A stretch of 64,000 nucleotides of DNA, taken from the NCBI RefSeq assembly GCF_022919155.1, contig NZ_CP095045.1:2480001-2544000 (forward strand), given 5' to 3'. The notes beneath the pieces were generated by a model. It had not been told where the DNA came from and did no database searches. It was given only the letters and a program-made list of their open reading frames with translations. Numbering within the stretch: the first letter of the stretch is position 1; every line of letters begins with the position of its first letter. The DNA comes from Leucobacter allii (GTDB lineage: Bacteria; Actinomycetota; Actinomycetes; Actinomycetales; Microbacteriaceae). Position numbers and translations under genes: made by a program. Positions 1 to 64,000 of this stretch are shown here, in pieces.

Positions 1-948
1 CACGGCGTTCTGCGCCTGAATGCGCACGTACTCGGTCTCGGTGCGCGCCGAGAAGTAGGCGATGTGCGGCGTCAGCACGACATCGTCGCGTCCGAGCAGC
101 GGATGGCCCGGTGCCGGCGGCTCCTCCGAGAGCACGTCGAGGGCGGCCGCCGCGAGGTGGCCGTCGTCGAGCGCGGCGGCGAGCGCCGGCTCGTCGATCA
201 GCGCGCCGCGGGAGACGTTGACGAGCACCGCGCCGCGGGGCATCTCGGCCAGGAAGCCGGCGTCGACCATCCGCTCGGTCTCCGCCGTGAGGGGCAGGTG
301 CAGGGAGAGCACGTCGGCGGAGCGACGCAGCTCGGGGAGCTCCGCGCGCTCGATGCCGAGCTCGGCGAGCTGGGCGCGGGTCTCGGGGGTGTCGGGCAGC
401 AGCGGGTCGGTGCCGAGCACCCGCCCGAAGAGCGGGCCGGCGAGCCGTGCGAGCTCGCGGCCGATCTTGCCGAGCCCGACGATGCCGAGCGTCGCCTCGC
501 TCAGCCGCGGCGGCGGGGTCGCCGCGCGCGCGTTCCAGTCCTCGGGCGTCGCCGAGGCGAGGTAGAACGGCAGCTGCCGGCTCGCGTGGAGCAGGATCGC
601 CAGCGCGTGCGTGGCGACCTCCTCGGTGGCGGCGCCCGGCACGTTCGTCACCCACACCCCGCGCTCGCTCGCGGCCTCGAGGTCGACGTAGTCGAAGCCC
701 ATCGACATGAGCGCGATGAGCCGGAGGCTCGGCAGCGCCTCGATGATCTCGCGGGTGATCGCCGCGTAGCCGGGCAGCAGCACCTCGGCGCCCTGCGCGC
801 CCGCGATGATCTCGGCGGGGTCGCGGGTGTCGAGTCGGCGGACGGTGAAGCCCGCCTCCTCGAGCAGCCGCACGCCCTGCGCGACGTCCGTGTCGTCGGT
901 GTCGGTGTAGACGGCGATCCGCGTCCCCGCTGTCCCGTTCTCCTGCAT
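1..948 (-). CDS. D-2-hydroxyacid dehydrogenase, C-terminal end beyond window
   Basis: NAD(P)-dependent oxidoreductase of the D-isomer-specific 2-hydroxyacid dehydrogenase family, interconverting a 2-oxoacid and a D-2-hydroxyacid in the cytoplasm. About 316 residues are visible. The Rossmann motif GLGKIG lies near residue 156, followed by the catalytic Arg in NVSRGALIDE, the Glu in DVLSEEPPAPG and the His in TPHIAYFS. The ATG at 948 is preceded by GGGGAGG. The gene starts 26 nt after the stop of the ThDP enzyme gene and is probably the last gene of that operon, so it may reduce the oxoacid or aldehyde produced there. The extreme C-terminus is off the window. The substrate cannot be read from sequence. 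Confidence 0.9.
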   Translation of the reverse strand, partial: MQENGTAGTRIAVYTDTDDTDVAQGVRLLEEAGFTVRRLDTRDPAEIIAGAQGAEVLLPGYAAITREIIEALPSLRLIALMSMGFDYVDLEAASERGVWVTNVPGAATEEVATHALAILLHASRQLPFYLASATPEDWNARAATPPPRLSEATLGIVGLGKIGRELARLAGPLFGRVLGTDPLLPDTPETRAQLAELGIERAELPELRRSADVLSLHLPLTAETERMVDAGFLAEMPRGAVLVNVSRGALIDEPALAAALDDGHLAAAALDVLSEEPPAPGHPLLGRDDVVLTPHIAYFSARTETEYVRIQAQNAV

Positions 949-974
949 GGGATCCTCCCCGTCGCGTGCGGCGG

Positions 975-2624
975 CTAGGCCGCGAACGACGCCTGATCGA
1001 TGTGGATGAGCTGCAGGCCGCCGGAGGCCACCGCCGCCGCGACGGCCTCGGCGAGCTCCGCGCGGCTGCCCGCCCGGCGGCCCGTGCCGCCGAATGCGGC
1101 GGCGAGCGCCGCCCAGTCGGGCTGGGCGAGTTCGACGCCGACGGGCGCGATGCCCGCGTCCGCCTCGTTCTGCTTGATCTCCGCGTAGCCGCCGTTGTCG
1201 ACGACGATCACGGTGACGTCGAGCCCCTGCTCGACGGCGGTGATGCACTCCTGGACGGAGAACATCAGCGCGCCGTCGCCGGTCACCACGAACGCGGGAC
1301 GCGTCGGCTCGGCGATGCGGGCGCCGATCGCCGCGGGCAGGCCGTAGCCGAGCGTCGCGTACGTCGCCATGTAGGGCGTCGAATTCGGTCGGGAGGAGCG
1401 CAGGGCGTCGAGGAGTCCCCAGTACGCGATCTGCGAGGAGTCGGTGGCGACGATCGCATCCGCGGGGAGCGCCTCGGCGATGGACTCGGCGAGGCGGGTG
1501 TTCTCCGCCGAGAGCTCGAGGGACTCCGCGCGCACGGCCTCGCGGATCCGAGCGACGCGCTGCTCGGCGCGCTCGCGGATCTCCGGCGCGGCGGCCCCGC
1601 CGCCCGGGAGGGCGTCGAGCGCCGCGAGGAGGGCGTCGAGGGAGGCGGCGGCGTCGCCGACGAGGCCGATCTCGGCCGCCTGGTTCTTGTCGATCTGGGA
1701 GGCGACGAGGTCGATCCGGATCACCCGGCCGGCCGCCTCGAGCCGGGGGGCCCAGAGCTCGGCCTCGCCGAGCTTCGAACCGACGACGAGCAGCACCTCG
1801 GCGTCGCGGGCGGCCTCGCGGGCCGCCGCGAGCCTGAGGTGCGAGCCGATGGCGAGCGGGTGATGCTCGTCCAGCACCCCTTTCGCATTGAGCGTGGTCA
1901 CGACGGGCGCCGCGAGGCGCTCCGCGAGCGCGCGGAGCTGCGTCGCGGCGCGGCGCGAGCCGCCGCCGGCGAGGATCACGGGGGCGGAGGCGCCGGCGAG
2001 CAGTTCGGCCGCCTCGGCCACGCGGGCCGCATCGGGGGCGGGCACGGGGGCCGCGGCGCGCGGGGCGAGCGCGGCGGCGTCGACGCCCGCCTCCTCCTCG
2101 AGGAGATCGAGCGGGATCTCGAGGTACACGGGGCGCGGTCGGCCCGTGGCGAAGAGCGCGAAGGCGTCGTGCACGGCCTCGACGGCCTCCTCGGCGGTGG
2201 CGGCGCGCCGCCCCCACTCCACGATCGCCGCGGCCGCGGCGAGCTGGTCCTTCGTCTCGTGCAGCGTGCCGACGTCCGCGAACTCGGCGCCGCGGGCGGG
2301 CCCGGGCGACACGATGATCATCGGCCGCGACTCGCAGTAGGCCGTACCCGCGGCCGAGAGGGCGTTCAGCAGGCCGGGCCCGCTCGTCGTGATGACGACG
2401 CCGGGCAGCCCGGTCTGCAGCGACCAGCCGTCGGCGGCGTAGCCGGCGCCCTGCTCGTGACGGGAGGTGACGGGGCGGATCCCGAGCGCGCCGAGGGGGC
2501 GGTAGAGCTCGAGGTTGTGCGTGCCCGGGATCCCGAACACGGTGTCGACGCCGTAACCGCGCAGCGTCTCCATGACGACCCAACCGGTCGTGCGGCGCAT
2601 CTCGGTGCGCGCGACGGCGCTCAT
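975..2624 (-). CDS. Thiamine diphosphate-dependent enzyme, acetolactate synthase-like
   Basis: 549-residue enzyme with the three-domain plan of acetolactate synthase and 2-oxoacid decarboxylases. The Pyr domain has FGIPGTHNLELY near residues 30-41 and the cofactor-activating Glu57 in SRHEQGAGYAADG. The PP domain near residue 450 has GDGALMF followed by DNGGY, the Mg/ThDP motif. The N-terminal region resembles AruI-type 5-guanidino-2-oxopentanoate decarboxylases, but no acetolactate synthase small subunit gene is nearby, so biosynthetic ilvB is unlikely. Its ATG overlaps the amidohydrolase stop as ATGA, which indicates translational coupling. I infer a catabolic 2-oxoacid decarboxylase; the exact substrate is open. 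Confidence 0.85.
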   Translation of the reverse strand: MSAVARTEMRRTTGWVVMETLRGYGVDTVFGIPGTHNLELYRPLGALGIRPVTSRHEQGAGYAADGWSLQTGLPGVVITTSGPGLLNALSAAGTAYCESRPMIIVSPGPARGAEFADVGTLHETKDQLAAAAAIVEWGRRAATAEEAVEAVHDAFALFATGRPRPVYLEIPLDLLEEEAGVDAAALAPRAAAPVPAPDAARVAEAAELLAGASAPVILAGGGSRRAATQLRALAERLAAPVVTTLNAKGVLDEHHPLAIGSHLRLAAAREAARDAEVLLVVGSKLGEAELWAPRLEAAGRVIRIDLVASQIDKNQAAEIGLVGDAAASLDALLAALDALPGGGAAAPEIRERAEQRVARIREAVRAESLELSAENTRLAESIAEALPADAIVATDSSQIAYWGLLDALRSSRPNSTPYMATYATLGYGLPAAIGARIAEPTRPAFVVTGDGALMFSVQECITAVEQGLDVTVIVVDNGGYAEIKQNEADAGIAPVGVELAQPDWAALAAAFGGTGRRAGSRAELAEAVAAAVASGGLQLIHIDQASFAA

Positions 2625-4330
2625 CGCCCCGCCTCCGCGACGGCGGCGGATCCCGCGACGGCGGAATCCGCGGCGTACCGGCGACTGCCGTCCACCCAGG
2701 TCTCGCGAACCGGGATCGCGGCGATCTCGGGGCCGGCGACCTCGAGCGGGTTCGCCCCGAGCACCACGAAGTCGGCGCGCTTGCCCACCTCGATCGAGCC
2801 GAGCTCGCGCTCCCGGCCGAGCGTGATCGCGCCCTCGAGGGTGTGCGCGCGGAGCGCGGCCTCGGGACTGATGCGGAGGGAGTCCGGGCCGAGCTGGTGC
2901 CCGCGGCGCGTCACGCGGGTGACGGCGGCCTGGATCGCCTCGAGCGGCCGGGGCTCGGCGACGGGAGCGTCGGAGGAGATGGTGACAGGGACACCGGCCG
3001 CGACGAACTCGCCGAGCGGGTTGAAGCGCTCCCCCGGCGTGCCGATCGCCTGCTCCACGCCCTCGCCCCAGTTGTAGTAGTGCTGGGTCTGATTGACGGG
3101 GCGGATGCCGAGGGCCGCCATGCGGCCGATGTCCTCGGGGGTCGGCAATCCGCAGTGCTCGATGCGGTGCCGGGCGTCGGGGTCCGGCCGCTCGGCGAGC
3201 GCCGCCTCGATCGCGTCGACGACCATCGCGATCGCCGTCGGCGACTGAGCGTGCGTCGCGGTCTGCAGGCCCGCGGCATGCACGCGGCGCACGAGGTCCG
3301 CGTACTCGGCCGGCTCGTGGTAGAGCTGGCCGGTGCGGCACGGATCGCCGACGTACCCCTCGGGGAAGTAGGCGGTCCAGCCGCCGAGCGTGCCGTCGGC
3401 GTAGAGCTTGATCCCGGTGGCCGAGAGGAAGGCGTTGCCGAACGGGCCGGTGAGCCCGAGCTCGAGCACCTGGTCGACGAGGTGGGACAGGAAGTACATG
3501 GAGACGCGCATGTCGAGCGCCCCGCGGTCGGCGGCCTCGAGGTAGGCCGCGAGCTCGCGCTGGGAGACCTGCGCGTCGCCGATCGCCGTGACCCCGCCCG
3601 CGAGGAACTCGCGCTGCACGAGGTCGAGCTGGCGCTGGTGCTCGGCCGGCTCGTCCCCGAGGTGGAAGTTCGGGCCGTGGTGGCCGATCTTGACGCCGTG
3701 CAGGCCGGTGAGCACGTTGCAGGCCGCGTCCGAGAGCTCGCCGGTGAGCTCGCCGTCGGCGTCGCGGAAGAACTCGCCCCCCTCCGGGTTCGGGGTGTCG
3801 CGCGTGATGCCGAACTTCTCGAAGGTGAAGCTGTTCACCACGCCGCCGTGACCCGAGGCGTTCATGATGTACACCTCGCGGTCGGCGGCGACCGCGTCGA
3901 GCTCCTGGCGGGTGGGGTGGCGGCGCTCGGCGAGGTTGCGCTGCTCGTAGCCGTAGCCGCGGATCGGCGCGCCCGCCGGGAGCTTCGCCGCGCCCTCGCG
4001 CAGCAGCTCCACGATCTCGGGGATCGACCCGGCCTTCGCCGGGGAGACGTCGATCCAGGTGAGCATCTGGCCGTACATGAGCGGGTGCGCGTGCGCGTCG
4101 ATGAAGCCGGGGACCACGGTCGCGCCCGGGTGGTCGACCCGCTCCGGGGAGAGCCCGGCCTCGGCGGCGGCCGCCTCGACCTCGGCGAGCGAGCCGACCG
4201 CGAGGATGCGCCCGCCCGCGGCGAGGAACGCCTCCGCCTCGGGTCGTTCGGCGTCGACGGTGAGGATCCGCGCCGCGGTGACGATCGTCGGGATCGAATC
4301 GCGGGCGTCGTAGGTGGCGAGCTGTCGCAC
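2621..4330 (-). CDS. Amidohydrolase family protein, YtcJ-like
   Basis: 569-residue TIM-barrel metal hydrolase of the YtcJ/Amidohydro_3 type, predicted to hydrolyse amide or ester bonds in small molecules. The metal-binding HxH is H80/H82 in PGFIDAHAHP. A later barrel His lies in TATHAQSP and another in RIEHCG, and a C-terminal beta-sandwich ends with the VGKRADFVVLG segment typical of the family. It uses a GTG start without a strong Shine-Dalgarno site, so the start is the least certain part. It is first in a three-gene minus-strand run with the ThDP enzyme and dehydrogenase, and lies just downstream of the MHS transporter gene. This suggests uptake and stepwise breakdown of one compound. Confidence 0.88.
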   Translation of the reverse strand: MRQLATYDARDSIPTIVTAARILTVDAERPEAEAFLAAGGRILAVGSLAEVEAAAAEAGLSPERVDHPGATVVPGFIDAHAHPLMYGQMLTWIDVSPAKAGSIPEIVELLREGAAKLPAGAPIRGYGYEQRNLAERRHPTRQELDAVAADREVYIMNASGHGGVVNSFTFEKFGITRDTPNPEGGEFFRDADGELTGELSDAACNVLTGLHGVKIGHHGPNFHLGDEPAEHQRQLDLVQREFLAGGVTAIGDAQVSQRELAAYLEAADRGALDMRVSMYFLSHLVDQVLELGLTGPFGNAFLSATGIKLYADGTLGGWTAYFPEGYVGDPCRTGQLYHEPAEYADLVRRVHAAGLQTATHAQSPTAIAMVVDAIEAALAERPDPDARHRIEHCGLPTPEDIGRMAALGIRPVNQTQHYYNWGEGVEQAIGTPGERFNPLGEFVAAGVPVTISSDAPVAEPRPLEAIQAAVTRVTRRGHQLGPDSLRISPEAALRAHTLEGAITLGRERELGSIEVGKRADFVVLGANPLEVAGPEIAAIPVRETWVDGSRRYAADSAVAGSAAVAEAGR

Positions 4331-4368
4331 GGTGTGGCCTGTTCTCTCGGTGGGATGGATGGGGTGGG

Positions 4369-4400
4369 CCGGCGGCCCGCGGGAGCCCGCGGGCCGCCGG
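4369..4400 (-). terminator. 15-bp perfect hairpin after the MHS transporter gene
   Basis: CCGGCGGCCCGCGGG at 4369-4383 pairs perfectly with 4386-4400 around a 2-nt loop. It lies in the gap between the transporter stop (4407) and the amidohydrolase start (4330). There is no T-tract, as is usual in high-GC actinobacteria. It probably limits readthrough into the amidohydrolase operon. Confidence 0.65.
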
Positions 4401-4406
4401 AACGGG

Positions 4407-5759
4407 TCAGCGCTCCGCGGCGCTCGTGTCGACCGCGGTCGTGTCGAGCCTGGCGTTGAGCGAGCCCGTGGCGGGAGCGGTGTCGGAGTGCTGCGGGGCG
4501 AACACGGTGCCGAGGATCGCGAGCAGCGCGAGCAGTCCGAAGAACGCGATGACGGTCCAGAAATTCCCCGTCGCGGCGAGCAGCCCCGAGGCGATCGCCG
4601 GCGAGAGCCCGCCCCAGACCGCGGCGCCGATGCCGTAGGAGAGCGACATGGAGGTGTAGCGCGCCTGCGGGCGGAACATCTGGGCCATGAGCGTCGACAG
4701 CGGCGCCCACGCGCCGCTCAGCGTGAGGCGCAGCACGGACACGAAGAGGTAGATCATCGCGACGTTGTGGTTATCGATGAAGAGCACGAGCGGGATCACG
4801 GCGACGAGCGAGAGCGCGGAGCCGAGGATCATGATCGTCTTGGCGCCGACCTTGTCGCCGAGCCACGCGAGCGGCAGGGTGACGACGGCCTCGACGAAGG
4901 AGGCGATGGTCATCGCGCCGAGGATGACGCTCGCGGCCAGACCGATCTCGGGGCTCGTCGCGTAGTTCTGCACGAAGGTCGTGGCGAGCACGTAGCCGCC
5001 CGACGACATGGCGATGATGCCGAAGCCGAGGAGCATCGGCCACCAGTTGTTCTTGAGCGCGAAGAGGATCGGCGTCGACTGCTGGTGCCCCTCGATCTTC
5101 GCCTCGAAGACCGGGGTCTCCTCGACGCGGTAGCGGACCCAGAACCCCACGCCGATGAGCACGATGCTGAACAGGAACGGCAGGCGCCAGCCCCAGGTCA
5201 TGAGCACGTCGTCGCCCATCGCGGCGAGGATCCAGAAGGCGCCGGAGGCCATGAGCGCGCCGAGGGGGTTGCCGAGCTGCGTGAAGCCGCCGTAGAAGGT
5301 CTTGAACCTCGGCGGGGCGCTCTCGACCGACATGAGGCTCGCCCCGCCCCACTCGCCGCCGACCGCGAGGCCCTGACCGAAGCGGAGGATGATGAGCAGG
5401 ATCGGGCCCCAGATGCCGATCGTCGCGTAGCCGGGCAGCACGCCGACGAGGGTCGTGGCGATGCCCATGAGCAGCAGCGTGATCGTGAGGGCGGGCTTGC
5501 GGCCGAGCTTGTCGCCGACGTGACCGAAGATGATGCCGCCGAGCGGGCGGGCGAAGAACGCCACGGCGTAGGTGCCGAAGGAGGCGAGCGTGCCGAGGCC
5601 GCGGTCGAGCTCGGGGAAGAAGACGCTCGGGAAGACGATGGCGGCGGCGGTCGCGTAGACGTAGAAGTCGTACCACTCGATCGTCGTGCCGACGGCCGCG
5701 GCGAAGCCCGACTTCAGCGCTCTGCGGTGCGAATTCACCGGTGCGGTTGCTGTGGACAT
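4407..5759 (-). CDS. MFS transporter, metabolite:H+ symporter (MHS) family
   Basis: 450-residue integral membrane protein with twelve predicted helices. The N-terminus has the MHS hallmark GTTIEWYDFYVYATAAA at about residues 26-42, then GHVGDKLGRKPAL in the first cytoplasmic loop and RFGQGLAVGGEWGGA in helix 4. Relatives (ShiA, ProP, KgtP type) import organic acids, betaines or sugar acids with protons. The ATG at 5759 follows GGGAGC. A -10-like TACAGT lies at 5811-5816 on the minus strand. It is read in the same direction as the amidohydrolase-ThDP-dehydrogenase run but is separated from it by a strong hairpin, and is divergent from an Lrp regulator. I infer that it imports the substrate of this cluster. 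Confidence 0.9.
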   Translation of the reverse strand: MSTATAPVNSHRRALKSGFAAAVGTTIEWYDFYVYATAAAIVFPSVFFPELDRGLGTLASFGTYAVAFFARPLGGIIFGHVGDKLGRKPALTITLLLMGIATTLVGVLPGYATIGIWGPILLIILRFGQGLAVGGEWGGASLMSVESAPPRFKTFYGGFTQLGNPLGALMASGAFWILAAMGDDVLMTWGWRLPFLFSIVLIGVGFWVRYRVEETPVFEAKIEGHQQSTPILFALKNNWWPMLLGFGIIAMSSGGYVLATTFVQNYATSPEIGLAASVILGAMTIASFVEAVVTLPLAWLGDKVGAKTIMILGSALSLVAVIPLVLFIDNHNVAMIYLFVSVLRLTLSGAWAPLSTLMAQMFRPQARYTSMSLSYGIGAAVWGGLSPAIASGLLAATGNFWTVIAFFGLLALLAILGTVFAPQHSDTAPATGSLNARLDTTAVDTSAAER

Positions 5760-6018
5760 GAGAAGCTCCCTTGCTTAGAGGATCGCGCCGTGCGCGCGGC
5801 AACTGCCTCGACTGTAGATCAGCGCGACGGATTGCGCGCGCGAAACGTGCGCCAACACCCGGTCGGGTACCGTGGATTCGCAGACTTCTCGCGTGTTTCA
5901 TCAGAATTCGGCGGGATGGAGCCACGCTTCACCGCTGGAATGCGTGCGGAGCCGCTCAGATCAGCGTATTTTGGGAGCGGGTGTCGTCCGGCGCCCGCCC
6001 GCCCCCAGGGAGGACCCC
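5760..6018. promoter_or_regulatory. Divergent promoter region, MHS transporter / Lrp regulator
   Basis: A 259-nt gap between divergent genes. A minus-strand -10-like TACAGT sits at 5816-5811, giving a leader of about 45 nt for the transporter. A plus-strand -10-like TATTTT sits at 5967-5972, upstream of the regulator start at 6019. Neither has a convincing -35. Autoregulation and control of the transporter from here are likely for an Lrp protein but are inferred. Confidence 0.5.
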
Positions 6019-6975
6019 ATGCGCCCCGCCATCCGGAGCGTCGCGCCGCACGGCACGACCCGCGGCCACGATCCCGACGCCTTGGACGCCGCGCTCATCC
6101 GCGCGCTGCAGGCGGACGGCCGCGCGAGCATCCACGAGCTCGCCCAGCGGCTCGGAGCCTCGAGGGACCTCGTCGCGCAGCGCCTGCGCGGCCTCACGGG
6201 CGCGGGCGGCCTGCGGATCGTCGCGGCGCTCGACCCGGGCTTCGTCGGGCACCATCTCCTCGTGCACGCCCGCGCAGAGGTCGACGGACCGGTCGGCCCC
6301 ATCGCCCGGGAGATCGCGGAGTTCCCCGACGCGGTCTTCGTCTCCATGGCGAGCGGACCGTTCCCCCTCGTCTTCGAGACCCGGCACGGGGACAGCCGCG
6401 AGCTGCTCGAGGTGCTCGACGAGGTGCGGCGCATGCCGTCGGTGCGCCGCGTGCTCGTGTCGACCTACGTCGAGGTCTTCAAGGGATTCTTCGTCTCGCA
6501 CGGCAGGAACGACGTCGCGCTCGACCGCATCGACTACGAGCTCATCGCGGTGCTGCAGCAGGACGGCCGCACGAGCTACCGGGAGCTCGCCGACACCGTG
6601 CACCTGTCGCCGTCGTCGGCGCGGGCGCGCGTGCACCGCCTCATCGACTCCGGCGTCATCCGCATCTCCGCGATCCAGTCGGGCGGGATCTCCCGGAACC
6701 GGCTCGCCATCGGCGTCGGCATCACCGTGAGCGGCGATCCCGACCCGATCCGCCGCTACATCATGGAGTCGCCCGACATCGACTTTGCCACGCGCGCGCA
6801 CGGGAGCTTCGACTTCATCGCGACGATGGTCGGCTCCTCCCCCGCCCACCTGCTGGCCGTGATGGACGCGATCCGCTCGCTGCCCGGCGTCAGCGCCCTC
6901 GACTCGTGGACGCACTACGACGTGGTGAAGGAGGACTACGCGCGCACCCTCGGCCGCGTGCTCGTGCAGGGCTGA
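6019..6975 (+). CDS. Lrp/AsnC-type regulator with two tandem modules
   Basis: 318-residue DNA-binding protein, twice the usual Lrp length (about 150). Module one has an AsnC winged helix at about residues 22-62 (ASIHELAQRLGASRDLVAQR) and a RAM ligand domain up to about 150. Module two repeats this with a helix-turn-helix at about 168-215 (SYRELADTVHLSPSSARARV) and a second RAM domain to about 305. The ATG at 6019 follows GGGAGG. Tandem Lrp proteins are known in actinobacteria, usually beside amino acid or organic acid catabolic genes. It probably senses a metabolite of the adjacent cluster. Confidence 0.9.
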   Translation: MRPAIRSVAPHGTTRGHDPDALDAALIRALQADGRASIHELAQRLGASRDLVAQRLRGLTGAGGLRIVAALDPGFVGHHLLVHARAEVDGPVGPIAREIAEFPDAVFVSMASGPFPLVFETRHGDSRELLEVLDEVRRMPSVRRVLVSTYVEVFKGFFVSHGRNDVALDRIDYELIAVLQQDGRTSYRELADTVHLSPSSARARVHRLIDSGVIRISAIQSGGISRNRLAIGVGITVSGDPDPIRRYIMESPDIDFATRAHGSFDFIATMVGSSPAHLLAVMDAIRSLPGVSALDSWTHYDVVKEDYARTLGRVLVQG

Positions 6976-6993
6976 GCCGGTCGGGACAGGGGC

Positions 6994-7278
6994 TCAGCCG
7001 CCGAGCGCGCGCTGCACGCGGCTCAGCGAGATGTTCTCGTGCACGAGCACGCCCGTGCTCGTGCGCTGCTCGAAGTGGTAGCCCATCTTGCCCTGGCAGA
7101 GCATGCCGATGAGATAGGGCTCATCGGCGCTCCACATGATCCAGGTGGGCAGTCCCTGCGCGTTGTCCCCGAGGAACGTGATCTCGATGTCGCGGTCCCC
7201 GATGCGCTGCACGCTCGGTGCGAGCGCAGTGCGGGTCAGCGCGACACTCCCGTTCCCTGCCTGCTGCATCTCGCTCAT
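6994..7278 (-). CDS. Conserved-looking small protein of unknown function
   Basis: 94-residue soluble protein with no signal peptide, membrane segment or motif that I recognise. It reads as a small beta-rich domain (IEITFLGDNAQGLPTWIMWS, then MLCQGKMGYHFEQRT). The ATG at 7278 sits 6 nt after TAGGAT with no Shine-Dalgarno site, so a leaderless start is likely. Its stop is 18 nt from the convergent Lrp stop. Codon use matches its neighbours. Function unknown. Confidence 0.7.
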   Translation of the reverse strand: MSEMQQAGNGSVALTRTALAPSVQRIGDRDIEITFLGDNAQGLPTWIMWSADEPYLIGMLCQGKMGYHFEQRTSTGVLVHENISLSRVQRALGG

Positions 7279-7284
7279 GGCTTG

Positions 7285-7290
7285 ATCCTA
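7285..7290 (-). promoter_or_regulatory. -10 hexamer for a leaderless start at 7278
   Basis: TAGGAT on the minus strand, 6 nt before the ATG. No Shine-Dalgarno site intervenes. Confidence 0.55.
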
Positions 7291-7359
7291 GCGAATCCTC
7301 CCGCCGCGGGAACAGAGGCGCTCCGCGCGGGCGCACGGCCGGATCGTCGAGCCCGGGCG

Positions 7360-8673
7360 TCATGCCCGGGCGAAGAAGGCCCCCACGGCGCGGGCGAGGC
7401 CGTGCAGGTCGTCGACGTGGGCGAGCTCCCTGGCCGAGTGCATCGACAGCAGCGGCACGCCGACGTCAACGGTGCGGATCCCGATCCGCGTGGCCGTGAG
7501 CGGGCCGATCGTGGAGCCGCACGGCACCGTGTTGTGGGAGACGAAGGTCTGCGTCGCGACGCCGGCCTCCGCGCAGACGGCGCGCCAGAGCGCCGCGCCG
7601 TGGGCGTCGCTGGCGTAGCGCTGATTCGCGTTCGTCTTCAGCATCGGGCCGCGGCCCGCGAGCGGGCGGACCCGGGGGTCGTGCTTCTCGCCGTAGTTCG
7701 GGTGCACGGAGTGGCCGGCGTCCGCCGAGAGGCACCACGAGGACGCGAGTGCTCGGGCGGCCGCCTCGGCGTCCGCGCCGAGCCCCGCGCGCAGACGGCC
7801 GAGCACCTCCTCGAGGAACGGTCCCGAGGCGCCCGAGCGTGACGCCGAGCCGAGCTCCTCGTGGTCGAAGGCGGCGAGCACGGCGATCGTGCCGGGGGCG
7901 GGCTCCGATTCGAGGAGCGCCGTGAGCCCGGCGAAGGTCGAGCTCAGATTATCCATCCGCGCCGAGGCGAGGAGCTCGCCCGAGACGCCGATGCGCTCGG
8001 CCCGCTGCGTGTCGTACAGCCGCACGTCGGTGCCGGCGATGTCCTCCGCTGCGACGGCGGGCGCACTGCCGGGCGCGACCGCGTTCGCGGCCTCGGCGAG
8101 CAGATCGAACACCCCGACGCCGGTCGCCTCCGCGGCGAGCACGGGCTGCACGTGGCGCTGCCGGTCGAGGGCGAGCCCGCTGTTCTGCTCGCGGTCGAGG
8201 TGGATGGCGAGCTGCGGGATGCGGGCGACGGCGCGGGTGCGCACGAGATGCTCGGCGCCGTCCCGGGTCACCACGCGGCCGGCGAAGCCGAGATCCCGGT
8301 CGAGCCAGGAGCTCAGGAGCGGGCCGCCGTAGATCTCCACGCCGACCTGCGCCCATCCGTCCGAGACGAAGTCGGGCTCGGGTTTGAGCACGAAACCGGG
8401 CGAGTCGGTGTGCGCGCCGAGGATCCGCACGGGGCTCGTCGCCGTGATGCCTGCGCCCGCCCGCCACGCGATGATCGCGCCGTCGCGCACGACGAAGCCG
8501 CGGGCGCCGGGCTCGAGCGCGGGCCACGCCGCCGTCTCGTCGTGCGCGGCGAAGCCGGCCGCCGCGAGCGCGTCGGCGGCGCTCCGAGCCGCATGGTACG
8601 AGCTCGGCGACGCCGAGACGAAACCGGCGAGCGCATCGATGTAGCCGTCGCGCTGGGCGAGCAGCCCGGGCAC
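7360..8673 (-). CDS. M18 family aminopeptidase
   Basis: 437-residue cytoplasmic metallo-aminopeptidase of family M18 (aspartyl aminopeptidase type), removing N-terminal residues from peptides. Metal and catalytic motifs are visible: GAHTDSPGF near residue 90, FDHEELGSASRSGA with the acidic pair, DAGHSVHPNYGEKHDP, and the C-terminal SHNTVPCGSTIGP. The length is normal for the family. The GTG at 8673 lies 4 nt after the stop of the leucyl aminopeptidase gene, with GGGGGAG in front, so the two peptidase genes form one operon. Together they cover acidic and general N-terminal residues in peptide recycling. Confidence 0.92.
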   Translation of the reverse strand: MPGLLAQRDGYIDALAGFVSASPSSYHAARSAADALAAAGFAAHDETAAWPALEPGARGFVVRDGAIIAWRAGAGITATSPVRILGAHTDSPGFVLKPEPDFVSDGWAQVGVEIYGGPLLSSWLDRDLGFAGRVVTRDGAEHLVRTRAVARIPQLAIHLDREQNSGLALDRQRHVQPVLAAEATGVGVFDLLAEAANAVAPGSAPAVAAEDIAGTDVRLYDTQRAERIGVSGELLASARMDNLSSTFAGLTALLESEPAPGTIAVLAAFDHEELGSASRSGASGPFLEEVLGRLRAGLGADAEAAARALASSWCLSADAGHSVHPNYGEKHDPRVRPLAGRGPMLKTNANQRYASDAHGAALWRAVCAEAGVATQTFVSHNTVPCGSTIGPLTATRIGIRTVDVGVPLLSMHSARELAHVDDLHGLARAVGAFFARA

Positions 8674-8677
8674 GTCG

Positions 8678-10204
8678 CTACTCCCCCGCCGCGCCGTCGA
8701 CCGGCTTCTCGAATGCCGCGGCGAACTCGGCGAGCAGGCGGGCTCCGAACCCGGTCGAGCCGGTGGAACGCCAGAGGTCGTCGCTCTCGGCCTGCATGGT
8801 GCCGGCGATGTCGAGGTGGCCCCAGGGCAGCCCGTCCACGAACTCGTTGAGGAAGAGCGCCGCGAGGATCACTCCGGCGTACTGCCCGCCGATGTTCGAG
8901 AGGTCGGCGACGTTCGACTTCAGCTGATCGCGGTAGCGGTGGTCGAGCGGGAGCCGCCAGATGTTCTCGTCGCTCGCGTCCGCCGCGGCCTGCAGCTGAG
9001 CGGCGACCGCGTCGTCGTTCGCGAGCATCGCCGCGGTCCGGGTGCCGAGCGCCGCCATCGCGGCGCCCGTGAGTGTCGCGATGTCCACGATCGCGTCGGG
9101 GCGGACCGCCTCCTCCGTGGCGAGCACCAGGCCGTCGGCCATCACCAGACGCCCCTCGGCGTCCGTGTTCTTGACCTCCACGGTCGTGCCGCCGCGGATG
9201 GTGAGCACGTCGCCGAGCTTCGTCGCGCTGCCCGAGGGCATGTTGTCGGTGCACATCAGCCAGCCTGTGACCGCCGTCGTGGCGCCGAGCTCGGCGAGCG
9301 AGGTCATCGCGGCGAAGACCGCGGCGGCGCCCATCATGTCGAACTTCATCGCGGCGTGCATGGCGTTGGAGGGCTTCAGACTGATCCCGCCGGAGTCGTA
9401 CATGATGCCCTTGCCGATGAGGGCGAGATGCCCCTCGGCGTCGGCCGGGCGGTAGGAGACCTTGATCATCCGCGGTTCCTCGGTGCTGCCGGCGTTGACG
9501 CCGAGCAGGCCGCCCGTGCCGAGCTCCATGAGCGCCTCGCGGTCGAAGACCTCGGCGGTCAGGCCGAACTCCGGCGCGAGCCGCTCGACGACCTCGGCGA
9601 ACTTCACGGCGCTCAGATGGCGCGGCGGCGTGTTCGCGAGGTCGCGGGCGATGGCCGCCGTGCGGGCGAGCACGAGCCCGCGCTCGATGCCGGCCTCGGC
9701 CGCCTCGGCGCGATCCGCCGGCAGCCGCAGCGCGAGCTCCTCGAGCGGCACGGTCTTCGGCTCGCTCTTGAGCGCGTCGTAGCGGTAGCGCGCGAGCACG
9801 GCGCCCTCGATCGCGGCCTGCACCGCGACCTCCACGTCCCAGTCCCCGCCGTCGAGCACGCCGGTGAGATCGACCGCGATCCGGTCGCACTCGCGGGCCG
9901 CGCGGGTGAATGCGGCGACGGCGTCGCGCAGCTGCGCGTCGGTCTCGATCCCCTCGCCGGAGCCGACGAGGATGCGCAGCGGCGCACCGGGGAGCACGAG
10001 CGTCTGATTCGCGGCGCCGGTGAAGCCCGCGGCCTCGAGCCCGCCGCGGTCGACGCCGTCGAGCCCCTCGGGCAGCGCCCCGGAGGCGGTCACGAGCACG
10101 GCCAGCGCCCCGGGGTCGCGCGGCGCCTCGGCGGACACGGCGACGCGGGTGGTGCGCGCGAGGGAGGGGACCGGATCGAATGCGGGGTCAATCACAACGC
10201 TCAT
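8678..10204 (-). CDS. pepA: Leucyl aminopeptidase, M17 family
   Basis: 508-residue cytosolic two-metal aminopeptidase. The N-terminal macrodomain-like part is followed by the catalytic domain. This has GKGIMYDSGGISLKPS near residue 265 with a metal-binding Lys and Asp, FDMMGAAAV, CTDNMPSG, and the family signature NTDAEGRL near residue 345. Length and motif order match PepA. The ATG at 10204 is 7 nt from TAGGCT and also has a weak GGAG; open reading continues far upstream only as a frame artefact of high GC. It is followed by the M18 gene in one transcription unit. Confidence 0.93.
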   Translation of the reverse strand: MSVVIDPAFDPVPSLARTTRVAVSAEAPRDPGALAVLVTASGALPEGLDGVDRGGLEAAGFTGAANQTLVLPGAPLRILVGSGEGIETDAQLRDAVAAFTRAARECDRIAVDLTGVLDGGDWDVEVAVQAAIEGAVLARYRYDALKSEPKTVPLEELALRLPADRAEAAEAGIERGLVLARTAAIARDLANTPPRHLSAVKFAEVVERLAPEFGLTAEVFDREALMELGTGGLLGVNAGSTEEPRMIKVSYRPADAEGHLALIGKGIMYDSGGISLKPSNAMHAAMKFDMMGAAAVFAAMTSLAELGATTAVTGWLMCTDNMPSGSATKLGDVLTIRGGTTVEVKNTDAEGRLVMADGLVLATEEAVRPDAIVDIATLTGAAMAALGTRTAAMLANDDAVAAQLQAAADASDENIWRLPLDHRYRDQLKSNVADLSNIGGQYAGVILAALFLNEFVDGLPWGHLDIAGTMQAESDDLWRSTGSTGFGARLLAEFAAAFEKPVDGAAGE

Positions 10205-10211
10205 GGTCTCC

Positions 10212-10217
10212 AGCCTA
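10212..10217 (-). promoter_or_regulatory. -10 hexamer for pepA
   Basis: TAGGCT on the minus strand, 7 nt before the pepA ATG. The spacer contains GGAG, so either a leaderless or a very short-leader transcript is possible. Confidence 0.5.
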
Positions 10218-10284
10218 GTCTTCCGCCGGGGCCCGCAGGCCCGGGCTCGGGATCCGCAGGCCGCGGCGTCGCAGGCCGCGGCTC

Positions 10285-10323
10285 CGCCGCCCGCGGCCCG
10301 CGGCCCGCGGCCCGCGGGCGGCG
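10285..10323. terminator. GC hairpin built on tandem CCCGCGG repeats
   Basis: CGCCGCCCGCGG at 10285-10296 pairs with 10312-10323. The loop and stem contain four head-to-tail copies of CCCGCGG (10291-10317). It lies just downstream of the FtsX-like permease gene and is a likely terminator for the exporter operon; the heptamer run could change length by slippage. Confidence 0.5.
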
Positions 10324-10329
10324 CCGCGC

Positions 10330-11721
10330 TCAGTCGACCGCGAGCGCGGCGACCGGCGACACCCGCGTCGCGCGCCGCGCCGGGGCGAGCGCCGCGAGCG
10401 CGGCCAGGACGATCCCGAACCCCGCGACGCCCGCGACGACCGGCCACGGGATCGTCGGCGGCGCGATCCCGCTCTGGGAGCCCAGCAGGGACTGCGCGGC
10501 GATCCAGCCGTAGCCGATCCCGAGCAGCAGTCCGAAGCCGAGGGCGGTGAGCGTGAGCTGGGCGCTCTCGGCGACGATCATCCGCCGCACCTGGGCCGCC
10601 GTGAAGCCGAGGGCCCGCAGCAGGCCGAGTTCGCGCCGCCGCTGCAGCACGCTCAGCGAGAGGGTGTTGATGAGGCCGACCGCGGCGATGATCGCCGAGA
10701 AGCCGACGAGCGCGGTGAGGATCGCGCTCGTGATCGCGAGCGTGCTCTCGAGCTCGCCGGCGAGGGTCGGATCGTCGGCGAAGGCGAGCAGCGTCATGCT
10801 CCGGTAGCTGTCGAGGGCGACGGCGAACATGGTGACGAGGGTGACGCCGACCACGAGGCCGATGGTCGCCCGTGCGCTCCGCTCGGGGAAACGCACGGCG
10901 TTCGCCGCCGCGAGCGCCCCGCTCGGACCGCGGCCCGTGGCGCGCCCCGCGAACCGCAGGAGGGGCGGCATGATGACGTGCGCGCCGAGCACGATGCCCG
11001 TGAAGGAGCACAGTCCGCCGCAGAACGCGACGAGCAGCGCGAGCGGCGTCAGCAGTCCGAGCAGCACGCCGAGGGCGAGGAGAGCCGCGCCGACGGCGAT
11101 GAGGATCCAGGCGCCGACGGTGCGGCCGCGATGCGCGCGGGCCTCCTCGGGCCGCTCCTCGACGGCGGCGCCCGTCGCGGCGATCGGCGACACTCGGCCG
11201 ACGCGCCGCGATCCCGCCCAGGCCGCGGCCCAGGTCGTGAGCGCGACGACGGCGACGGCAGCGACGGCCAGCGGATCGAAGCGCGGGTACTCCCGGCCCT
11301 CGGGGAGCCATCCGAGGCCCGGCCCCCAGCTCGCGACGCCGGCGACGATCGCGGTCGCGAGCGCGAGACCGATCGCGGCCCCCACGGCGCCCATGGCGAG
11401 CCCCTCGGCGGCGACGCGGGCGCGCACGCGGGCGGCGCTCGCGCCGATGAGCCGCAGGAGAGCGATCGTGCGGGTGCGGCCCGCGATGATCGTCGCGAAG
11501 GTGTTGGCGGTCACGACCGCGCCGACGTACAGCGCGATCACGATGAAAATGGCGCACACCATGAGGAGCACGAGCCGGTAGGTGCCCGACTCCGCGATGA
11601 GGTCGGGATCGAGCGCCGCGGTGAGCACGCCGGTGCCGAGGATCAGCGTGGACGCGAACAGCGAGGCGAGGGCGGCGACGACGATCGTCGCGGCGTGCTC
11701 GCGCAGCCCGGCCGCGCTCAC
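10330..11721 (-). CDS. ABC transporter permease, FtsX/MacB-like
   Basis: 463-residue membrane subunit of an ABC exporter or mechanotransmission complex. It starts with VSAAGLREHAA leading into a first helix, then a helix pair near residues 35-80, a central transmembrane block, and a C-terminal FtsX domain with three helices ending in ARRATRVSPVAALAVD. That closing motif (R.sPv.AL) also appears mid-protein as RVGRVSPIAATGA, so the protein has two FtsX-like halves. The GTG start overlaps the stop of the ATPase gene as GTGA. Substrate unknown; MacB-type partners export peptides or lipids. Confidence 0.88.
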   Translation of the reverse strand: MSAAGLREHAATIVVAALASLFASTLILGTGVLTAALDPDLIAESGTYRLVLLMVCAIFIVIALYVGAVVTANTFATIIAGRTRTIALLRLIGASAARVRARVAAEGLAMGAVGAAIGLALATAIVAGVASWGPGLGWLPEGREYPRFDPLAVAAVAVVALTTWAAAWAGSRRVGRVSPIAATGAAVEERPEEARAHRGRTVGAWILIAVGAALLALGVLLGLLTPLALLVAFCGGLCSFTGIVLGAHVIMPPLLRFAGRATGRGPSGALAAANAVRFPERSARATIGLVVGVTLVTMFAVALDSYRSMTLLAFADDPTLAGELESTLAITSAILTALVGFSAIIAAVGLINTLSLSVLQRRRELGLLRALGFTAAQVRRMIVAESAQLTLTALGFGLLLGIGYGWIAAQSLLGSQSGIAPPTIPWPVVAGVAGFGIVLAALAALAPARRATRVSPVAALAVD

Positions 11722-12479
11722 GCCGCGGTCTCCAGGCGGAGCATCGTCTCGGAGATCTGCGCCGCGCTCATGGCCTCCCGATCGTCGATGATGCGGCCGT
11801 CCGCCAGGAAGAGGATGCGGTCGGCGTGGCTCGCCGCGACCGGATCGTGGGTGACCATCGCGATGCTCTGCCCCGTCTCCACGACGGCGGAGCGCAGCAG
11901 GCGCAGCACCTCGCGGCTCGTCCGCGAGTCGAGGGCGCCCGTCGGCTCGTCGGCGAAGATCACGTCGGGGCGGGTGGCGAGGGCGCGCGCGATGGCGACG
12001 CGCTGCTGCTGCCCGCCCGAGAGTTCGTGCGGGCGATGCCCGGTCCGCCCGTCGAGCCCCAGCGCGGCCACGAGCGCGGCGATGCGCTCCCGCTCGGCCG
12101 TGTCGGGGCCGCGGCCGTCGAGTTCGAAAGGCAGCCGGAGGTTGCCCATCACGTCGAGCGTCGGCACGAGGTTGAAGGCCTGGAAGACGAAGCCGATGCG
12201 GCGCCGGCGCAGCCGGGTGAGCGCGGCGTCGCCGAGCGCGGTGATCTCGTCGTCCCCGAGCCAGACGCGGCCCTCGCTCGCGGTGTCGAGGCCGGCCATG
12301 ACGTGCATGAGCGTCGACTTGCCCGAACCCGATGGCCCCATGATCGCGGTGAACTGGCCGCGCCTGATCCCGATCGAGACGTCGTCGAGCGCGGTGACGC
12401 GCTGTCCTCCCGTCCCGTAGTGCTTGCCGAGGTGCGCGACGCGCGCGACCGCTCCTATATCGCTCGAAAGGATGTCCAT
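11718..12479 (-). CDS. ABC transporter ATP-binding protein, LolD/MacB-like
   Basis: 253-residue ATPase that powers the adjacent FtsX-like permease. Walker A is GPSGSGKST at residues 48-56. The Q-loop is FVFQAFNLVPTL, the signature is LSGGQQQR, Walker B is VIFADEPTGALDS and the H-loop is MVTHD. FxFQxFNLxPTL and EPTGALDS are typical of the LolD/MacB/FtsE subgroup. It is first in a two-gene operon, coupled to the permease by a 4-nt overlap. The upstream gap to the divergent LLM oxidoreductase gene is short and probably contains both promoters. Confidence 0.92.
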   Translation of the reverse strand: MDILSSDIGAVARVAHLGKHYGTGGQRVTALDDVSIGIRRGQFTAIMGPSGSGKSTLMHVMAGLDTASEGRVWLGDDEITALGDAALTRLRRRRIGFVFQAFNLVPTLDVMGNLRLPFELDGRGPDTAERERIAALVAALGLDGRTGHRPHELSGGQQQRVAIARALATRPDVIFADEPTGALDSRTSREVLRLLRSAVVETGQSIAMVTHDPVAASHADRILFLADGRIIDDREAMSAAQISETMLRLETAA

Positions 12480-12630
12480 GCCCCGAAGCTACGCGGCGCC
12501 CGCGATCCCGCGGATCGTCCCGGGGTACCGTCCGCATGGTGCCGGGGTGCCATGTCGGGCGGTACCGGCCGCACCGCGCGGCCGAGCCCGGCGGCGCGAG
12601 CCCGGCGGCGCGGATTTATATGCGCGGGAA

Positions 12631-12636
12631 TATATT
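12631..12636 (+). promoter_or_regulatory. -10 for the LLM oxidoreductase gene in an AT-rich spot
   Basis: TATATT at 12631-12636, 24 nt before the ATG at 12661. It sits in a small AT island (ATTTATAT at 12614-12621 and AATATATTT at 12629-12637) that stands out in very GC-rich surroundings. The two AT blocks may also form an operator. Confidence 0.5.
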
Positions 12637-12660
12637 TCGGCCGGCGCCGTTGCACCCCGC

Positions 12661-13710
12661 ATGAGAGCATTCGGATTCCTGTCCTTCGGGCACTACGGCC
12701 CCGTCCCCGGCTCGCGCGTGCGGACGGCCGGCGACATGCTGCGGCAGACCATCGAGATCGCCGAGGGCGCCGACGAGATCGGCGTGAACGGCGCGTACGT
12801 GCGCGTGCACCACTTCGCGCGGCAGGCGGCATCACCGATCCCGCTGCTCACCGCGATGGCCGCGCGCACGCGGCGCATCGAGGTGGGCACCGGCGTGATC
12901 GACATGCGGTACGAGAACCCGCTGTACTTCGCCGAGGAGGCGGCGGCGCTCGACCTCATCGCCGAGAACCGGATCGCGCTCGGCGTGAGCCGGGGGTCCC
13001 CCGAGCCCGCGCTGCGCGGCTACGAGAACTTCGGGTATCACGGGGCGCAGGATCCGCGGGGCGCCGACCTCGCCAGGGAGAAGTTCGAGCTCTTCCTGCG
13101 CGCCGTCGACGGCGAGGCGCTCGCCGAGAGCGACCCGCAGATGGCACCGCCCGGGCGGCTGCCGATCGAGCCGCGCTCCCCCGGTCTGCGCGACCGCATC
13201 TGGTGGGGCGCGGGATCCCGCGAGTCCGCGGAGCAGGTCGGGCGCCAGGGGCTCAACCTCATGAGCTCCACGCTGCTCACCGAGGCGACCGGCGAGGCCT
13301 TCCACGTGCTGCAGCGGCAGCAGATCGAGGGGTTCCGCGAGGCGTACCGGGAGGCCGGGCACCGCGGTACGCCGCGGGTCTCGGTGAGCCGCAGCGTCTT
13401 CCCGATCGTGAGCGCGGAGGACGAGCAGTACTTCGGGCTGCGCGGGCGCGACGGGCAGGATCAGATCGGCGTGATCGACGGCTTCAGGTCCACCTTCGGC
13501 AAGACCTACGCCGACACTCCCGACCGGCTCATCGAGCAGCTCAGGGCCGACGAGGCCGTCATGGCCGCGGACACCCTGATGCTCACGATCCCGAACCAGT
13601 TGGGTGTTGCTTATTGTGTACATATCCTGGAATCGTTCGCCCAGTATGTAGCGCCTGAGCTTGGTTGGAAGCCGAACACAGAGGGCCCCGTCGAGGGATA
13701 CGCGATCTAA
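12661..13710 (+). CDS. LLM-class flavin-dependent oxidoreductase with a replaced 3' end
   Basis: 349-residue luciferase-like TIM-barrel monooxygenase or dehydrogenase using FMNH2 or F420. It opens with MRAFGFLSFGHYG, has IEVGTGVIDMRYENPLYFAEEAA near residue 80, RIALGVSRGSPEPALRGY near 105-122, and DRIWWGAGSRESAEQVGRQG near 180, a standard LLM layout. The substrate is not readable. Up to about codon 310 (13590) composition matches the chromosome. The last 39 codons (13591-13707) use AT-rich codons unlike the rest. The original version of these 39 codons lies 662 bp downstream, beyond a foreign GNAT gene. The protein stays full length, so it is probably functional. Confidence 0.9.
   Translation: MRAFGFLSFGHYGPVPGSRVRTAGDMLRQTIEIAEGADEIGVNGAYVRVHHFARQAASPIPLLTAMAARTRRIEVGTGVIDMRYENPLYFAEEAAALDLIAENRIALGVSRGSPEPALRGYENFGYHGAQDPRGADLAREKFELFLRAVDGEALAESDPQMAPPGRLPIEPRSPGLRDRIWWGAGSRESAEQVGRQGLNLMSSTLLTEATGEAFHVLQRQQIEGFREAYREAGHRGTPRVSVSRSVFPIVSAEDEQYFGLRGRDGQDQIGVIDGFRSTFGKTYADTPDRLIEQLRADEAVMAADTLMLTIPNQLGVAYCVHILESFAQYVAPELGWKPNTEGPVEGYAI
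13590..13604 (+). repeat. Left copy of a 15-bp imperfect direct repeat bounding the inserted module
   Basis: CCCGAACCAGTTGGG, matching 14252-14266 (CCCGAATCAGCTCGG) at 12 of 15 positions, with the central CCCGAA-CAG shared. Base composition switches from chromosomal to foreign-like just to its right. It is a candidate attL-like junction or the point of homologous exchange. Confidence 0.65.
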
Positions 13711-13734
13711 GGCCAGTGTCCTTTGGGGTCTAGG

Positions 13735-13740
13735 TAGACT
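13735..13740 (+). promoter_or_regulatory. Possible -10 for the inserted GNAT gene
   Basis: TAGACT, 9 nt before the GTG start. It overlaps a 5-bp inverted repeat (GTCTA-GG-TAGAC, 13728-13739). No Shine-Dalgarno site is seen, so leaderless expression is possible. Confidence 0.4.
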
Positions 13741-13749
13741 GACGAAACT

Positions 13750-14250
13750 GTGAGTACGACTCCGCAACACCCAAGCATCCGCCCCTACCAGGCTGACGAC
13801 GCTACGACCACGCTGAGGATTTTCACGGCGGCGATCACAAAGACCGCTGCGGCTGACTACTCGCCAGAGCAAGTCCAGGCCTGGGCCCAACCGGGCCAGC
13901 GAGATGCCACAGGGTGGCACCTCGCCATGCGCAAGCGAAACAGTTTTGTCGCCACTGCGAACAGTGAGGTCGTTGGGTTTTCCGATGTCAATGTGCATGG
14001 ATACATCGACATGATGTTTGTTGATCCCCAACACCAGAGACAAGGAGTGGCGCGCGCGCTTCTTGAGGAGGCGGAAAGGCAAGCGAGAGAACTCGGCGCG
14101 GCAAGCCTCACTGCCGATGTCAGCATCACTGCTCGACCTTTCTTCGAGAGACACGGATTCTTCGTTGAGCACCGACAGGAACCTGTCAAGCAAGGAGTGA
14201 AGCTCGTGAACTTTCGAATGCGAAAAGCACTGTATGAGGAACACCAATAG
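13750..14250 (+). CDS. GNAT N-acetyltransferase, YafP-like, horizontally acquired
   Basis: 166-residue acetyl-CoA-dependent transferase. The fold starts with SIRPYQADDATTTLRIF and reads DYSPEQVQAWA near residue 37. It has the GNAT acetyl-CoA motif MMFVDPQHQRQGVARALL near residues 88-105 and the C-terminal ITARPFFERHGFFVEHRQE. These features match the YafP group, whose members sit on genomes and on mobile cassettes; the physiological substrate is not known. Codon use (TTT, AAA, GTT, ACA) is foreign to this chromosome. The GTG start lacks a Shine-Dalgarno site. It is the only complete gene in the inserted module. Confidence 0.88.
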   Translation: MSTTPQHPSIRPYQADDATTTLRIFTAAITKTAAADYSPEQVQAWAQPGQRDATGWHLAMRKRNSFVATANSEVVGFSDVNVHGYIDMMFVDPQHQRQGVARALLEEAERQARELGAASLTADVSITARPFFERHGFFVEHRQEPVKQGVKLVNFRMRKALYEEHQ

Positions 14251-14251
14251 A

Positions 14252-14266
14252 CCCGAATCAGCTCGG
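14252..14266 (+). repeat. Right copy of the 15-bp imperfect direct repeat
   Basis: CCCGAATCAGCTCGG, one base after the GNAT stop codon. From here rightward the sequence returns to chromosomal composition and continues as the displaced LLM 3' end. It pairs with 13590-13604. Confidence 0.65.
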
Positions 14267-14372
14267 CCCCGAGTACAACCTGCACGTGCTGCAGGCCTTC
14301 GCCGAGCACGTCGCGCCGGCCCTCGGCTGGAAGCCGAACACGGAGGGGCCCGTCACGGGCGACGCGATCTGA
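14253..14372 (+). pseudogene. Displaced original 3' end of the LLM oxidoreductase gene
   Basis: Forty codons including TGA, without a start. They encode PNQLGPEYNLHVLQAFAEHV and continue to a terminal PVTGDAI, aligning without gaps to the last 39 residues of the functional gene (27 of 39 identical by my count). Codons are GC-rich like the chromosome. Joining 13590 directly to 14253 restores an intact, same-length gene, so this is the ancestral end that the insertion pushed downstream. No promoter or ribosome-binding site of its own is seen. Confidence 0.88.
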
Positions 14373-14507
14373 GCGCCACCGCGCGGCGACGGGCCTGACG
14401 CTCCGCGCGCCCGGACCTCCCACGCAGATGCGACCGGGTCCGGGACCGGAACGGATCGTCATGCGGGCCCGGGCGAATCGGCATGTCCGCAGCGCCTCCC
14501 CCGCTCG

Positions 14508-14513
14508 TAGCAT
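14508..14513 (+). promoter_or_regulatory. -10 for the solute-binding protein gene
   Basis: TAGCAT, about 40 nt upstream of the ATG at 14554; the rest of the 14373-14553 gap shows no other clear signal. Confidence 0.4.
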
Positions 14514-14553
14514 CGAGGTGCCCGGTCGCGAGCACCGGCGGGAAGGTGTGAAG

Positions 14554-15708
14554 ATGCGCGCGCTCCGTACCCGCGCGCGGCTGGATCTCAGCCGCCGCGA
14601 CCTGTTCCGTCTCACCGGGGTGGGCATCGGCGCCCTCGGAGTCGCCTCCCTGGCGTCCTGCGCGGGCGCCGGCCAGGGAGGCGCACCGCTCGTCTGGGGC
14701 AACTGGACGATGACGATGGACTACGACGACGAGTCCGGCGCGTACCCCACGCTGGAGCAGTTCACGGAGGAGTCCGGGATCGCCGTCGACTACTTCGAGG
14801 ACATCAACGACAGCGCCACCTTCTACGCCAAGATCCGGGAGCAGCTGGATCAGGGGCAGTTCCCCGGCTACGACCTCTTCAATTTCGCCGACGACTTCAC
14901 CGCGCGGCTCATCGCCAACGAGCAGGTGCAGGAGTTCGATCACTCTCGGATCCCGAATCTCTCCCACATGTCCGAGCTGATGGCGCACCCGTCCTACGAT
15001 CCGGACCGGAAGTTCAGCATCCCCTGGATGGGCGGCATGACCGGGCTCTGCTACAACACGGAGCTCTACCCGAGGGGCATCCGCAGCGTCGCGGACCTGG
15101 CGAGGCCCGAGCTGCGCGGGAAGGTCGGGATCCTCACCGAGATGATCGACACGATCGGCCTGACCCTGCTGGATCAGGGAGTCGACGTTTCGGGCGACTG
15201 GGGGGACGCGCAGTTCGACGCGGCGCTCGATCAGGTGCACGAGCGCCTGACGAGCGGGCAGTACGCCCAGGCGACCGGCAATCAGTACACGCAGGATCTG
15301 CAGTCGGGCCGGATCTGGGCGGCGATGTGCTGGTCCGGCGACATCCAAGTGCTCAACGACGAGGCGGGCAAGGAGCTCTTCGCGTTCGTCATCCCCGAGC
15401 CGGGCGGCACCAAGTACGTGAACGCCATACAGGTGCCCAGGGGGACGGACCGCATGCCCGACGTCGAGGCGCTCATCGACTTCTACTACCAGCCGGAGAT
15501 CATGGCGAGGGTCGTCGAGTACACGGCCTCCGTGCCGCCCGTCGACGGGGTGCGCGAAGAGCTCGCGCAGCTCGGCTCGCGGCTCGCGGAGAGCCCGATG
15601 CTCTTCCCCTCCGAGCAGGACGCGAAGCGGATCTTCGACTTCCGGCAGCTCACCTCGGCCGAGACGAAGCGCTACGTCGAGGCGTTCGTCGGCGTGATCA
15701 ATGCCTAG
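14554..15708 (+). CDS. ABC transporter solute-binding lipoprotein, polyamine/PotD-like
   Basis: 384-residue extracellular binding protein. The N-terminus carries a twin-arginine-like SRRDLFRLTG followed by a hydrophobic stretch and the lipobox LASC, giving a lipid-anchored Cys after export. The mature part (VWGNWTMTMDYDDESGAYPT, DLFNFADDFTARLI, IPWMGGMTGLCYNTELYPRG) has the family-1/PotD-like extracellular fold that binds polyamines or related cationic solutes. The ATG at 14554 follows GGGAAGG. No permease or ATPase gene is next to it. The next gene, an amidohydrolase, begins 33 nt later. It either uses a distant transporter or hands substrate to that enzyme's pathway. Confidence 0.87.
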   Translation: MRALRTRARLDLSRRDLFRLTGVGIGALGVASLASCAGAGQGGAPLVWGNWTMTMDYDDESGAYPTLEQFTEESGIAVDYFEDINDSATFYAKIREQLDQGQFPGYDLFNFADDFTARLIANEQVQEFDHSRIPNLSHMSELMAHPSYDPDRKFSIPWMGGMTGLCYNTELYPRGIRSVADLARPELRGKVGILTEMIDTIGLTLLDQGVDVSGDWGDAQFDAALDQVHERLTSGQYAQATGNQYTQDLQSGRIWAAMCWSGDIQVLNDEAGKELFAFVIPEPGGTKYVNAIQVPRGTDRMPDVEALIDFYYQPEIMARVVEYTASVPPVDGVREELAQLGSRLAESPMLFPSEQDAKRIFDFRQLTSAETKRYVEAFVGVINA

Positions 15709-15741
15709 GCCCCCAGTGCACCCGCAGGCGAAGGAGTCGCG

Positions 15742-17064
15742 ATGACCGAACGGCACAGCTTCGTCCTCTGCGATATCGCAGTCGTCGACGGCACGGGCGG
15801 ACCGGTGCGCGAGCACGCGTTCCTCGAGGTGCTCGGAGCGCGGATCGCGAGAATCGGGGACATGGCGGACTACGCGCCGCGCGACGGCGTCGAGGAGGTC
15901 CGGCTGCCCGGGCACTACGTGATGCCCGGCCTGGTCGACGCGCACGTCCATCTCTCCGGAGGCCGCGCCGAGGTCGACGACCAGGAGATCGGCGTCGTGG
16001 CCGAGCCGATGGGCCTCAAGGCGATGCGCTCGGTCTACGAGGCTCAGCAGTTGCTCAAGCGCGGCTTCACCACGGTGCGGGACATATCGTGGAACGGCTT
16101 CTACTTGAAGCGGCTGTTCGTGGAGCAGCAGATCCCCGGGCCGAAGGTCGTCGCGTGCGGCCCGGGCCTGACCCGCACGGGAGGCCACGGCGACCTCTTC
16201 CAGTTCACCCCGGACTACGTCGCCGAGCACGGGGTCTGGGGCATCGTCGCCGACGGCCCCGAGGAGGTGAGGAAAGCGGTGCGCCGCAATCTGCGGGAAG
16301 GCGCCGACGCGATCAAGATCTGGGTCAGCGGCGGCGACAACTGGCCGCACGACCGCATCGAGGACGTGCACTACTCGATGGAGGAGCTGCGCGCGTGCGT
16401 CGAGGAGGCCCATCGGCAGAAGGGCACCATCGTCGCCGCCCACGCCGAGAACCGCGAGGCCATCGAGATGGCGATCGACGCGGGCTGCGACACCATCGAG
16501 CACGGCGAGGAGATCGACGAGGCCCTCGCGAAGAAGATGGTCGAGCGCGGCACCATTCTCGTCCCCACCCTCGAGCTGATCATCAACTGGTACCGCGACT
16601 TCATCCCGCTGGGCGACGAGCCGCGCGCGCCGGTGAGGCCCGAGGCCTTCCTGTACCGCGACCTCTATCAGGAGCGCACGGAGGAATTCGGCGAGGCCTA
16701 CAGCGCCGCCTCCGAGGCGAGCTTCCGCACGGCGCTCGCCGCCGGTGTCAAGATCGCCCTCGGATCCGACACCGTGTACGAGCCGCTGACGAAGTACGGC
16801 GAGTACAGCGCACGGGAGTTCCGGGCGCTCGTGCAGTACGGGATGACCGTGCCGCAGGCCGTGCACGCCGCCACCGCGGTCTCGTCCGAGGCCGTGGGGA
16901 TGTCGCACGCGCTCGGCACGCTGGAGGCGGGGAAGCTGGCCGATCTGCTCGTGCTGCGCGCCGATCCCACCAGCAGCGCCGACGTCGTCTACGACGCGGC
17001 CCATCACGCCCGCGTGTACTGCGACGGCAAGCTCACCGTGCGGGACGGCGAGTTCGTGTGGTGA
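15742..17064 (+). CDS. Metal-dependent amidohydrolase, imidazolonepropionase-like
   Basis: 440-residue amidohydrolase superfamily enzyme. The first metal pair is in PGLVDAHVHLSGG near residue 70. A probable carboxylated Lys lies in DAIKIWVSGGDN near residue 194, further His ligands are in AAHAENREA and DTIEHGEEI, and the final Asp is in IALGSDTVYEP. The C-terminus has LEAGKLADLLVLRADP. Relatives include prolidase-like and imidazolonepropionase-like hydrolases acting on cyclic amides or dipeptides. The ATG follows GAAGGAG. It is in one run with the binding lipoprotein and is followed by an AraC regulator. I infer a small import-and-hydrolysis unit. Confidence 0.88.
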   Translation: MTERHSFVLCDIAVVDGTGGPVREHAFLEVLGARIARIGDMADYAPRDGVEEVRLPGHYVMPGLVDAHVHLSGGRAEVDDQEIGVVAEPMGLKAMRSVYEAQQLLKRGFTTVRDISWNGFYLKRLFVEQQIPGPKVVACGPGLTRTGGHGDLFQFTPDYVAEHGVWGIVADGPEEVRKAVRRNLREGADAIKIWVSGGDNWPHDRIEDVHYSMEELRACVEEAHRQKGTIVAAHAENREAIEMAIDAGCDTIEHGEEIDEALAKKMVERGTILVPTLELIINWYRDFIPLGDEPRAPVRPEAFLYRDLYQERTEEFGEAYSAASEASFRTALAAGVKIALGSDTVYEPLTKYGEYSAREFRALVQYGMTVPQAVHAATAVSSEAVGMSHALGTLEAGKLADLLVLRADPTSSADVVYDAAHHARVYCDGKLTVRDGEFVW

Positions 17065-17095
17065 CGCCGGGACACCGCGTGTAGGCGGGGCGTCG

Positions 17096-17101
17096 TATCC
17101 T
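17096..17101 (+). promoter_or_regulatory. -10 for the AraC-type regulator
   Basis: TATCCT, 9 nt before the ATG at 17111; the spacer includes CGAGG, a weak ribosome-binding site. Confidence 0.45.
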
Positions 17102-17110
17102 GATCCGAGG

Positions 17111-18403
17111 ATGATTCACGACGGCTCGGCGATCCAGATCGGCTACTCCGCGGTGCGGCGCACGTCGCTGCGCGCGCATCCGGGCGTGCTCGAGATCGTC
17201 CTCGTCCTCCGCGGTGCGCTCGACGTCACGGTGAGCTGCGAGCGCTTCGCGCTGCGCGAGGGGGACTACGCCGTGCTCAACGCGGGGGATCCGCATCTGC
17301 TCGTCGGTTCGGCGGACAACGCGACCGCGATCCTGCAGCTGCGCCTCGAGGAGTTCGCGGATCATGTGCCCGGACTCGGAGGGGTGATCTTCGCCTGCGA
17401 GTCGTTCGACCTGCCTCGCTTCCGGCGCACCGAGAACTCGCTGCGCCGGAGGATCCTGGACGTCCTGCTGGCCGCGCCGGGCCACGATCTCGAACGCGCC
17501 GCCGCGCTGCTCGCCGAGCTCGCGGACGGGTACGCCTTCGAGGACTACTACGAGCGACGGCGCAGTCCGAGCCGCGCCCGGCGGCTGCAGTTCAGGCAGC
17601 TCGTGATCGCCATGCAGGACCGGATCGCCGAACGCGACGTGCTCGACCAGATCGCCACGGGGCTGCACTACCGCAAGGCATCGCTCTCGCGCATCGTGCG
17701 CGAGACGACCGCGGTCAGCTTCAGCGATCTCCTCACCTACTTGCGGGTCAGCGCCGCGGAACGGAAGCTGGTCCGAGACGACGCGACCGTCGCGCAGATC
17801 GCGGCCGAATGCGGGTTCTCCGATCTGAAGTACCTGACCCGGGCCTTCCGCGCCTGGTTCGGAGAATCCCCCGCCGACTATCGCCGTCGCACCCGCGGGC
17901 TCGTCGAGGCCGATGATGAGGCTCCGCCGTGCCGCGAGCTCGGGCGGTCCCTGGCCGAGGCGCTTCGCGGCGCGGAGCAGGCCGAGCAGCGGCCGTCGCG
18001 CCTCAGCATCACGCCGCTGCTGGTGAAGAACCTGGGCGGGCGGGCGGATCTCTTCCGCACGGTGGCCGAGCTCGCGCGCGCACCGGAGATGCCCGAGCGG
18101 ATCACGACCCCGCCCAGGCCGCATCTGCTGCCGGTCCGCGTGCCTGCCGGAGGCGCCCCGCCGCTCGATTGGGTGGCGGTGATCCGCGGGATCGACCGGG
18201 AGAGCTTCCGGCCGGTGCTCATCCTGCCCGTCGCCGACGCGGACCTCGCCCGGACGGTCGCGGGCGAGGTGATCGCCGCAGGGGAGGACGACGTGGAGTA
18301 CTGGCTCGCCTACGAGGGCGGTCTCGGCGCCGCGGCCGATGGGCTCGCGGAACGGCTGCGCGCCGAGCTCGGCGTGGAAGCCGTACCGATGCGCGTGGGG
18401 TGA
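17111..18403 (+). CDS. AraC family transcriptional regulator with an extra C-terminal domain
   Basis: 430-residue regulator. The N-terminal 80 residues form a cupin-like sensor (REGDYAVLNAGDPHLLVG). The AraC double helix-turn-helix spans about residues 160-262 (DQIATGLHYRKASLSRIVRE, then VAQIAAECGFSDLKYLTRAF and FGESPADYRRR). A further 165 residues follow, ending in LAYEGGLGAAADGLAERLRA; I do not recognise this part, which may be a second ligand-binding or dimerisation domain. Most AraC proteins end at the helix-turn-helix, so this extension is unusual. The position after the amidohydrolase gene suggests control of that unit. Confidence 0.85.
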   Translation: MIHDGSAIQIGYSAVRRTSLRAHPGVLEIVLVLRGALDVTVSCERFALREGDYAVLNAGDPHLLVGSADNATAILQLRLEEFADHVPGLGGVIFACESFDLPRFRRTENSLRRRILDVLLAAPGHDLERAAALLAELADGYAFEDYYERRRSPSRARRLQFRQLVIAMQDRIAERDVLDQIATGLHYRKASLSRIVRETTAVSFSDLLTYLRVSAAERKLVRDDATVAQIAAECGFSDLKYLTRAFRAWFGESPADYRRRTRGLVEADDEAPPCRELGRSLAEALRGAEQAEQRPSRLSITPLLVKNLGGRADLFRTVAELARAPEMPERITTPPRPHLLPVRVPAGGAPPLDWVAVIRGIDRESFRPVLILPVADADLARTVAGEVIAAGEDDVEYWLAYEGGLGAAADGLAERLRAELGVEAVPMRVG

Positions 18404-18491
18404 TCCGCTCGACCGGGTGAGGTCGGAGGGCCTCGACCCCCGGAGCCGCCGCGCGTCCCGATCTCGCCGTGACGAGTGGGAGACTGGGAGC

Positions 18492-18953
18492 ATGCGCGAT
18501 ACCGAGCCCCGGCCGACGATCCGCCCCTGCGCGGGCCCAGAGGAGTACCCGGCTCTCGTGGAGATCTGGCGGAGCGCCGTGCGGGCGACCCACCACTTCC
18601 TGGCCGACTCCGACTTCGCCCGGATCGAGGGCGCCCTCGCCACGGGGTATTTCCCCGCGGTGGCCCTGATCGTGGCCGAGCGCGACGGTCGTGCCCTCGG
18701 CTTCGCCGGGGTCTCCGACGGGAACCTGGAGATGCTGTTCGTCGCGGACGCGGCCCGCGGCACCGGCGTCGGCACGGCACTGCTGGAGGAGGCCGTGACA
18801 CGGCACGGCGTCGTCCGCGTCGACGTCAACGAGCAGAACCCCGAGGCGCTCGCCTTCTACCTGGCGCGCGGCTTCGCGCCGCAGGGGCGGAGCGAGCGCG
18901 ACGGTGACGGCCGTCCGTACCCCGTGCGGCACCTCGCGAGGGCCGAGCGGTGA
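18492..18953 (+). CDS. GNAT family N-acetyltransferase
   Basis: 153-residue acetyltransferase. It has EIWRSAVRATHHFLADSDFA near residues 22-41 and the acetyl-CoA loop LFVADAARGTGVGTALLEEA near residues 77-96, followed by VRVDVNEQNPEALAFYLARG. The pattern resembles acetyltransferases of the YjaB/PA4866 type, but the substrate is unknown. The ATG at 18492 follows GGGAG. Codon use is native, unlike the GNAT gene at 13750. Its stop overlaps the TPR gene start as GTGA. Confidence 0.85.
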   Translation: MRDTEPRPTIRPCAGPEEYPALVEIWRSAVRATHHFLADSDFARIEGALATGYFPAVALIVAERDGRALGFAGVSDGNLEMLFVADAARGTGVGTALLEEAVTRHGVVRVDVNEQNPEALAFYLARGFAPQGRSERDGDGRPYPVRHLARAER

Positions 18954-19492
18954 CCGGCTCCTGGGAGGCGCGGATCGACGCCTACTGGGCGACCGCGGAC
19001 GACGCCCGCCCGGAGGAGGCGCTGCGGGAGATGCGCGCGCTGGTCTCCGAGCGGCCCGCCGACGATCCCGACGCGCTCTACGAATGGGCGTCGGTGCACG
19101 ACTTCCTCGGGCGCGAGCGGGAGGCCGTCCCGCTGTACGAGGCCGCGCTCCGCGCCGGGCTCGCCGGCGACCGCGAACGCCAGGCGGTGATCCAGCTCGC
19201 GAGCTCGCTCCGGAACACGGGACGTCCCGAGGAGGCGATCCGGCTGCTGCGGGACCGCCCCGCGGCGGCTTCCCCGGATGCGACCGTCGTCGGGGACGCC
19301 CCGCGGGCCTTCCTCGCGCTCGCGCTGCGGGACGCGGGGCGAACGGACGAGGCGCTCCGCGTCGCGCTGACGGCGCTCGCCCGCACGCTGCCCCGGTACC
19401 GTGCCGCCGTCGAGCGCTACGCGGAGGAGCTCATCGAGGCGCCCGCTGCGGATCCTCTCGACCCGCCGCAGCCGCGCTACATCTCGAGATAG
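18950..19492 (+). CDS. Tetratricopeptide repeat protein
   Basis: 180-residue helical-repeat protein, probably a cytoplasmic scaffold. Repeats are visible at about residues 20-50 (PEEALREMRALVSERPADDP), 52-70 (EREAVPLYEAALRAGL), 78-100 (LASSLRNTGRPEEAIRLLRD) and 118-140 (LALALRDAGRTDEALRVALT). A similar single-gene TPR family occurs in many bacteria without known function. It is translationally coupled to the preceding GNAT gene. The last 16 nt overlap the 3' end of the convergent SRPBCC gene. Confidence 0.85.
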   Translation: MTGSWEARIDAYWATADDARPEEALREMRALVSERPADDPDALYEWASVHDFLGREREAVPLYEAALRAGLAGDRERQAVIQLASSLRNTGRPEEAIRLLRDRPAAASPDATVVGDAPRAFLALALRDAGRTDEALRVALTALARTLPRYRAAVERYAEELIEAPAADPLDPPQPRYISR

Positions 19493-19965
19493 GCCTCCCG
19501 CAGCGCCGGGTAGTACTGATCGAAGCCGGGCCGCTCGGTGCCCTCGGTCGCCGCGACGAGCAAGTCCAGGTAGTACTCCCAGCCCGGCCCGATCTCCCCG
19601 ATCGGATCGTCGCCCTCCAGGTGGTGGGTGAACACCAGCAGGGCGTCGTCATCGCCCTCGGCTTCGAGCGCGAGGTCGAGCTTCCAGCCGCCGACTTCGG
19701 ACTCGGCCTCCAGCGCGAGTCGCTCGGGCGCCTCGCAGAGACGGATCCCGATCCGGATCGCGGGCTCGTGATCCTCGAAGCGCATGCGCACGCGCACGGC
19801 TCCCCCGGTGCGCGCGTCCCCCTCCCAGGGGCCGAACCACTGCTCGGTCAGCTCGGACTCGGTGAGGTACGCCCACGCCTCGGCGATCGGCAGCGCCAAC
19901 GATCGCGCGAGCACCAGATCGCGTCCCCGTGCCGTCTCGACCACCCGTCCGCTCGCCTCGGTCAT
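19477..19965 (-). CDS. SRPBCC/AHSA1 domain protein
   Basis: 162-residue single-domain protein of the START/Bet v1-like AHSA1 group, binding hydrophobic ligands or acting as a co-chaperone. Typical features are ARSLALPIAEAWAYLTESEL near residue 20, WFGPWEGDARTGGAVRVRM, and the C-terminal GPGWEYYLDLLVAATEGTE before the end. ATG at 19965 follows GGGAGG. It overlaps the convergent TPR gene by 16 nt at the 3' ends. Precise role unknown. Confidence 0.85.
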   Translation of the reverse strand: MTEASGRVVETARGRDLVLARSLALPIAEAWAYLTESELTEQWFGPWEGDARTGGAVRVRMRFEDHEPAIRIGIRLCEAPERLALEAESEVGGWKLDLALEAEGDDDALLVFTHHLEGDDPIGEIGPGWEYYLDLLVAATEGTERPGFDQYYPALREAYLEM

Positions 19966-20055
19966 GCCGGCCTCCCGCTCCCGGGCCGACGACCCGTGCT
20001 CCGGCCCGCGTGCGCGGGCTCGACTCCAGCGTACGCCCGCCGCACCGTCGGCGGG

Positions 20056-20742
20056 TCAGCGCCCGGCGGAGATCAGCCCCGATTCGTAGGCCGCGACGAC
20101 GATCTGGGCGCGGTCGCGCAGTCCGAGCTTGCCGAGCACCCGCGAGACGTGCGTCTTCACGGTCTGCTCGGCCAGAAAGAGCTCGCCCGCGATCTCCGCG
20201 TTGGAGCGACCGGTCGCGATGAGGCGCATCACCTCGAGCTCGCGCGGGGTGAGCGCCATGAGCTCCGCCGCCGGTTCCCGCGGCGCGGGTCGGGCGGCGT
20301 AGTCGGCGATGAGCCGGCTCGTCACGGAGGGCGCGAGGAGCGCGTCGCCCGCCGCGACGATGCGCACGGCGGCCACGAGATCCTCTGCGGTGGCGTCCTT
20401 GAGCAGGAAGCCGCTCGCGCCCGCACGCAGCGCCGAGAACACGTACTCGTCGGCGTCGAAGGTGGTCAGGATGATGACGCGCGGATGCTCGAGGCCGGGC
20501 ATCGCGAGAATCGCCCGCGTGGCGTCGAGGCCGTTGAGCTGCGGCATGCGGATGTCCATGAGCACGACGTGCGGCCGGGTGCGCCGCACGAGCTGCACGG
20601 CCTCGCTGCCGTCCGCGGCGCTCCCCACGACGGTGATGTCCTCCTGCGCCGACAGCAGCGCGCCGAATCCCTCGCGCACCATCGCCTGGTCGTCGATGAT
20701 CGCGACGGCGATCTCCGTTCCCGGTGCTCCGCTTCGTCCCAT
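20056..20742 (-). CDS. NarL/LuxR-type response regulator
   Basis: 228-residue two-component response regulator. The receiver domain has the acidic pair D17/D18, phospho-acceptor D63 in VVLMDIRMP, Thr in IILTTFD and Lys in GFLLKDA. The LuxR helix-turn-helix is at about 165-223 (LTPRELEVMRLIATGRSNAE then VKTHVSRVLGKLGL). It is divergent from a NarL-type histidine kinase gene 109 nt away, its obvious partner. The ATG at 20742 is chosen because upstream frame overlaps the kinase promoter; a GGGAGGGG lies about 16 nt upstream. Target genes are unknown; DedA and the local membrane genes are candidates. Confidence 0.92.
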   Translation of the reverse strand: MGRSGAPGTEIAVAIIDDQAMVREGFGALLSAQEDITVVGSAADGSEAVQLVRRTRPHVVLMDIRMPQLNGLDATRAILAMPGLEHPRVIILTTFDADEYVFSALRAGASGFLLKDATAEDLVAAVRIVAAGDALLAPSVTSRLIADYAARPAPREPAAELMALTPRELEVMRLIATGRSNAEIAGELFLAEQTVKTHVSRVLGKLGLRDRAQIVVAAYESGLISAGR

Positions 20743-20838
20743 ACCGCCGATGCTACCGACCCCTCCCGGCCGGCGGATCCCTCCCCGGTAGCACCCGGGA
20801 TCCCTCCGCGGGGTGACGCGCCGTTCGTGCGCGGCGTC

Positions 20839-20844
20839 TACGGT
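20839..20844 (+). promoter_or_regulatory. -10 hexamer for a leaderless histidine kinase start
   Basis: TACGGT, 7 nt before the kinase ATG at 20852, with no Shine-Dalgarno site between. Confidence 0.55.
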
Positions 20845-20851
20845 GTTGACC

Positions 20852-22798
20852 ATGATCCCCCACGCCCCCGAGCGCCGCCTGGCCGGCCTCGCCCGCGACT
20901 ACGCCTACGTCATGCCCGGCTTCCCGCTCGCGCTGTGCGCATTCGTCGTCCTCGTCCCGCTCACCGTCTTCGCGCTCGCCACGTACATCGTCTGGATCGG
21001 TGCACTCGTGCTCCCGTTCGCGCTGCTGCTCGCCTCGCGATTCGCGCAACTCTCCCGCGCCCGTCTGCGCCGCTGGGGCGTCGAACCGGGGCGGGTCGCA
21101 CCCCCCGAGCCGCGCCCGGGCTTCGTCGGTCTCCTCCGGCGCGCGCTCGACGCACGCCGCTGGCTCGATCTCGCCTTCGAGACGCTGATCGCGTTCCCGC
21201 TGCGGACGGTGACCTTCGTCGTCGCGACGAGCTGGACGCTCGGCGCGCTCGGCGGGCTGAGCTACGGGCTGTGGGCGGTCTTCCTGCCCCGCGACGACAC
21301 GCCCCTGGCCGGGATCATCCTCGAGGCGATCACCGACGGCGCCGCTCCCGACGCCCTGGCGAACGCCTTCGCCCTCGACGTCGCCTTCACCTTCGTCATC
21401 GGCGCCGTCCTCCTTGTCACGCTGCCGCTCGTGATGCGCGGGCTCGCACTTCTCGACGCCTCGACGACCGCCGCGGCGCTCGGCGCACGGGGGCGCACGG
21501 CAGCCGCGGGCGGATCGGCGGAGCGCCCCGGGTCCGCCGCTGCCGGGTCCGCCGCTGCCGGGCCCGCCGTTTCCGGGCCCGCCGCCCCTGGCCCGGGCGC
21601 GCCCCGCCTCGCGGCTGAGCTCTCCGCGGACGGCTGGAGCTGGATCGCGGCCGTCGCGGCCGCCATCGTCACGATCGCGGTCGACTGGCCCGTCCTCGCC
21701 GTGCTCTACCCGGTCCCGGCGGCCATCGCGATGCTCATCTCCTTCGCGCACGCGGCCGCGCTGCTGCTCGCGGTCAGGCTGCCGTGGGCGGCGATCGCCG
21801 CGCAGTCGGCCGCGCTCGCCGGCACCGCGCTCGCGGCGGCGGGCACCGTGACCTGGCCCTGGCCGTGGCCGGCCACGACGATCGTCGTCCAGGCGGTGCT
21901 ACTCGCGATCGTGGCGCTCCGGCACCGCTGGTCGACGGTCGCCGTCGCGTGGGCGGCCCCGCAGATCCTGCCGCTCCTCGTCGCCCTCGTCCCGCCCGGG
22001 GCCGCCGCGGCCGCGAGCCGGGAGGCCGTCGCGGGAAACACGGTGATCGTCGCGGCCGCGGTGACGCTCGGCGTCGCCGCGATCGGCGTGTCGCTCCGTC
22101 TCCTCGGGGCGAGCCGCGGGGCGCTGCAGGCGGCGCGCCGCACCAACGAGGATCTCGCCGAGCAGCGCCGGGAGAGCGACGAGCGCACCCGCATCGCGCA
22201 AGAGCTCCACGACGTGGTCGCGCACAGCATGTCGGTGATCAGCGTTCAGGCGACGACCGCGCCCTACCGGCTGCCCGGCCTGGATGACGCCGTCGCGCAG
22301 GAGTTCGACTCGATCGCGCAGGCCTCGAGACGAGCGCTCGGCGAGATGCGCGGCCTGCTCGCGCTGTTGCGCTCCCCCGGCGAGGCCTCGGCCGCACTCG
22401 CGCCGCAGCCGACCCTCGACGAGCTTCCCGCGCTCATCGAGGCCACGCGACGCTCCGGGGCGCGCATCGCATCCCGGATCGCGGTCGGCGGGCGCGCGGT
22501 GCCGACCGCGACCGCGCTCACCGCCTATCGGGTGGTCCAGGAGGCGCTGAGCAACGCGGTCAGGCACGCCCCCGGGGCCGAGATCCGCGTCACCGTGGAT
22601 GCGACGGGCGCGGGGCTCGCGGTCGAGATCGTCAACGGCCCCGTCGGCGACGCGAGCGGGGAGCAGCCTCCCGCTCCGGGAGCCGGGCTCGGCCTCTCCG
22701 GCGTCGCCGAGCGCGTCTCGGCCGTCGGTGGGACCGTCGAGACGGGGGCGACCGCCGAGGCGGGCTTCCGGGTGCGGGCGCTCCTCCCTCTCCCGTAG
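20852..22798 (+). CDS. Two-component sensor histidine kinase, NarL-partner type
   Basis: 648-residue membrane kinase. The N-terminal half has a first pair of helices (residues about 18-55), a putative sensor region with further helices (about 115-200), an Ala/Gly/Pro-rich linker near 225-250 with repeated AAGSAAAG-type units, and a second membrane block (about 265-425). The HisKA_3 box is RIAQELHDVVAHSMSV with phospho-acceptor His453. The ATPase domain has TAYRVVQEALSNAVRHAPG (N-box) and GAGLGLSGVAERV (G-box). It pairs with the divergent response regulator. The signal is unknown. The start is leaderless-like. Confidence 0.92.
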   Translation: MIPHAPERRLAGLARDYAYVMPGFPLALCAFVVLVPLTVFALATYIVWIGALVLPFALLLASRFAQLSRARLRRWGVEPGRVAPPEPRPGFVGLLRRALDARRWLDLAFETLIAFPLRTVTFVVATSWTLGALGGLSYGLWAVFLPRDDTPLAGIILEAITDGAAPDALANAFALDVAFTFVIGAVLLVTLPLVMRGLALLDASTTAAALGARGRTAAAGGSAERPGSAAAGSAAAGPAVSGPAAPGPGAPRLAAELSADGWSWIAAVAAAIVTIAVDWPVLAVLYPVPAAIAMLISFAHAAALLLAVRLPWAAIAAQSAALAGTALAAAGTVTWPWPWPATTIVVQAVLLAIVALRHRWSTVAVAWAAPQILPLLVALVPPGAAAAASREAVAGNTVIVAAAVTLGVAAIGVSLRLLGASRGALQAARRTNEDLAEQRRESDERTRIAQELHDVVAHSMSVISVQATTAPYRLPGLDDAVAQEFDSIAQASRRALGEMRGLLALLRSPGEASAALAPQPTLDELPALIEATRRSGARIASRIAVGGRAVPTATALTAYRVVQEALSNAVRHAPGAEIRVTVDATGAGLAVEIVNGPVGDASGEQPPAPGAGLGLSGVAERVSAVGGTVETGATAEAGFRVRALLPLP

Positions 22799-22847
22799 GG
22801 GGTCGGAATCGTCCGCCGGGGTGACGCCCCGGCCGGGGCCCGGCGCC

Positions 22848-22853
22848 TACCGT
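22848..22853 (+). promoter_or_regulatory. -10 hexamer for a leaderless DedA start
   Basis: TACCGT, 6 nt before the ATG at 22860; no ribosome-binding site. Confidence 0.55.
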
Positions 22854-22859
22854 TGCCGC

Positions 22860-23516
22860 ATGGACGCCCTCCCCGACCTCATCTCCGCACTCATCGTCTC
22901 GCCCTGGCTGCCGATCCTCATCGCCGCCGTCTGCATCATCGACGGCTTCTTCCCTCCGGTACCGAGCGAGACGACTGTCGTCGCGGTGCTGGCGACCGGC
23001 ATCGCGCTCGGCCACGACCACTGGTGGATCGCCGCGGTCGCGGCGCTCGCTGGGCTCGGAGCGGCCGCGGGCGACAGCGTCGCCTTCCTCATCGGACGGC
23101 GCTTCGGCCTCGAGCGTCTGGCCTGGATGCGCCGGCCGCGCATGCGCCGCACGACCGCCTGGCTCGCCGCGCGCGTGCACGCCGCGCCGGCGACCCTCGT
23201 GCTCGTCGGCCGGTACATCCCTGTCGGCCGGGTCGCCGTGAACGCGCTCGCCGGCGCCTCGGGGCTGCACTACCGCCGCTTCCTCGCGTACTCGGCACTC
23301 GCGAGCGCCGCGTGGGCGGCGATGTGCGTCGCGATCGCCTCCGTGTCGGTCGCGTGGCTCGGCAACCCGGTGTACTCCGCCCTGCTCGCCATCGGCATCA
23401 TGCTCCTCGTCGGCTGGGGCATCGACCTCGTCGCCCGCCGCCGCATGCGCGCGCCGTCCGGCGCGGTCGCTGCAGGCGGGCCGGAGGCGGCGGGCGGCGC
23501 GGAGGCGGCGGGCTGA
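22860..23516 (+). CDS. DedA family membrane protein
   Basis: 218-residue membrane protein of the DedA/VTT family, whose members flip lipid carriers such as undecaprenyl phosphate and support membrane homeostasis. It has the first helix with IIDGFFPPVPSETTVV near residues 24-39, GDSVAFLIGRRFG near 70, and VGRYIPVGRVAVNALAGASG near 115-134, the family's re-entrant loop with conserved Arg. The tail is short and Gly/Ala-rich (GGPEAAGGAEAAG). It follows the kinase gene but has its own -10-like hexamer. Confidence 0.9.
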   Translation: MDALPDLISALIVSPWLPILIAAVCIIDGFFPPVPSETTVVAVLATGIALGHDHWWIAAVAALAGLGAAAGDSVAFLIGRRFGLERLAWMRRPRMRRTTAWLAARVHAAPATLVLVGRYIPVGRVAVNALAGASGLHYRRFLAYSALASAAWAAMCVAIASVSVAWLGNPVYSALLAIGIMLLVGWGIDLVARRRMRAPSGAVAAGGPEAAGGAEAAG

Positions 23517-23788
23517 TCGACGAGGCGGTGCCGGCGGGCTGAGCGACGAGCGGGTCGGCGGCACTGTCGGCGGCCCCGTCGGCGGTCACTTCGACGGTCC
23601 CGTCGACGGGCACTTCGACGGCCCCACTGGCGGCCCCGTCGACGGCTCCATCGACACCCTAAGTTCGGCGCGTCGAACTCCCTCGGGGCGGCGGATCGAC
23701 CTCGGATCAGGGCTTCTCCCTCCCCGCGAAACCTTGCTAGCGTGGCTCACCGTGCGCGGCATGCGCACGGGCGGGACCCGGGAGGACC
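23517..23788. repeat. Intergenic gap with degenerate GTCGACGG-type repeats
   Basis: The 272-nt gap between dedA and the VIT1 gene contains a run (about 23565-23660) of imperfectly repeated GTCGRCGG and CACTTCGACGG units, giving clusters of overlapping inverted pairs. No open frame with normal codon bias was found. A TAGCGT near 23739 may be the -10 for the VIT1 gene. The rest shows nothing that I can name. Confidence 0.4.
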
Positions 23789-24508
23789 ATGAGCGTGATC
23801 GACATCGCCGCACCCCACGAGTACGACCACAGCCACGCCGACGTGACCTCCGGCTGGCTGCGCGCCGGCGTCTTCGGCGCCATGGACGGTCTCGTCTCGA
23901 ACCTCGGTCTCATCGCGGGCATCGCCGCCGCCGGCGCCGCCCCCGGCATCGTCGCCATCACCGGCATCTCCGGCCTCATAGCCGGCGCGATCTCGATGGC
24001 GCTCGGCGAGTTCACCTCCGTGCGCACCGCCAACGAGCAGCTCGACGCCGAGGTCCGCATCGAACGCGAGGCGCACCTGCGCAACCCCGAGGGCGAGCAG
24101 GCCGAGCTCAGGCGGCTCTTCGAGGGTCTGGGCGTCGACGCCGAGACCGCCGGTGCCGTCGCCCGTCAGGTCCATGCCAACGGCGAGGTCGCGGTGCGGA
24201 TGCACCTGCTCTCGGAGCTCGGGGTGAGCCCGGAGGAGAAGCCGTCCCCCTGGGTCGCCGCCATCGCCTCGCTGTGCGCCTTCGGCATCGGGGCGCTGAT
24301 CCCGATCCTCCCGTTCCTCCTCGGCTTCGGCGTGCTCGGCTGGGGGCTCGCCTTCGGCGGGGTCGGCCTGCTCCTCGCCGGAGGCATCGCCGCACGCTTC
24401 ACGCGCCGCAGCTGGCTCGCGGGTGCCGCCAGGCAGCTGCTCTTCGGCAGCATCGCGGTCGCCGCCACCTACACGATCGGCACGCTGCTCGGCGTCTCCG
24501 CCGCTTGA
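23789..24508 (+). CDS. VIT1/CCC1 family transporter
   Basis: 239-residue membrane protein of the vacuolar iron transporter family (iron or manganese export). Helix 1 has AGVFGAMDGLVSNLGLIAGI with the conserved metal-site residues. Helix 2 leads to GAISMALGEFTSV, followed by a cytoplasmic metal-binding segment rich in Glu (NEQLDAEVRIEREAHLRNPE), then a third to fifth helix (FGIGALIPILPFLLG and on). All expected motifs are present and length is typical. ATG follows GGGAGGACC. An N-terminal His-containing stretch (HEYDHSHAD) may bind metal. It stands alone in transcription. Confidence 0.9.
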   Translation: MSVIDIAAPHEYDHSHADVTSGWLRAGVFGAMDGLVSNLGLIAGIAAAGAAPGIVAITGISGLIAGAISMALGEFTSVRTANEQLDAEVRIEREAHLRNPEGEQAELRRLFEGLGVDAETAGAVARQVHANGEVAVRMHLLSELGVSPEEKPSPWVAAIASLCAFGIGALIPILPFLLGFGVLGWGLAFGGVGLLLAGGIAARFTRRSWLAGAARQLLFGSIAVAATYTIGTLLGVSAA

Positions 24509-24623
24509 GGCCCGCCGGCGGCACCGCGCCTGCGGCCGCCTCCGGCGGACCGCCCAGCGCGCCGTGCCGCGCACCGCGCCGGATCGCCCGCCGCGCCGGA
24601 TCGCCCGCCGCCGACGCGCCGCG

Positions 24624-24629
24624 TAGGCT
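24624..24629 (+). promoter_or_regulatory. -10 hexamer for a leaderless alkyltransferase-like gene
   Basis: TAGGCT, 6 nt before the ATG at 24636. Confidence 0.55.
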
Positions 24630-24635
24630 GGTCGC

Positions 24636-24971
24636 ATGCCCAGCCCCGAGTTCGTCGACGCCGTGCTCGCCGTCGTCGCGCGCATCCCCGAGGGGCGCGT
24701 GATGACCTACGGCGACGTCGGCATCGCGATCGGTTCGGAGGCGCCCCGCGCCGTCGGGCGGGTCATGGCCCTCTACGGGCACGCCGCGCCGTGGTGGCGC
24801 GTGGTGCCCGCGAGCGGGCTGCCCCCGCAGGGCCACGCGCGGCTCGCGCTGCCCCACTACCTCGCCGAGGGCACGCCGCTCCGGCGCGCCGACGACGAGG
24901 ACTACCGGATCGCCCTGTCCTCGGCCCGGCTGCCCTACACCCACGAGATCTACGCGGAGGTCGCCCTGTGA
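24636..24971 (+). CDS. Alkyltransferase-like protein (ATL), MGMT fold
   Basis: 111-residue single-domain relative of O6-methylguanine-DNA methyltransferase. The helix-turn-helix and DNA-flipping part is present (PEGRVMTYGDVGIAIG, APRAVGRVMALYG), but the reactive Cys of the PCHR site is replaced: the motif reads APWWRVVPASG, with Trp in the Cys position. Such ATL proteins bind O6-alkylguanine without repairing it and flag it to nucleotide excision repair. Its stop overlaps the start of the next gene as GTGA, so the two products are probably made together. Confidence 0.92.
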   Translation: MPSPEFVDAVLAVVARIPEGRVMTYGDVGIAIGSEAPRAVGRVMALYGHAAPWWRVVPASGLPPQGHARLALPHYLAEGTPLRRADDEDYRIALSSARLPYTHEIYAEVAL

Positions 24972-25906
24972 CGACGCCACCCGATGCGCGGCCAGACGCC
25001 GACGCGCCCCGACCCCTCCGCCTCGGATTCCCGCGGGGCGTCGCGCCGAGCACCTGGGCCAGGCGGTGGAAGGCGGCCACGCCCGGCCGGGTGCTGGAAC
25101 TCGTGCCCCTCGATACGGCCTACGGCTCCGCCCGAGACGCCGCCGATCCCGCGACCGCCGAGGCGGCCGCGAGCTGCGATGTGCTCATCGAGCGCACGTC
25201 CCCGGGCGCCCGACCGGCGGACACGGAGCGCTCCGAGGCGGGGCCCGGCGGTGCCGGTGCCGGCGGTGCCGGCGGTGCCGGTGCCGGCGGCGGCACGGGA
25301 TCGCGGCATGCGATCCGCCTGTACGCCGAAGTCCTCGCCCTCGTCGTGCCGCGGGATCACGAGCTGGCGGAGCAGGACGATGCGGGCCCCGAGGACCTCG
25401 GCCTCGTGACGCTGCTCGACCACCCCGACCACCACCCGAGCTGGCCAGCCGCCGCGCCCTGGGCCGAGCCCGCGTGGATGCCGGCCGGCCCCGAGGCGGC
25501 GCTGGCGCTCGTCGCGACGGGCGCCGGCGCGATGCTGCTGCCGCTGCCGCTCGCGAGGCACCTCGCGAGCAAGCGCGAGCACGTCGTGCTGCCGCTGCGC
25601 GCCGCGCCGGGCGAGGCGCAGCTGGAGGGCTCCGTCGTCTGGGCGGTGTGGGATCGGGAACGGGACGACGCCACGGTGCAGCATCTCGCCGGGATCCTCC
25701 GCGGGCGCACCGCGGGCAGTTCCCGGGAGTCGGCGCGCGAGGAGGCGCGGAGCACGGCGCGCGAGCCGCGCACCCGTGAGCAGCCCCGGAAGGCCGCCCC
25801 GAAGCTCAAGCCGAACTCGCGCGGCGCGCAGCTGCAGGCCGCGAAGGAGAAGGCCGAGCGCAAGCGCGCGGAGGCCAGACAGGCGAAGCGGCGCAAGCGG
25901 CGCTGA
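24968..25906 (+). CDS. LysR-type substrate-binding-domain protein lacking the DNA-binding domain
   Basis: 312-residue protein. After a short leader it reads LRLGFPRGVAPSTWARRWKA, the opening of a LysR effector-binding domain, and continues with ALVVPRDHELAEQDD and GAGAMLLPLPLARHLA. No winged helix precedes it. A Gly/Ala-rich insertion (about residues 92-108) interrupts the domain, and the last 60 residues are a highly basic Lys/Arg/Ala tail (KPNSRGAQLQAAKEKAERKR) that could contact nucleic acid. It is translationally coupled to the ATL gene. Function unknown; a ligand- or DNA-associated accessory protein is possible. Confidence 0.75.
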   Translation: MTTPPDARPDADAPRPLRLGFPRGVAPSTWARRWKAATPGRVLELVPLDTAYGSARDAADPATAEAAASCDVLIERTSPGARPADTERSEAGPGGAGAGGAGGAGAGGGTGSRHAIRLYAEVLALVVPRDHELAEQDDAGPEDLGLVTLLDHPDHHPSWPAAAPWAEPAWMPAGPEAALALVATGAGAMLLPLPLARHLASKREHVVLPLRAAPGEAQLEGSVVWAVWDRERDDATVQHLAGILRGRTAGSSRESAREEARSTAREPRTREQPRKAAPKLKPNSRGAQLQAAKEKAERKRAEARQAKRRKRR

Positions 25907-25993
25907 GCGCGCCGCGATCGGCGGACCGGAGCCCGGCGATCCGTTCCGGGTTCCGGCTTCGGTTCCGCGTCGGCTCAGGCGTCGGCTTCGGGG

Positions 25994-26884
25994 TCAGAGC
26001 TCCGATGCCGGCACGTCGAAGGTGCCGCAGGCGGTGGGTCCCTGCTCGTAGCCCGTCATGAACCAGCGCTGCCGCTGCTCCGAGGTGCCGTGCGTGAAGC
26101 GCTCGGGATCCACGCCGACGCCCGCCGACTCCATGATGTGGTCGTCGCCCACGGCCGCCGCGGCGCTCATCGCGTCGGCGATCTGCTGCTCGGTGACGGG
26201 CTTGAGGAAGGGCACTCCGCCGTCATCGGCGACGGTCGAAGCGTTCTGCACCCAGGCGCCCGCGAAGCAGTCGGCCTGGAGCTCGAGCCGCACCGATCCC
26301 GAGCTCGCCCCGGTCTCGCGGCCGGCGCCCTGCAGTGAGCCGATCAGATTCGAGATGTGGTGCCCCCACTCGTGCGCGAGCACGTACATCTGCGCGAGGG
26401 AGCCGTCGGAGGCGCCGTACTGGCTGCTCAGCGTGTCGAAGAAGGCGACGTCGACGTAGATCGTCTCGTCGGCGGGGCAGTAGAACGGACCGGTCGCGGA
26501 CGATGCGGCGCCGCAGCCCGACTGGGTCTGGCCGCTGAAGAGCACGACCGGGCCGGGTGCCCGGTAGTTGCCGACCTGAGTCGCCCAGTAGCGGTCGAGC
26601 GCGTCGGCGGTCGCGGCCATGCGGCACTCCGCGTCGGTGTTCGCGTCGGCCCCGCTCTCGCAGCCGACGAGCTCGCCGCTCTGCTCCGCGGCGATCGGGC
26701 CGGAGCCGACGAGATCCTCCGCGAGCGGTTGGAACGGCATGAGGTTGATGCCGAGGAGCTGCGAGCCGATGGCCAGCAGGATCACGACGAGTCCGCCCCC
26801 GCCGGCGATCATGCCGCCGCGCTTCGCCCCGCTGCGCTTGGACACCTTGCTCGTGTCGATCCTGACGTTGTCGTTGAAGGTCAT
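25994..26884 (-). CDS. YpfJ-type neutral zinc metallopeptidase, membrane anchored
   Basis: 296-residue protein with a cytoplasmic N-terminus, one transmembrane helix at about residues 27-45 (GGGLVVILLAIGSQLL) and an extracellular peptidase domain. The zinc-binding HExxH is in LAHEWGHHISN near residue 171, followed by LELQADCFAGAWVQ with a third ligand region and FTHGTSEQRQRWFMTGYEQG near the C-terminus. This is the layout of family PF04228. A minus-strand TACACT lies about 38 nt before the ATG, which has GAGGAAG in front. Substrate unknown. Confidence 0.92.
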   Translation of the reverse strand: MTFNDNVRIDTSKVSKRSGAKRGGMIAGGGGLVVILLAIGSQLLGINLMPFQPLAEDLVGSGPIAAEQSGELVGCESGADANTDAECRMAATADALDRYWATQVGNYRAPGPVVLFSGQTQSGCGAASSATGPFYCPADETIYVDVAFFDTLSSQYGASDGSLAQMYVLAHEWGHHISNLIGSLQGAGRETGASSGSVRLELQADCFAGAWVQNASTVADDGGVPFLKPVTEQQIADAMSAAAAVGDDHIMESAGVGVDPERFTHGTSEQRQRWFMTGYEQGPTACGTFDVPASEL

Positions 26885-26954
26885 CGCGGCTTCCTCGGCT
26901 CGGGACGGTGATGCTGGTCCCAGTGTATGGCCAGCCGCCGGCGTGCCGGGCGCT

Positions 26955-27932
26955 TCACCGCGCGGCGAAGCGGTCCGTGGCGCGCACGAGGGCGTCGACG
27001 ATGCCGGGCTCGCTCGCCGCGTGGCCGGCGTCCGGGATCATCTCCAGCTCCGCCTCGGGCCAGGCCTCGTGGAGATCCCACGCGGTGCGCGGCGGCGTGC
27101 AGACGTCGTAGCGGCCCTGCACGATGACCGCGGGGATGCCGGCGAGCCGCGCGGCCGCATCGAGGATGAGCTGCCCCTCCTCCAGCCAGCCGCCGTGCGA
27201 GAAGTAATGGTTCTCGATGCGGGCGAAGGCGACCGCCGCGGCCGTGTCCTCGCGGGCGTCCGCGATCGCCTCCGCGTCGGGGATGAGCCGGATCGTCGAG
27301 TGCTCCCAGGCGGTCCAGGCGACCCCAGCCGGGACGTGGACGGCGGGATCGGGATCCTCCAGGCGCCGACGGTACGCCGCGAGCAGATCCCCGTGCTCGC
27401 CCTCCGGGATCGCCGCGAGGTAATCCGCCCACGCATCGGGGAAGATCTGGGAGGCGCCCTCCTGATAGAACCAGTCGATCTCGCTGCGGCGCAGCGTGAA
27501 GATCCCGCGCAGCACGAGCTCGGCGACCCGTTCGGGGTGGGTCTGCGCGTAGGCGAGCGCGAGCGTCGACCCCCAGGAGCCCCCGAAGACCTGCCAGCGC
27601 TCGATCCCGAGGTGCTCCCGCAGCCGCTCGATGTCCGCGACGAGGTGCCAGGTGGTGTTCGCCGTCAGATCCGCATCGGGCGCGCCCGCGTGGGGCAGGC
27701 TCCGGCCGCAGCCGCGCTGGTCGAAGAGCACGATCCGGTAGCGCTCGGGATCGAAGTACCTGCGGTGGTCCGGCGCGCACCCTCCGCCCGGCCCGCCGTG
27801 GAGGAAGACGACGGGCTTCCCATCGGGGTTGCCGCAGCTCTCCCAGAAGATCTGCTGGCCGTCGCCGACGTCCAGCCGCCCGAAGGCGTCCGCCTCGATC
27901 GGCGGGTACAGTGCGCGCAGGGCTCCGCTCAT
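26955..27932 (-). CDS. pip: Prolyl aminopeptidase
   Basis: 325-residue alpha/beta hydrolase that removes N-terminal proline from peptides. It has the oxyanion region FLHGGPGGGCAPDHRRYFDP near residue 43, DQRGCGRSLPH, the nucleophile Ser in FGGSWGSTLAL near residue 119, Asp in GRYDVCTPP and His in DAGHAASEPG. The helical cap domain lies between. The family is S33, and all catalytic residues are present. ATG at 27932 follows both a TAGGGT hexamer (6 nt away) and the G-rich spacer GAGGGG. Confidence 0.94.
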   Translation of the reverse strand: MSGALRALYPPIEADAFGRLDVGDGQQIFWESCGNPDGKPVVFLHGGPGGGCAPDHRRYFDPERYRIVLFDQRGCGRSLPHAGAPDADLTANTTWHLVADIERLREHLGIERWQVFGGSWGSTLALAYAQTHPERVAELVLRGIFTLRRSEIDWFYQEGASQIFPDAWADYLAAIPEGEHGDLLAAYRRRLEDPDPAVHVPAGVAWTAWEHSTIRLIPDAEAIADAREDTAAAVAFARIENHYFSHGGWLEEGQLILDAAARLAGIPAVIVQGRYDVCTPPRTAWDLHEAWPEAELEMIPDAGHAASEPGIVDALVRATDRFAAR

Positions 27933-27938
27933 CCCCTC

Positions 27939-27983
27939 ACCCTATCTCCGGCACCGTGCGTCGTGCATCGTGCATCGTGCGTC
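27939..27983 (-). promoter_or_regulatory. pip promoter with heptamer iterons
   Basis: TAGGGT at 27944-27939 lies 6 nt before the ATG. Beginning 11 nt further upstream are four head-to-tail heptamers at 27956-27983 (plus strand GTGCGTC, GTGCATC, GTGCATC, GTGCGTC). They overlap the -35 zone and could be a regulator site or a slippage repeat. Confidence 0.45.
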
Positions 27984-28433
27984 CCGGGGCGTTCCCTCCC
28001 TTTCCCGGTCGCGCCCTCCTCCCTCCTCCCGATCGGGGTCGCTCCGGCACCTCCGCCCGGATCCGGGCCCCTCCGGCACCGCCCTCCCCCTATCCCCGGC
28101 CCCTGATTCAGGCCATTGCGGCACCTCCGCCCGGATCCGGGTCCCTCCGGCACGGTTCTCAGGGTGCTGACCCTGCGAGAGCGACCCGGATCCGGGGACG
28201 GGGATGGCCGGGAATGGGATGGGGTGGGGTGGAAAGTGCGGATGGGGGTGGGGCGGAGAGTGGTGCGGAGGGGATGGGGGCGCGGAAGCCGGACGGAACC
28301 GGAACGGGAACTCGCACGGCAGATCAGACGAGCGCGTGCGGCTGGGACCCAGCGGCAGGGCACGGCGCGAAACAAGCGGCCGAGCTCGACACCCGCCCAG
28401 CGGCCGGGACCCGGCGGCCGCGCTCGGCGCAGG
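27984..28433. other. Long non-coding gap with repeats and G-rich tracts
   Basis: About 450 nt without a credible gene. It contains a 34-nt direct repeat (28046-28079 and 28120-28153, one mismatch), three copies of the palindrome CCGGATCCGG (28057, 28131, 28186), a G-run cluster with a canonical four-tract quadruplex pattern at 28210-28229, and a GC-rich hairpin near 28399-28425 that may terminate the acyl-CoA oxidase transcript. I see no RNA gene. Confidence 0.6.
28046..28153 (+). repeat. 34-nt direct repeat, two copies 74 nt apart
   Basis: Copies at 28046-28079 and 28120-28153 differ at one base (33 of 34). Each contains the palindrome CCGGATCCGG. They lie in the gap between pip and the acyl-CoA oxidase gene. 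Confidence 0.8.
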
Positions 28434-30512
28434 TCAGGCGGACGCGCGCTTCGCCGCCGACTTCTGCTGCGCGCGCAGCTCCTTCTCGTGGATCGGCCAC
28501 GCGCCGGCCGCCCGCTGCGCCTCGACGTAGTCGTGGGCCTCCTGCTGGCGCTCCGCCTCGATGCCCGTGGCGATCTCGGCGCGCAGCAGCTCCGGGGTCA
28601 GTCCGAAGGCATCGACCAGGTCCTGGGCGTGCGGACGCAGGCGCGTGATGAGTCGATCGATGTACGCGGTGATCGACTCGGCGCGGTGCCCCGAGAGCCG
28701 GCCCTGCACGAGGTACCAGGCCGCGTGGGTCTCGATGAGGCCGAGCCCGAAGAGGTCGCGCAGCCAGGTGAGCACCTGGCGGGAGCCCGGGTCCGCGATC
28801 CGCTCGATGGCCTCCGTGAACGCCTCCCACTGCAGCAGCTCGCCGTGGGCGCGCGCCGCCTCGATGAGCTTGTGCTGCTGGGCGTTGAAGGCGTTCTCGT
28901 TCGCGATGGCCTTCGCGCGCTGGTTGCTCTTCGGCACGTCCTTCGTCGCGTCGCGGAGGGCGAGCGCGATCTCCGACACCATGGTCTGCACGCGGTCCGT
29001 CAGCAGGGCGCGCTGCGCCTCGGGGCTGCGCACGCTCTCCACGGACCGCGCGACCTGTCCGAGGTCGGCGATGCTCTGTCCGAGCTGGCGGAGCCCGAAG
29101 CGGCTCACCCGGTCACCGAGCTGGCTCGCGACGGCCTTCGCGAGCGCCGCACGGTCGGCGTTCTTGAACTGCGCCGAGTAATCGGTGAGCAGGCGCTTGC
29201 CCACGAGCTGCAGCAGTACGTTGTTGTCGCCCTCGAAGGTCGCGTAGATGTCGAGGTCGGCTCGCAGCCCCGTGAGCCGATTCTTGCCGATGAAGCCGGC
29301 GCCGCCGCAGGCCTCGCGCGCCTCCTGGAGCGTCTCGAGCGCGGCCCAGGTGGAGAGCGGCTTGAGCGCCGCGGCGAGCGTCTCCAGGTCCTCGCGGTTC
29401 TCGTCCGTGTCCCGGGTGTCCGAGAAGACCTCGTCGAAGACGGTGAGGAGCTTCTCGTCGGCGAAGGTCATCGCGTAGGTCTGGGCGATCCGGGGAATGA
29501 GTCGCCGCTGGTGCTGCCCGTAGTCGAGCAGCACCGTCTCCCGGCTCGAGGCGCCGGGGAACTGCCGGCGCTCGTTCCCGTAGCGCACCGCGATCGCGAG
29601 CGCCGCCGACATGGCACGCGCCGCGGAGCCGTCGAGCGATACGCGCCCCTGCACGAGCGTGCCGATCATCGTGAAGAAGCGGCGGCCCGGGCTCTCGATG
29701 CCGGAGCTGTAGGTGCCGTCGGCCGCCACGTCGCCGTAGCGGTTGAGCAGGTTCGTGCGGGGGATGCGCACGTGGTCGAAGTGCAGGCGCCCGTTGTCGA
29801 TGCCGTTGAGCCCGCCCTTGACGCCGTCGTCCTCGCTGCCGACGCCCGGCAGCAGTTCGCCGTCAGGGGTGCGGATCGGCACGAAGAAGGCGTGCACTCC
29901 GTGGTTCACCCCGCGGGTGATGAGCTGCGCGAAGACGACGGCGGCCTGCCCGTGCAGAGCGGCGTTGCCGAGGAACTCCTTCCAGGCCCCCGCGAAGGGG
30001 GTGTGGATCTCGAACTCCTCGGTCTCGGGGTCGTAGCTCGCGGTGGTGCCGATGGAGGCGACGTCGGAGCCGTGGCCGATCTCGGTCATCGCGAAGGCGC
30101 CGGGGAGCTGCAGGCTCATCACGTCCGGCAGCCAGCGCTCGTGATGCGCGGCGGTGCCGAGGTGCAGGATCGCGGCGCCGAAGAGCCCCCACTGCACCCC
30201 GCTCTTGATCTGCAGCGAGGGATCGGCGAGCACGAGCTCCTGGAACGCCGCGATATTGCCGCCGTGGTTGTCCCCGCCGCCGAGCGCCCGGGGGAAGGCG
30301 CGCTGGATGGCGCCGTGCTCGACGAGGATCCCGAGCTGCCCGAACGCGCGCTCGCGGTGCTCGGCCATCGGCTGGCCCGGGATCGTGTGCAGGCGCGGAT
30401 CGGCGGCGAGCTCGCGCGAGGCGAGACGCTCGGTCTTCCAGGTGCCGAGCAGCGCGTCGCCGACCGCGGCGATGTCGATGCGTGGGGCGGGCTGCGGGGT
30501 GGTGTCGCTCAT
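28434..30512 (-). CDS. Acyl-CoA dehydrogenase/oxidase family protein
   Basis: 692-residue flavoenzyme of acyl-CoA oxidase size (dehydrogenases are about 380-400). The N-terminal alpha domain leads to the flavin-contact motif FAMTEIGHGSDVASIGTTAS near residues 135-154 and a beta domain with FEIHTPFAGAWKEFLGNAAL. The C-terminal half contains EAREACGGAGFIGKNRLTGL and the nearby DIYATFEGDNNVLLQLVGKR, typical of ACOX proteins. The product would introduce a 2,3-double bond into acyl-CoA with FAD, using oxygen or another acceptor. ATG at 30512 follows AAGGAG. No other fatty acid degradation gene is adjacent. Confidence 0.9.
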   Translation of the reverse strand: MSDTTPQPAPRIDIAAVGDALLGTWKTERLASRELAADPRLHTIPGQPMAEHRERAFGQLGILVEHGAIQRAFPRALGGGDNHGGNIAAFQELVLADPSLQIKSGVQWGLFGAAILHLGTAAHHERWLPDVMSLQLPGAFAMTEIGHGSDVASIGTTASYDPETEEFEIHTPFAGAWKEFLGNAALHGQAAVVFAQLITRGVNHGVHAFFVPIRTPDGELLPGVGSEDDGVKGGLNGIDNGRLHFDHVRIPRTNLLNRYGDVAADGTYSSGIESPGRRFFTMIGTLVQGRVSLDGSAARAMSAALAIAVRYGNERRQFPGASSRETVLLDYGQHQRRLIPRIAQTYAMTFADEKLLTVFDEVFSDTRDTDENREDLETLAAALKPLSTWAALETLQEAREACGGAGFIGKNRLTGLRADLDIYATFEGDNNVLLQLVGKRLLTDYSAQFKNADRAALAKAVASQLGDRVSRFGLRQLGQSIADLGQVARSVESVRSPEAQRALLTDRVQTMVSEIALALRDATKDVPKSNQRAKAIANENAFNAQQHKLIEAARAHGELLQWEAFTEAIERIADPGSRQVLTWLRDLFGLGLIETHAAWYLVQGRLSGHRAESITAYIDRLITRLRPHAQDLVDAFGLTPELLRAEIATGIEAERQQEAHDYVEAQRAAGAWPIHEKELRAQQKSAAKRASA

Positions 30513-30658
30513 CGGTGCTCCTTCGGCGTCGCGTCCGAGGCCGCCGCGACGTCGGCGCCCCGGTTCCCGGTGCTGTTCACAGGCTAGGAGGCGGTGCCGT
30601 CGGCGACAAGCGGACCCCCGGGAGCGCACAACGGGGCACCGCGACGCCACCCGATGCG

Positions 30659-30675
30659 ATTGTATGAATCATGCA
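30659..30675 (-). promoter_or_regulatory. -10 and overlapping near-palindrome before the acyl-CoA oxidase gene
   Basis: On the minus strand TACAAT (30664-30659) matches a -10. It is overlapped by the 15-bp near-palindrome TGTATGAATCATGCA (30661-30675, one mismatch between arms), a plausible TetR- or GntR-type operator. The implied leader is about 140 nt. Inferred only. Confidence 0.4.
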
Positions 30676-30692
30676 AAACCGACGGGCCGAAG

Positions 30693-30709
30693 ATGGAGCA
30701 TTGCTCCAT
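30693..30709. terminator. Perfect 17-bp palindrome downstream of the DEAD-box helicase gene
   Basis: ATGGAGCATTGCTCCAT, arms of 8 bp around one base, 8 nt past the helicase stop. It may be a short terminator hairpin or part of the control region of the acyl-CoA oxidase gene. Confidence 0.4.
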
Positions 30710-30716
30710 GGGCGGG

Positions 30717-32252
30717 TCAGAAGCGCTGGCCGGGCGCACCGTCTCCGAAGTACTCGGGCGTGATCCCGGCCTCCGCGAGCATCTCGCGGGTGCGCTGCTG
30801 CCGGGTCCTCGGGATCAGCGTGATGACGCGGCCGCCGCTGCCGGCCCGCCCCGTCCGGCCCGCGCGATGCAGGTACGTCTTGAAGTCCTCCGGCGGATCG
30901 ACCTGCACGACGAGGTCGACGTCGTCGACGTGGATGCCGCGCGCGGCGACATCGGTGGCGACGAGCACGCGCGTGCGGCCCGAGGCGAAGCGGGCGAGGT
31001 TCCGCTCCCGCCTGCCCTGACTGAGATCCCCGTGCAGGGCGGCGACCTCGACCCCCGCCTCCGCGAGCCGCTCCGCGAGTTGCTCGGCGAAGGCCCGGGT
31101 GCGGCAGAACATCAGGATTCGCCCGGGCGACGCGGCGAGCTCCTCGAGCACGCGGGGCTTGTCCTCGCGGAGCACGACGAGCACGCGGTGCTGCACCGCG
31201 GCGGCCTCGGCCTCCTCGGCCTCGTGCACTGCGGGATCGCGGAGGAACTCCGCGACGAGCTCGGAGACGCCGCTGTCGAGCGTCGCGGAGAAGAGCAGCC
31301 GCTGTCCCCCGCGGACGGTGTCGCGGAGCACCCGCTGCACCGGCTCGAGGAAGCCGAGGTCGCACATGTGATCGGCCTCGTCCAGCACCGTCACGCGCAC
31401 CTCCCGCAGATCCAGCTTCCGCCGGTTCACGAGATCCTGCACGCGTCCCGGCGTGCCGATGACGATGTCGATGCCGCGTTCGAGCGCGTGCACCTGCGGG
31501 TCGATCGGCACGCCGCCGACGAGCTGAGCGGTGTAGAAGCCGACGGAGCGCGCGATCGGCTGCACGGTGCGGTCGATCTGCAGTGCGAGCTCCCGCGTCG
31601 GCGCGAGGATCAGCGCCTTCGGATTGCGTCCGACGCGCCGCGGCGCGCGGACGCCGCGCTGCCGTCGCTCCGGCGCGGGGGCCGGATCCCCGGCGAAGAC
31701 GCCCTCGGCTTTCAGCTTCAGGAGCCGCTCGACGAGGGCCGCTCCGAATGCGATGGTCTTGCCCGATCCGGTGCGCGCGCGACCGAGGACGTCGCGGCCG
31801 GCGATCGTGTCGGGAATCGTCGCCGCCTGGATCGGGAACGGGTGTTCGGCCCCGAGCTCCGCGAGCGTGCGGACGATGTTGCCGCCGAGGCCCAGGTCGG
31901 CGAAGCCGAGCCCTGCGACATCGGCGGCGGTCGTCACGCGGGCGTCGAGGCGCGCCGCGGGATCCGGCACCGACCGGGGCGCGGACCTCCGAGAGCGCGC
32001 GCGATCCGGCTGCCCGGCCGCGCGTCCGCCGTCCGCCCGGCCCGCAGCGCGTTCGCGGCCGGGCTTCCCCGCAGCGCGTTCGCGACCCGGCGTCTCCGCG
32101 GTGCGATCCGCCCTCGGTTTCCCCGGTGCGCGCTCCGCTCCCGGGGCCGCGGCGTCGCGGGGGACGCCCGGGGCGCGACGCCGACTCGCCGGCTTCCGCC
32201 CGGGCTCGTAGTTCGCGGGCGGTTTGAACCCTCCGCGGCGGCGCTGCGCCAT
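30717..32252 (-). CDS. DEAD-box ATP-dependent RNA helicase
   Basis: 511-residue RNA helicase. The first 100 residues are a basic, low-complexity tail with repeated GRERAAGKP-like units. The core then has the Q motif (FPIQAATIP), motif I ARTGSGKT near residue 159, Ia (APTRELALQ), Ib (GTPGRVQDL), motif II VLDEADHM near residue 289, motif III FSATL near 320, and the C-terminal domain with FCRTRAFAEQLAERL, VATDVAARGI and HRAGRTGRAG near 460. It unwinds structured RNA in ribosome assembly or decay. Its ATG follows the RND pump stop codon with no gap, so it is probably co-transcribed with it. Confidence 0.94.
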   Translation of the reverse strand: MAQRRRGGFKPPANYEPGRKPASRRRAPGVPRDAAAPGAERAPGKPRADRTAETPGRERAAGKPGRERAAGRADGGRAAGQPDRARSRRSAPRSVPDPAARLDARVTTAADVAGLGFADLGLGGNIVRTLAELGAEHPFPIQAATIPDTIAGRDVLGRARTGSGKTIAFGAALVERLLKLKAEGVFAGDPAPAPERRQRGVRAPRRVGRNPKALILAPTRELALQIDRTVQPIARSVGFYTAQLVGGVPIDPQVHALERGIDIVIGTPGRVQDLVNRRKLDLREVRVTVLDEADHMCDLGFLEPVQRVLRDTVRGGQRLLFSATLDSGVSELVAEFLRDPAVHEAEEAEAAAVQHRVLVVLREDKPRVLEELAASPGRILMFCRTRAFAEQLAERLAEAGVEVAALHGDLSQGRRERNLARFASGRTRVLVATDVAARGIHVDDVDLVVQVDPPEDFKTYLHRAGRTGRAGSGGRVITLIPRTRQQRTREMLAEAGITPEYFGDGAPGQRF

Positions 32253-35200
32253 CTAGCGCGCCCCCGCGCCGTCCGCGTCGCCGCGATCCGCACCGCCGTC
32301 GCGCTCGTCGCCCGACGAGCGTGCGCCGGAGTCCGGGGAGGAGCCGCCGTCCGCCTCCTCGGCGTCCTGCGTCGCCTCCCAGAGCAACTGCTCCCAATTG
32401 AGCTCGCCGGTCACCGGAGGCGCGGCCTGCGGCGCCGAGGCCGCCTCCGTCGGATCGGCGTCCGTATCGGGCTGCTCCGGCTCGAGCGGACCGGGAGCGG
32501 ATTCCGGCTGTTCCGGCGCGAGGAACACCGGATCGGACGGCGCGGTCTCGGGCGGGACGGACCGGCGCAGCGCGGTCTCGGGCGGCGCGGCGGGTTCGGG
32601 ATCGGGTGCTGCGACGGGATCCGCAGGCTCCGGCGACCGAGGCGCCGCCTCGGGAAGCCGGAGCTGCACCGTCGCGGCGTCGGCCGAGGCATCGGCCTCG
32701 GCCTCGGCCTCCTCAGGCGATCCCGTCGAAGCCTCCGGCACGGTCGCGGGCTCCGACGCATCCGGGGTCTCCGGATCGTCCTGGCGCTCCGAGTGGCGGA
32801 GGGATTCCGGCGCGAAGGGGGATGCGGGCCCAGCCGGACCGGCGGGAGCGTCCGGATCGGCGGATGCGTCCGGCGCAGCCGGATCGGCGGATGCGTCCGG
32901 CGCAGCCGGATCGGCGGGCGCGTCCGGCGCAGCCGGATCGGCGGGCGCGTCCTGCCCGAGCGGAGTCTCGCGCTCGATCGCGGCCTCCGACTCGATCCGC
33001 GACTCCCGTGCCTCCGGGCGCTCGACGCCTCCGGCATCGGCGAAGAGGTCGCTCAGCGGATTGTCGTCCCCGACGAAGCCGAGATCGGCGAGCGCGAGCG
33101 ACATCTCCTCGGTCGCCGGTCCCATCACGGCAGCGTCCTCCGGCACGGGTTCGGGCAGCCGCAGCGCCTGGAGCGGGATGTCCGCGTCGCTCGTGGCGGG
33201 CGCGACCGGGTCAGCCGTGCCGGCGTCTGCACCGCCGGGAGCGACCGGCTCGGAGGCGTCGGCAGCGTCCGGAGCCGCGGCATCGAGCCGATCGGCGACG
33301 TCGGCTTCCCCGTTCGGCGCGTCGACGCCTCGAGCGCGGTCCTCGGACCGCGCGACACCCGGTTCTGCCGAGACCGTGGGCGCCGGGGCCGTCGTCTCCG
33401 GGGCGGAGCGTCCGACGCGGAGGAGCTCGTCGAGGATGGCGCGCTGGGTCTCGGGATCCGCGACCGGAGCAGCGATCGGCCCGGCGCCCGGCTCCTCGGC
33501 GACGTGCAGCGGATCCTCGGTGACGTGCGGCGGTTCCTCGACGACGTGCGGCGGTTCCTCGGCGACGTGCGGCGGTTCCTCGACGAAGGTGCTGCGGCGA
33601 CGGGACACCGGATCCTCGGGGATCCAGTCCTCCGCGTCGGTGTCGGTCTGCGCCGCAGCGGTCCGCACGGCGTCGGTCAGCGCCGCGCCGGCCTGCGCGA
33701 CGTCGCTCTGCACAGCACCGGCGAGCAAGTCGTCGCCCTGCACGACGTCGCTCTGCACGGCACCGGTCCGCGCAGACCCGATCCCGGCCCCGAGCGCCGC
33801 GCCCGCCCCAGCGCTGTCACCGGCACCGGCTGCGGCTCCGGCTGCGCCGACGACCGCGGGAGCCGAGCCCGTGAAGCCCAGCGTCCCCGCCTCGACGACG
33901 TCGCCGCCGCGGCGGCGCGGCGGCCTCGGGGCCCGGGGCGACCGGGTCCGTCGCTCCCCCGAGCCGCGCTCGCGCCGCCGCTCGACGAGGTAGTACAGCG
34001 TCGGGAGCACGACGAGCGTGAGCACGGTCGACGACAGCAGTCCGCCGATCACCACCACCGCGAGCGGCTGCGAGATGAAGCCGCCCTTGCCGGTGATGCC
34101 GAGGCCCATCGGGGTGAGCGCGAGAATGGTCGCGAGCGCCGTCATGACGATCGGCCGCAGACGCTGCAGGGCGCCGTGCAGCACCGCGTCCCGCAGCGGG
34201 TCCCCGCGTCTGCGGTACTGATTGATCAGATCGACGAGCACGATCGCATTGGTCACCACGATGCCGATGAGCATGAGCACGCCGATGAGCGACGCGACGC
34301 CGAGCGGGATCCCCGTGAGGATGAGCAGCAGCAGCGCCCCCGTCGCGGCGAACGGCACCGAGATGAGCAGCAGCAGCGGCTGCAGCAGGCTGCGGAACGT
34401 CGCGACCATGACGACGTACACGATGAGGATCGCGGCGAGGAGCGCGAGGCCGAGCTGCTCGAACGCCTCGCCCTGCTGCGAGATCACGCCGCCGACGGCC
34501 GCGTCGGCTCCCCCGGGCAGCTCGAGTCCATCGAGCGCCGTGGTGATGGCCGCGCTCGCGGTGCCCAGGTCGTCCTCGGCGGGCAGCGCCGAGACGGTCA
34601 CCATGCGCACGCCGTCCTCGGTGCGCACCGTGACCGGCCCGTCCTCGACCGCGATCCCGGCGAGCTGATCGAGCCGCTGCACGCCGAGCGCGGTCTGGAT
34701 CGGCAGCGCCGCGACCGCCGTCTGGTCGGCGGCCGCGGTGCCGGTGGCGAGGTACACGGACACCGTGTCGTCGTCCATCGTGATCTGGCCGATCTGGCTC
34801 GGCTGCATCTGCTGCGCGACCTGCCCGGCGACGCCCGCCTCGGTGAGGCCCGCCCGGGCGGCGAGGCCGCGGTCCACCGCGATGCGCAGGAACGGTCGGG
34901 ACTGCCCGAGATCGCTCTCCACCTCCTGGAGCCCGTCGACGTCCCGCAGCGCCGCGAGCACCGCATCGCTCGCCTCGGCGAGGGTCGCCTGGTCCGGGGC
35001 GGTCACCTCGACCTCGATCGCGCTGCTCATCGTCACCCCGCCGCCCGACTGGCCGAGCGAGAACTCCCCGGCGTCCTCCAGTCCGTCGACGGCGCTGCGG
35101 ATCTCGTCCTGGACCGCCGCCTGATCGGCGTCCGCGTCGGTCGTGATCGCGTAGCTCAGGGACCCGTCGCCGCTGCCGCCGAAGAGGGCGCCCGCGCCGC

Positions 35201-37055
35201 CGGCGCTGCCGATCGTCACCTGCACCGTCTCGATGGCGTCGACGCCCTGCAGCGCCTCCTCGACCCGCTCGGCCTGCGCGAGCTGGGCGTCGAGACTGGT
35301 GCCGGGCTCCAGGGTCTGCACGAGCCCGACGGAGTTCTGCCCGTCGTTGCCGAGGTAGTTCGTCTTCATGAGGGGCGTTGCGGCGAGCGTCGCCCCGAAG
35401 ACGACGACCGCGATGAGGAGTGTGACCACCGGGCGCCGCAGCGTCCACTCGATGATCGGGCGGTAGCCGCGCTGCAGCGCGGTCGGCCGTTCGGCCTCCG
35501 CCGGCGCGTTCGAGCGCTGCCGCACTCGGCCGCCGCGGTCCCCGCGCAGGAACCAGTACGCCAGCACGGGCACGATGGTGAGCGCGACGAGGAGCGAGGC
35601 GGCGAGAGCGATGGTGACGGTGAACGCGAAGGGGCGGAAGAGCTCGCCCACCATCCCCGAGACGAAGGCCATGGGGAGGAACACCGCGACCGTCGTGATG
35701 GTCGACGCAGTGATCGCACCGGCGACCTCGCGCACGGCCTCGATGATCGACGCCGTCCGGTCCCCGCCGTCCGCGAGATGCCGCTTGATGTTCTCGATGA
35801 CGACGATGGAGTCGTCGACGACGCGCCCGATCGAGATGGTGAGCGCGCCGAGCGTGAGCATGTTCAGCGTGTAGTCCGCGAAGTTCAGCCCGATGAAGGT
35901 GAGCAGCACGGATGTCGGGATCGAGATCGCGGTGACGAGGGTCGCCCGCACCGAGAGCAGGAAGACGAGGATGACGAGCACGGCGAATACGAGCCCGAGC
36001 AGCCCCTCGGTCGTGAGGGTGTGGATCGACTGCTCGATGTACGGCGCCTGGTCGAAGATGATCGTGAGCTGCGCGCCGCCGAGCTGGTCGGCGAGTCCGT
36101 CGAGCGCCTCCTGCACGGCGTGCGACACCTCGACCGTGTTCGCCTCGGAGGTCTTCGTGACGCCGATCGTGAGCGCGGCCTCGCCGTTCACCCGCGAGAT
36201 GCTCTCCTGGGGGCCGGGTCCGAGCACCACCGTGGCCACCTCGCCGATCGTGCGGGGCGTGCCCGCGGCCGGGTCGTCTTCCTGCGGCGGAGCGGCGAGC
36301 TGCGCCGGGACGGCCGGGAGGGGGATCGCGGCGATCTCCTCGGCGCTGTGCAGTTCCGAGCCCGCCTGCACCGCGAGCGTACGGTCGCCGTCGGCGACCG
36401 TGCCCGCGGCGATGAGCACGCCGCTCTGCTGGAGCGCTTCGGTCACCGATTGCGGGCTGAGCCCGTTCGCGGCGAGCAGGCCGGCGTCCGGGGTGATCGT
36501 GATCCGATCCAGCTGGGCGCCCGTGAGGCTCGCCTCGCGCACCCCGTCGAGGTCGGAGAGCTCGGGGATCGCGACGCGATCGAGCAGCTGGGCCGTGCTC
36601 TCCGGGGTCTCCCCGTCGGCCGGGGTGACGGCGATCTGGATCACGGGGAAGTCGTCGATGCTGCCGGAGACGACCTGGGGCTCCGCGGAGGCGGGCAGCG
36701 CCTGCGATATGCGGCTGATCGCCCGCTCGACCTTCTGCTCCGTCGCGGCGATGTCCACGCCGTAGGTGAACTCCGCGAGCACCGTGGAGACGCCCGTGCC
36801 CGACGTGGCCGTCGACGACTCGAGGTGCGGGACGCCGCGCAGCGCGGTCTCGATGGGCGTCGAGACGTCGTTGTTCACGACCTCGGGCGAGGCCCCCGGA
36901 TAGCTCGTCACGACCGCGATGGTGGGGAACTGCACCGAGGGCATCAGCTCCTGCTTCAGCGATCCCACCCCGAGCAGGCCGAACACGGCCGCGACGATCG
37001 TGACCAGCGCGATGAGCGCGCGGTTCTTCAGGCTGAGCGCCGTGAGCTGGTGCAT
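32253..37055 (-). CDS. RND efflux pump permease with a very long disordered C-terminal tail
   Basis: 1600-residue protein. Residues 1 to about 1023 form a complete HAE-type RND transporter: helix 1 after LTALSLKNRALIALVTIV, large porter loops, the proton-relay helix GRVVDDSIVVIENIK near residue 413, and a second half ending in LVVLPTLYYLVERRRER. It expels hydrophobic or amphiphilic compounds with protons; Gram-positive SwrC-like pumps act without an outer-membrane partner. About 575 acidic, Ala/Pro-rich residues follow, with tandem repeats (9-residue units near 32849-32952, 7-residue EEPPH units near 33492-33587, duplicated AGAVQSDV near 33699-33768). RND proteins usually end near residue 1050. 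GC-rich base use continues through the tail without a stop or frameshift. Confidence 0.9.
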   Translation of the reverse strand: MHQLTALSLKNRALIALVTIVAAVFGLLGVGSLKQELMPSVQFPTIAVVTSYPGASPEVVNNDVSTPIETALRGVPHLESSTATSGTGVSTVLAEFTYGVDIAATEQKVERAISRISQALPASAEPQVVSGSIDDFPVIQIAVTPADGETPESTAQLLDRVAIPELSDLDGVREASLTGAQLDRITITPDAGLLAANGLSPQSVTEALQQSGVLIAAGTVADGDRTLAVQAGSELHSAEEIAAIPLPAVPAQLAAPPQEDDPAAGTPRTIGEVATVVLGPGPQESISRVNGEAALTIGVTKTSEANTVEVSHAVQEALDGLADQLGGAQLTIIFDQAPYIEQSIHTLTTEGLLGLVFAVLVILVFLLSVRATLVTAISIPTSVLLTFIGLNFADYTLNMLTLGALTISIGRVVDDSIVVIENIKRHLADGGDRTASIIEAVREVAGAITASTITTVAVFLPMAFVSGMVGELFRPFAFTVTIALAASLLVALTIVPVLAYWFLRGDRGGRVRQRSNAPAEAERPTALQRGYRPIIEWTLRRPVVTLLIAVVVFGATLAATPLMKTNYLGNDGQNSVGLVQTLEPGTSLDAQLAQAERVEEALQGVDAIETVQVTIGSAGGAGALFGGSGDGSLSYAITTDADADQAAVQDEIRSAVDGLEDAGEFSLGQSGGGVTMSSAIEVEVTAPDQATLAEASDAVLAALRDVDGLQEVESDLGQSRPFLRIAVDRGLAARAGLTEAGVAGQVAQQMQPSQIGQITMDDDTVSVYLATGTAAADQTAVAALPIQTALGVQRLDQLAGIAVEDGPVTVRTEDGVRMVTVSALPAEDDLGTASAAITTALDGLELPGGADAAVGGVISQQGEAFEQLGLALLAAILIVYVVMVATFRSLLQPLLLLISVPFAATGALLLLILTGIPLGVASLIGVLMLIGIVVTNAIVLVDLINQYRRRGDPLRDAVLHGALQRLRPIVMTALATILALTPMGLGITGKGGFISQPLAVVVIGGLLSSTVLTLVVLPTLYYLVERRRERGSGERRTRSPRAPRPPRRRGGDVVEAGTLGFTGSAPAVVGAAGAAAGAGDSAGAGAALGAGIGSARTGAVQSDVVQGDDLLAGAVQSDVAQAGAALTDAVRTAAAQTDTDAEDWIPEDPVSRRRSTFVEEPPHVAEEPPHVVEEPPHVTEDPLHVAEEPGAGPIAAPVADPETQRAILDELLRVGRSAPETTAPAPTVSAEPGVARSEDRARGVDAPNGEADVADRLDAAAPDAADASEPVAPGGADAGTADPVAPATSDADIPLQALRLPEPVPEDAAVMGPATEEMSLALADLGFVGDDNPLSDLFADAGGVERPEARESRIESEAAIERETPLGQDAPADPAAPDAPADPAAPDASADPAAPDASADPDAPAGPAGPASPFAPESLRHSERQDDPETPDASEPATVPEASTGSPEEAEAEADASADAATVQLRLPEAAPRSPEPADPVAAPDPEPAAPPETALRRSVPPETAPSDPVFLAPEQPESAPGPLEPEQPDTDADPTEAASAPQAAPPVTGELNWEQLLWEATQDAEEADGGSSPDSGARSSGDERDGGADRGDADGAGAR
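32849..32952 (-). repeat. 27-nt tandem repeat inside the RND tail
   Basis: About four copies encoding 9-residue units of the form APADPAAPD / ASADPAAPD, near residues 1368-1402 of the pump. Copies are almost identical at DNA level, which points to recent expansion. Confidence 0.8.
33492..33587 (-). repeat. 21-nt tandem repeat inside the RND tail
   Basis: Nearly five copies encoding 7-residue units (VEEPPHV, AEEPPHV, VEEPPHV, TEDPLHV, AEEP) near residues 1157-1188 of the pump. Confidence 0.8.
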
Positions 37056-37155
37056 GGGGTCGATTATCCCATGCGGTCCGCCCCGGTCGGGAAGCGCCGG
37101 GGCGATCCTGCGACGTGCGCCGGGCACCGGCCGCTGCACGGCATGCGGATGGGGG

Positions 37156-37161
37156 CATAAT
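37156..37161 (+). promoter_or_regulatory. -10 hexamer for the DUF445 gene
   Basis: CATAAT, 7 nt before the ATG at 37169. An alternative ATG at 37160 would lie inside the hexamer, so 37169 is preferred. Confidence 0.5.
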
Positions 37162-37168
37162 GACTGGC

Positions 37169-38464
37169 ATGCCGCTCCCCCGCTCCCGACGCACCCTCGG
37201 CGCCGTCACGCCGGCCGACTTCGCCCGGCTCTCGGAGCTGCGACGGATGCAGGGCATCGCGATCGCCCTCCTCGTCTTCATGGCGATCGTCTTCGTCGTG
37301 TCCTTCGCGCTGCAGGAGCGCTTCCCCTGGCTCGGCTACGTGCGCGCCGCCAGCGAGGGCGGCATGGTCGGCGCCCTCGCCGACTGGTTCGCGGTGACCG
37401 CGCTCTTCCGCCACCCCCTCGGCATCCGCATCCCGCACACGAACCTGATCTCCGCGAAGAAGGACGACATCGGCGCCGGGCTCGGCTCCTTCGTCGAGGA
37501 GAACTTCCTCGCGGACGAGGTGGTGCACGCGAAGCTCTCGGAGATCAGCGGGGCCCGCGCCGCCGGCGAGTGGTTGTCGCAGCCGGCCAACGCGCAGCGC
37601 GCCGGCAGCATGGTCGCGAGCGCCGGGCTCGGCGCCCTCACGGTGCTCGACGACGACGACGTGCGCGAGTTCATCGAGGTGCTCGTCCGACGGCACGTCG
37701 TCGATCCCGAGTGGGGGCCCCTCCTCGGCACGGCCGTCGAATCGTTCGTGGCGGGCGGGCATCACGCGGCGCTCGTGGACATCGCCGCGGACCGGCTCGA
37801 GGAGTGGCTCGTCGCCCACCCCGCGGCCTTCGACCGCGTCGTCTCCTCCCGGCTCCCCTCCTGGGTGCCGAGCGTGGTCGACCGCTTCGTCGACAACCGC
37901 CTGCACGCCGAGGCCGTGCGCTTCGCGCAGCGCGTCTCCGCCGAGCCCGACCACCCCTTCCGCATCGCCGTCGCGAAGTTCCTCTCCGATCTCGCCCGCG
38001 ATCTGCGGGAGCAGGAGCGGCTGCAGACGCAGCTCGAGGCGTTCAAGCACGAGGTCTTCGACAGCCCGCGGATCCGCTCGCTGGCGGCGAGCACCTGGGA
38101 GGCGGCGCGCACCGCGCTCGTCGAGATGCTGGAGGATCCCGGGAGCGAGCTGCGGACCCGCATCGACGGGGCCGCCCAGGATTTCGGGCGCAAGCTCCTC
38201 GACGATCCGACGCTGCAGTACAAGATCGACGTCTGGGTGATGGAGGTCGTGGAGCACCTCGTGCGGAACTACCGGCACGACCTCGCGAACATCATCACGG
38301 AGACGGTGCAGCGCTGGGACGCGCGGGAGGCCGCGGAGAAGATCGAGCTGCAGGTCGGCAAGGACCTGCAGTTCATCAGGATCAACGGCACCGTCGTCGG
38401 CTCTCTCGCGGGCCTCGCCATCTACGCCGTCGCCACGCTCGTCATCGCCCCCCTGGCGCACTGA
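37169..38464 (+). CDS. DUF445 family membrane protein
   Basis: 431-residue protein of the DUF445 (YheB-like) family. An N-terminal helix (IAIALLVFMAIVFVVSFALQ, residues about 31-50) is followed by the conserved ASEGGMVGALADWFAVTALF, RHPLGIRIPHTNLI and GLGSFVEENFL. A long helical region comes next, and a C-terminal helix (VGSLAGLAIYAVATLVIAPL) closes the protein, anchoring both ends in the membrane. The biochemical role is not established. It is divergent from the RND pump gene. Confidence 0.9.
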   Translation: MPLPRSRRTLGAVTPADFARLSELRRMQGIAIALLVFMAIVFVVSFALQERFPWLGYVRAASEGGMVGALADWFAVTALFRHPLGIRIPHTNLISAKKDDIGAGLGSFVEENFLADEVVHAKLSEISGARAAGEWLSQPANAQRAGSMVASAGLGALTVLDDDDVREFIEVLVRRHVVDPEWGPLLGTAVESFVAGGHHAALVDIAADRLEEWLVAHPAAFDRVVSSRLPSWVPSVVDRFVDNRLHAEAVRFAQRVSAEPDHPFRIAVAKFLSDLARDLREQERLQTQLEAFKHEVFDSPRIRSLAASTWEAARTALVEMLEDPGSELRTRIDGAAQDFGRKLLDDPTLQYKIDVWVMEVVEHLVRNYRHDLANIITETVQRWDAREAAEKIELQVGKDLQFIRINGTVVGSLAGLAIYAVATLVIAPLAH

Positions 38465-38482
38465 ACCGGGCGATGCCGGGCC

Positions 38483-38504
38483 GACCGCCCCGGACCGGGC
38501 GGTC
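38483..38504. terminator. Hairpin between convergent DUF445 and secreted-protein genes
   Basis: GACCGCCC (38483-38490) pairs with GGGCGGTC (38497-38504), six-base loop. It can serve both strands. The remaining gap bases show nothing else. Confidence 0.55.
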
Positions 38505-38577
38505 CCGCCGGGCCGGGCGACACGGAGCCGGGAGGGCCGGGGCCGGGATCGCGGTCGCCCGCGACGGCGCCGCGCCG

Positions 38578-39213
38578 CTACTCGGCGAAGGCCACCGGCA
38601 GCAGCATGTCCTGCACCCGATCGGCGCCGGCCGTGTGGTCGGCGCGCGTCGCGATGGCGCAGCGCGTCTCGCGGCAGTCGAGCCCCTCGCCGCTCGCCGG
38701 GGGCACCGCGAAGCGCACGGTGAAGCTCCCCCGCTCCGCGTCGTCGTAGCGGTCGGTCGCGAAGGCGCGCCAGGCCCAGTCTTCGGTGACCCACGCGCTC
38801 GTGAGCGCCTCGCCGTCCGCCTCACCCGATTCGGCGCCCTCGGGGATGCCCCCGAGGCACGGGCTCGGCTTCTCCCCGGGGCTCTCGGGGATCGCGCAGA
38901 CGGCGACGTATATGCCGATCGAGGCATCGAAGCCGCTGCCGCGCACCTCGACGGCCTGGCCGGGGACGAGCGCGGCCACGTCGAGCTCCCCGCCGTCGAT
39001 CGCGGCCACCTCGAGCTCGCGGGTCCGCCCGTCGGCGCCGGTCGCCTCCGCGTGCGAAGCGGTGCCCTGCGGGATCTCCTGGCCGGACCCGCCGGCGCTC
39101 TGATGCGTGAGGATCGGGAGGGCGACGACGAGCGCGCCGACGAGCGCGATCACGGCGATCGCGAGGACGGCGATGAGCACGATCCGGAGCGGACGAACAC
39201 GTCGTGAAGCCAT
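38578..39213 (-). CDS. Membrane-anchored extracellular Ig-like protein, neocarzinostatin-type fold
   Basis: 211-residue protein with a basic N-terminus and one helix at about residues 10-34 (IVLIAVLAIAVIALVGALVV). The extracellular part has GQAVEVRGSGFDASIGIYVA with CAIPESPGEKPSPC, then SFTVRFAVPPASGEGLDCRE and TRCAIATRADHTAGADRVQD near the end. The paired cysteines and the xxVRGSGFD opening resemble the neocarzinostatin-like Ig fold common in actinobacterial cell-surface proteins. Role unknown; a surface scaffold or binding protein is inferred. Confidence 0.7.
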   Translation of the reverse strand: MASRRVRPLRIVLIAVLAIAVIALVGALVVALPILTHQSAGGSGQEIPQGTASHAEATGADGRTRELEVAAIDGGELDVAALVPGQAVEVRGSGFDASIGIYVAVCAIPESPGEKPSPCLGGIPEGAESGEADGEALTSAWVTEDWAWRAFATDRYDDAERGSFTVRFAVPPASGEGLDCRETRCAIATRADHTAGADRVQDMLLPVAFAE

Positions 39214-39258
39214 GCCTTCATCGTAATGGCCGGGCCGCGTCCGTCGGGCCGATCATGC

Positions 39259-39264
39259 TAGAAT
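39259..39264 (+). promoter_or_regulatory. -10 for the DUF3073 gene
   Basis: TAGAAT, giving a leader of roughly 75 nt before the ATG at 39345, which has AAGGGGG in front. Confidence 0.5.
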
Positions 39265-39344
39265 CTGCTCCATACGTCTATTTGAATTGGTACCTGCTTC
39301 GCGGCGTTGATCCCGCGGGGCCCGAATGTGTAAGGGGGTCACGC

Positions 39345-39530
39345 ATGGGGCGCGGCCGTCAGAAGGCAAAGCACACCAAGGTCGCCAGGGAGCTGAAGTA
39401 CTTCAGCCCCGACACGAACTATTCGGCGCTTGAACGGGAGCTCTCCGCGGAGTCCGACCGGCGGAGCGGGGAGGACCCGTGGGCGGAGTACGCCGACAAG
39501 TACAACACGGACGACGAGGACGAGGACTGA
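39345..39530 (+). CDS. DUF3073 family small protein
   Basis: 61-residue protein found widely in actinobacteria. It opens with MGRGRQKAKHTKVARELKYF, has SPDTNYSALERELS, and ends in an acidic tail (NTDDEDED). The basic start and acidic end suggest nucleic-acid contact, but no function is established. The start is set by AAGGGGG 10 nt upstream. It is monocistronic. Confidence 0.9.
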   Translation: MGRGRQKAKHTKVARELKYFSPDTNYSALERELSAESDRRSGEDPWAEYADKYNTDDEDED

Positions 39531-39589
39531 CCCCTCCCGGTTCTCCGTGACGGCGGCGTACCGGCAGCCGCGCTTCCGATGCGGCGCGA

Positions 39590-39627
39590 CGGCGAAGAGC
39601 CCCTCCCGTGGAGGGATCCCTTCGCCG
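39590..39627. terminator. Hairpin between DUF3073 and gpmA (convergent)
   Basis: CGGCGAAG (39590-39597) pairs with CTTCGCCG (39620-39627); an inner CCTCC/GGAGG pairing extends it. It can terminate both convergent genes. Confidence 0.6.
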
Positions 39628-39647
39628 CGCTCGGCGGTCCCGCGCGC

Positions 39648-40388
39648 TCAGCGACCCTGCGCGGCGACCGCCGCGGCCCCGGCCGCAGCGGCCTCCGGAT
39701 CGAGATAGCGGCCCGGGCCGCTCGGCGTCCCCCGGTCGTCGACCTCGTACACGAGCGGCATGCCGGTCGGGATGTTCAGGCCCGCGATGTCGGCGTCCGA
39801 GATCCCCTCGAGGTGCTTGACGAGCGCCCGCAGCGAGTTGCCGTGCGCGGTCACGAGAACGGTGCTGCCGCCCGTGAGATCGGGGAGGATCTCCTGCTCC
39901 CAGTAGGGCACGAGGCGCTCGACGACGTCCTTGAGGCATTCGGTGCGGGGGCGTTCGCCGTCGATTCCCGCGTAGCGGGGATCCGCCGCCTGCGACCACT
40001 CGCTCGCGTCGTCGAGCGCGGGCGGCGGGGTGTCGAAGGACCGCCGCCACTCCATGAACTGGGCTTCGCCGTACTGCTGCAGCGTCTCGGCCTTGTCGAG
40101 GCCCTGGAGCGCGCCGTAATGCCGCTCGTTCAGCCGCCACGAGCGGCGCACCGGGATCCACAGCCGATCCGCGCTGTCGAGCGCGAGGTGCGCCGTCTGG
40201 ATCGCCCGGCTGAGCACCGAGGTGTGCAGCACATCCGGCAGCACCCCGGACTCGGCCAGCAGCGCGCCGGCCCGGGCGGCTTCGCTCCGCCCCCGCTCGG
40301 TGAGTCGCACGTCGACCCATCCGGTGAAGAGGTTCTTCTCGTTCCACTCGCTCTGTCCGTGACGGAGCAGGATCAGCATATTCGTCAT
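39648..40388 (-). CDS. gpmA: 2,3-bisphosphoglycerate-dependent phosphoglycerate mutase
   Basis: 246-residue glycolytic enzyme interconverting 3- and 2-phosphoglycerate. The phospho-histidine is H10 in [10 protein letters not shown]. Further motifs are [43 protein letters not shown] and the second catalytic His near residue 182 in [11 protein letters not shown], followed by [20 protein letters not shown]. The last 20 residues are an Ala-rich tail. ATG at 40388 follows TAGACT by 7 nt with GGGAGCC between. Confidence 0.95.
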
Positions 40389-40395
40389 GGCTCCC

Positions 40396-40401
40396 AGTCT
40401 A
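40396..40401 (-). promoter_or_regulatory. -10 hexamer for gpmA
   Basis: TAGACT on the minus strand, 7 nt before the gpmA ATG; GGGAG in the spacer could also bind a ribosome. Confidence 0.5.
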
Positions 40402-40431
40402 GGGGCGCGGGATCGCCCCGCACGGCGGGCG

Positions 40432-41574
40432 CTACAGCCGGCCCAGCCGCGGGATCTCCCGCGTGCGGCCGGCATCCGCCGGCACGATGACCTCCTGCGC
40501 CGCCGCATGCGTCTCGTGCACGGGCGCCTGCGGGTCGGCGGCATCGGCGCCGCCGCGCACCTCGAGCGCCGCGTCCTCGGCGACGGACCGCTTGACGAGT
40601 GCGAGCGCGATCGCGCCCCACTCGTGATGCAGCGCGGCGCGGGTCACCCGGCCGACGGGTCTGGCCGCGGGGTCCGCGGCGGCACCGGCGGGGAAGACGA
40701 GGGCGCCGGGCACCGGCAGTTCGCCCGAGACCCCGTCGAGGTGCAGCAGCACGAGCCGCCGGGGCGGATGGCCGAGGTTGTGGACCTTCGCGATCGTCTC
40801 CTGGCCGCGGTAGCACCCCTTGGTGAGGTGCACGGCGGTCCGCAGCCAGTCGAGCTCGTGCGGGATGGCCCGCTCGTCGACGTCGGCGTGCTGGGATGGT
40901 CGCCAGGCGCGCACCTCGAGGGCGTCGAGCGCCAGGAGCCCGGCCGGCCGCAGCCCGCCCTGCTGCGCGAACGAGGCGATGCCGGCCAGCGCGTCGCGGG
41001 GGAAGACGAACTGGCTCGCCGTCCACTCGGCCCCCGCGTGGAGCTCGCCCTTGGCGTACTGCACGCCCCCTCGGGATACCGCGGCCCACGGGTCGCGCCA
41101 CTCTGCCGCCGGGCCGGCCGCGCGCAGCGCTTCGGAGGCCGGGCCGGCGAAGGCGAGCACCGCCGCGTACTCGTCCGAGACGTCGCGCACCTCGACGCGC
41201 AGCGCGAAGCGCATGCGGGTGAGGAAGGCGGTGAGCGGTTCCGCCGAGCCCTCGTCGACGAGGAGCCAGGTGCAGGCGCCGTCGTCGACGAGCCGGATCG
41301 CGCGCTCGATGCGCCCGTTGGGGTCGAGCAGCAGGGTCTCGGTGCTCTCGCCCGGCGCGAGGCCGATGAGCTGCTGGCTCGTCATCGAGTGCAGCCAGCT
41401 CAGGCGATCGTCGCCGGTGACCGCGACGATCCCGCGGTGCGAGAGATCGACGATCGCTCGCCCCTCGGCGAGAGCGCGCTGCTCGGGCAGCGGCTCGCCG
41501 TAGTGCGCCGCGACCCCCTGCGCGCCCCCGTCGTCGGGGGCCACCGCCCCCGGAAGGTCGAGGAAGGGGTTCAG
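40432..41574 (-). CDS. ygfZ: YgfZ/GcvT-like folate-binding protein
   Basis: About 380 residues. YgfZ proteins bind folate and assist repair or assembly of iron-sulfur enzymes. The protein reads [14 protein letters not shown], then [36 protein letters not shown] and the hallmark Cys motif [20 protein letters not shown] near residue 245. The likely start is a CTG at 41574, overlapping the stop of the small upstream gene as CTGA, because the LPGAV segment is normally part of this family. If CTG is not used, GTG at 41544 would drop ten residues. Co-transcription with the 36-residue membrane protein is implied. Confidence 0.85.
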
Positions 41575-41681
41575 CGCTGGCCCTTGAAGAGCTTGTAGAT
41601 CACGGTGCCGGAGACCCAGGCGATCGCGAGCGAGGCGAGTCCGAGCAGACCGAGGAAGAAGAGTTCGAGTGCGAGGAGCAT
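41571..41681 (-). CDS. Small membrane protein, 36 residues
   Basis: An open frame of 37 codons. After MLLALELFF it is a single hydrophobic helix and ends [10 protein letters not shown] with a basic tail, so a membrane peptide with its C-terminus in the cytoplasm is likely. ATG at 41681 lies 6 nt after TAGACT. The stop codon overlaps the CTG start of ygfZ, an arrangement that would couple the two. The clean codon use and promoter support a real gene. Function unknown. Confidence 0.72.
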   Translation of the reverse strand: MLLALELFFLGLLGLASLAIAWVSGTVIYKLFKGQR

Positions 41682-41687
41682 GGGGCC

Positions 41688-41693
41688 AGTCTA
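41688..41693 (-). promoter_or_regulatory. -10 hexamer for the small-protein/ygfZ transcript
   Basis: TAGACT on the minus strand, 6 nt before the ATG at 41681, no Shine-Dalgarno site. Confidence 0.55.
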
Positions 41694-41735
41694 CCAAGAC
41701 GCGCGGGCGCCGCACGCGCCCCGCGGCCGCCGGGC

Positions 41736-42044
41736 TCAGAGCAGCGCGCCGACGACGTCGACGACGAGGATGACGAGGACGGAGCCCGCGACGCTGAAGG
41801 CGACCCGGGTGATGAATCCGTCGCGCTGCGCCGTGCCGATCTGCAGGCCGAACGTCACGAGCGTGGAGATGCCGATCGCGAGCACGAGCCAGGAGAAGCG
41901 CGCCTCCCGCTCCGCGAAGACGGTGACGAGCACGCCGATGACCGCGGCGACGGCCCAGGCGATGATCAGCCGCGGGACGTGCCAGGACTGCACATCGCGC
42001 ATCTCGCGCTCGGGGAGGTCGCTCGGTTCGGTCACGCCCGTCAT
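41736..42044 (-). CDS. Small integral membrane protein
   Basis: 102 residues. A soluble N-terminus (DLPEREMRDVQSWHVPR) leads to three predicted helices: IIAWAVAAVIGVLVTVF, FSWLVLAIGISTLVTFGLQI and VAFSVAGSVLVILVVDVVGA. The ATG at 42044 has GGGAGA too close to it; the GTG at 42035 is better spaced and may be the true start. It is divergent from glnR. I do not recognise the family. Confidence 0.75.
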   Translation of the reverse strand: MTGVTEPSDLPEREMRDVQSWHVPRLIIAWAVAAVIGVLVTVFAEREARFSWLVLAIGISTLVTFGLQIGTAQRDGFITRVAFSVAGSVLVILVVDVVGALL

Positions 42045-42103
42045 TCTCCCACATCGCCTCTGCGCGCCACCGCCGCGTAACGACCGCGAAACAGAGCCCG
42101 CAG

Positions 42104-42109
42104 TACTAT
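42104..42109 (+). promoter_or_regulatory. -10 for glnR
   Basis: TACTAT; leader of about 35 nt to the ATG at 42149, which has ATGGGGG in front at good spacing. Confidence 0.5.
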
Positions 42110-42148
42110 TGCCTCGGGTTGAACGCACGATGAATGGGGGCGCATCTG

Positions 42149-42820
42149 ATGCAGCTGCTCTGTCTGACCGATCGCGATCCCGCCGATTCGCTCCCGGGGC
42201 TCGACCTGCTCCCCCACGAGCTGCGGACCTCCCCCCTGTCGCTGCGCGTCCCTGAGACCATGGCGAGCCGCTTCGACGCGATCCTCGTGGACGGCACGCT
42301 CGACGCCCGCCGCGCGCGCACCGCGTGCCTGAGCCTTGCGGACGCCGTGCAGACGCCGCGGGTCGTGGTCCTGCCCGAGCTCGCCCTCACGGCGCTCACG
42401 GCGGAGTGGGGCACGAGCGAGCTGCTCCTGCCGACCGCGAGCCCGGCCGAGATCGAGTTGCGCCTGCGACTGCTCGAGCGCTCCGCCTCCTCCTCCCCTC
42501 CGCCCGCGGTCCAATCCGCGGGCGTTGTCATTGATGAGTCGAATTTCACGGCGCGGCTCTTCGGCCGCCCGCTCGACCTCACCTACAAGGAGTTCGAGCT
42601 CCTGCACTTCCTGGCCGGCCACCCGGGACGCGTGTTCACGCGCGAGCAGCTGCTCAGCGAGGTGTGGGGCACCGATTACTTCGGCGGCACGCGGACCGTC
42701 GACGTGCATGTGCGGCGGCTTCGCGCGAAACTGGGCGAGCACGAGGGGCTCATCAGCACGGTCCGCGGCGTGGGCTACGGCTTCGCGCGGGCGCGGGCCG
42801 AGGACGACGCCCCGCAGTAA
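42149..42820 (+). CDS. glnR: GlnR-type OmpR-family orphan response regulator
   Basis: 223-residue winged-helix regulator. The receiver-like N-terminus opens MQLLCLTDRDP and keeps FDAILVDG, VVVLPELALTALTAEWG and LLPTASPAEIELRLRL, strongly like actinobacterial GlnR, which lacks normal phosphorylation pocket residues. The DNA-binding domain has LTYKEFELLHFLAGHPGRVF, TREQLLSEVWGTDYFGGTRT and VDVHVRRLRAKLGEHE. GlnR controls nitrogen assimilation in actinobacteria; an MtrA- or AfsQ-like role is less likely. No kinase is adjacent. It lies upstream of mshD and ppk in the same direction. Confidence 0.88.
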   Translation: MQLLCLTDRDPADSLPGLDLLPHELRTSPLSLRVPETMASRFDAILVDGTLDARRARTACLSLADAVQTPRVVVLPELALTALTAEWGTSELLLPTASPAEIELRLRLLERSASSSPPPAVQSAGVVIDESNFTARLFGRPLDLTYKEFELLHFLAGHPGRVFTREQLLSEVWGTDYFGGTRTVDVHVRRLRAKLGEHEGLISTVRGVGYGFARARAEDDAPQ

Positions 42821-42841
42821 CCCCGAGGAGAGGGAGCCCGC

Positions 42842-43803
42842 ATGACGCTCGAGGCCGCCGAGGCGACGTCCGCCGCCGAGATCGAGACGGCCCGCGCGCT
42901 CGTCGCCGAGGCGGAGGCGCACGACGGCGCCTCCGCGATCTCCGATCAGGCGCTCCTCGCCGCCGCGCAGGGGCAGCGCGCACTGCGCCTATTCTCCGAG
43001 GGGGGCTCGCCCCGGCCGGTCGCGGTCGGCGTCGTGGGCGACGGCGAGATCGATCTCGTGGTGCGTCCCGAGGAGCGCGGACGCGGGATCGGCGCCGCCG
43101 CGTCGCGAGCGCTGCTCGCGGCGACCGACGACGGCGTGCCGCTGCTCGCCTGGGCGCACGGCGAGAATCCCGGCGCGGAGGCGCTGCTGCGCGCGAGTGG
43201 CTTCGCGCCGGTCCGCTCCCTCTACCGGATGGCGCTCGACCCGGCGCTCCTGCCCGCGGACGGTCGCGATCCGTTCGGCCTCCCCGTGCCCGAGGGCCTC
43301 GCGCTGCGCGCCTTCGATCCGGCGTCGCCGCGCGACGCGGGTGCCTGGGTGCGGGCGAACGCCGCCGCCTTCGCCGACCACCCGGAGCAGGGCCGCATCA
43401 CGGAGGTGGACTTCGCGATCCTGCGGCGCGAGCCCTGGTTCGATCCCGAGGACCTGCTGCTGCTCGCCGCGGGCGGCACCGGGGACGCCGCCGAGGACGG
43501 CGCGGGAGAGCTAGCGGGCTCGAGCTGGATCAAGACGGTGCGCGGCGAGAACGGGGACGCGGAGACCGAGCTCTACGCCGTCAGCGTGCGGCCGGAGTAC
43601 GCCGGGCGCGGCCTCGGGCGCCTGCTGCTCGACGCGACCCTCGCTCGGATGGCGCAGCACGCCCCGGAACGGGTGACGCTGTACGTCGACGGCGAGAACG
43701 CCGCCGCCGTGCGGATGTACGAGACGGCCGGATTCACGATCGATTCACGCAGCCGTCAGTGGCGCCGCGAGCCGCGGGCGGGCGTCGATGTCAGAATGGA
43801 CGC

Positions 43804-43807
<4 letters not shown>
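42842..43807 (+). CDS. mshD: Mycothiol synthase
   Basis: 321-residue acetyltransferase with two GNAT domains. It acetylates Cys-GlcN-Ins, the last step of mycothiol synthesis, the main thiol of actinobacteria. Domain one has LVVRPEERGRGIGAAASRAL near residue 75. Domain two has NAAAFADHPEQGRIT, WFDPEDLLLLA, the acetyl-CoA loop VRPEYAGRGLGRLLLDATLA and the final TLYVDGENAAAVRMYETAGF. ATG follows GAGAGGGAG. The stop overlaps the ppk start as ATGA. Confidence 0.92.
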
Positions 43808-45926
<2,119 letters not shown>

Positions 45927-45930
<4 letters not shown>

Positions 45931-46913
45931 GCGGGCGCTCCGCGACGGCGGAGCCGGCACCGGGCGCGGAGATCCTCGCCGCGGGCACGGTGTGCTGGCG
46001 GCGCGTGCGCGCGAGCGACGGCGGCGAGCGGGTGATGGTGCTGCTCATCCATCGCACGAAGCAGCGGGACGTGTCCTTCCCGAAGGGGAAGCTCGATCCC
46101 GGGGAGAGCATGCCGCAGGCGGCCGTCCGGGAGACCCGGGAGGAGACGGGCCTCTCCGTCTCGCTCGGCGTCAATCTCGGCACGATCCAGTACGCGCTCA
46201 GCGGCGGCCGCAGCAAGACCGTGCAGTACTGGGCCGCGGAGGTCACCGCGGCGACCGCCCTCGCCTCGACGTTCACGCCGAACGGGGAGGTGCAGGCGCT
46301 CGAGTGGGTCCCCGTGGAGGAGGCGCGGAGACGGCTGAGCTACCGCGCCGACCGCGAGCTCTACGACGTCTTCCTCGGGCTCGCGGAGCACGGGCTGCTG
46401 GAGACCTTCTCCGTGACCCTGCTGCGGCACGCGAAGGCCGAGCCGCGCAGCGCGGCCTTCCCCGAGGACCGCGCGCGTCCCCTCCGCCCCTCGGGCGAGG
46501 AGCAGGCCGAGACCCTCGTGCCGATCTTGGAGGCCTTCGGCCCCCGGCGGATCCTGTCCTCCACGGCGACGCGATGCCTGGCGACCGTCGCCCCGCTCGC
46601 CGAGCACCTCGGCAAGCGCGTCCGCGAGAAGGAGGAGCTCAGCCAGGACTTCTGGGACGCGGGCGATCTCGACCCGCTGCGCCGCACCGTCGGCAAGCTC
46701 GTCGCGAAGGCCCGCAGCGCGATCGTGTGCAGCCACCGCCCCGTACTCCCCGACCTCGCGCGGGAGCTCACGCTCGCGACGGGCAGCGTCCCCGGCCGCT
46801 ACATCGAGGAGGCCGCCGCGCTCCCGCCCGCCGGCTTCTCCGTCTTCCACTTCTCCCGGCTCCGCCCGGGGGCGGGGATCCTCGGCGTGGAGACCTACCC
46901 GCTGCAGCACTGA
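45927..46913 (+). CDS. NUDIX hydrolase fused to a SixA-like histidine phosphatase
   Basis: 328-residue two-domain enzyme like MutT1. The NUDIX box GKLDPGESMPQAAVRETREE lies near residues 55-74 and ends TGL. The C-terminal domain from about residue 165 has LLRHAKAEPRSAAFPEDRAR, the RHG-type phosphohistidine, with a second His in SHRPVLPDLAREL. Relatives hydrolyse oxidised nucleotides or diadenosine and inositol polyphosphates in two steps. GTG overlaps the ppk stop as GTGA. The pairing with ppk is common in actinobacteria and suggests phosphate or pyrophosphate metabolism. Confidence 0.92.
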
Positions 46914-46938
46914 GCTCGGGGCGGCCGCCGCGCGGCGC

Positions 46939-48180
46939 TCACTCCTGGGTGATGAGCCACTCCCTCGCCCCGGCCTCGGCGGCGCCCATCGCGTTGACCG
47001 TGGCGCGGGTGCGCTCGAGCACGCCGGCGTCGAACTCCGCCGACTGGCAGACTCCCTGGGGCGCATCGGGCATCACGGAGCACCACTTGTAGCCGCCGTT
47101 CTGCGTGTTCGTCGCGGCGTTCCAGGCGACGTCGGTCGTCGTCCAGGCGCCGTCGGGCTGCTGGGCGAACTGCACCCGGGTCATCAGGAACTCGTTGTTC
47201 ACCTGCTGGGCGGGCGGTGCGGACTCGCTGATGGTGTTGCCCGTGCCGTAGAGCACCCACTTCCCGCCATAGGACTCGAGCGGCTGCACCGCGTGGGCGT
47301 GGTGCTGGTACACGAAGTCGAACTGGCCGCTGTCGTGGAGCTGATGCGCGAGCTCCACCTGGCCGGGCGTCGGCTCCGACCAGTACTCCTCGCCGATGTG
47401 CTGCACGCCGATCACGATCTCGGCGCCGAGCTCCCGGGCCCGCTCGGCCTTCGCGATCGCCCGTTCCGGGTCCACCCGGGGCTCCGTCTCGCGGTAGTCG
47501 ACCTGCCACTCGTGCTCCGCGTGCAGCCCGTTCAGCGAGAAGGTCGAGGTGATCACCGCGATCTTGACGCCGTTCGCCTCCACGATGAGCGGCTCGTCGC
47601 GCTCCCCCTCGGCGCGGTAGGAGCCGGTGTGGGCGATGCCGGCGGCGTCGAGCGCGTCGAGGGTCCGCACGAGCCCCTCGGTCCCCTGGTCGACGGTGTG
47701 GTTCGAGGCGGTCGTACACACGTCGTAGCCGACCTCCTTCACCGCCTTCGCGAGTTCGGGCGGCGTGCTGAAGGCGGGGTAGCCCGCGTAGGGCCCGCCC
47801 ACGGGCGCGAGCGGCGTCTCCATCTGGCAGATCGCGAGGTCGGTCCGGTCGAGATAGGCCCGCTGCCCCTCGAGGAGCGGCACGAAGTCGAAGTTGTCTC
47901 CCTGCTCGTTCGTCGGGATCGCGTACGGCGTCCAGAGTCCCTCGTGGAAGAGCAGGTCGCCGGTCACGGCGACGCTGACGCAGCGCTCGGTCGGGCAGGC
48001 GGGACCGGCGCCCGGCTGGGGTTCGGGCTCGGGCTCCGGCGTCGGGGTCGCCGGCGCTTCCGCCGTGGGCTGCGGGGCCGGCTCGGCGGGCTCCGCTCCG
48101 GGCTCGGGGGCGCAGCCGACGGCGAGCGCGACGACGGCGAGGGCTGCGGCGAGGGCGGGGAGCTTCATCGTTCCGGTCAC
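46939..48180 (-). CDS. CapA family lipoprotein
   Basis: 413-residue extracellular lipoprotein. A hydrophobic signal (LPALAAALAVVALAVG) ends in a Cys of a lipobox-like VGC. A Pro/Glu/Ala spacer follows, then the CapA phosphoesterase-like fold: VAVTGDLLFHEGLW, FDFVPLLEGQRAYLDRTDLA, TTASNHTVDQGTEG, VIGVQHIGEEYWSEPTPGQ and YQHHAHAVQPLE. CapA proteins take part in poly-gamma-glutamate and cell-surface polymer formation; no other capsule gene is nearby. GTG at 48180 is preferred because TAGCAT lies 7 nt before it; an ATG at 48189 is possible. Confidence 0.87.
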   Translation of the reverse strand: MTGTMKLPALAAALAVVALAVGCAPEPGAEPAEPAPQPTAEAPATPTPEPEPEPQPGAGPACPTERCVSVAVTGDLLFHEGLWTPYAIPTNEQGDNFDFVPLLEGQRAYLDRTDLAICQMETPLAPVGGPYAGYPAFSTPPELAKAVKEVGYDVCTTASNHTVDQGTEGLVRTLDALDAAGIAHTGSYRAEGERDEPLIVEANGVKIAVITSTFSLNGLHAEHEWQVDYRETEPRVDPERAIAKAERARELGAEIVIGVQHIGEEYWSEPTPGQVELAHQLHDSGQFDFVYQHHAHAVQPLESYGGKWVLYGTGNTISESAPPAQQVNNEFLMTRVQFAQQPDGAWTTTDVAWNAATNTQNGGYKWCSVMPDAPQGVCQSAEFDAGVLERTRATVNAMGAAEAGAREWLITQE

Positions 48181-48187
48181 GTACTCC

Positions 48188-48193
48188 ATGCTA
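48188..48193 (-). promoter_or_regulatory. -10 hexamer for capA
   Basis: TAGCAT on the minus strand, 7 nt before the GTG at 48180. Confidence 0.45.
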
Positions 48194-48218
48194 ACGGGCC
48201 ACCCGCGTCGCCCCGGGA

Positions 48219-48240
48219 GTTCACCTGCTGTTCACCCATC
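48219..48240 (+). promoter_or_regulatory. PHO-box-like direct repeat upstream of pstS
   Basis: Two 11-nt repeats back to back: GTTCACCTGCT (48219-48229) and GTTCACCCATC (48230-48240). This is the GTTCACC direct-repeat pattern bound by PhoP in streptomycetes. It ends 27 nt before the -10 of pstS, so a role in phosphate-starvation activation is strongly suggested. Confidence 0.75.
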
Positions 48241-48267
48241 GGCAGACCGCGCGTCACGCAGCGTGCC

Positions 48268-48273
48268 TAACGT
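48268..48273 (+). promoter_or_regulatory. -10 of pstS
   Basis: TAACGT, downstream of the PHO-box repeat; leader about 55 nt to the GTG start at 48335. Confidence 0.5.
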
Positions 48274-48334
48274 GGACACGTGGCCGTTCGCGGTCATCAT
48301 CCCCTGACCATCTCTCAGATTGGATCACCCCAAC

Positions 48335-49429
48335 GTGAAGCTTTCAGCATTCGCCAAGGTCGCAGCCATCGGCGGCATCGCCGCCCTGACGCTCACCTCC
48401 TGCGCCACGAACGAGTCGGGCGCGGACACCGGCGACAGCGCTTCCTCCAGCCTTTCCGGCGAGCTCGTCGGCGCCGGCGCCTCCTCCCAGGACTCGGCCC
48501 AGGGCGCCTGGGTCGCCGGCTTCCAGACCGCCAACGCCGACGTCACGGTGAACTACGAGCCCTCCGGCTCGGGCGCCGGCCGCGAGACCTTCCAGCAGGG
48601 CGCGAGCGCCTTCGCCGGCTCGGACCGGGCGTTCAAGACCGACGAGATCTCCGCCGGCCCCTTCGAGGGCTGCGCGACCGGCGACATCGTCGAGTTCCCC
48701 GCCTACATCTCCCCGATCGCGATCATCTTCAACGTCGAGGGCGTGGACTCGCTCAAGCTCGACGCCGCCACCGTCGCGAAGATCTTCTCCGGCGAGATCA
48801 CGAAGTGGAACGACGCGGCGATCGCGGATCAGAACCCCGACGCGACGCTCCCCGACCAGAACATCTCCGCCGTGCACCGCTCCGACGAGTCGGGCACGAC
48901 CGGCAACTTCACCGACTACCTCGCGGCGGCCGCCCCCGAGGACTGGACCGTCGGCTCGATCGAGTCGTGGCCGACCGAGTTCGGCGGCGAGGGCGCCCAG
49001 GGCACCTCCGGCGTCGTGAGCGCCGTCACCAACGGCACCGGGACGATCGGCTACGCGGACGCCTCGCAGGCCGGCGAGCTCGGCACCGTCGAGATCAAGG
49101 TCGGCGAGGAGTACGTCGCCTACTCCCCCGAGGCCGCCGCAGCGATCGTGGACGCGTCGCCGCTCGAGGAGGGCCGCACGGATCACGATCTCGCGATCGC
49201 GCTCGACCGCACCTCGACCGAGGCGGGCGTCTACCCCATCGTGCTCGTGAGCTACCTCATCGGTTGCGAGGAGTACGCGGACGCGGCGAACGCCGAGCTC
49301 GTCAAGTCCTACTTCAGCTACATCGTGAGCGAGGACGGGCAGAGCACGGCCGCGGAGGCCGCCGGCAGCGCCCCGATCTCCGAGGACCTGCGCGGCAAGA
49401 TCCAGACCGCGATCGACTCGATCAAGTGA
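48335..49429 (+). CDS. pstS: Phosphate ABC transporter substrate-binding lipoprotein
   Basis: 364-residue phosphate-binding protein. Signal peptide VKLSAFAKVAAIGGIAALTL with lipobox LTSC gives a lipid-anchored Cys. The mature protein has GELVGAGASSQDSAQGAWVA, VNYEPSGSGAGRETFQQGAS, the phosphate-contact HRSDESGTTGNFTDYL and the IGYADASQAG segment typical of PstS. The GTG at 48335 is chosen because the signal peptide begins there; a TTG lies five codons earlier. It is first in pstSCAB. Confidence 0.95.
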   Translation: MKLSAFAKVAAIGGIAALTLTSCATNESGADTGDSASSSLSGELVGAGASSQDSAQGAWVAGFQTANADVTVNYEPSGSGAGRETFQQGASAFAGSDRAFKTDEISAGPFEGCATGDIVEFPAYISPIAIIFNVEGVDSLKLDAATVAKIFSGEITKWNDAAIADQNPDATLPDQNISAVHRSDESGTTGNFTDYLAAAAPEDWTVGSIESWPTEFGGEGAQGTSGVVSAVTNGTGTIGYADASQAGELGTVEIKVGEEYVAYSPEAAAAIVDASPLEEGRTDHDLAIALDRTSTEAGVYPIVLVSYLIGCEEYADAANAELVKSYFSYIVSEDGQSTAAEAAGSAPISEDLRGKIQTAIDSIK

Positions 49430-49435
49430 TCGCCC

Positions 49436-49470
49436 CCGGGCGTCGGGGCCGGAGCGGCCCCGACGCCCGG
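49436..49470 (+). terminator. 15-bp perfect stem-loop between pstS and pstC
   Basis: CCGGGCGTCGGGGCC (49436-49450) pairs perfectly with 49456-49470; loop GGAGC. It sits 7 nt after the pstS stop. It could attenuate transcription or protect the pstS message, giving more binding protein than permease. Confidence 0.65.
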
Positions 49471-49585
49471 TCTCCGTCCGCATCCGTCCCTTCCCAGGAG
49501 CCCGAGTGACCACCGCCCCCACCTCCACGGCCCCCGCGTCCCGGGCCCCCGCCCCCGGAAACCGATCCTCAGCCTCGGCGACCGG

Positions 49586-50473
49586 GTGTTCTCCCGTTCG
49601 GCCGTCTTCGCGGGCAGCATGATCCTGGTCACGCTCGCCGCCGTCGCGATCTTCCTCATCGCGCGCAGCCTCCCCGCCTTCGTCGCCACTGACGAGACCG
49701 CGTCGCTGCTCTCCAGCAACTTCTGGGCCTACGTCGGCCCCCTCGTCTTCGGCACCGTGTGGGCCGCGGCCCTCGCGCTGCTCGTCGCGCTGCCGCTCGC
49801 GATCGGCATCGCGCTCTTCATCTCCCACTACGCGCCCCGCAAGCTCGCGCAGGTGCTCGGCTACGTCGTCGATCTGCTCGCCGCGGTGCCCAGCGTCGTG
49901 TTCGGCCTCTGGGGCATCGGCGTCCTCGCACCCGCCGTGCAGCCGATCTACGTGTGGCTGAACGAGTACCTCGGCTGGATCCCCCTCTTCAGCGGCGTCG
50001 TCACCGGCACCGGGCGCACGATCCTGACGGCCGCCCTCGTGCTGGCCGTGATGATCCTGCCGATCATGACCGCGATCTGCCGCGAGGTCTTCCTCCAGGC
50101 GCCTCCGCTCCACGAGGAGGCGGCGCTCGCGCTCGGCGCGACGCGCTGGGAGATGATCCGGCTCGCCGTGCTCCCCTTCGGCCGCTCCGGCATCGTCTCG
50201 GCGGCGATGCTCGGGCTCGGGCGGGCGCTCGGCGAGACGATGGCCGTCGCCATGGTGCTCTCGGCGACCGGCGTCATCAGTCTGCGCCTGCTCACCTCCG
50301 AGAACCCGTCGACGATCGCGGCGAACATCGCGCTCTCCTTCCCCGAGGCCTACGGCGAGAACATCAACGTGCTCATCGCGACCGGCCTGATCCTGTTCGT
50401 CGTGACGTTCCTCGTGAACGCGGTCGCGCGCTGGATCGTGAGCCGGCGCGCAGAGTTCTCGGCGGCGAACTGA
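49586..50473 (+). CDS. pstC: Phosphate ABC transporter permease, 5' end frameshifted
   Basis: 295 residues from the GTG at 49586, with six predicted helices. It starts VFSRSAVFAGSMILVTLAAV and has the permease loop PLHEEAALALGATRWEMIRL with the EAA motif, then GLGRALGETMAVAMVLSATG. The natural start is probably a GTG at 49506, preceded by AGGAG, but that codon is in another frame. Reading from 49506 gives MTTAPTSTAPASRAPAPG, and the downstream frame gives KPILSLGDRVFSRS; a single missing G in GGAAACC near 49557 would join them. Only about 26 cytosolic residues are lost, so function may survive from 49586. Confidence 0.85.
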   Translation: MFSRSAVFAGSMILVTLAAVAIFLIARSLPAFVATDETASLLSSNFWAYVGPLVFGTVWAAALALLVALPLAIGIALFISHYAPRKLAQVLGYVVDLLAAVPSVVFGLWGIGVLAPAVQPIYVWLNEYLGWIPLFSGVVTGTGRTILTAALVLAVMILPIMTAICREVFLQAPPLHEEAALALGATRWEMIRLAVLPFGRSGIVSAAMLGLGRALGETMAVAMVLSATGVISLRLLTSENPSTIAANIALSFPEAYGENINVLIATGLILFVVTFLVNAVARWIVSRRAEFSAAN

Positions 50474-51594
50474 TGCTGCAGCAGACCACCCCCACAGAGA
50501 AGAGGACCCCCTCCGTGTCCCTCACCGTCCGCCCCTCCGGCGCCGGCTCGGCCCTCGCGGGCAATCGGCTCTCGCGTCGCACGCCGTGGATCGTGCTCGG
50601 CGCGAGCCTCGTCGCCTCCTTCGCGCTGTTCGCCCTGCTCGCGGCCGCCGCCGGCTCCGCGTTCTCCCTGGTCGGAGCGGTGCTCGTGGGCGCCATCGGC
50701 TATCTCGTGGTCATCACGGTGATGTCGACGCTCGTCGAGGGCTCGAGGCAGGCCGTCGACCGCTTCGTCACCGGGCTCGTCACCGGGGCCTTCCTGGTCG
50801 CGATGGTGCCGCTGATCTCCGTCGGCATCACCGTCATCAGCAACGGCCTGGCCCGCTTCGACGGGGAGTTCTTCAACTCCTCCATGCGCAACGTGACCGG
50901 CGAGGGCGGCGGAGCGCTGCACGCCATGGTGGGCACGCTGCTCATCACGCTCGCCGCGACCGTCATCTCCGTGCCGCTCGGCCTCATGACCTCGATCTAC
51001 CTCGTCGAGTACGGCCGCGGGCGCCTCGCGCGGATCATCACCTTCCTCGTCGACGTCATGACGGGCATCCCGTCCATCGTCGCCGGCCTCTTCGCGTTCG
51101 CGCTGTTCGCGCTCTTCTTCGGCCCCGGGGTCCGCATGGGCATCGTGGGCGCCGTCGCGCTGTCGGTCCTCATGATCCCGGTCGTCGTCCGTTCCAGCGA
51201 GGAGATGCTGCGGCTCGTGCCGAACGAGCTGCGCGAGGCCGCCTACGCCCTCGGCGTGCCCAAGTGGCGGACGATCCTGAAGGTGGTGCTCCCCACCTCC
51301 ATCGCGGGCATCACCACGGGCATCATGCTCGCGATCTCCCGCGTCATCGGCGAGACCGCGCCGCTGCTCATCACGGCGGGCTTCACGGCCTCCATGAACT
51401 ACGACCTCTTCTCCGACCGCATGCAGTCCCTCCCGGTATACGTGTACACGCAGTTCATGAACCAGGGCAACCCGGCCTTCGCGTTCGTCGACCGCGCCTG
51501 GGCCGCGGCGCTCGTGCTCATCCTGATCGTCATGGCCCTGAACCTCTTCGCGCGGCTCATCGCGCGCTGGTTCGCGCCGAAGACCGGCCGCTGA
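50473..51594 (+). CDS. pstA: Phosphate ABC transporter permease
   Basis: 373-residue membrane subunit. A polar N-terminus leads to helices near residues 35-58 and 63-83. The core has [57 protein letters not shown] and the EAA loop [20 protein letters not shown]. It ends [16 protein letters not shown] at 50473 overlaps the pstC stop; GTG at 50515, which has AGAGGA in front, is an alternative start. Works with PstC and PstB. Confidence 0.93.
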
Positions 51595-51637
51595 CCGGTC
51601 CCCGCCCCTGCAGACTCCGAACGAAAGCACCCATCGC

Positions 51638-52417
51638 ATGTCCAAGCGCATCGAGGTCTCCGACCTCAACGTCTACTACTCCAAGTTCCTCGCGGTCGAG
51701 GGCGTCTCGATGAACATCGAGCCCCGCAGCGTCACCGCGTTCATCGGCCCCTCCGGCTGCGGCAAGTCCACCTTCCTGCGCACCCTCAACCGGATGCACG
51801 AGGCGATCCCGGGCGCCCGCGTCGACGGCGAAGTGCTGCTCGACGGCGAGGACCTCTACGGCGCCGGCGTCGATCCCGTGCTCGTGCGCCGGCAGATCGG
51901 GATGGTCTTCCAGCGCCCGAACCCCTTCCCCACGATGTCGATCCGCGAGAACGTGCTCGCCGGGGTGCGCCTCAACAATCGGCGCATCTCGAAGGGCGAC
52001 GCCGACGCCCTCGTGGAGAAGTCCCTCGTGGGCGCGAACCTCTGGAACGAGGTGAAGGACCGCCTCGACAAGCCGGGCTCCGGCCTCTCGGGCGGTCAGC
52101 AGCAGCGCCTGTGCATCGCCCGCGCGATCGCCGTCTCCCCCGAGGTGCTCCTCATGGACGAGCCCTGCTCCGCGCTCGATCCGATCTCCACGCTCGCGAT
52201 CGAGGACCTCATCGACCAGCTGAAGCAGGAGTACACGATCGTCATCGTGACCCACAACATGCAGCAGGCCTCCCGCGTCTCCGACCGCACCGCGTTCTTC
52301 AACATCGCGGGAACGGGCAAGCCGGGCAAGCTCATCGAGTACGACGAGACCTCCACGATCTTCTCGACCCCCTCGGTGCAGGCCACCGAGGACTACGTCT
52401 CCGGTCGCTTCGGCTAG
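51638..52417 (+). CDS. pstB: Phosphate ABC transporter ATP-binding protein
   Basis: 259-residue ATPase of the Pst importer. Walker A is GPSGCGKST at residues 37-45, the Q-loop is [14 protein letters not shown], the signature is [15 protein letters not shown], Walker B is [20 protein letters not shown] and the H-loop is [13 protein letters not shown], all diagnostic of PstB. The C-terminal segment [15 protein letters not shown] is also typical. It ends the pst operon. No phoU gene follows, and it is closed by a strong hairpin. Confidence 0.96.
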
Positions 52418-52441
52418 GCCGCCGCGCGCAACGGGCACCGA

Positions 52442-52500
52442 GAGCGGCGCCCGCCGTCGATCGAGGGGAGGGATCCCCGGGGTCGCGGCGGGCGCCGCTC
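52442..52500 (+). terminator. Terminator of the pst operon
   Basis: GAGCGGCGCCCGCCG (52442-52456) pairs perfectly with 52486-52500; the 29-nt loop holds its own GGGATCCC hairpin. No T-tract. It may also act on the convergent marP transcript. Confidence 0.7.
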
Positions 52501-52530
52501 CGTCGGTTCCGAGCCCCTGCGGCACCGTCG

Positions 52531-52610
52531 TCTCAGGCCGTGCAGGAGTCGTCTCAGGCCGTGCAGGAGTCGTCCCAGGCCGTGCAGGAGTCGTCTCAGG
52601 CCGTGCAGGA
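52531..52610. repeat. 21-nt tandem repeat containing the marP stop codon
   Basis: Units at 52531-52551, 52552-52572, 52573-52593 and 52594-52610 (partial). On the minus strand each unit encodes DDSCTA followed by a stop (TGG in the third unit). The functional marP stop lies at 52598-52596 in the first minus-strand copy; the others lie beyond it. Confidence 0.85.
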
Positions 52611-53774
52611 TCCCGAGGCGACCGGCTCCGAGAGCGATTCGGCGAGCGCGAGCACGGGGGCGAGCTCCGCCATGGACAGCGCGAAGCCGATCTCCGCGCT
52701 CGTGTCGGACTTCGCGAAGATCATCCCCGCGACGGCGCCGTCCGCGGTGAGGAGCGGGCCGCCGGAGTTCCCCGGGCGCACCTCCCCCGCGATCGTCGTC
52801 ACCGAGCGGGTGACCGTGCCGCCCCCGCCGACGTCGCTGCCGAGGAGCGGGCCGGTGACGAGCGCTGCGGCGCTCCGCGAGGCGAAGGGACCGCCGTAGG
52901 GGTACCCCTGGAAGAAGACGGTGTCGCCGGCGGCGGGATCCGCGGCGATGCGCAGCGGCGCGGCGGTCAGCCCGTCCGCCCGGAGCACGGCGATGTCGGC
53001 CGCGGGATCGAAGTAGACGAGCCTGGCCGCCTCCGGGATCGCGCCGGACTCCTCGACGACGATCTCCTGGGCGCCGGCGACGACATGGGCGTTCGTCATC
53101 ACCACGCCGTCGGAGACGACGAAGCCGCTGCCCGAACTCGAGGTGCTGCAGGCCGGCGAGTTCGTCGTGATCCGAAGCACGGATCGCGCCGCGGCGTCGA
53201 GGGCGGCCGTGTCGGCATCGGCGTCGGGCGCCCGGCCCGCGTCGATCCCCGCGGCCTCCAGCATCGTCGGAATGCCGTCCTCGAGCGCGGCGGAGCGCAG
53301 CCGCGCGAGCGCCGCCTCGACCGGCTCCGGGGTCGCGCTCTGCAGGAAGCGGAGGACCGAGGAGGAGGCGACGGCCTGCGAGAGCGCGGGGACCCCGAAG
53401 GAGGTCACGCTCATCGCGAGCACGAGGACGGTGGCGAGGGACACCCCGAGGTTCGCCGCGGCGCCGAGCACCCGATCCAGCGGGGCAAGCTTCGCCCGCT
53501 CGGCGGACCGCCGGACCGCGCGCCCGATGCGGCCCCCGAGGGCCGCGCCGAGCCCCAGCAGCAGGAGCCCCGCGGCGAGCGCCGCGACGACGTTCCAGCC
53601 GACCGCGGGCACCTCGCGGGAGACGAACGGCATGACGACGAGTGCGGCAGCTCCCCCCGCGACCAGGCCGAGCGCGGCGCCGAGCGTGCGCAGCAGCCCG
53701 CGGGCGAACCCGGCGATCGCGGCAGCTGCGACGAGCACGACGAGGAGCACGTCGAGGATCTGTCCGATGGTCAC
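52596..53774 (-). CDS. marP: MarP family membrane serine protease
   Basis: 392-residue protein. Four N-terminal helices form a CvpA-like domain (IGQILDVLLVVLVAAAAIAG to about residue 130). The extracellular trypsin-like domain has His in MTNAHVVAG near residue 229, Asp in DIAVLRAD near 259 and Ser in GNSGGPLL near 338. Cys near 207 (SPACST) and Cys390 in the final GSCTA match the disulfide known in mycobacterial MarP, needed for acid and oxidative stress resistance. GTG at 53774 is leaderless (TACAGT, 6 nt). The 3' end lies in a 21-nt tandem repeat. Confidence 0.92.
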   Translation of the reverse strand: MTIGQILDVLLVVLVAAAAIAGFARGLLRTLGAALGLVAGGAAALVVMPFVSREVPAVGWNVVAALAAGLLLLGLGAALGGRIGRAVRRSAERAKLAPLDRVLGAAANLGVSLATVLVLAMSVTSFGVPALSQAVASSSVLRFLQSATPEPVEAALARLRSAALEDGIPTMLEAAGIDAGRAPDADADTAALDAAARSVLRITTNSPACSTSSSGSGFVVSDGVVMTNAHVVAGAQEIVVEESGAIPEAARLVYFDPAADIAVLRADGLTAAPLRIAADPAAGDTVFFQGYPYGGPFASRSAAALVTGPLLGSDVGGGGTVTRSVTTIAGEVRPGNSGGPLLTADGAVAGMIFAKSDTSAEIGFALSMAELAPVLALAESLSEPVASGSCTA

Positions 53775-53780
53775 GCGCTC

Positions 53781-53786
53781 ACTGTA
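53781..53786 (-). promoter_or_regulatory. -10 hexamer for leaderless marP
   Basis: TACAGT on the minus strand, 6 nt before the GTG at 53774. Confidence 0.6.
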
Positions 53787-53841
53787 GCGAGCCCGCTTCG
53801 GAGAAAGATGGCGAACGGCTGCCAGTCGCCCCGCGCGGAGG

Positions 53842-53847
53842 TACACT
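53842..53847 (+). promoter_or_regulatory. -10 hexamer for the leaderless APC permease gene
   Basis: TACACT, 6 nt before the GTG at 53854. With the marP hexamer it forms a 55-nt divergent promoter pair. Confidence 0.6.
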
Positions 53848-53853
53848 TGCGCA

Positions 53854-55827
53854 GTGAACACCAGGATGGGCTCGTCGCTCGAAGCGACGCCAGAGGAGCC
53901 TCCGTTATCGGGTCGCCGACACGCGCTGCGCTCGTGGCTGCTCGCCGAGACGGCTGAGCCGCCCGGGGAGCACGCCGGCCCGCACGGCCGACCGGGGCAG
54001 GAGCGCCGGGCCCACTGGCTCCGGGTGATGTGCCTCACCGGCGTCGACTACTTCTCCACCCTCGGCTACCAGCCGGCCATCGCCGCACTCGCCGCGGGCG
54101 CGGTCGCGCCGATCGCCACCATCGTGCTGGTCGCCGTCACCCTGCTCGGCGCCCTACCGGTGTACCGTCGCGTCGCGCGGGAGAGCCCCCACGGCACCGG
54201 CTCGATCTCGATGCTCGCCAGGCTCCTCCCCCGCTGGGGCGGCAAGCTCGCGATCCTGGCCCTCCTCGGCTTCGCCGCGACCGACTTCATGATCACCATG
54301 ACCCTGTCGGCGGCGGACGCCACCGCGCACCTCGTCGAGAACCCCTTCGCGCCGCGCGGCTTCGCCGGCCAGGAGGTCGTCATCACGCTCGCGCTGCTCG
54401 CCGGTCTCGGCGTCGTCTTCCTCCGCGGCTTCCGCGAGGCGATCCGGCTCGCCACCGCGCTCGTCGCCGCGTTCCTCGCCGTGAACCTCGTGGTCGTCGT
54501 CGTCGCGATCGGCCATCTCGTGGCCGATCCGATCGTGATCGGCGACTGGTGGGGCGTGCTCACCGCGCAGCACGGCGATCCGCTGCTCGTCGTCGCGATC
54601 GCGCTCGTGGTCTTCCCGAAGCTCGCCCTCGGGCTCTCCGGCTTCGAGACCGGCGTCGCGGTCATGCCCCAGATCCGCGGCGACGCCGCGGACACCGCGG
54701 AGCGGCCCGAGGGCCGGATCCGGGGCGCGCGGCGCCTCCTCACCACCTCGGCGCTCATCATGAGCGGCTTCCTCGTCACCTCATCGATCACAACGGTCGC
54801 CCTCATCCCCGCCGCCGAGTTCCAGCCGGGCGGGGCGGCGAACGGCCGCGCCCTCGCCTACCTCGCCCACGCCTATCTCGGCGAGGGCTTCGGCACCGTC
54901 TACGACATCATCACGATCGCGATCCTCTGGTTCGCCGGCGCCTCGGCGATGGCGGGCCTGCTGAATCTCGTCCCGCGCTATCTGCCGCACTACGGCATGG
55001 CCCCCGCGTGGGCGCGCGCGACGCGGCCGCTCGTGCTCGTGTTCACCGCCGTCGCCTTCGCGATCACGGTGATCTTCGAGGCGAGCGTCGACGCGCAGGG
55101 CGGGGCGTACGCGACCGGCGTGCTCGTGCTCATCACCTCGGCGGCGGTCGCGGTGACGCTCACGGCGCGGGCGCGGAAGGAGCGCGGGGCGACCATCGGT
55201 TTCGGGATCGTGAGCCTCGTCTTCCTGTACACCACGGTCGCGAACATCATCGAGCGGCCCGACGGCATCAAGATCGCCGGCTGCTTCATCCTGGGGATCC
55301 TCGCGGTGAGCCTCGTCTCCCGCGTCCTCCGGTCGACGGAGCTGCGCGCGACCGCCGTGCGCCTCGAGCCCTCGGCCGCGGCGTTCATCGAGGCTCCCGG
55401 ACAGCTCCGGCTGATCGCCCACACGCCGGACGATCTGTCGGCGGAGCGCTACGCCGCGAAGCTCGAGCACGCGCGGCGCGCGCATCGCCTGCCCGACGCC
55501 GACGCGCTCTTCATCGAGGTCGAGATCTCCGACAGCTCGGACTTCGAGGGCGAGCTGCTCGTGCGGGGCGTCGAACGCCACGGCTTCCGCGTGCTCGTGG
55601 TGCGCAGCAGTTCGGTGCCGAACGCCATCGCCGCGGTCGCGCTGCACCTGCGCGACGCGCTCGGCTGCACGCCGCACGTCTACTTCCGGTGGAACGAGGG
55701 GAATCCGATCGCCGGCTTCGCCCGCTTCCTGCTCTTCGGCGAGGGCGAGATCGCGCCGATGACGCGCGAGGTGCTGCGGGAGGCGGAGCCCGATCACACG
55801 CGCCGTCCGTGGGTGCACGTCGCCTGA
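53854..55827 (+). CDS. APC superfamily permease
   Basis: 657-residue protein with a 55-residue polar N-terminus and about twelve helices. It has [20 protein letters not shown] near residue 60, [58 protein letters not shown] and [20 protein letters not shown]. The first segment resembles KUP- and KimA-like potassium carriers as well as amino acid permeases. A 170-residue cytosolic tail from about 485 ([20 protein letters not shown] and [20 protein letters not shown]) looks like an alpha/beta regulatory domain. Amino acid or potassium uptake is inferred; the substrate is open. Confidence 0.85.
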
Positions 55828-55884
55828 GTGCGGTCGTCGACCGGAGAGGAAGGAACCGAGCCGCAGAACGCCTCTCGGCGGAAG

Positions 55885-55899
55885 GCCGCTCGAAGCGGC
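55885..55899 (+). terminator. Hairpin after the APC permease gene
   Basis: GCCGCT-CGA-AGCGGC followed by GAAAATT, 57 nt past the stop. A second pairing, ACTGCGG (55920-55926) with CCGCAGT (55946-55952), follows. The 163-nt convergent gap holds nothing else recognised. Confidence 0.5.
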
Positions 55900-55990
55900 G
55901 AAAATTGGAGCCCGGGGTTACTGCGGCCCGGCACGAGAGATTCTACCGCAGTCTCCTCCGCGCACCAGGGCGGGTTCGGGCCCGGGCGCG

Positions 55991-56620
55991 TCAGGCGAGC
56001 GTGCCGTCCCGCCAGCGGCGCGCCCCCGCGTGCAGCTCCTGCGCGAGCGTCGAATAGCGCAGCGCCCGGGTGGTGAGCTGCGTCGCGTGCGCGTCGTCGT
56101 GCGCGTCCCGCGCGTCCGCGAGGTCGGCCGCGCCGAGCGCCATGAGGCGGCAGTAGCTTGCAGCGCGATCGAGCGCGGCGCCGAGATCCCCCGCGAAGAC
56201 TCCGCGCAGGATCGTGTCGCACAGCCCCGCGATCGAGCCGGGGGTCACGGGCTCCGCGGCGCCGGCGACGACCGGATCGATGGTCGCCGAGGCGGCGCTC
56301 CCGCGCGTGAAGAGGTCGGCGGCCGCCTCGGGATCCGCGGCGACGACGCGACGCAGGAGGTAGAGGCGCCAGAGCACGCCGGCGAGGGAGTGCGTGCCCT
56401 CCGCCGCCCAGAGCTCCGCGATGTCGTCGATGCCGTCGCCCGAGGCGAGCCCGACGACCCGCTCGACGACCTGGGGATCGGCGCCGCGTCGCACCCGGTC
56501 CAGCAGCGCCCACGAGGTCTCCTGAGCGAGGCGGTGGGCCGCGCCGGGCTCGTCAGAGCCGATGATCCAGTCGAAATCGGCGGTGGGCTGCAGGATGGGA
56601 CGCTGATGGTCTCGGTGCAC
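55991..56620 (-). CDS. Helical protein of unknown function
   Basis: 209 residues, almost all helix, no signal or membrane segment. Segments include [60 protein letters not shown] and the C-terminal [15 protein letters not shown]. The GTG at 56620 follows GAGGAG. Codon use is native. The 200-nt region between it and the riboswitch holds its promoter, which I cannot place. I do not recognise the family. Confidence 0.72.
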
Positions 56621-56822
56621 GGAACTCCTCGGGTGTCTCCGCGGGGCCTGGCGCACGGGATGGTGCGCGATCTCCGGCCGCCCGCGGACCCGGAGAGTCT
56701 ACGCCGCCGGGAGCCCGCGCGCATGGGAGCCGGGTTGGAATCCCGTCACGCGGCCCGGGCACGGGCCCGGCACCGTCGGGGCGCGGGCCCGATCCGACCG
56801 GGGCGCGTGCCGTGCGCGGTGC

Positions 56823-56851
56823 TTGGGGATCCGCCGCGGCGGTGCTATCGT
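56823..56851 (+). promoter_or_regulatory. Promoter of the sdaA riboswitch transcript
   Basis: -35 TTGGGG (56823-56828), 17-nt spacer, -10 TATCGT (56846-56851). The transcript would start about 56858, roughly 30 nt before the first glycine aptamer. Confidence 0.5.
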
Positions 56852-56886
56852 CGGCTGCAATCAACGTGAATATCGGCCATCGAGCC

Positions 56887-57080
56887 GCAGCGGGAGAGTC
56901 CGGGGGCGTGCGACCCGGCGCCGTAGGAGCAAGCCCTCCCCGGGAATCTCTCAGGCACCCGTACCGCTGCAGCACGGCAACTCTGAAAAGCAGCCGCGAC
57001 GCCGCGGCTCACCGAAGGTGCAAGGACGCGCTCGTCGCGAACGGACGGGGCGTTCGAATCTCTCAGGTCCCAGTACAGAG
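56887..57080 (+). ncRNA. Tandem glycine riboswitch
   Basis: Two glycine aptamers. Aptamer one runs 56887-56970: its P1 stem pairs GCAGCGG (56887-56893) with CCGCTGC (56964-56970), and it contains GGGAGAG, GCCGTAGGAGCAA and AATCTCTCAGGCACC. Aptamer two runs 56981-57080: CTCTG (56981-56985) pairs with CAGAG (57076-57080), and it contains ACCGAAGGTGCAA and AATCTCTCAGGTCCC. These are the conserved core blocks of the family (RF00504). It is followed 52 nt later by the sdaA start. Glycine binding probably switches on serine breakdown. Confidence 0.93.
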
Positions 57081-57132
57081 CGGGGAGGATCCCAGTCCGC
57101 CCGCGCGAACGCGCACCCCGTTCGGAGACCCC

Positions 57133-58737
<1,605 letters not shown>

Positions 58738-58823
58738 GCGCGGATCGGGGCCCGGCACGGTGCGGATCCGGCGCGGATCCTGCGCCGCTTCGGGTCTGGG
58801 CGTCGCTTCGGGTCTGGGCGTCG

Positions 58824-58895
58824 CTTCGGTGAGCGATGCGGCTTCCGTCACACCGATCCGCACGATCCCGACTCACCGAAGCCGCATCGCTCACC
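58824..58895. repeat. 18-bp perfect inverted repeat with nested second pairing
   Basis: GGTGAGCGATGCGGCTTC (58828-58845) is the exact reverse complement of 58878-58895, 32 nt apart. An additional 10-nt pair, CTTCGGTGAG (58824-58833) with CTCACCGAAG (58872-58881), overlaps both arms, so two alternative folds exist. Just before it, CGCTTCGGGTCTGGGCGT occurs twice in tandem (58786-58821). It lies 87 nt after sdaA and may be its terminator or a dispersed palindromic repeat. Confidence 0.8.
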
Positions 58896-58979
58896 CAAGC
58901 TGCACCTCGGCCCGAGCTCGGCGGGCGCGACCCTTCGCCGCTCGCGCCCGGGGCGGGATTCCCCTCCCCGAAAACACGG

Positions 58980-58985
58980 TAGATT
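58980..58985 (+). promoter_or_regulatory. -10 for tRNA-Lys
   Basis: TAGATT, 11 nt before the tRNA 5' end. Confidence 0.45.
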
Positions 58986-58995
58986 AGTGAGGCAC

Positions 58996-59068
58996 GGGCC
59001 TCTAGCTCAGTTGGTAGAGCATCGGACTTTTAATCCGCGGGTCGTGGGTTCGAGTCCCACGGGGCCTA
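58996..59068 (+). tRNA. tRNA-Lys (TTT)
   Basis: 73 nt. Acceptor GGGCCTC pairs with GGGGCCT allowing two G-U pairs. The D arm is GCTC-AGTTGGTA-GAGC, the anticodon loop CTTTTAA with anticodon TTT at 59029-59031, and the T arm GTGGG-TTCGAGT-CCCAC. The discriminator is A; CCA is not fully encoded (ACCG follows). The sequence closely matches actinobacterial tRNA-Lys. Confidence 0.95.
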
Positions 59069-59249
59069 CCGCGTTCCCCGCCCCGATTCAGCGGAACGCC
59101 CTCCACAAGTCGGGACGGCGCCGGGGTCCGAACGGGACGGGCGAGACGCCCTCACCTCGCCCCGGCACCGGCCGAGAGGGTTCCCGCGAGGAGCCGAGCA
59201 CCGTTACCCGGAGCTCCCCGCGGGAGTCTGCGCGCGATCCGCGCCGTCG

Positions 59250-59678
59250 TCATCCCCCGAGGGAGACGGGCATGCGATCGCGATCGTACGTGATGCCGTT
59301 GAAGCCGTGCGGGGCGGGCGAGCCGTCCGCCCCGATGTTCACGAAGACGATGCGCTCGATGGTGAGGATCGTCCTGCGGTTGATCATGTTGCGCACGACC
59401 GCGCGCATCGTCAGCGAGGTGCGCCCGAACTCCGTGGCGACGAGGCCCATCTCGATGAGGTCGCCCTGCCGCGCCGAGGCCTCGAAGTTGATCTCCGAGA
59501 TGAACTTCGTGACCACATGGGGATTGCCGAGCTGCAGGATCGCATAGATCGCCGCCTCCTCGTCGATCCAGCGCAGCAGGCTGCCGCCGAAGAGCGAGCC
59601 GTTGGCGTTGAGATCCTCGGGCCGCACCCACTTGCGGGTGTAGAAGTTCACCCCCGGGTCCGTATCCTGCGCCGCCAT
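59250..59678 (-). CDS. Acyl-CoA thioesterase, hotdog fold
   Basis: 142-residue thioesterase that hydrolyses acyl-CoA to acid and CoA. It has the family segment LFGGSLLRWIDEEAAIYAIL near residues 30-50 with the active-site Asp, then KFISEINFEASARQGDLIEM and RRTILTIERIVFVNIGADGS. This is the YciA/cytosolic acyl-CoA hydrolase type. ATG at 59678 is 7 nt from TATGCT; an ATG at 59690 would lie in that hexamer, so 59678 is preferred. Confidence 0.88.
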   Translation of the reverse strand: MAAQDTDPGVNFYTRKWVRPEDLNANGSLFGGSLLRWIDEEAAIYAILQLGNPHVVTKFISEINFEASARQGDLIEMGLVATEFGRTSLTMRAVVRNMINRRTILTIERIVFVNIGADGSPAPHGFNGITYDRDRMPVSLGG

Positions 59679-59685
59679 GCCGATG

Positions 59686-59691
59686 AGCATA
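59686..59691 (-). promoter_or_regulatory. -10 hexamer for the leaderless thioesterase gene
   Basis: TATGCT on the minus strand, 7 nt before the ATG at 59678. Confidence 0.5.
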
Positions 59692-59838
59692 CGAGGCGCG
59701 TGTTTCGGGATCGGGTCGCGCAGGTTTCGTCGATCGCTCCATCCGGTGTTCGCCGCGCCGTCCCGCCGCAGCGCGTCCCGAAGCAGTGGGATGACCCCTC
59801 GCGATCAGTCGCGACGCGTCGCGGACCGCGACCTCGCC

Positions 59839-60756
59839 TCAGGCGCCGCCCAGATCCGCACGCACGAGTCCGCCGTCGACGCGGATCTCCCGGTCGGCGA
59901 CCGCGACATCCTCGGCGTCGTGGGTGACCCATACGACGGCCGCTCCGCGCGCAGCCTCGGCCCGGAGGATCTCGCGCGTGCGACCCCGACTCGCCGCGTC
60001 GAGGCCCGCGGCCGGCTCGTCGAGGATCAGGATCGCCGGCATCGCGACGATGCCCTGGGCGACGAGCGCGCGCTGCCGCTGCCCGCCCGAGAGCTCGGTC
60101 CACGGACGCGCACCGAGCCCCTCGAGGCCGACGCGCGCCAGCGCCGCGTCGACGGCCCGCGCCCGGCGAGTCCGGCGCGGCGCGCGTTCGAGGCGCGCCC
60201 AGCGCGCGGAGCGCGGGCGCCAGCCGCCCATGGCGACGACGTCGTGCACGGTGAGGGGCAGGTGCGGGGCGACGTCGGGCTGCTGGACCACGAGCGCGAC
60301 CGCCGCGGCGCGCTCGATGGCGCCGCCGCTCGGCCGACGCACGCCCGCGAGCAGTTCCACGAGCGTGGACTTGCCCGAACCGTTGACGCCGGTGATCGCC
60401 ACGAGCTCCCCGAAACCGATCTCGAGGTCGACGCCGCGGAGCACGGGCTCCCCACCGTAGTCGAATCGCAGACCGCGGGCGAGCAGCGCCTGCCGAACGC
60501 CGGGGGCCGCGTCCCGAGCGGAGCCTGCGGAGCGCTCTGCGAGCCCGGAGCGCTCTGCGAGCACGGAGCGCACGGAGCAGGACGAGCGGGAGGTCTCCGG
60601 GCCGGCCGAGGCGGTCGGGTCGTCCACCGGGACGGCCGGGGCGGCCGCGGAGTGGGACGCGGGAGCGGCGTCGAGCCGAACGGCAGGGCCGGACCGGACA
60701 GCGGACTCGGGCCGGGCCTGCGACGCGGACCGGGAGGCGAGAGACGGGAAGCGCAT
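59839..60756 (-). CDS. aztA: Zinc ABC transporter ATP-binding protein, AztA-like
   Basis: 305-residue ATPase. A low-complexity 85-residue N-terminal extension (LAERSGLAERSAGSAR-type units) precedes the nucleotide-binding domain. That domain has Walker A GVNGSGKST near residue 126, Q-loop VVQQPDVAP, signature LSGGQRQR, Walker B ILILDEPAAGLDA and H-loop WVTHD. It is of the metal (ZnuC/MntB) subgroup. It is divergent from the permease gene with a Zur-type palindrome between, so the two halves form one regulon. ATG 7 nt after TAAAGT. Confidence 0.88.
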   Translation of the reverse strand: MRFPSLASRSASQARPESAVRSGPAVRLDAAPASHSAAAPAVPVDDPTASAGPETSRSSCSVRSVLAERSGLAERSAGSARDAAPGVRQALLARGLRFDYGGEPVLRGVDLEIGFGELVAITGVNGSGKSTLVELLAGVRRPSGGAIERAAAVALVVQQPDVAPHLPLTVHDVVAMGGWRPRSARWARLERAPRRTRRARAVDAALARVGLEGLGARPWTELSGGQRQRALVAQGIVAMPAILILDEPAAGLDAASRGRTREILRAEAARGAAVVWVTHDAEDVAVADREIRVDGGLVRADLGGA

Positions 60757-60763
60757 GATTCCG

Positions 60764-60802
60764 ACTTTAGCATTTGATAATCATTATCGTTATGAGTACG
60801 CT
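60764..60802. promoter_or_regulatory. Zur-type operator between divergent azt promoters
   Basis: The perfect palindrome GATAATCATTATC (60776-60788, 6-1-6) within TGATAATCATTATCG (60775-60789) matches the actinobacterial Zur box. It lies between the minus-strand -10 TAAAGT (60769-60764) and the plus-strand -10 TACGCT (60797-60802), so one bound dimer would block both leaderless promoters when zinc is sufficient. Confidence 0.82.
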
Positions 60803-60810
60803 GAACGACC

Positions 60811-61755
60811 GTGCCCACCTTCCCCGCCTCGCCGCTCGGCCCTGTCCTCGACCCCTTCGTCGTCGAGTTCATGCGTCACGCCCTGCTCGCCGGTGCCGTG
60901 ACCGCGATCATCTGCAGCGTCGTGGGCACCTGGGTCGTGATCCGCGGGATGGCGTTCCTCGGCGAGGCGATCGGCCACGGCATGCTGCCCGGGGTCGCAA
61001 TCGCGACGGTCGTCGGCGCGCCGCTGCTCCTCGGCGCCGCGGCGAGCGCCGCCCTCATGAGCGCCGCCATCGGCGCGCTGCAGCGCCGCGGCCGACTCTC
61101 CTACGACACGAGCATCGGCCTGCTCTTCGTCGGCATGCTCTCGCTCGGCGTCATCATCGTCTCGCACTCGCGCAGCTTCGCGACCGACACGACGGCGATG
61201 CTCTTCGGCGACATCCTCGCCGCGGAATCGGGCGATGCCGTGCTCCTGTGCGGCGCGCTCGCCGTGACGCTCGCGATCGCGATCCTCTGCCACCGCGCCT
61301 TCGTCGCCGCCGCCTTCGATGCGCGGATCGCGCAGGCGCTCGGGCTGCGGCCCCGGCTCGCGCGCTTCGCGCTCGTCGCGCTCGTCACGCTCGCCGTGGT
61401 CGCCTCCTACCAGATCGTCGGCAGCCTCCTTGCAGTGGCGCTGCTGCTCGCCCCGGCCGTGGCGGCGGGTCGGTGGACCGCGCGGATCCCGGCGACGATG
61501 CTCCTCGCGAGCGGCTTCGGGATCGCCGCCGTGGTGTCGGGCCTGCTCGCATCCTGGCACCTCGGCACCGCCGCCGGCGCGTCGATCGCGTTCGGCGCGA
61601 TCCTGCTCGCCGCGGCTTCGACCCTCGTCCGCGCTGCCGTCGACCGGATCCGACGCCGCAGGGCCACCGGCGGAGGCGCCGCCGATGCACGCGCCGAACC
61701 CCCGCATCGAGACGACGCCCCCGCGCGCAGCATCGCCGTTCCTCCCACCCGTTGA
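60811..61755 (+). CDS. aztB: Zinc ABC transporter permease, AztB-like
   Basis: 314-residue membrane protein of the ABC-3 (ZnuB) type. It has FMRHALLAGAVTAIICSVVG near residue 20, then VIRGMAFLGEAIGHGMLPGV, VSHSRSFATDTTAMLFGDIL, the cytosolic loop ALGLRPRLARFALVAL, and SYQIVGSLLAVALLLAPAVA. About nine helices. A 30-residue polar tail ends the protein. GTG at 60811 is 8 nt from TACGCT. The next gene begins 17 nt after its stop. Confidence 0.9.
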   Translation: MPTFPASPLGPVLDPFVVEFMRHALLAGAVTAIICSVVGTWVVIRGMAFLGEAIGHGMLPGVAIATVVGAPLLLGAAASAALMSAAIGALQRRGRLSYDTSIGLLFVGMLSLGVIIVSHSRSFATDTTAMLFGDILAAESGDAVLLCGALAVTLAIAILCHRAFVAAAFDARIAQALGLRPRLARFALVALVTLAVVASYQIVGSLLAVALLLAPAVAAGRWTARIPATMLLASGFGIAAVVSGLLASWHLGTAAGASIAFGAILLAAASTLVRAAVDRIRRRRATGGGAADARAEPPHRDDAPARSIAVPPTR

Positions 61756-61772
61756 CCTCAGAGAAAGCCGCA

Positions 61773-63239
61773 ATGACCTCCCACCGCTTCATCCTCGCCG
61801 CCGCCGCCGCAGCCGCCGCGACGCTCCTGCTCGGCGGCTGCGCCGCCTTCACCGGCGGCGGCGCCCCCGTCGACCCTCACGGCACGACGGGGCCCGCCGC
61901 CGAGAACGCCGACCACGGCGCCGTCGCCGGCGCCAGCGAGGTCGCCGAGCCGCCGCTGCAGCTCCTGAGCATCGACGACGCCGGATCCGTCGGGATCCAC
62001 GACCTCCTCGCCGGGACGGACACCGAGATCGGCGAGCTGCCCGGGATCGTCGGCACGGCGACCGACGGTCGCTACGTGTTCGCCGAGTCCGTGCGCGCCG
62101 ACGCATCCGACTCCGATACGCACTTCCCGGACATCGCCGGAGGCACCGCGGGCGTTCATGTCATCGACAGCGGTGTCTGGACCTGGGATCACGTGGACCA
62201 CTTCCACTACTACCGGGCGGCGCCTGCCCTGCTCGGCGAGGTCGCCGGCGAGGGGCCGGTCGCAGTCTCCGGCGGACCGCTCGCCACGGCCGGCGGCACC
62301 GCGCTCGCCTTCGCGGGATCGCGGGAGGCGGTGCTCCTCGACAATCACGCCCTCTCCCAGGGGGAGCTCGTCGAGACGCTGCGCCTCCCGCTCGACGGCG
62401 CCTCCGGCGATCCCCTCGTCGCGGCGCCGATCGGCGAGGGCATGGTCGTGAGTTCGGCGACCGGCGATGACGGAGAACTGCGGTTCGTCGGTCCCGAAGA
62501 ACCGGGATCCACCGATGCAGGATCCGACGATGCCGGTTCCGACGATGCAGGATCCGACGATGCGGGATCCGGAGGCGCGGACGCCGAGAGCGCGGAGGCC
62601 GAGGGTGCCGGATCCCGCGGATCGGCGGCGCCCTGCGCCGCCCCGTCTGGCACCATCACCACGCGCGTCGGCCTCGTCATCGGCTGCGCCGACGGAGCGG
62701 TGCTCGTGACGACCAGCGCGGGAACGGGCGGCGCGGACGGCGTCGACTTCACGCGGATCCCCTACCCCGAGGCCGCCGCGGGGGGCGAGCCGGCCGCCGA
62801 GCGCGCCCTCGCCTTCGACGGCAGGAAGGGGCGGCCGACCGTCGCCGGCATCGCGGGCGACACCGGGTTCTGGCTGCTCGACACCCGCGAGCGGGCCTGG
62901 TCATTCATCCCGACGGAGGCGCCGCTCGCCCGCGTCGTCGCGGTGGACGACGGCGCCGCGGACGCGCCCGCGCACGTCGTCGGACTCGGCACGGACGGAC
63001 GGGTGCGGGTGTTCGACGCCGAGAGCGGCGCGCTGCTGGGCGCCACCGACGCGCTCGTGCGCGCGGAGGGGGCGGCCAGGGGCGGAACCGCCTCGCTCTT
63101 CGTCGACGCCCAGCGGGCCTACGTCAACGATCCCGCGACCGGCGAGGTCTTCGAGATCGATTACGCGGACGGCGCCCGTGTCGCCCGGGCGATCTCACCG
63201 GGCACTCCCGCGGCGCACCTCGCGGAGGTGGGACGATGA
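61773..63239 (+). CDS. aztD: Zinc metallochaperone AztD-like lipoprotein
   Basis: 488-residue beta-propeller-like lipoprotein. Signal peptide with lipobox LLGGC near residue 23. The chaperone hallmark WTWDHVDHFHYYRA lies near residue 133 and holds the His cluster that binds zinc. An Asp/Ser/Gly insertion near 244-268 repeats DAGSD four times from a 15-nt tandem repeat; the normal family length is nearer 400. In Paracoccus AztD passes zinc to the binding protein AztC. The gene lies between permease and binding protein genes; its stop overlaps the latter's start as ATGA. Confidence 0.85.
   Translation: MTSHRFILAAAAAAAATLLLGGCAAFTGGGAPVDPHGTTGPAAENADHGAVAGASEVAEPPLQLLSIDDAGSVGIHDLLAGTDTEIGELPGIVGTATDGRYVFAESVRADASDSDTHFPDIAGGTAGVHVIDSGVWTWDHVDHFHYYRAAPALLGEVAGEGPVAVSGGPLATAGGTALAFAGSREAVLLDNHALSQGELVETLRLPLDGASGDPLVAAPIGEGMVVSSATGDDGELRFVGPEEPGSTDAGSDDAGSDDAGSDDAGSGGADAESAEAEGAGSRGSAAPCAAPSGTITTRVGLVIGCADGAVLVTTSAGTGGADGVDFTRIPYPEAAAGGEPAAERALAFDGRKGRPTVAGIAGDTGFWLLDTRERAWSFIPTEAPLARVVAVDDGAADAPAHVVGLGTDGRVRVFDAESGALLGATDALVRAEGAARGGTASLFVDAQRAYVNDPATGEVFEIDYADGARVARAISPGTPAAHLAEVGR
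62504..62575 (+). repeat. 15-nt tandem repeat in aztD
   Basis: About five copies of GGATCCGACGATGCA-like units encoding GSDDA. They form an acidic, probably disordered loop within the chaperone. Confidence 0.8.
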
Positions 63240-64000
63240 CCCGCCGCGTGTCGGCCCCGCGCATCGCGCGGCGAGCTCGCCGGCGCATCGCGATCCTCGC
63301 CCCCGCGCTGCTCGCGGCCGCCCTCCTCGGCGGCTGCGCCGCTCCCGGCGCCGGCGGTTCGCCCGCCGAGGCGTCGGGCGCCCCGCGCATCGTCGTCACC
63401 ACCAACATCCTCGGCGACGTCGTCTCGGCCGTCGTCGGGGATGAGGCGGAGGTCACGACCCTCATGCGCCCGAACGCCGACCCGCACTCCTTCGAGATCT
63501 CCGCGCAGGAGGCCGCCCTCCTTTCCTCGGCCGAGCTCGTCGTATCCAACGGACTGGGCCTCGAGGAGGGCCTGCAGCAGCACCTCGATGGCCTCGCCGG
63601 AGACGCCGGAGACGGCGGGAACGCCGGGGACGCGCGACTGCTCACCGCCGGCGACGTGATCGACCCCCTCCCCTACGCGGAGGGCGACGCGGCCGGCACG
63701 CCTGATCCGCACTTCTGGACCGATCCGGCGCGGATGGGGGACGTCGTCGACGCCGTCGCCGAGCGCGTCGCCGCGATCGACGGCGTCGATCCCGAACGGA
63801 TTGCGGAGCGGGCGGCCGACTACCGAGCGGAGCTCGCGGAGCTGGATGCCGAGATGACGACCGCCTTCGACGCGATCCCGCGGGATCGCCGGGCGCTCGT
63901 CACCAACCATCACGTGTTCGGCTACCTCGCCGCGCGCTTCGACTTCCGAGTCGTGGGGGCGGTGATCCCCGGCGGCACGACGCTCGCCTCGCCGAGCGCC
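63236..64000 (+). CDS. aztC: Zinc ABC transporter substrate-binding lipoprotein, AztC-like, runs off window
   Basis: 255 residues visible. Basic signal peptide with lipobox LLGGC near residue 34. Zinc ligands are in PNADPHSFEISAQEAALL, DPHFWTDPARMG and TNHHVFGYLAARF, the three His positions of ZnuA/AztC proteins; the fourth (Asp) is beyond the window. A Gly/Asp stretch near residue 118-126 resembles the flexible zinc-capturing loop. ATG at 63236 follows GGAGGTGGG and overlaps the aztD stop. Confidence 0.9.
   Translation, partial: MTRRVSAPRIARRARRRIAILAPALLAAALLGGCAAPGAGGSPAEASGAPRIVVTTNILGDVVSAVVGDEAEVTTLMRPNADPHSFEISAQEAALLSSAELVVSNGLGLEEGLQQHLDGLAGDAGDGGNAGDARLLTAGDVIDPLPYAEGDAAGTPDPHFWTDPARMGDVVDAVAERVAAIDGVDPERIAERAADYRAELAELDAEMTTAFDAIPRDRRALVTNHHVFGYLAARFDFRVVGAVIPGGTTLASPSA

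Follow-up and report, generated by a model that had tools for sequence, protein, structure and literature searches.

How can a gene receive foreign DNA close to its 3' end and still encode a protein of full length, and what brings such DNA there? The question is raised by an LLM-class oxidoreductase gene (PF00296) of Leucobacter allii, which lies in the 64,000-nucleotide stretch of contig NZ_CP095045.1 analysed here and referred to as the window. The native body of the gene extends to codon 310 (12661-13590) and is followed, in frame, by an alternative, element-derived version of the last 40 codons (13591-13710); the gene in use, with this tail included, thus occupies 12661-13710. A spacer of 39 nt (13711-13749) leads to a cargo gene for a GNAT acetyltransferase of 166 aa (13750-14250; GTG start; PF13673, PF00583 and PF13508), and behind it come the LLM gene's own final 40 codons, native but displaced (14253-14372). 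All of these features are on the plus strand. Both tails consist of 40 codons including the stop, and they align without a gap, with 82 of 120 nucleotides and 27 of 39 residues identical; on recomputation the values given in an earlier note on this DNA were obtained again. The tails lie 662 bp apart, which is the period of the unit, and both start in the core CCCGAAYCAG, the left copy of which (CCCGAACCAG) is found at 13590-13599 and the right copy (CCCGAATCAG, plus strand) at 14252-14261. This short core is all that attL and attR have in common in the window; of the 42 nucleotides at positions 9-50, 21 differ. The unit harbors a single GNAT open reading frame and no recombinase.

The block between the native body and the displaced tail is lower in GC, as the same note had stated. 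The GC content is 0.72 in the LLM body, 0.54 in the alternative tail, 0.57 in the GNAT gene and 0.71 in the displaced tail, and the corresponding GC3 values are 0.96, 0.60, 0.62 and 0.95. The LLM gene has full-length homologues in the genus that are 77-91% identical. The displaced tail is closest to native Leucobacter tails (identity 0.93 and 0.90). The tail in use is closest to the alien tails of genome G108 (0.84) and of Leucobacter tardus (0.82), and the reverse grouping was not observed. Nor do all close relatives have the same arrangement at native composition. The closest relative of the GNAT cargo, at 90% identity, comes from Microbacterium sp. NPDC076768, and another, at 82%, from Leucobacter sp. 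HY1910. The proposal of an insertion at the 3' end that brought a replacement tail and foreign cargo, and that contains no recombinase, stands in all its parts. Two other stretches of the window have counterparts elsewhere: positions 13535-13564 have a 30-bp, 90% match in the same genome (G000:C1:399169-399198, L002), and 18339-19492, with a GNAT and a TPR-like gene of native GC, forms a loose cluster with cargo-type genes of other LLM arrays.

Codon 311 of the LLM gene is an integration hotspot in the Microbacteriaceae. A profile of the tail matches 52 of 54 Leucobacter genomes (all save G001 and G026), and 11 of the 54 have displaced tails downstream of the LLM gene, 18 tails in total; 14 of 17 such tails located with nhmmer start within 7 nt of the same codon. 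One genome, G035, contains three displaced tails, at spacings of 909, 733 and 577 bp. In Microbacterium, the tail is found in 358 of 366 genomes (E 1e-5). Stretches from 16 of these genomes were inspected, and 13 proved to have a displaced copy at codon 311; for the 366 this is a lower bound, because 15 of the 18 genomes with two or more tail hits were covered and three (G507, G543 and G662) were left out. The 13 also exclude G714, whose second copy begins to match at codon 284, and G608, which matches at codons 322-349 only, and both of these are nonetheless included in the unit table, the arm tests and the tail-position comparison below; G705 has a single tail despite being listed with multiple hits. 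Weaker rows are G751 (24 residues), G764 (by nhmmer alone) and G665 (the Microbacterium sp. 13-71-7 contig, displaced tail only). Elsewhere in the family, 17 non-Leucobacter genomes have at least two tail hits; of the three inspected, G395 and G142 add two further genera with displaced tails, and G115 has one tail.

The displaced copies are more than chance matches. When each gene's own tail was searched for within 9 kb downstream at 53 loci, copies scoring at least 30 were found at 10 loci, on the coding strand only and with scores of 30-90, whereas seven further pieces of the LLM gene, each of 120 bp and used as controls, did not exceed 26, and the minus strand did not exceed 21. A control value of 120 in L067 is a slicing artefact, because that contig begins within the LLM gene, and the displaced tail of L. 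tardus lies outside the 9-kb range. Throughout the genus a variable block of small genes separates the LLM gene from a conserved gene set. The search for empty sites that the earlier note had called for yielded three pairs of relatives in which the register with an insert-free genome is kept after the displaced tail: L092/L067 over 504 bp (78%), L089/L074 over 538 bp (69%) and L069/L077 over 197 bp (74%), only some 60 bp of the last being beyond the tail. The empty site of the window unit itself was not found among the loci searched, because no searched relative has the same downstream sequence. Other cargo at the same codon, which the note had also advised to look for, was encountered in the form of many different small units in related genomes.

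Some of the elements at codon 311 encode a large serine recombinase (LSR). In L. tardus (G049), a 22.1-kb element lies between an LLM gene with a window-type tail and a displaced native tail; its LSR, of 536 aa (PF00239 and PF07508), is encoded by a gene that starts 11 bp from the displaced tail. The 11.5-kb element of G395 has an LSR that is 40% identical to that of L. tardus and starts 42 bp from the displaced tail. The 28.1-kb element of G565 and that of Microbacterium sp. 13-71-7, whose contig holds only the LSR end, have LSRs 41% and 42% identical to the L. tardus protein, with about 61-62 bp between the displaced tail and the aligned start. In all four elements the LSR gene thus adjoins the attachment site. 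When the ends of the L. tardus element are joined to rebuild attP, they give the palindrome CCCAAT-CA-ATTGGG, with TGTACAT in each arm. The matching place in the window gives the predicted left crossover dinucleotide CA at 13597-13598, in attL, and the predicted right one at 14259-14260, within the right core copy. Small serine recombinase-like open reading frames are also seen inside the elements of L. tardus, G395 and G108. The window genome (G000) has no match to an L. tardus-type LSR and contains one other PF07508 protein, 86 kb away.

The alternative tail of the window also carries a P'-like arm (TTGGGTGTTGCTTATTGTGTACATAT; 13600-13625, plus strand), and the same arm is present in L. tardus and G565, both of which are LSR-bearing. 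The signature TTGGGNNNTGCTTATTGTGNACATAT, with up to 3 mismatches allowed, occurs in 3 of 398 Microbacteriaceae genomes, a set without G565; these are the window genome, L. tardus and G108, in each case at LLM codon 311, where the P'-arm pattern matches with 0 mismatches. The reversed control pattern gave 1 match. A shorter exact pattern of the signature had no match in IMG/VR, and the alternative tail had none by blastn against plasmids and phages. On the other side, the P arms of L. tardus, G565 and 13-71-7 are mutually alike (shuffle p 0.001-0.04), and that of G395 is unlike these three (p 0.37-0.53). The right arm of the window, compared with the P arms of the four LSR elements, gave shuffle p values of 0.84, 0.02, 0.13 and 0.68. 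A P-like right arm is absent from the LSR-less units of G803, G488 and G686, and in 16 tests on four LSR-less units the weak match between the window and G565 (p 0.02) was the only one to an LSR-type P arm. An inverted repeat between the two arms is detected in G565 (p 0.0035) and L. tardus (p 0.04) but not in the window (p 0.26) or G395 (p 0.44); p is below 0.05 in 3 of 35 units.

Based on these observations, the insert in the window is most readily understood as a unit that is non-autonomous and occupies a serine-integrase hotspot. Codon 311 would serve as attB for LSR-encoding integrative elements of the Microbacteriaceae, and the element side of the att site would encode a substitute for the last 40 LLM codons, so that the target protein keeps its full length, while the original tail, now belonging to attR, would come to lie at the opposite end of the element. 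The window would contain a minimal, 662-bp member of this group, in which a P'-type replacement tail is combined with a single GNAT gene and a recombinase is lacking. We infer that an LSR was the catalyst, that the crossover took place at the CA dinucleotide and that the unit moved in trans. The enzyme would have been an LSR of the L. tardus type, which is absent from the present window genome. We consider this account, with codon 311 as attB and a minimal unit inserted at CA by such an LSR in trans, to be marginally probable. Apart from the unclear right arm of the window, it is weakened by the missing inverted repeat in G395, by the absence of an L. tardus-type LSR from G000 and by the finding, described below, that tail and cargo are mostly not passed on together. 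The earlier note had offered either a minimal mobile unit or a clean homologous exchange; the former is backed by the empty-site pairs and by the LSR-bearing elements at the same codon, and the latter is disfavoured for the reasons given below.

Small units of this sort are common at the site. In 23 of the 35 tabulated units the length is 315-1075 bp and a recombinase is absent, the range being 454-996 bp in Leucobacter and 315-1075 bp in Microbacterium, with 791 bp in G142. Most of them contain one gene; G488 and G686 have two, and in G803 (315 bp) no open reading frame was called. With the Pfam search on cargo restricted to the window, L069, L080, L084, L089, L099, L101, L105, G142 and G108, the cargo that could be named includes GNATs, a peptidase S51, an RDD protein and a TPR protein, and in larger LSR-less units a C5 methylase (L101) and a methylase with a SacI-type nuclease (G108). 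Cargo of a defence type is seen as DNA methylase genes in unit 2 of L101 and in L230 (2302-8374), accompanied in G108 by the SacI-type nuclease and an AAA_13 protein. The cargo gene ends close to the next core, at 2 bp in the window, 3 bp in G775 and 5 bp in G528, G838 and unit 2 of L084.

The same cargo also recurs. A tblastx comparison of 32 units gave eight pairs with common cargo, including a weak one (33%); in five pairs the two units are nearly equal in length. These are G764/L105 (720 and 719 bp) and G775/L092 (552 and 553 bp), both between Microbacterium and Leucobacter, and G528/G838 (619 and 622 bp), L099/L101 (733 and 727 bp) and G488/G686 (1068 and 1075 bp). The identity of the unit bodies exceeds that of the LLM genes in G528/G838 (0.92 vs 0.80) and G488/G686 (0.80 vs 0.64). 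In the other three pairs it does not (0.72 vs 0.73, 0.73 vs 0.74 and 0.63 vs 0.75), and for these the sequence identities would also fit an old common descent. In these recurring units, tail and cargo are mostly not passed on together, as the tail of the partner ranks 3 to 13 of 31. The GNAT family of the window is also found about 4 kb downstream of the LLM gene in G019 and G005. A small serine recombinase ends the 6.1-kb unit of L. edaphi (L092, oriented 8011-8601), its gene terminating 48 bp before the displaced tail. It was rejected as an integrase, since the frame is broken by a stop near the start; Asn occupies what we take to be the catalytic Ser position.

Because these units are compact and recur, movement in trans is a better fit than decay, although this is no proof. 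Decay would mean that an LSR element once sat complete at codon 311 and was later stripped of all that followed the GNAT gene as far as attR, so that attL, a single cargo gene and the displaced tail are what is left, in the manner of a CIME. Such elements are described as decayed ones that retain attL and attR (PMC5704250, in the part drawn on here), and the window has the left site and the displaced tail, no recombinase and no recognisable right P arm. Simple integration by an LSR requires a complete attP. This is not seen in the window because the right arm is not clearly P-like, and for the same reason a remnant stays beside trans movement as an explanation. It also gains from the other LSR-less units with a P' arm in which the P arm is absent or weak, and from G108, where an LSR-less element of about 7.8 kb has a window-type tail, with no displaced tail by nhmmer and no LSR match within 40 kb. 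However, the GNAT gene is complete, with its end 2 bp short of the core, and other units end just as tightly, which speaks against a remnant because a random deletion would rarely end at the core; the nearly equal lengths of the five cargo pairs point the same way. We therefore regard decay as possible but rather doubtful. It is unlikely that the cargo was inserted and that some unknown enzyme, or recombination, duplicated the host tail on either side of it, which would make the alien tail a special case. Such copying would account for the nearly identical tails of 15 of 27 genomes, a class chosen by identity at positions 9-50 (40 of 630 differ) that includes the doubtful G714, and for G528 and G838, whose bodies are 0.92 identical and whose tails are nevertheless host-specific (0.76 and 0.70). 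Against it, the window, G049, G395 and G565 have a tail in use that plainly does not resemble the host's, and within the same 15 genomes positions 1-6 differ more often than 9-50 (16 of 90, p 0.001), an excess that is expected from a crossover at positions 7-8.

A clean homologous exchange with a lower-GC relative of the same gene order finds a parallel in G047 and G046 (L. triazinivorans and L. soli), where a member of the window's GNAT family lies no more than about 100 bp behind the LLM gene, at native GC and with no displaced tail. Yet an exchange would replace the tail rather than duplicate it, and we think this origin very improbable, because many species have the boundary at the same codon and an attP-like arm is present in the alien tail. 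The one or two genes per unit, the arrays and the recurring cargo are also features of integron cassettes moved by the tyrosine recombinase IntI. In the window genome, though, the IntI model TIGR02249 gives 7 matches, all below the cut-off, the picture being similar in 14 control genomes, and it is serine recombinases, not IntI, that are found at codon 311 in the larger elements; attC sites were inspected by eye only. An integron origin of the window unit was accordingly rejected and has next to no probability.

The tails themselves hold further information on what may follow an insertion. In the 15 genomes with nearly identical positions 9-50, differences are more numerous at positions 51-96 (159 of 690). 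In this comparison the class of P-like/alien or decayed tails mixes alien and decayed ones, and the B-like class includes G789, whose two tails have another P'-like arm in common. The pattern suggests insertion at CA, positions 7-8, after which the new tail would have been converted to resemble the displaced native one; attB would thereby be restored. Conversion is inefficient between tails that are only about 75% alike. A broader, and tentative, reading that we hold to be somewhat less probable than decay of a full element is that of a gene-capture platform unrelated to integrons, in which serine integrases would place one-gene cassettes at the 3' end of the LLM gene, the new tail would be converted back from the displaced copy to regenerate attB, and the array would grow with the newest unit nearest to the LLM gene. 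Among the six Leucobacter arrays with at least two displaced tails, the tail scores drop with distance in L074, L084 and L089, drop and then level in L099 (106, 56, 21 and 28 bits), and do not drop in L092 and L101. A decay of older tails with distance was for this reason rejected as a general rule.

In some respects the LLM elements resemble systems that are already known, although a search of the open-licence literature found no title on the LLM codon-311 site. The ssrA islands of Dehalococcoides, as described in the part of PMC3146451 used here, also lie in series after one single-copy gene, bounded by copies of its 3' end, and one edge is occupied by a serine recombinase of some 540 aa. 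In these islands the serine integrase DsiB is accompanied by a small serine recombinase, DsiA, and 15 islands without an integration module have been proposed as cis-mobilizable elements (PMC3146451). However, their target is a tmRNA with a 20-bp repeat, whereas the LLM elements use a protein gene, of which 40 codons form the tail. Most LLM units, unlike the islands covered there, are also single genes of 0.3-1.1 kb. SCC, SCCmec and the enterococcus cassette chromosome (ECC) similarly involve large serine recombinases at the 3' region of a conserved gene, the ECC att repeats being about 50 bp long (PMC6222049), but the target is rlmH and the recombinases are Ccr; ECC::cat measures 32 kb, and the sections of that report consulted describe no single-gene units of the LLM kind. 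CIMEs and serine-recombinase IMEs, among which are elements that retain att sites after the loss of integration genes and that accrete in tandem, are comparable, but such IMEs disrupt their target genes, according to the relevant section of PMC5704250, whereas the 40-codon replacement preserves the gene. Integron cassettes and CALINs, in the excerpted account of PMC11389934, likewise form arrays of small units, with cargo recurring at the same site and arrays without a resident integrase. In contrast, the window genome has no integron integrase over the cut-off and the attachment sequence is protein-coding; the likeness to integrons would be one of analogy only.

The LLM gene also appears to be split at a second insertion place, around codons 81-85, in five Leucobacter genomes, G395, Janibacter corallicola and Brevibacterium sp. 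W7.2 (loci L062/L063/L135, L064, L065, L066, L067/L068, L216, L208 and L209). Another LSR family adjoins this place in most of them, its members being 87-95% identical except for L066/L183 (55%). In Actinomyces oris (L213), a full LLM gene (588-1637) is followed about 8 kb downstream by a second copy of codons 81-346 (9293-10108), and a fragment of the codon-81-type LSR adjoins the first copy; the replacement end brought by such an element, if it is one, would be much longer. LLM tails 77-85% identical are found in Paracoccus records (L181, L188 and L197), which is odd for a gene whose other occurrences here are in actinobacteria.

If LSRs at codon 311 do move small units, bacteria without integrons would have an integron-like means of gathering single genes. 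The cargo so gathered would include acetyltransferases, a peptidase and restriction-modification genes, among others, and the enzyme and its site might be usable as an integration tool. Each insertion leaves behind a copy of the same 40 codons, and the LLM locus thereby provides a readable record of successive events.
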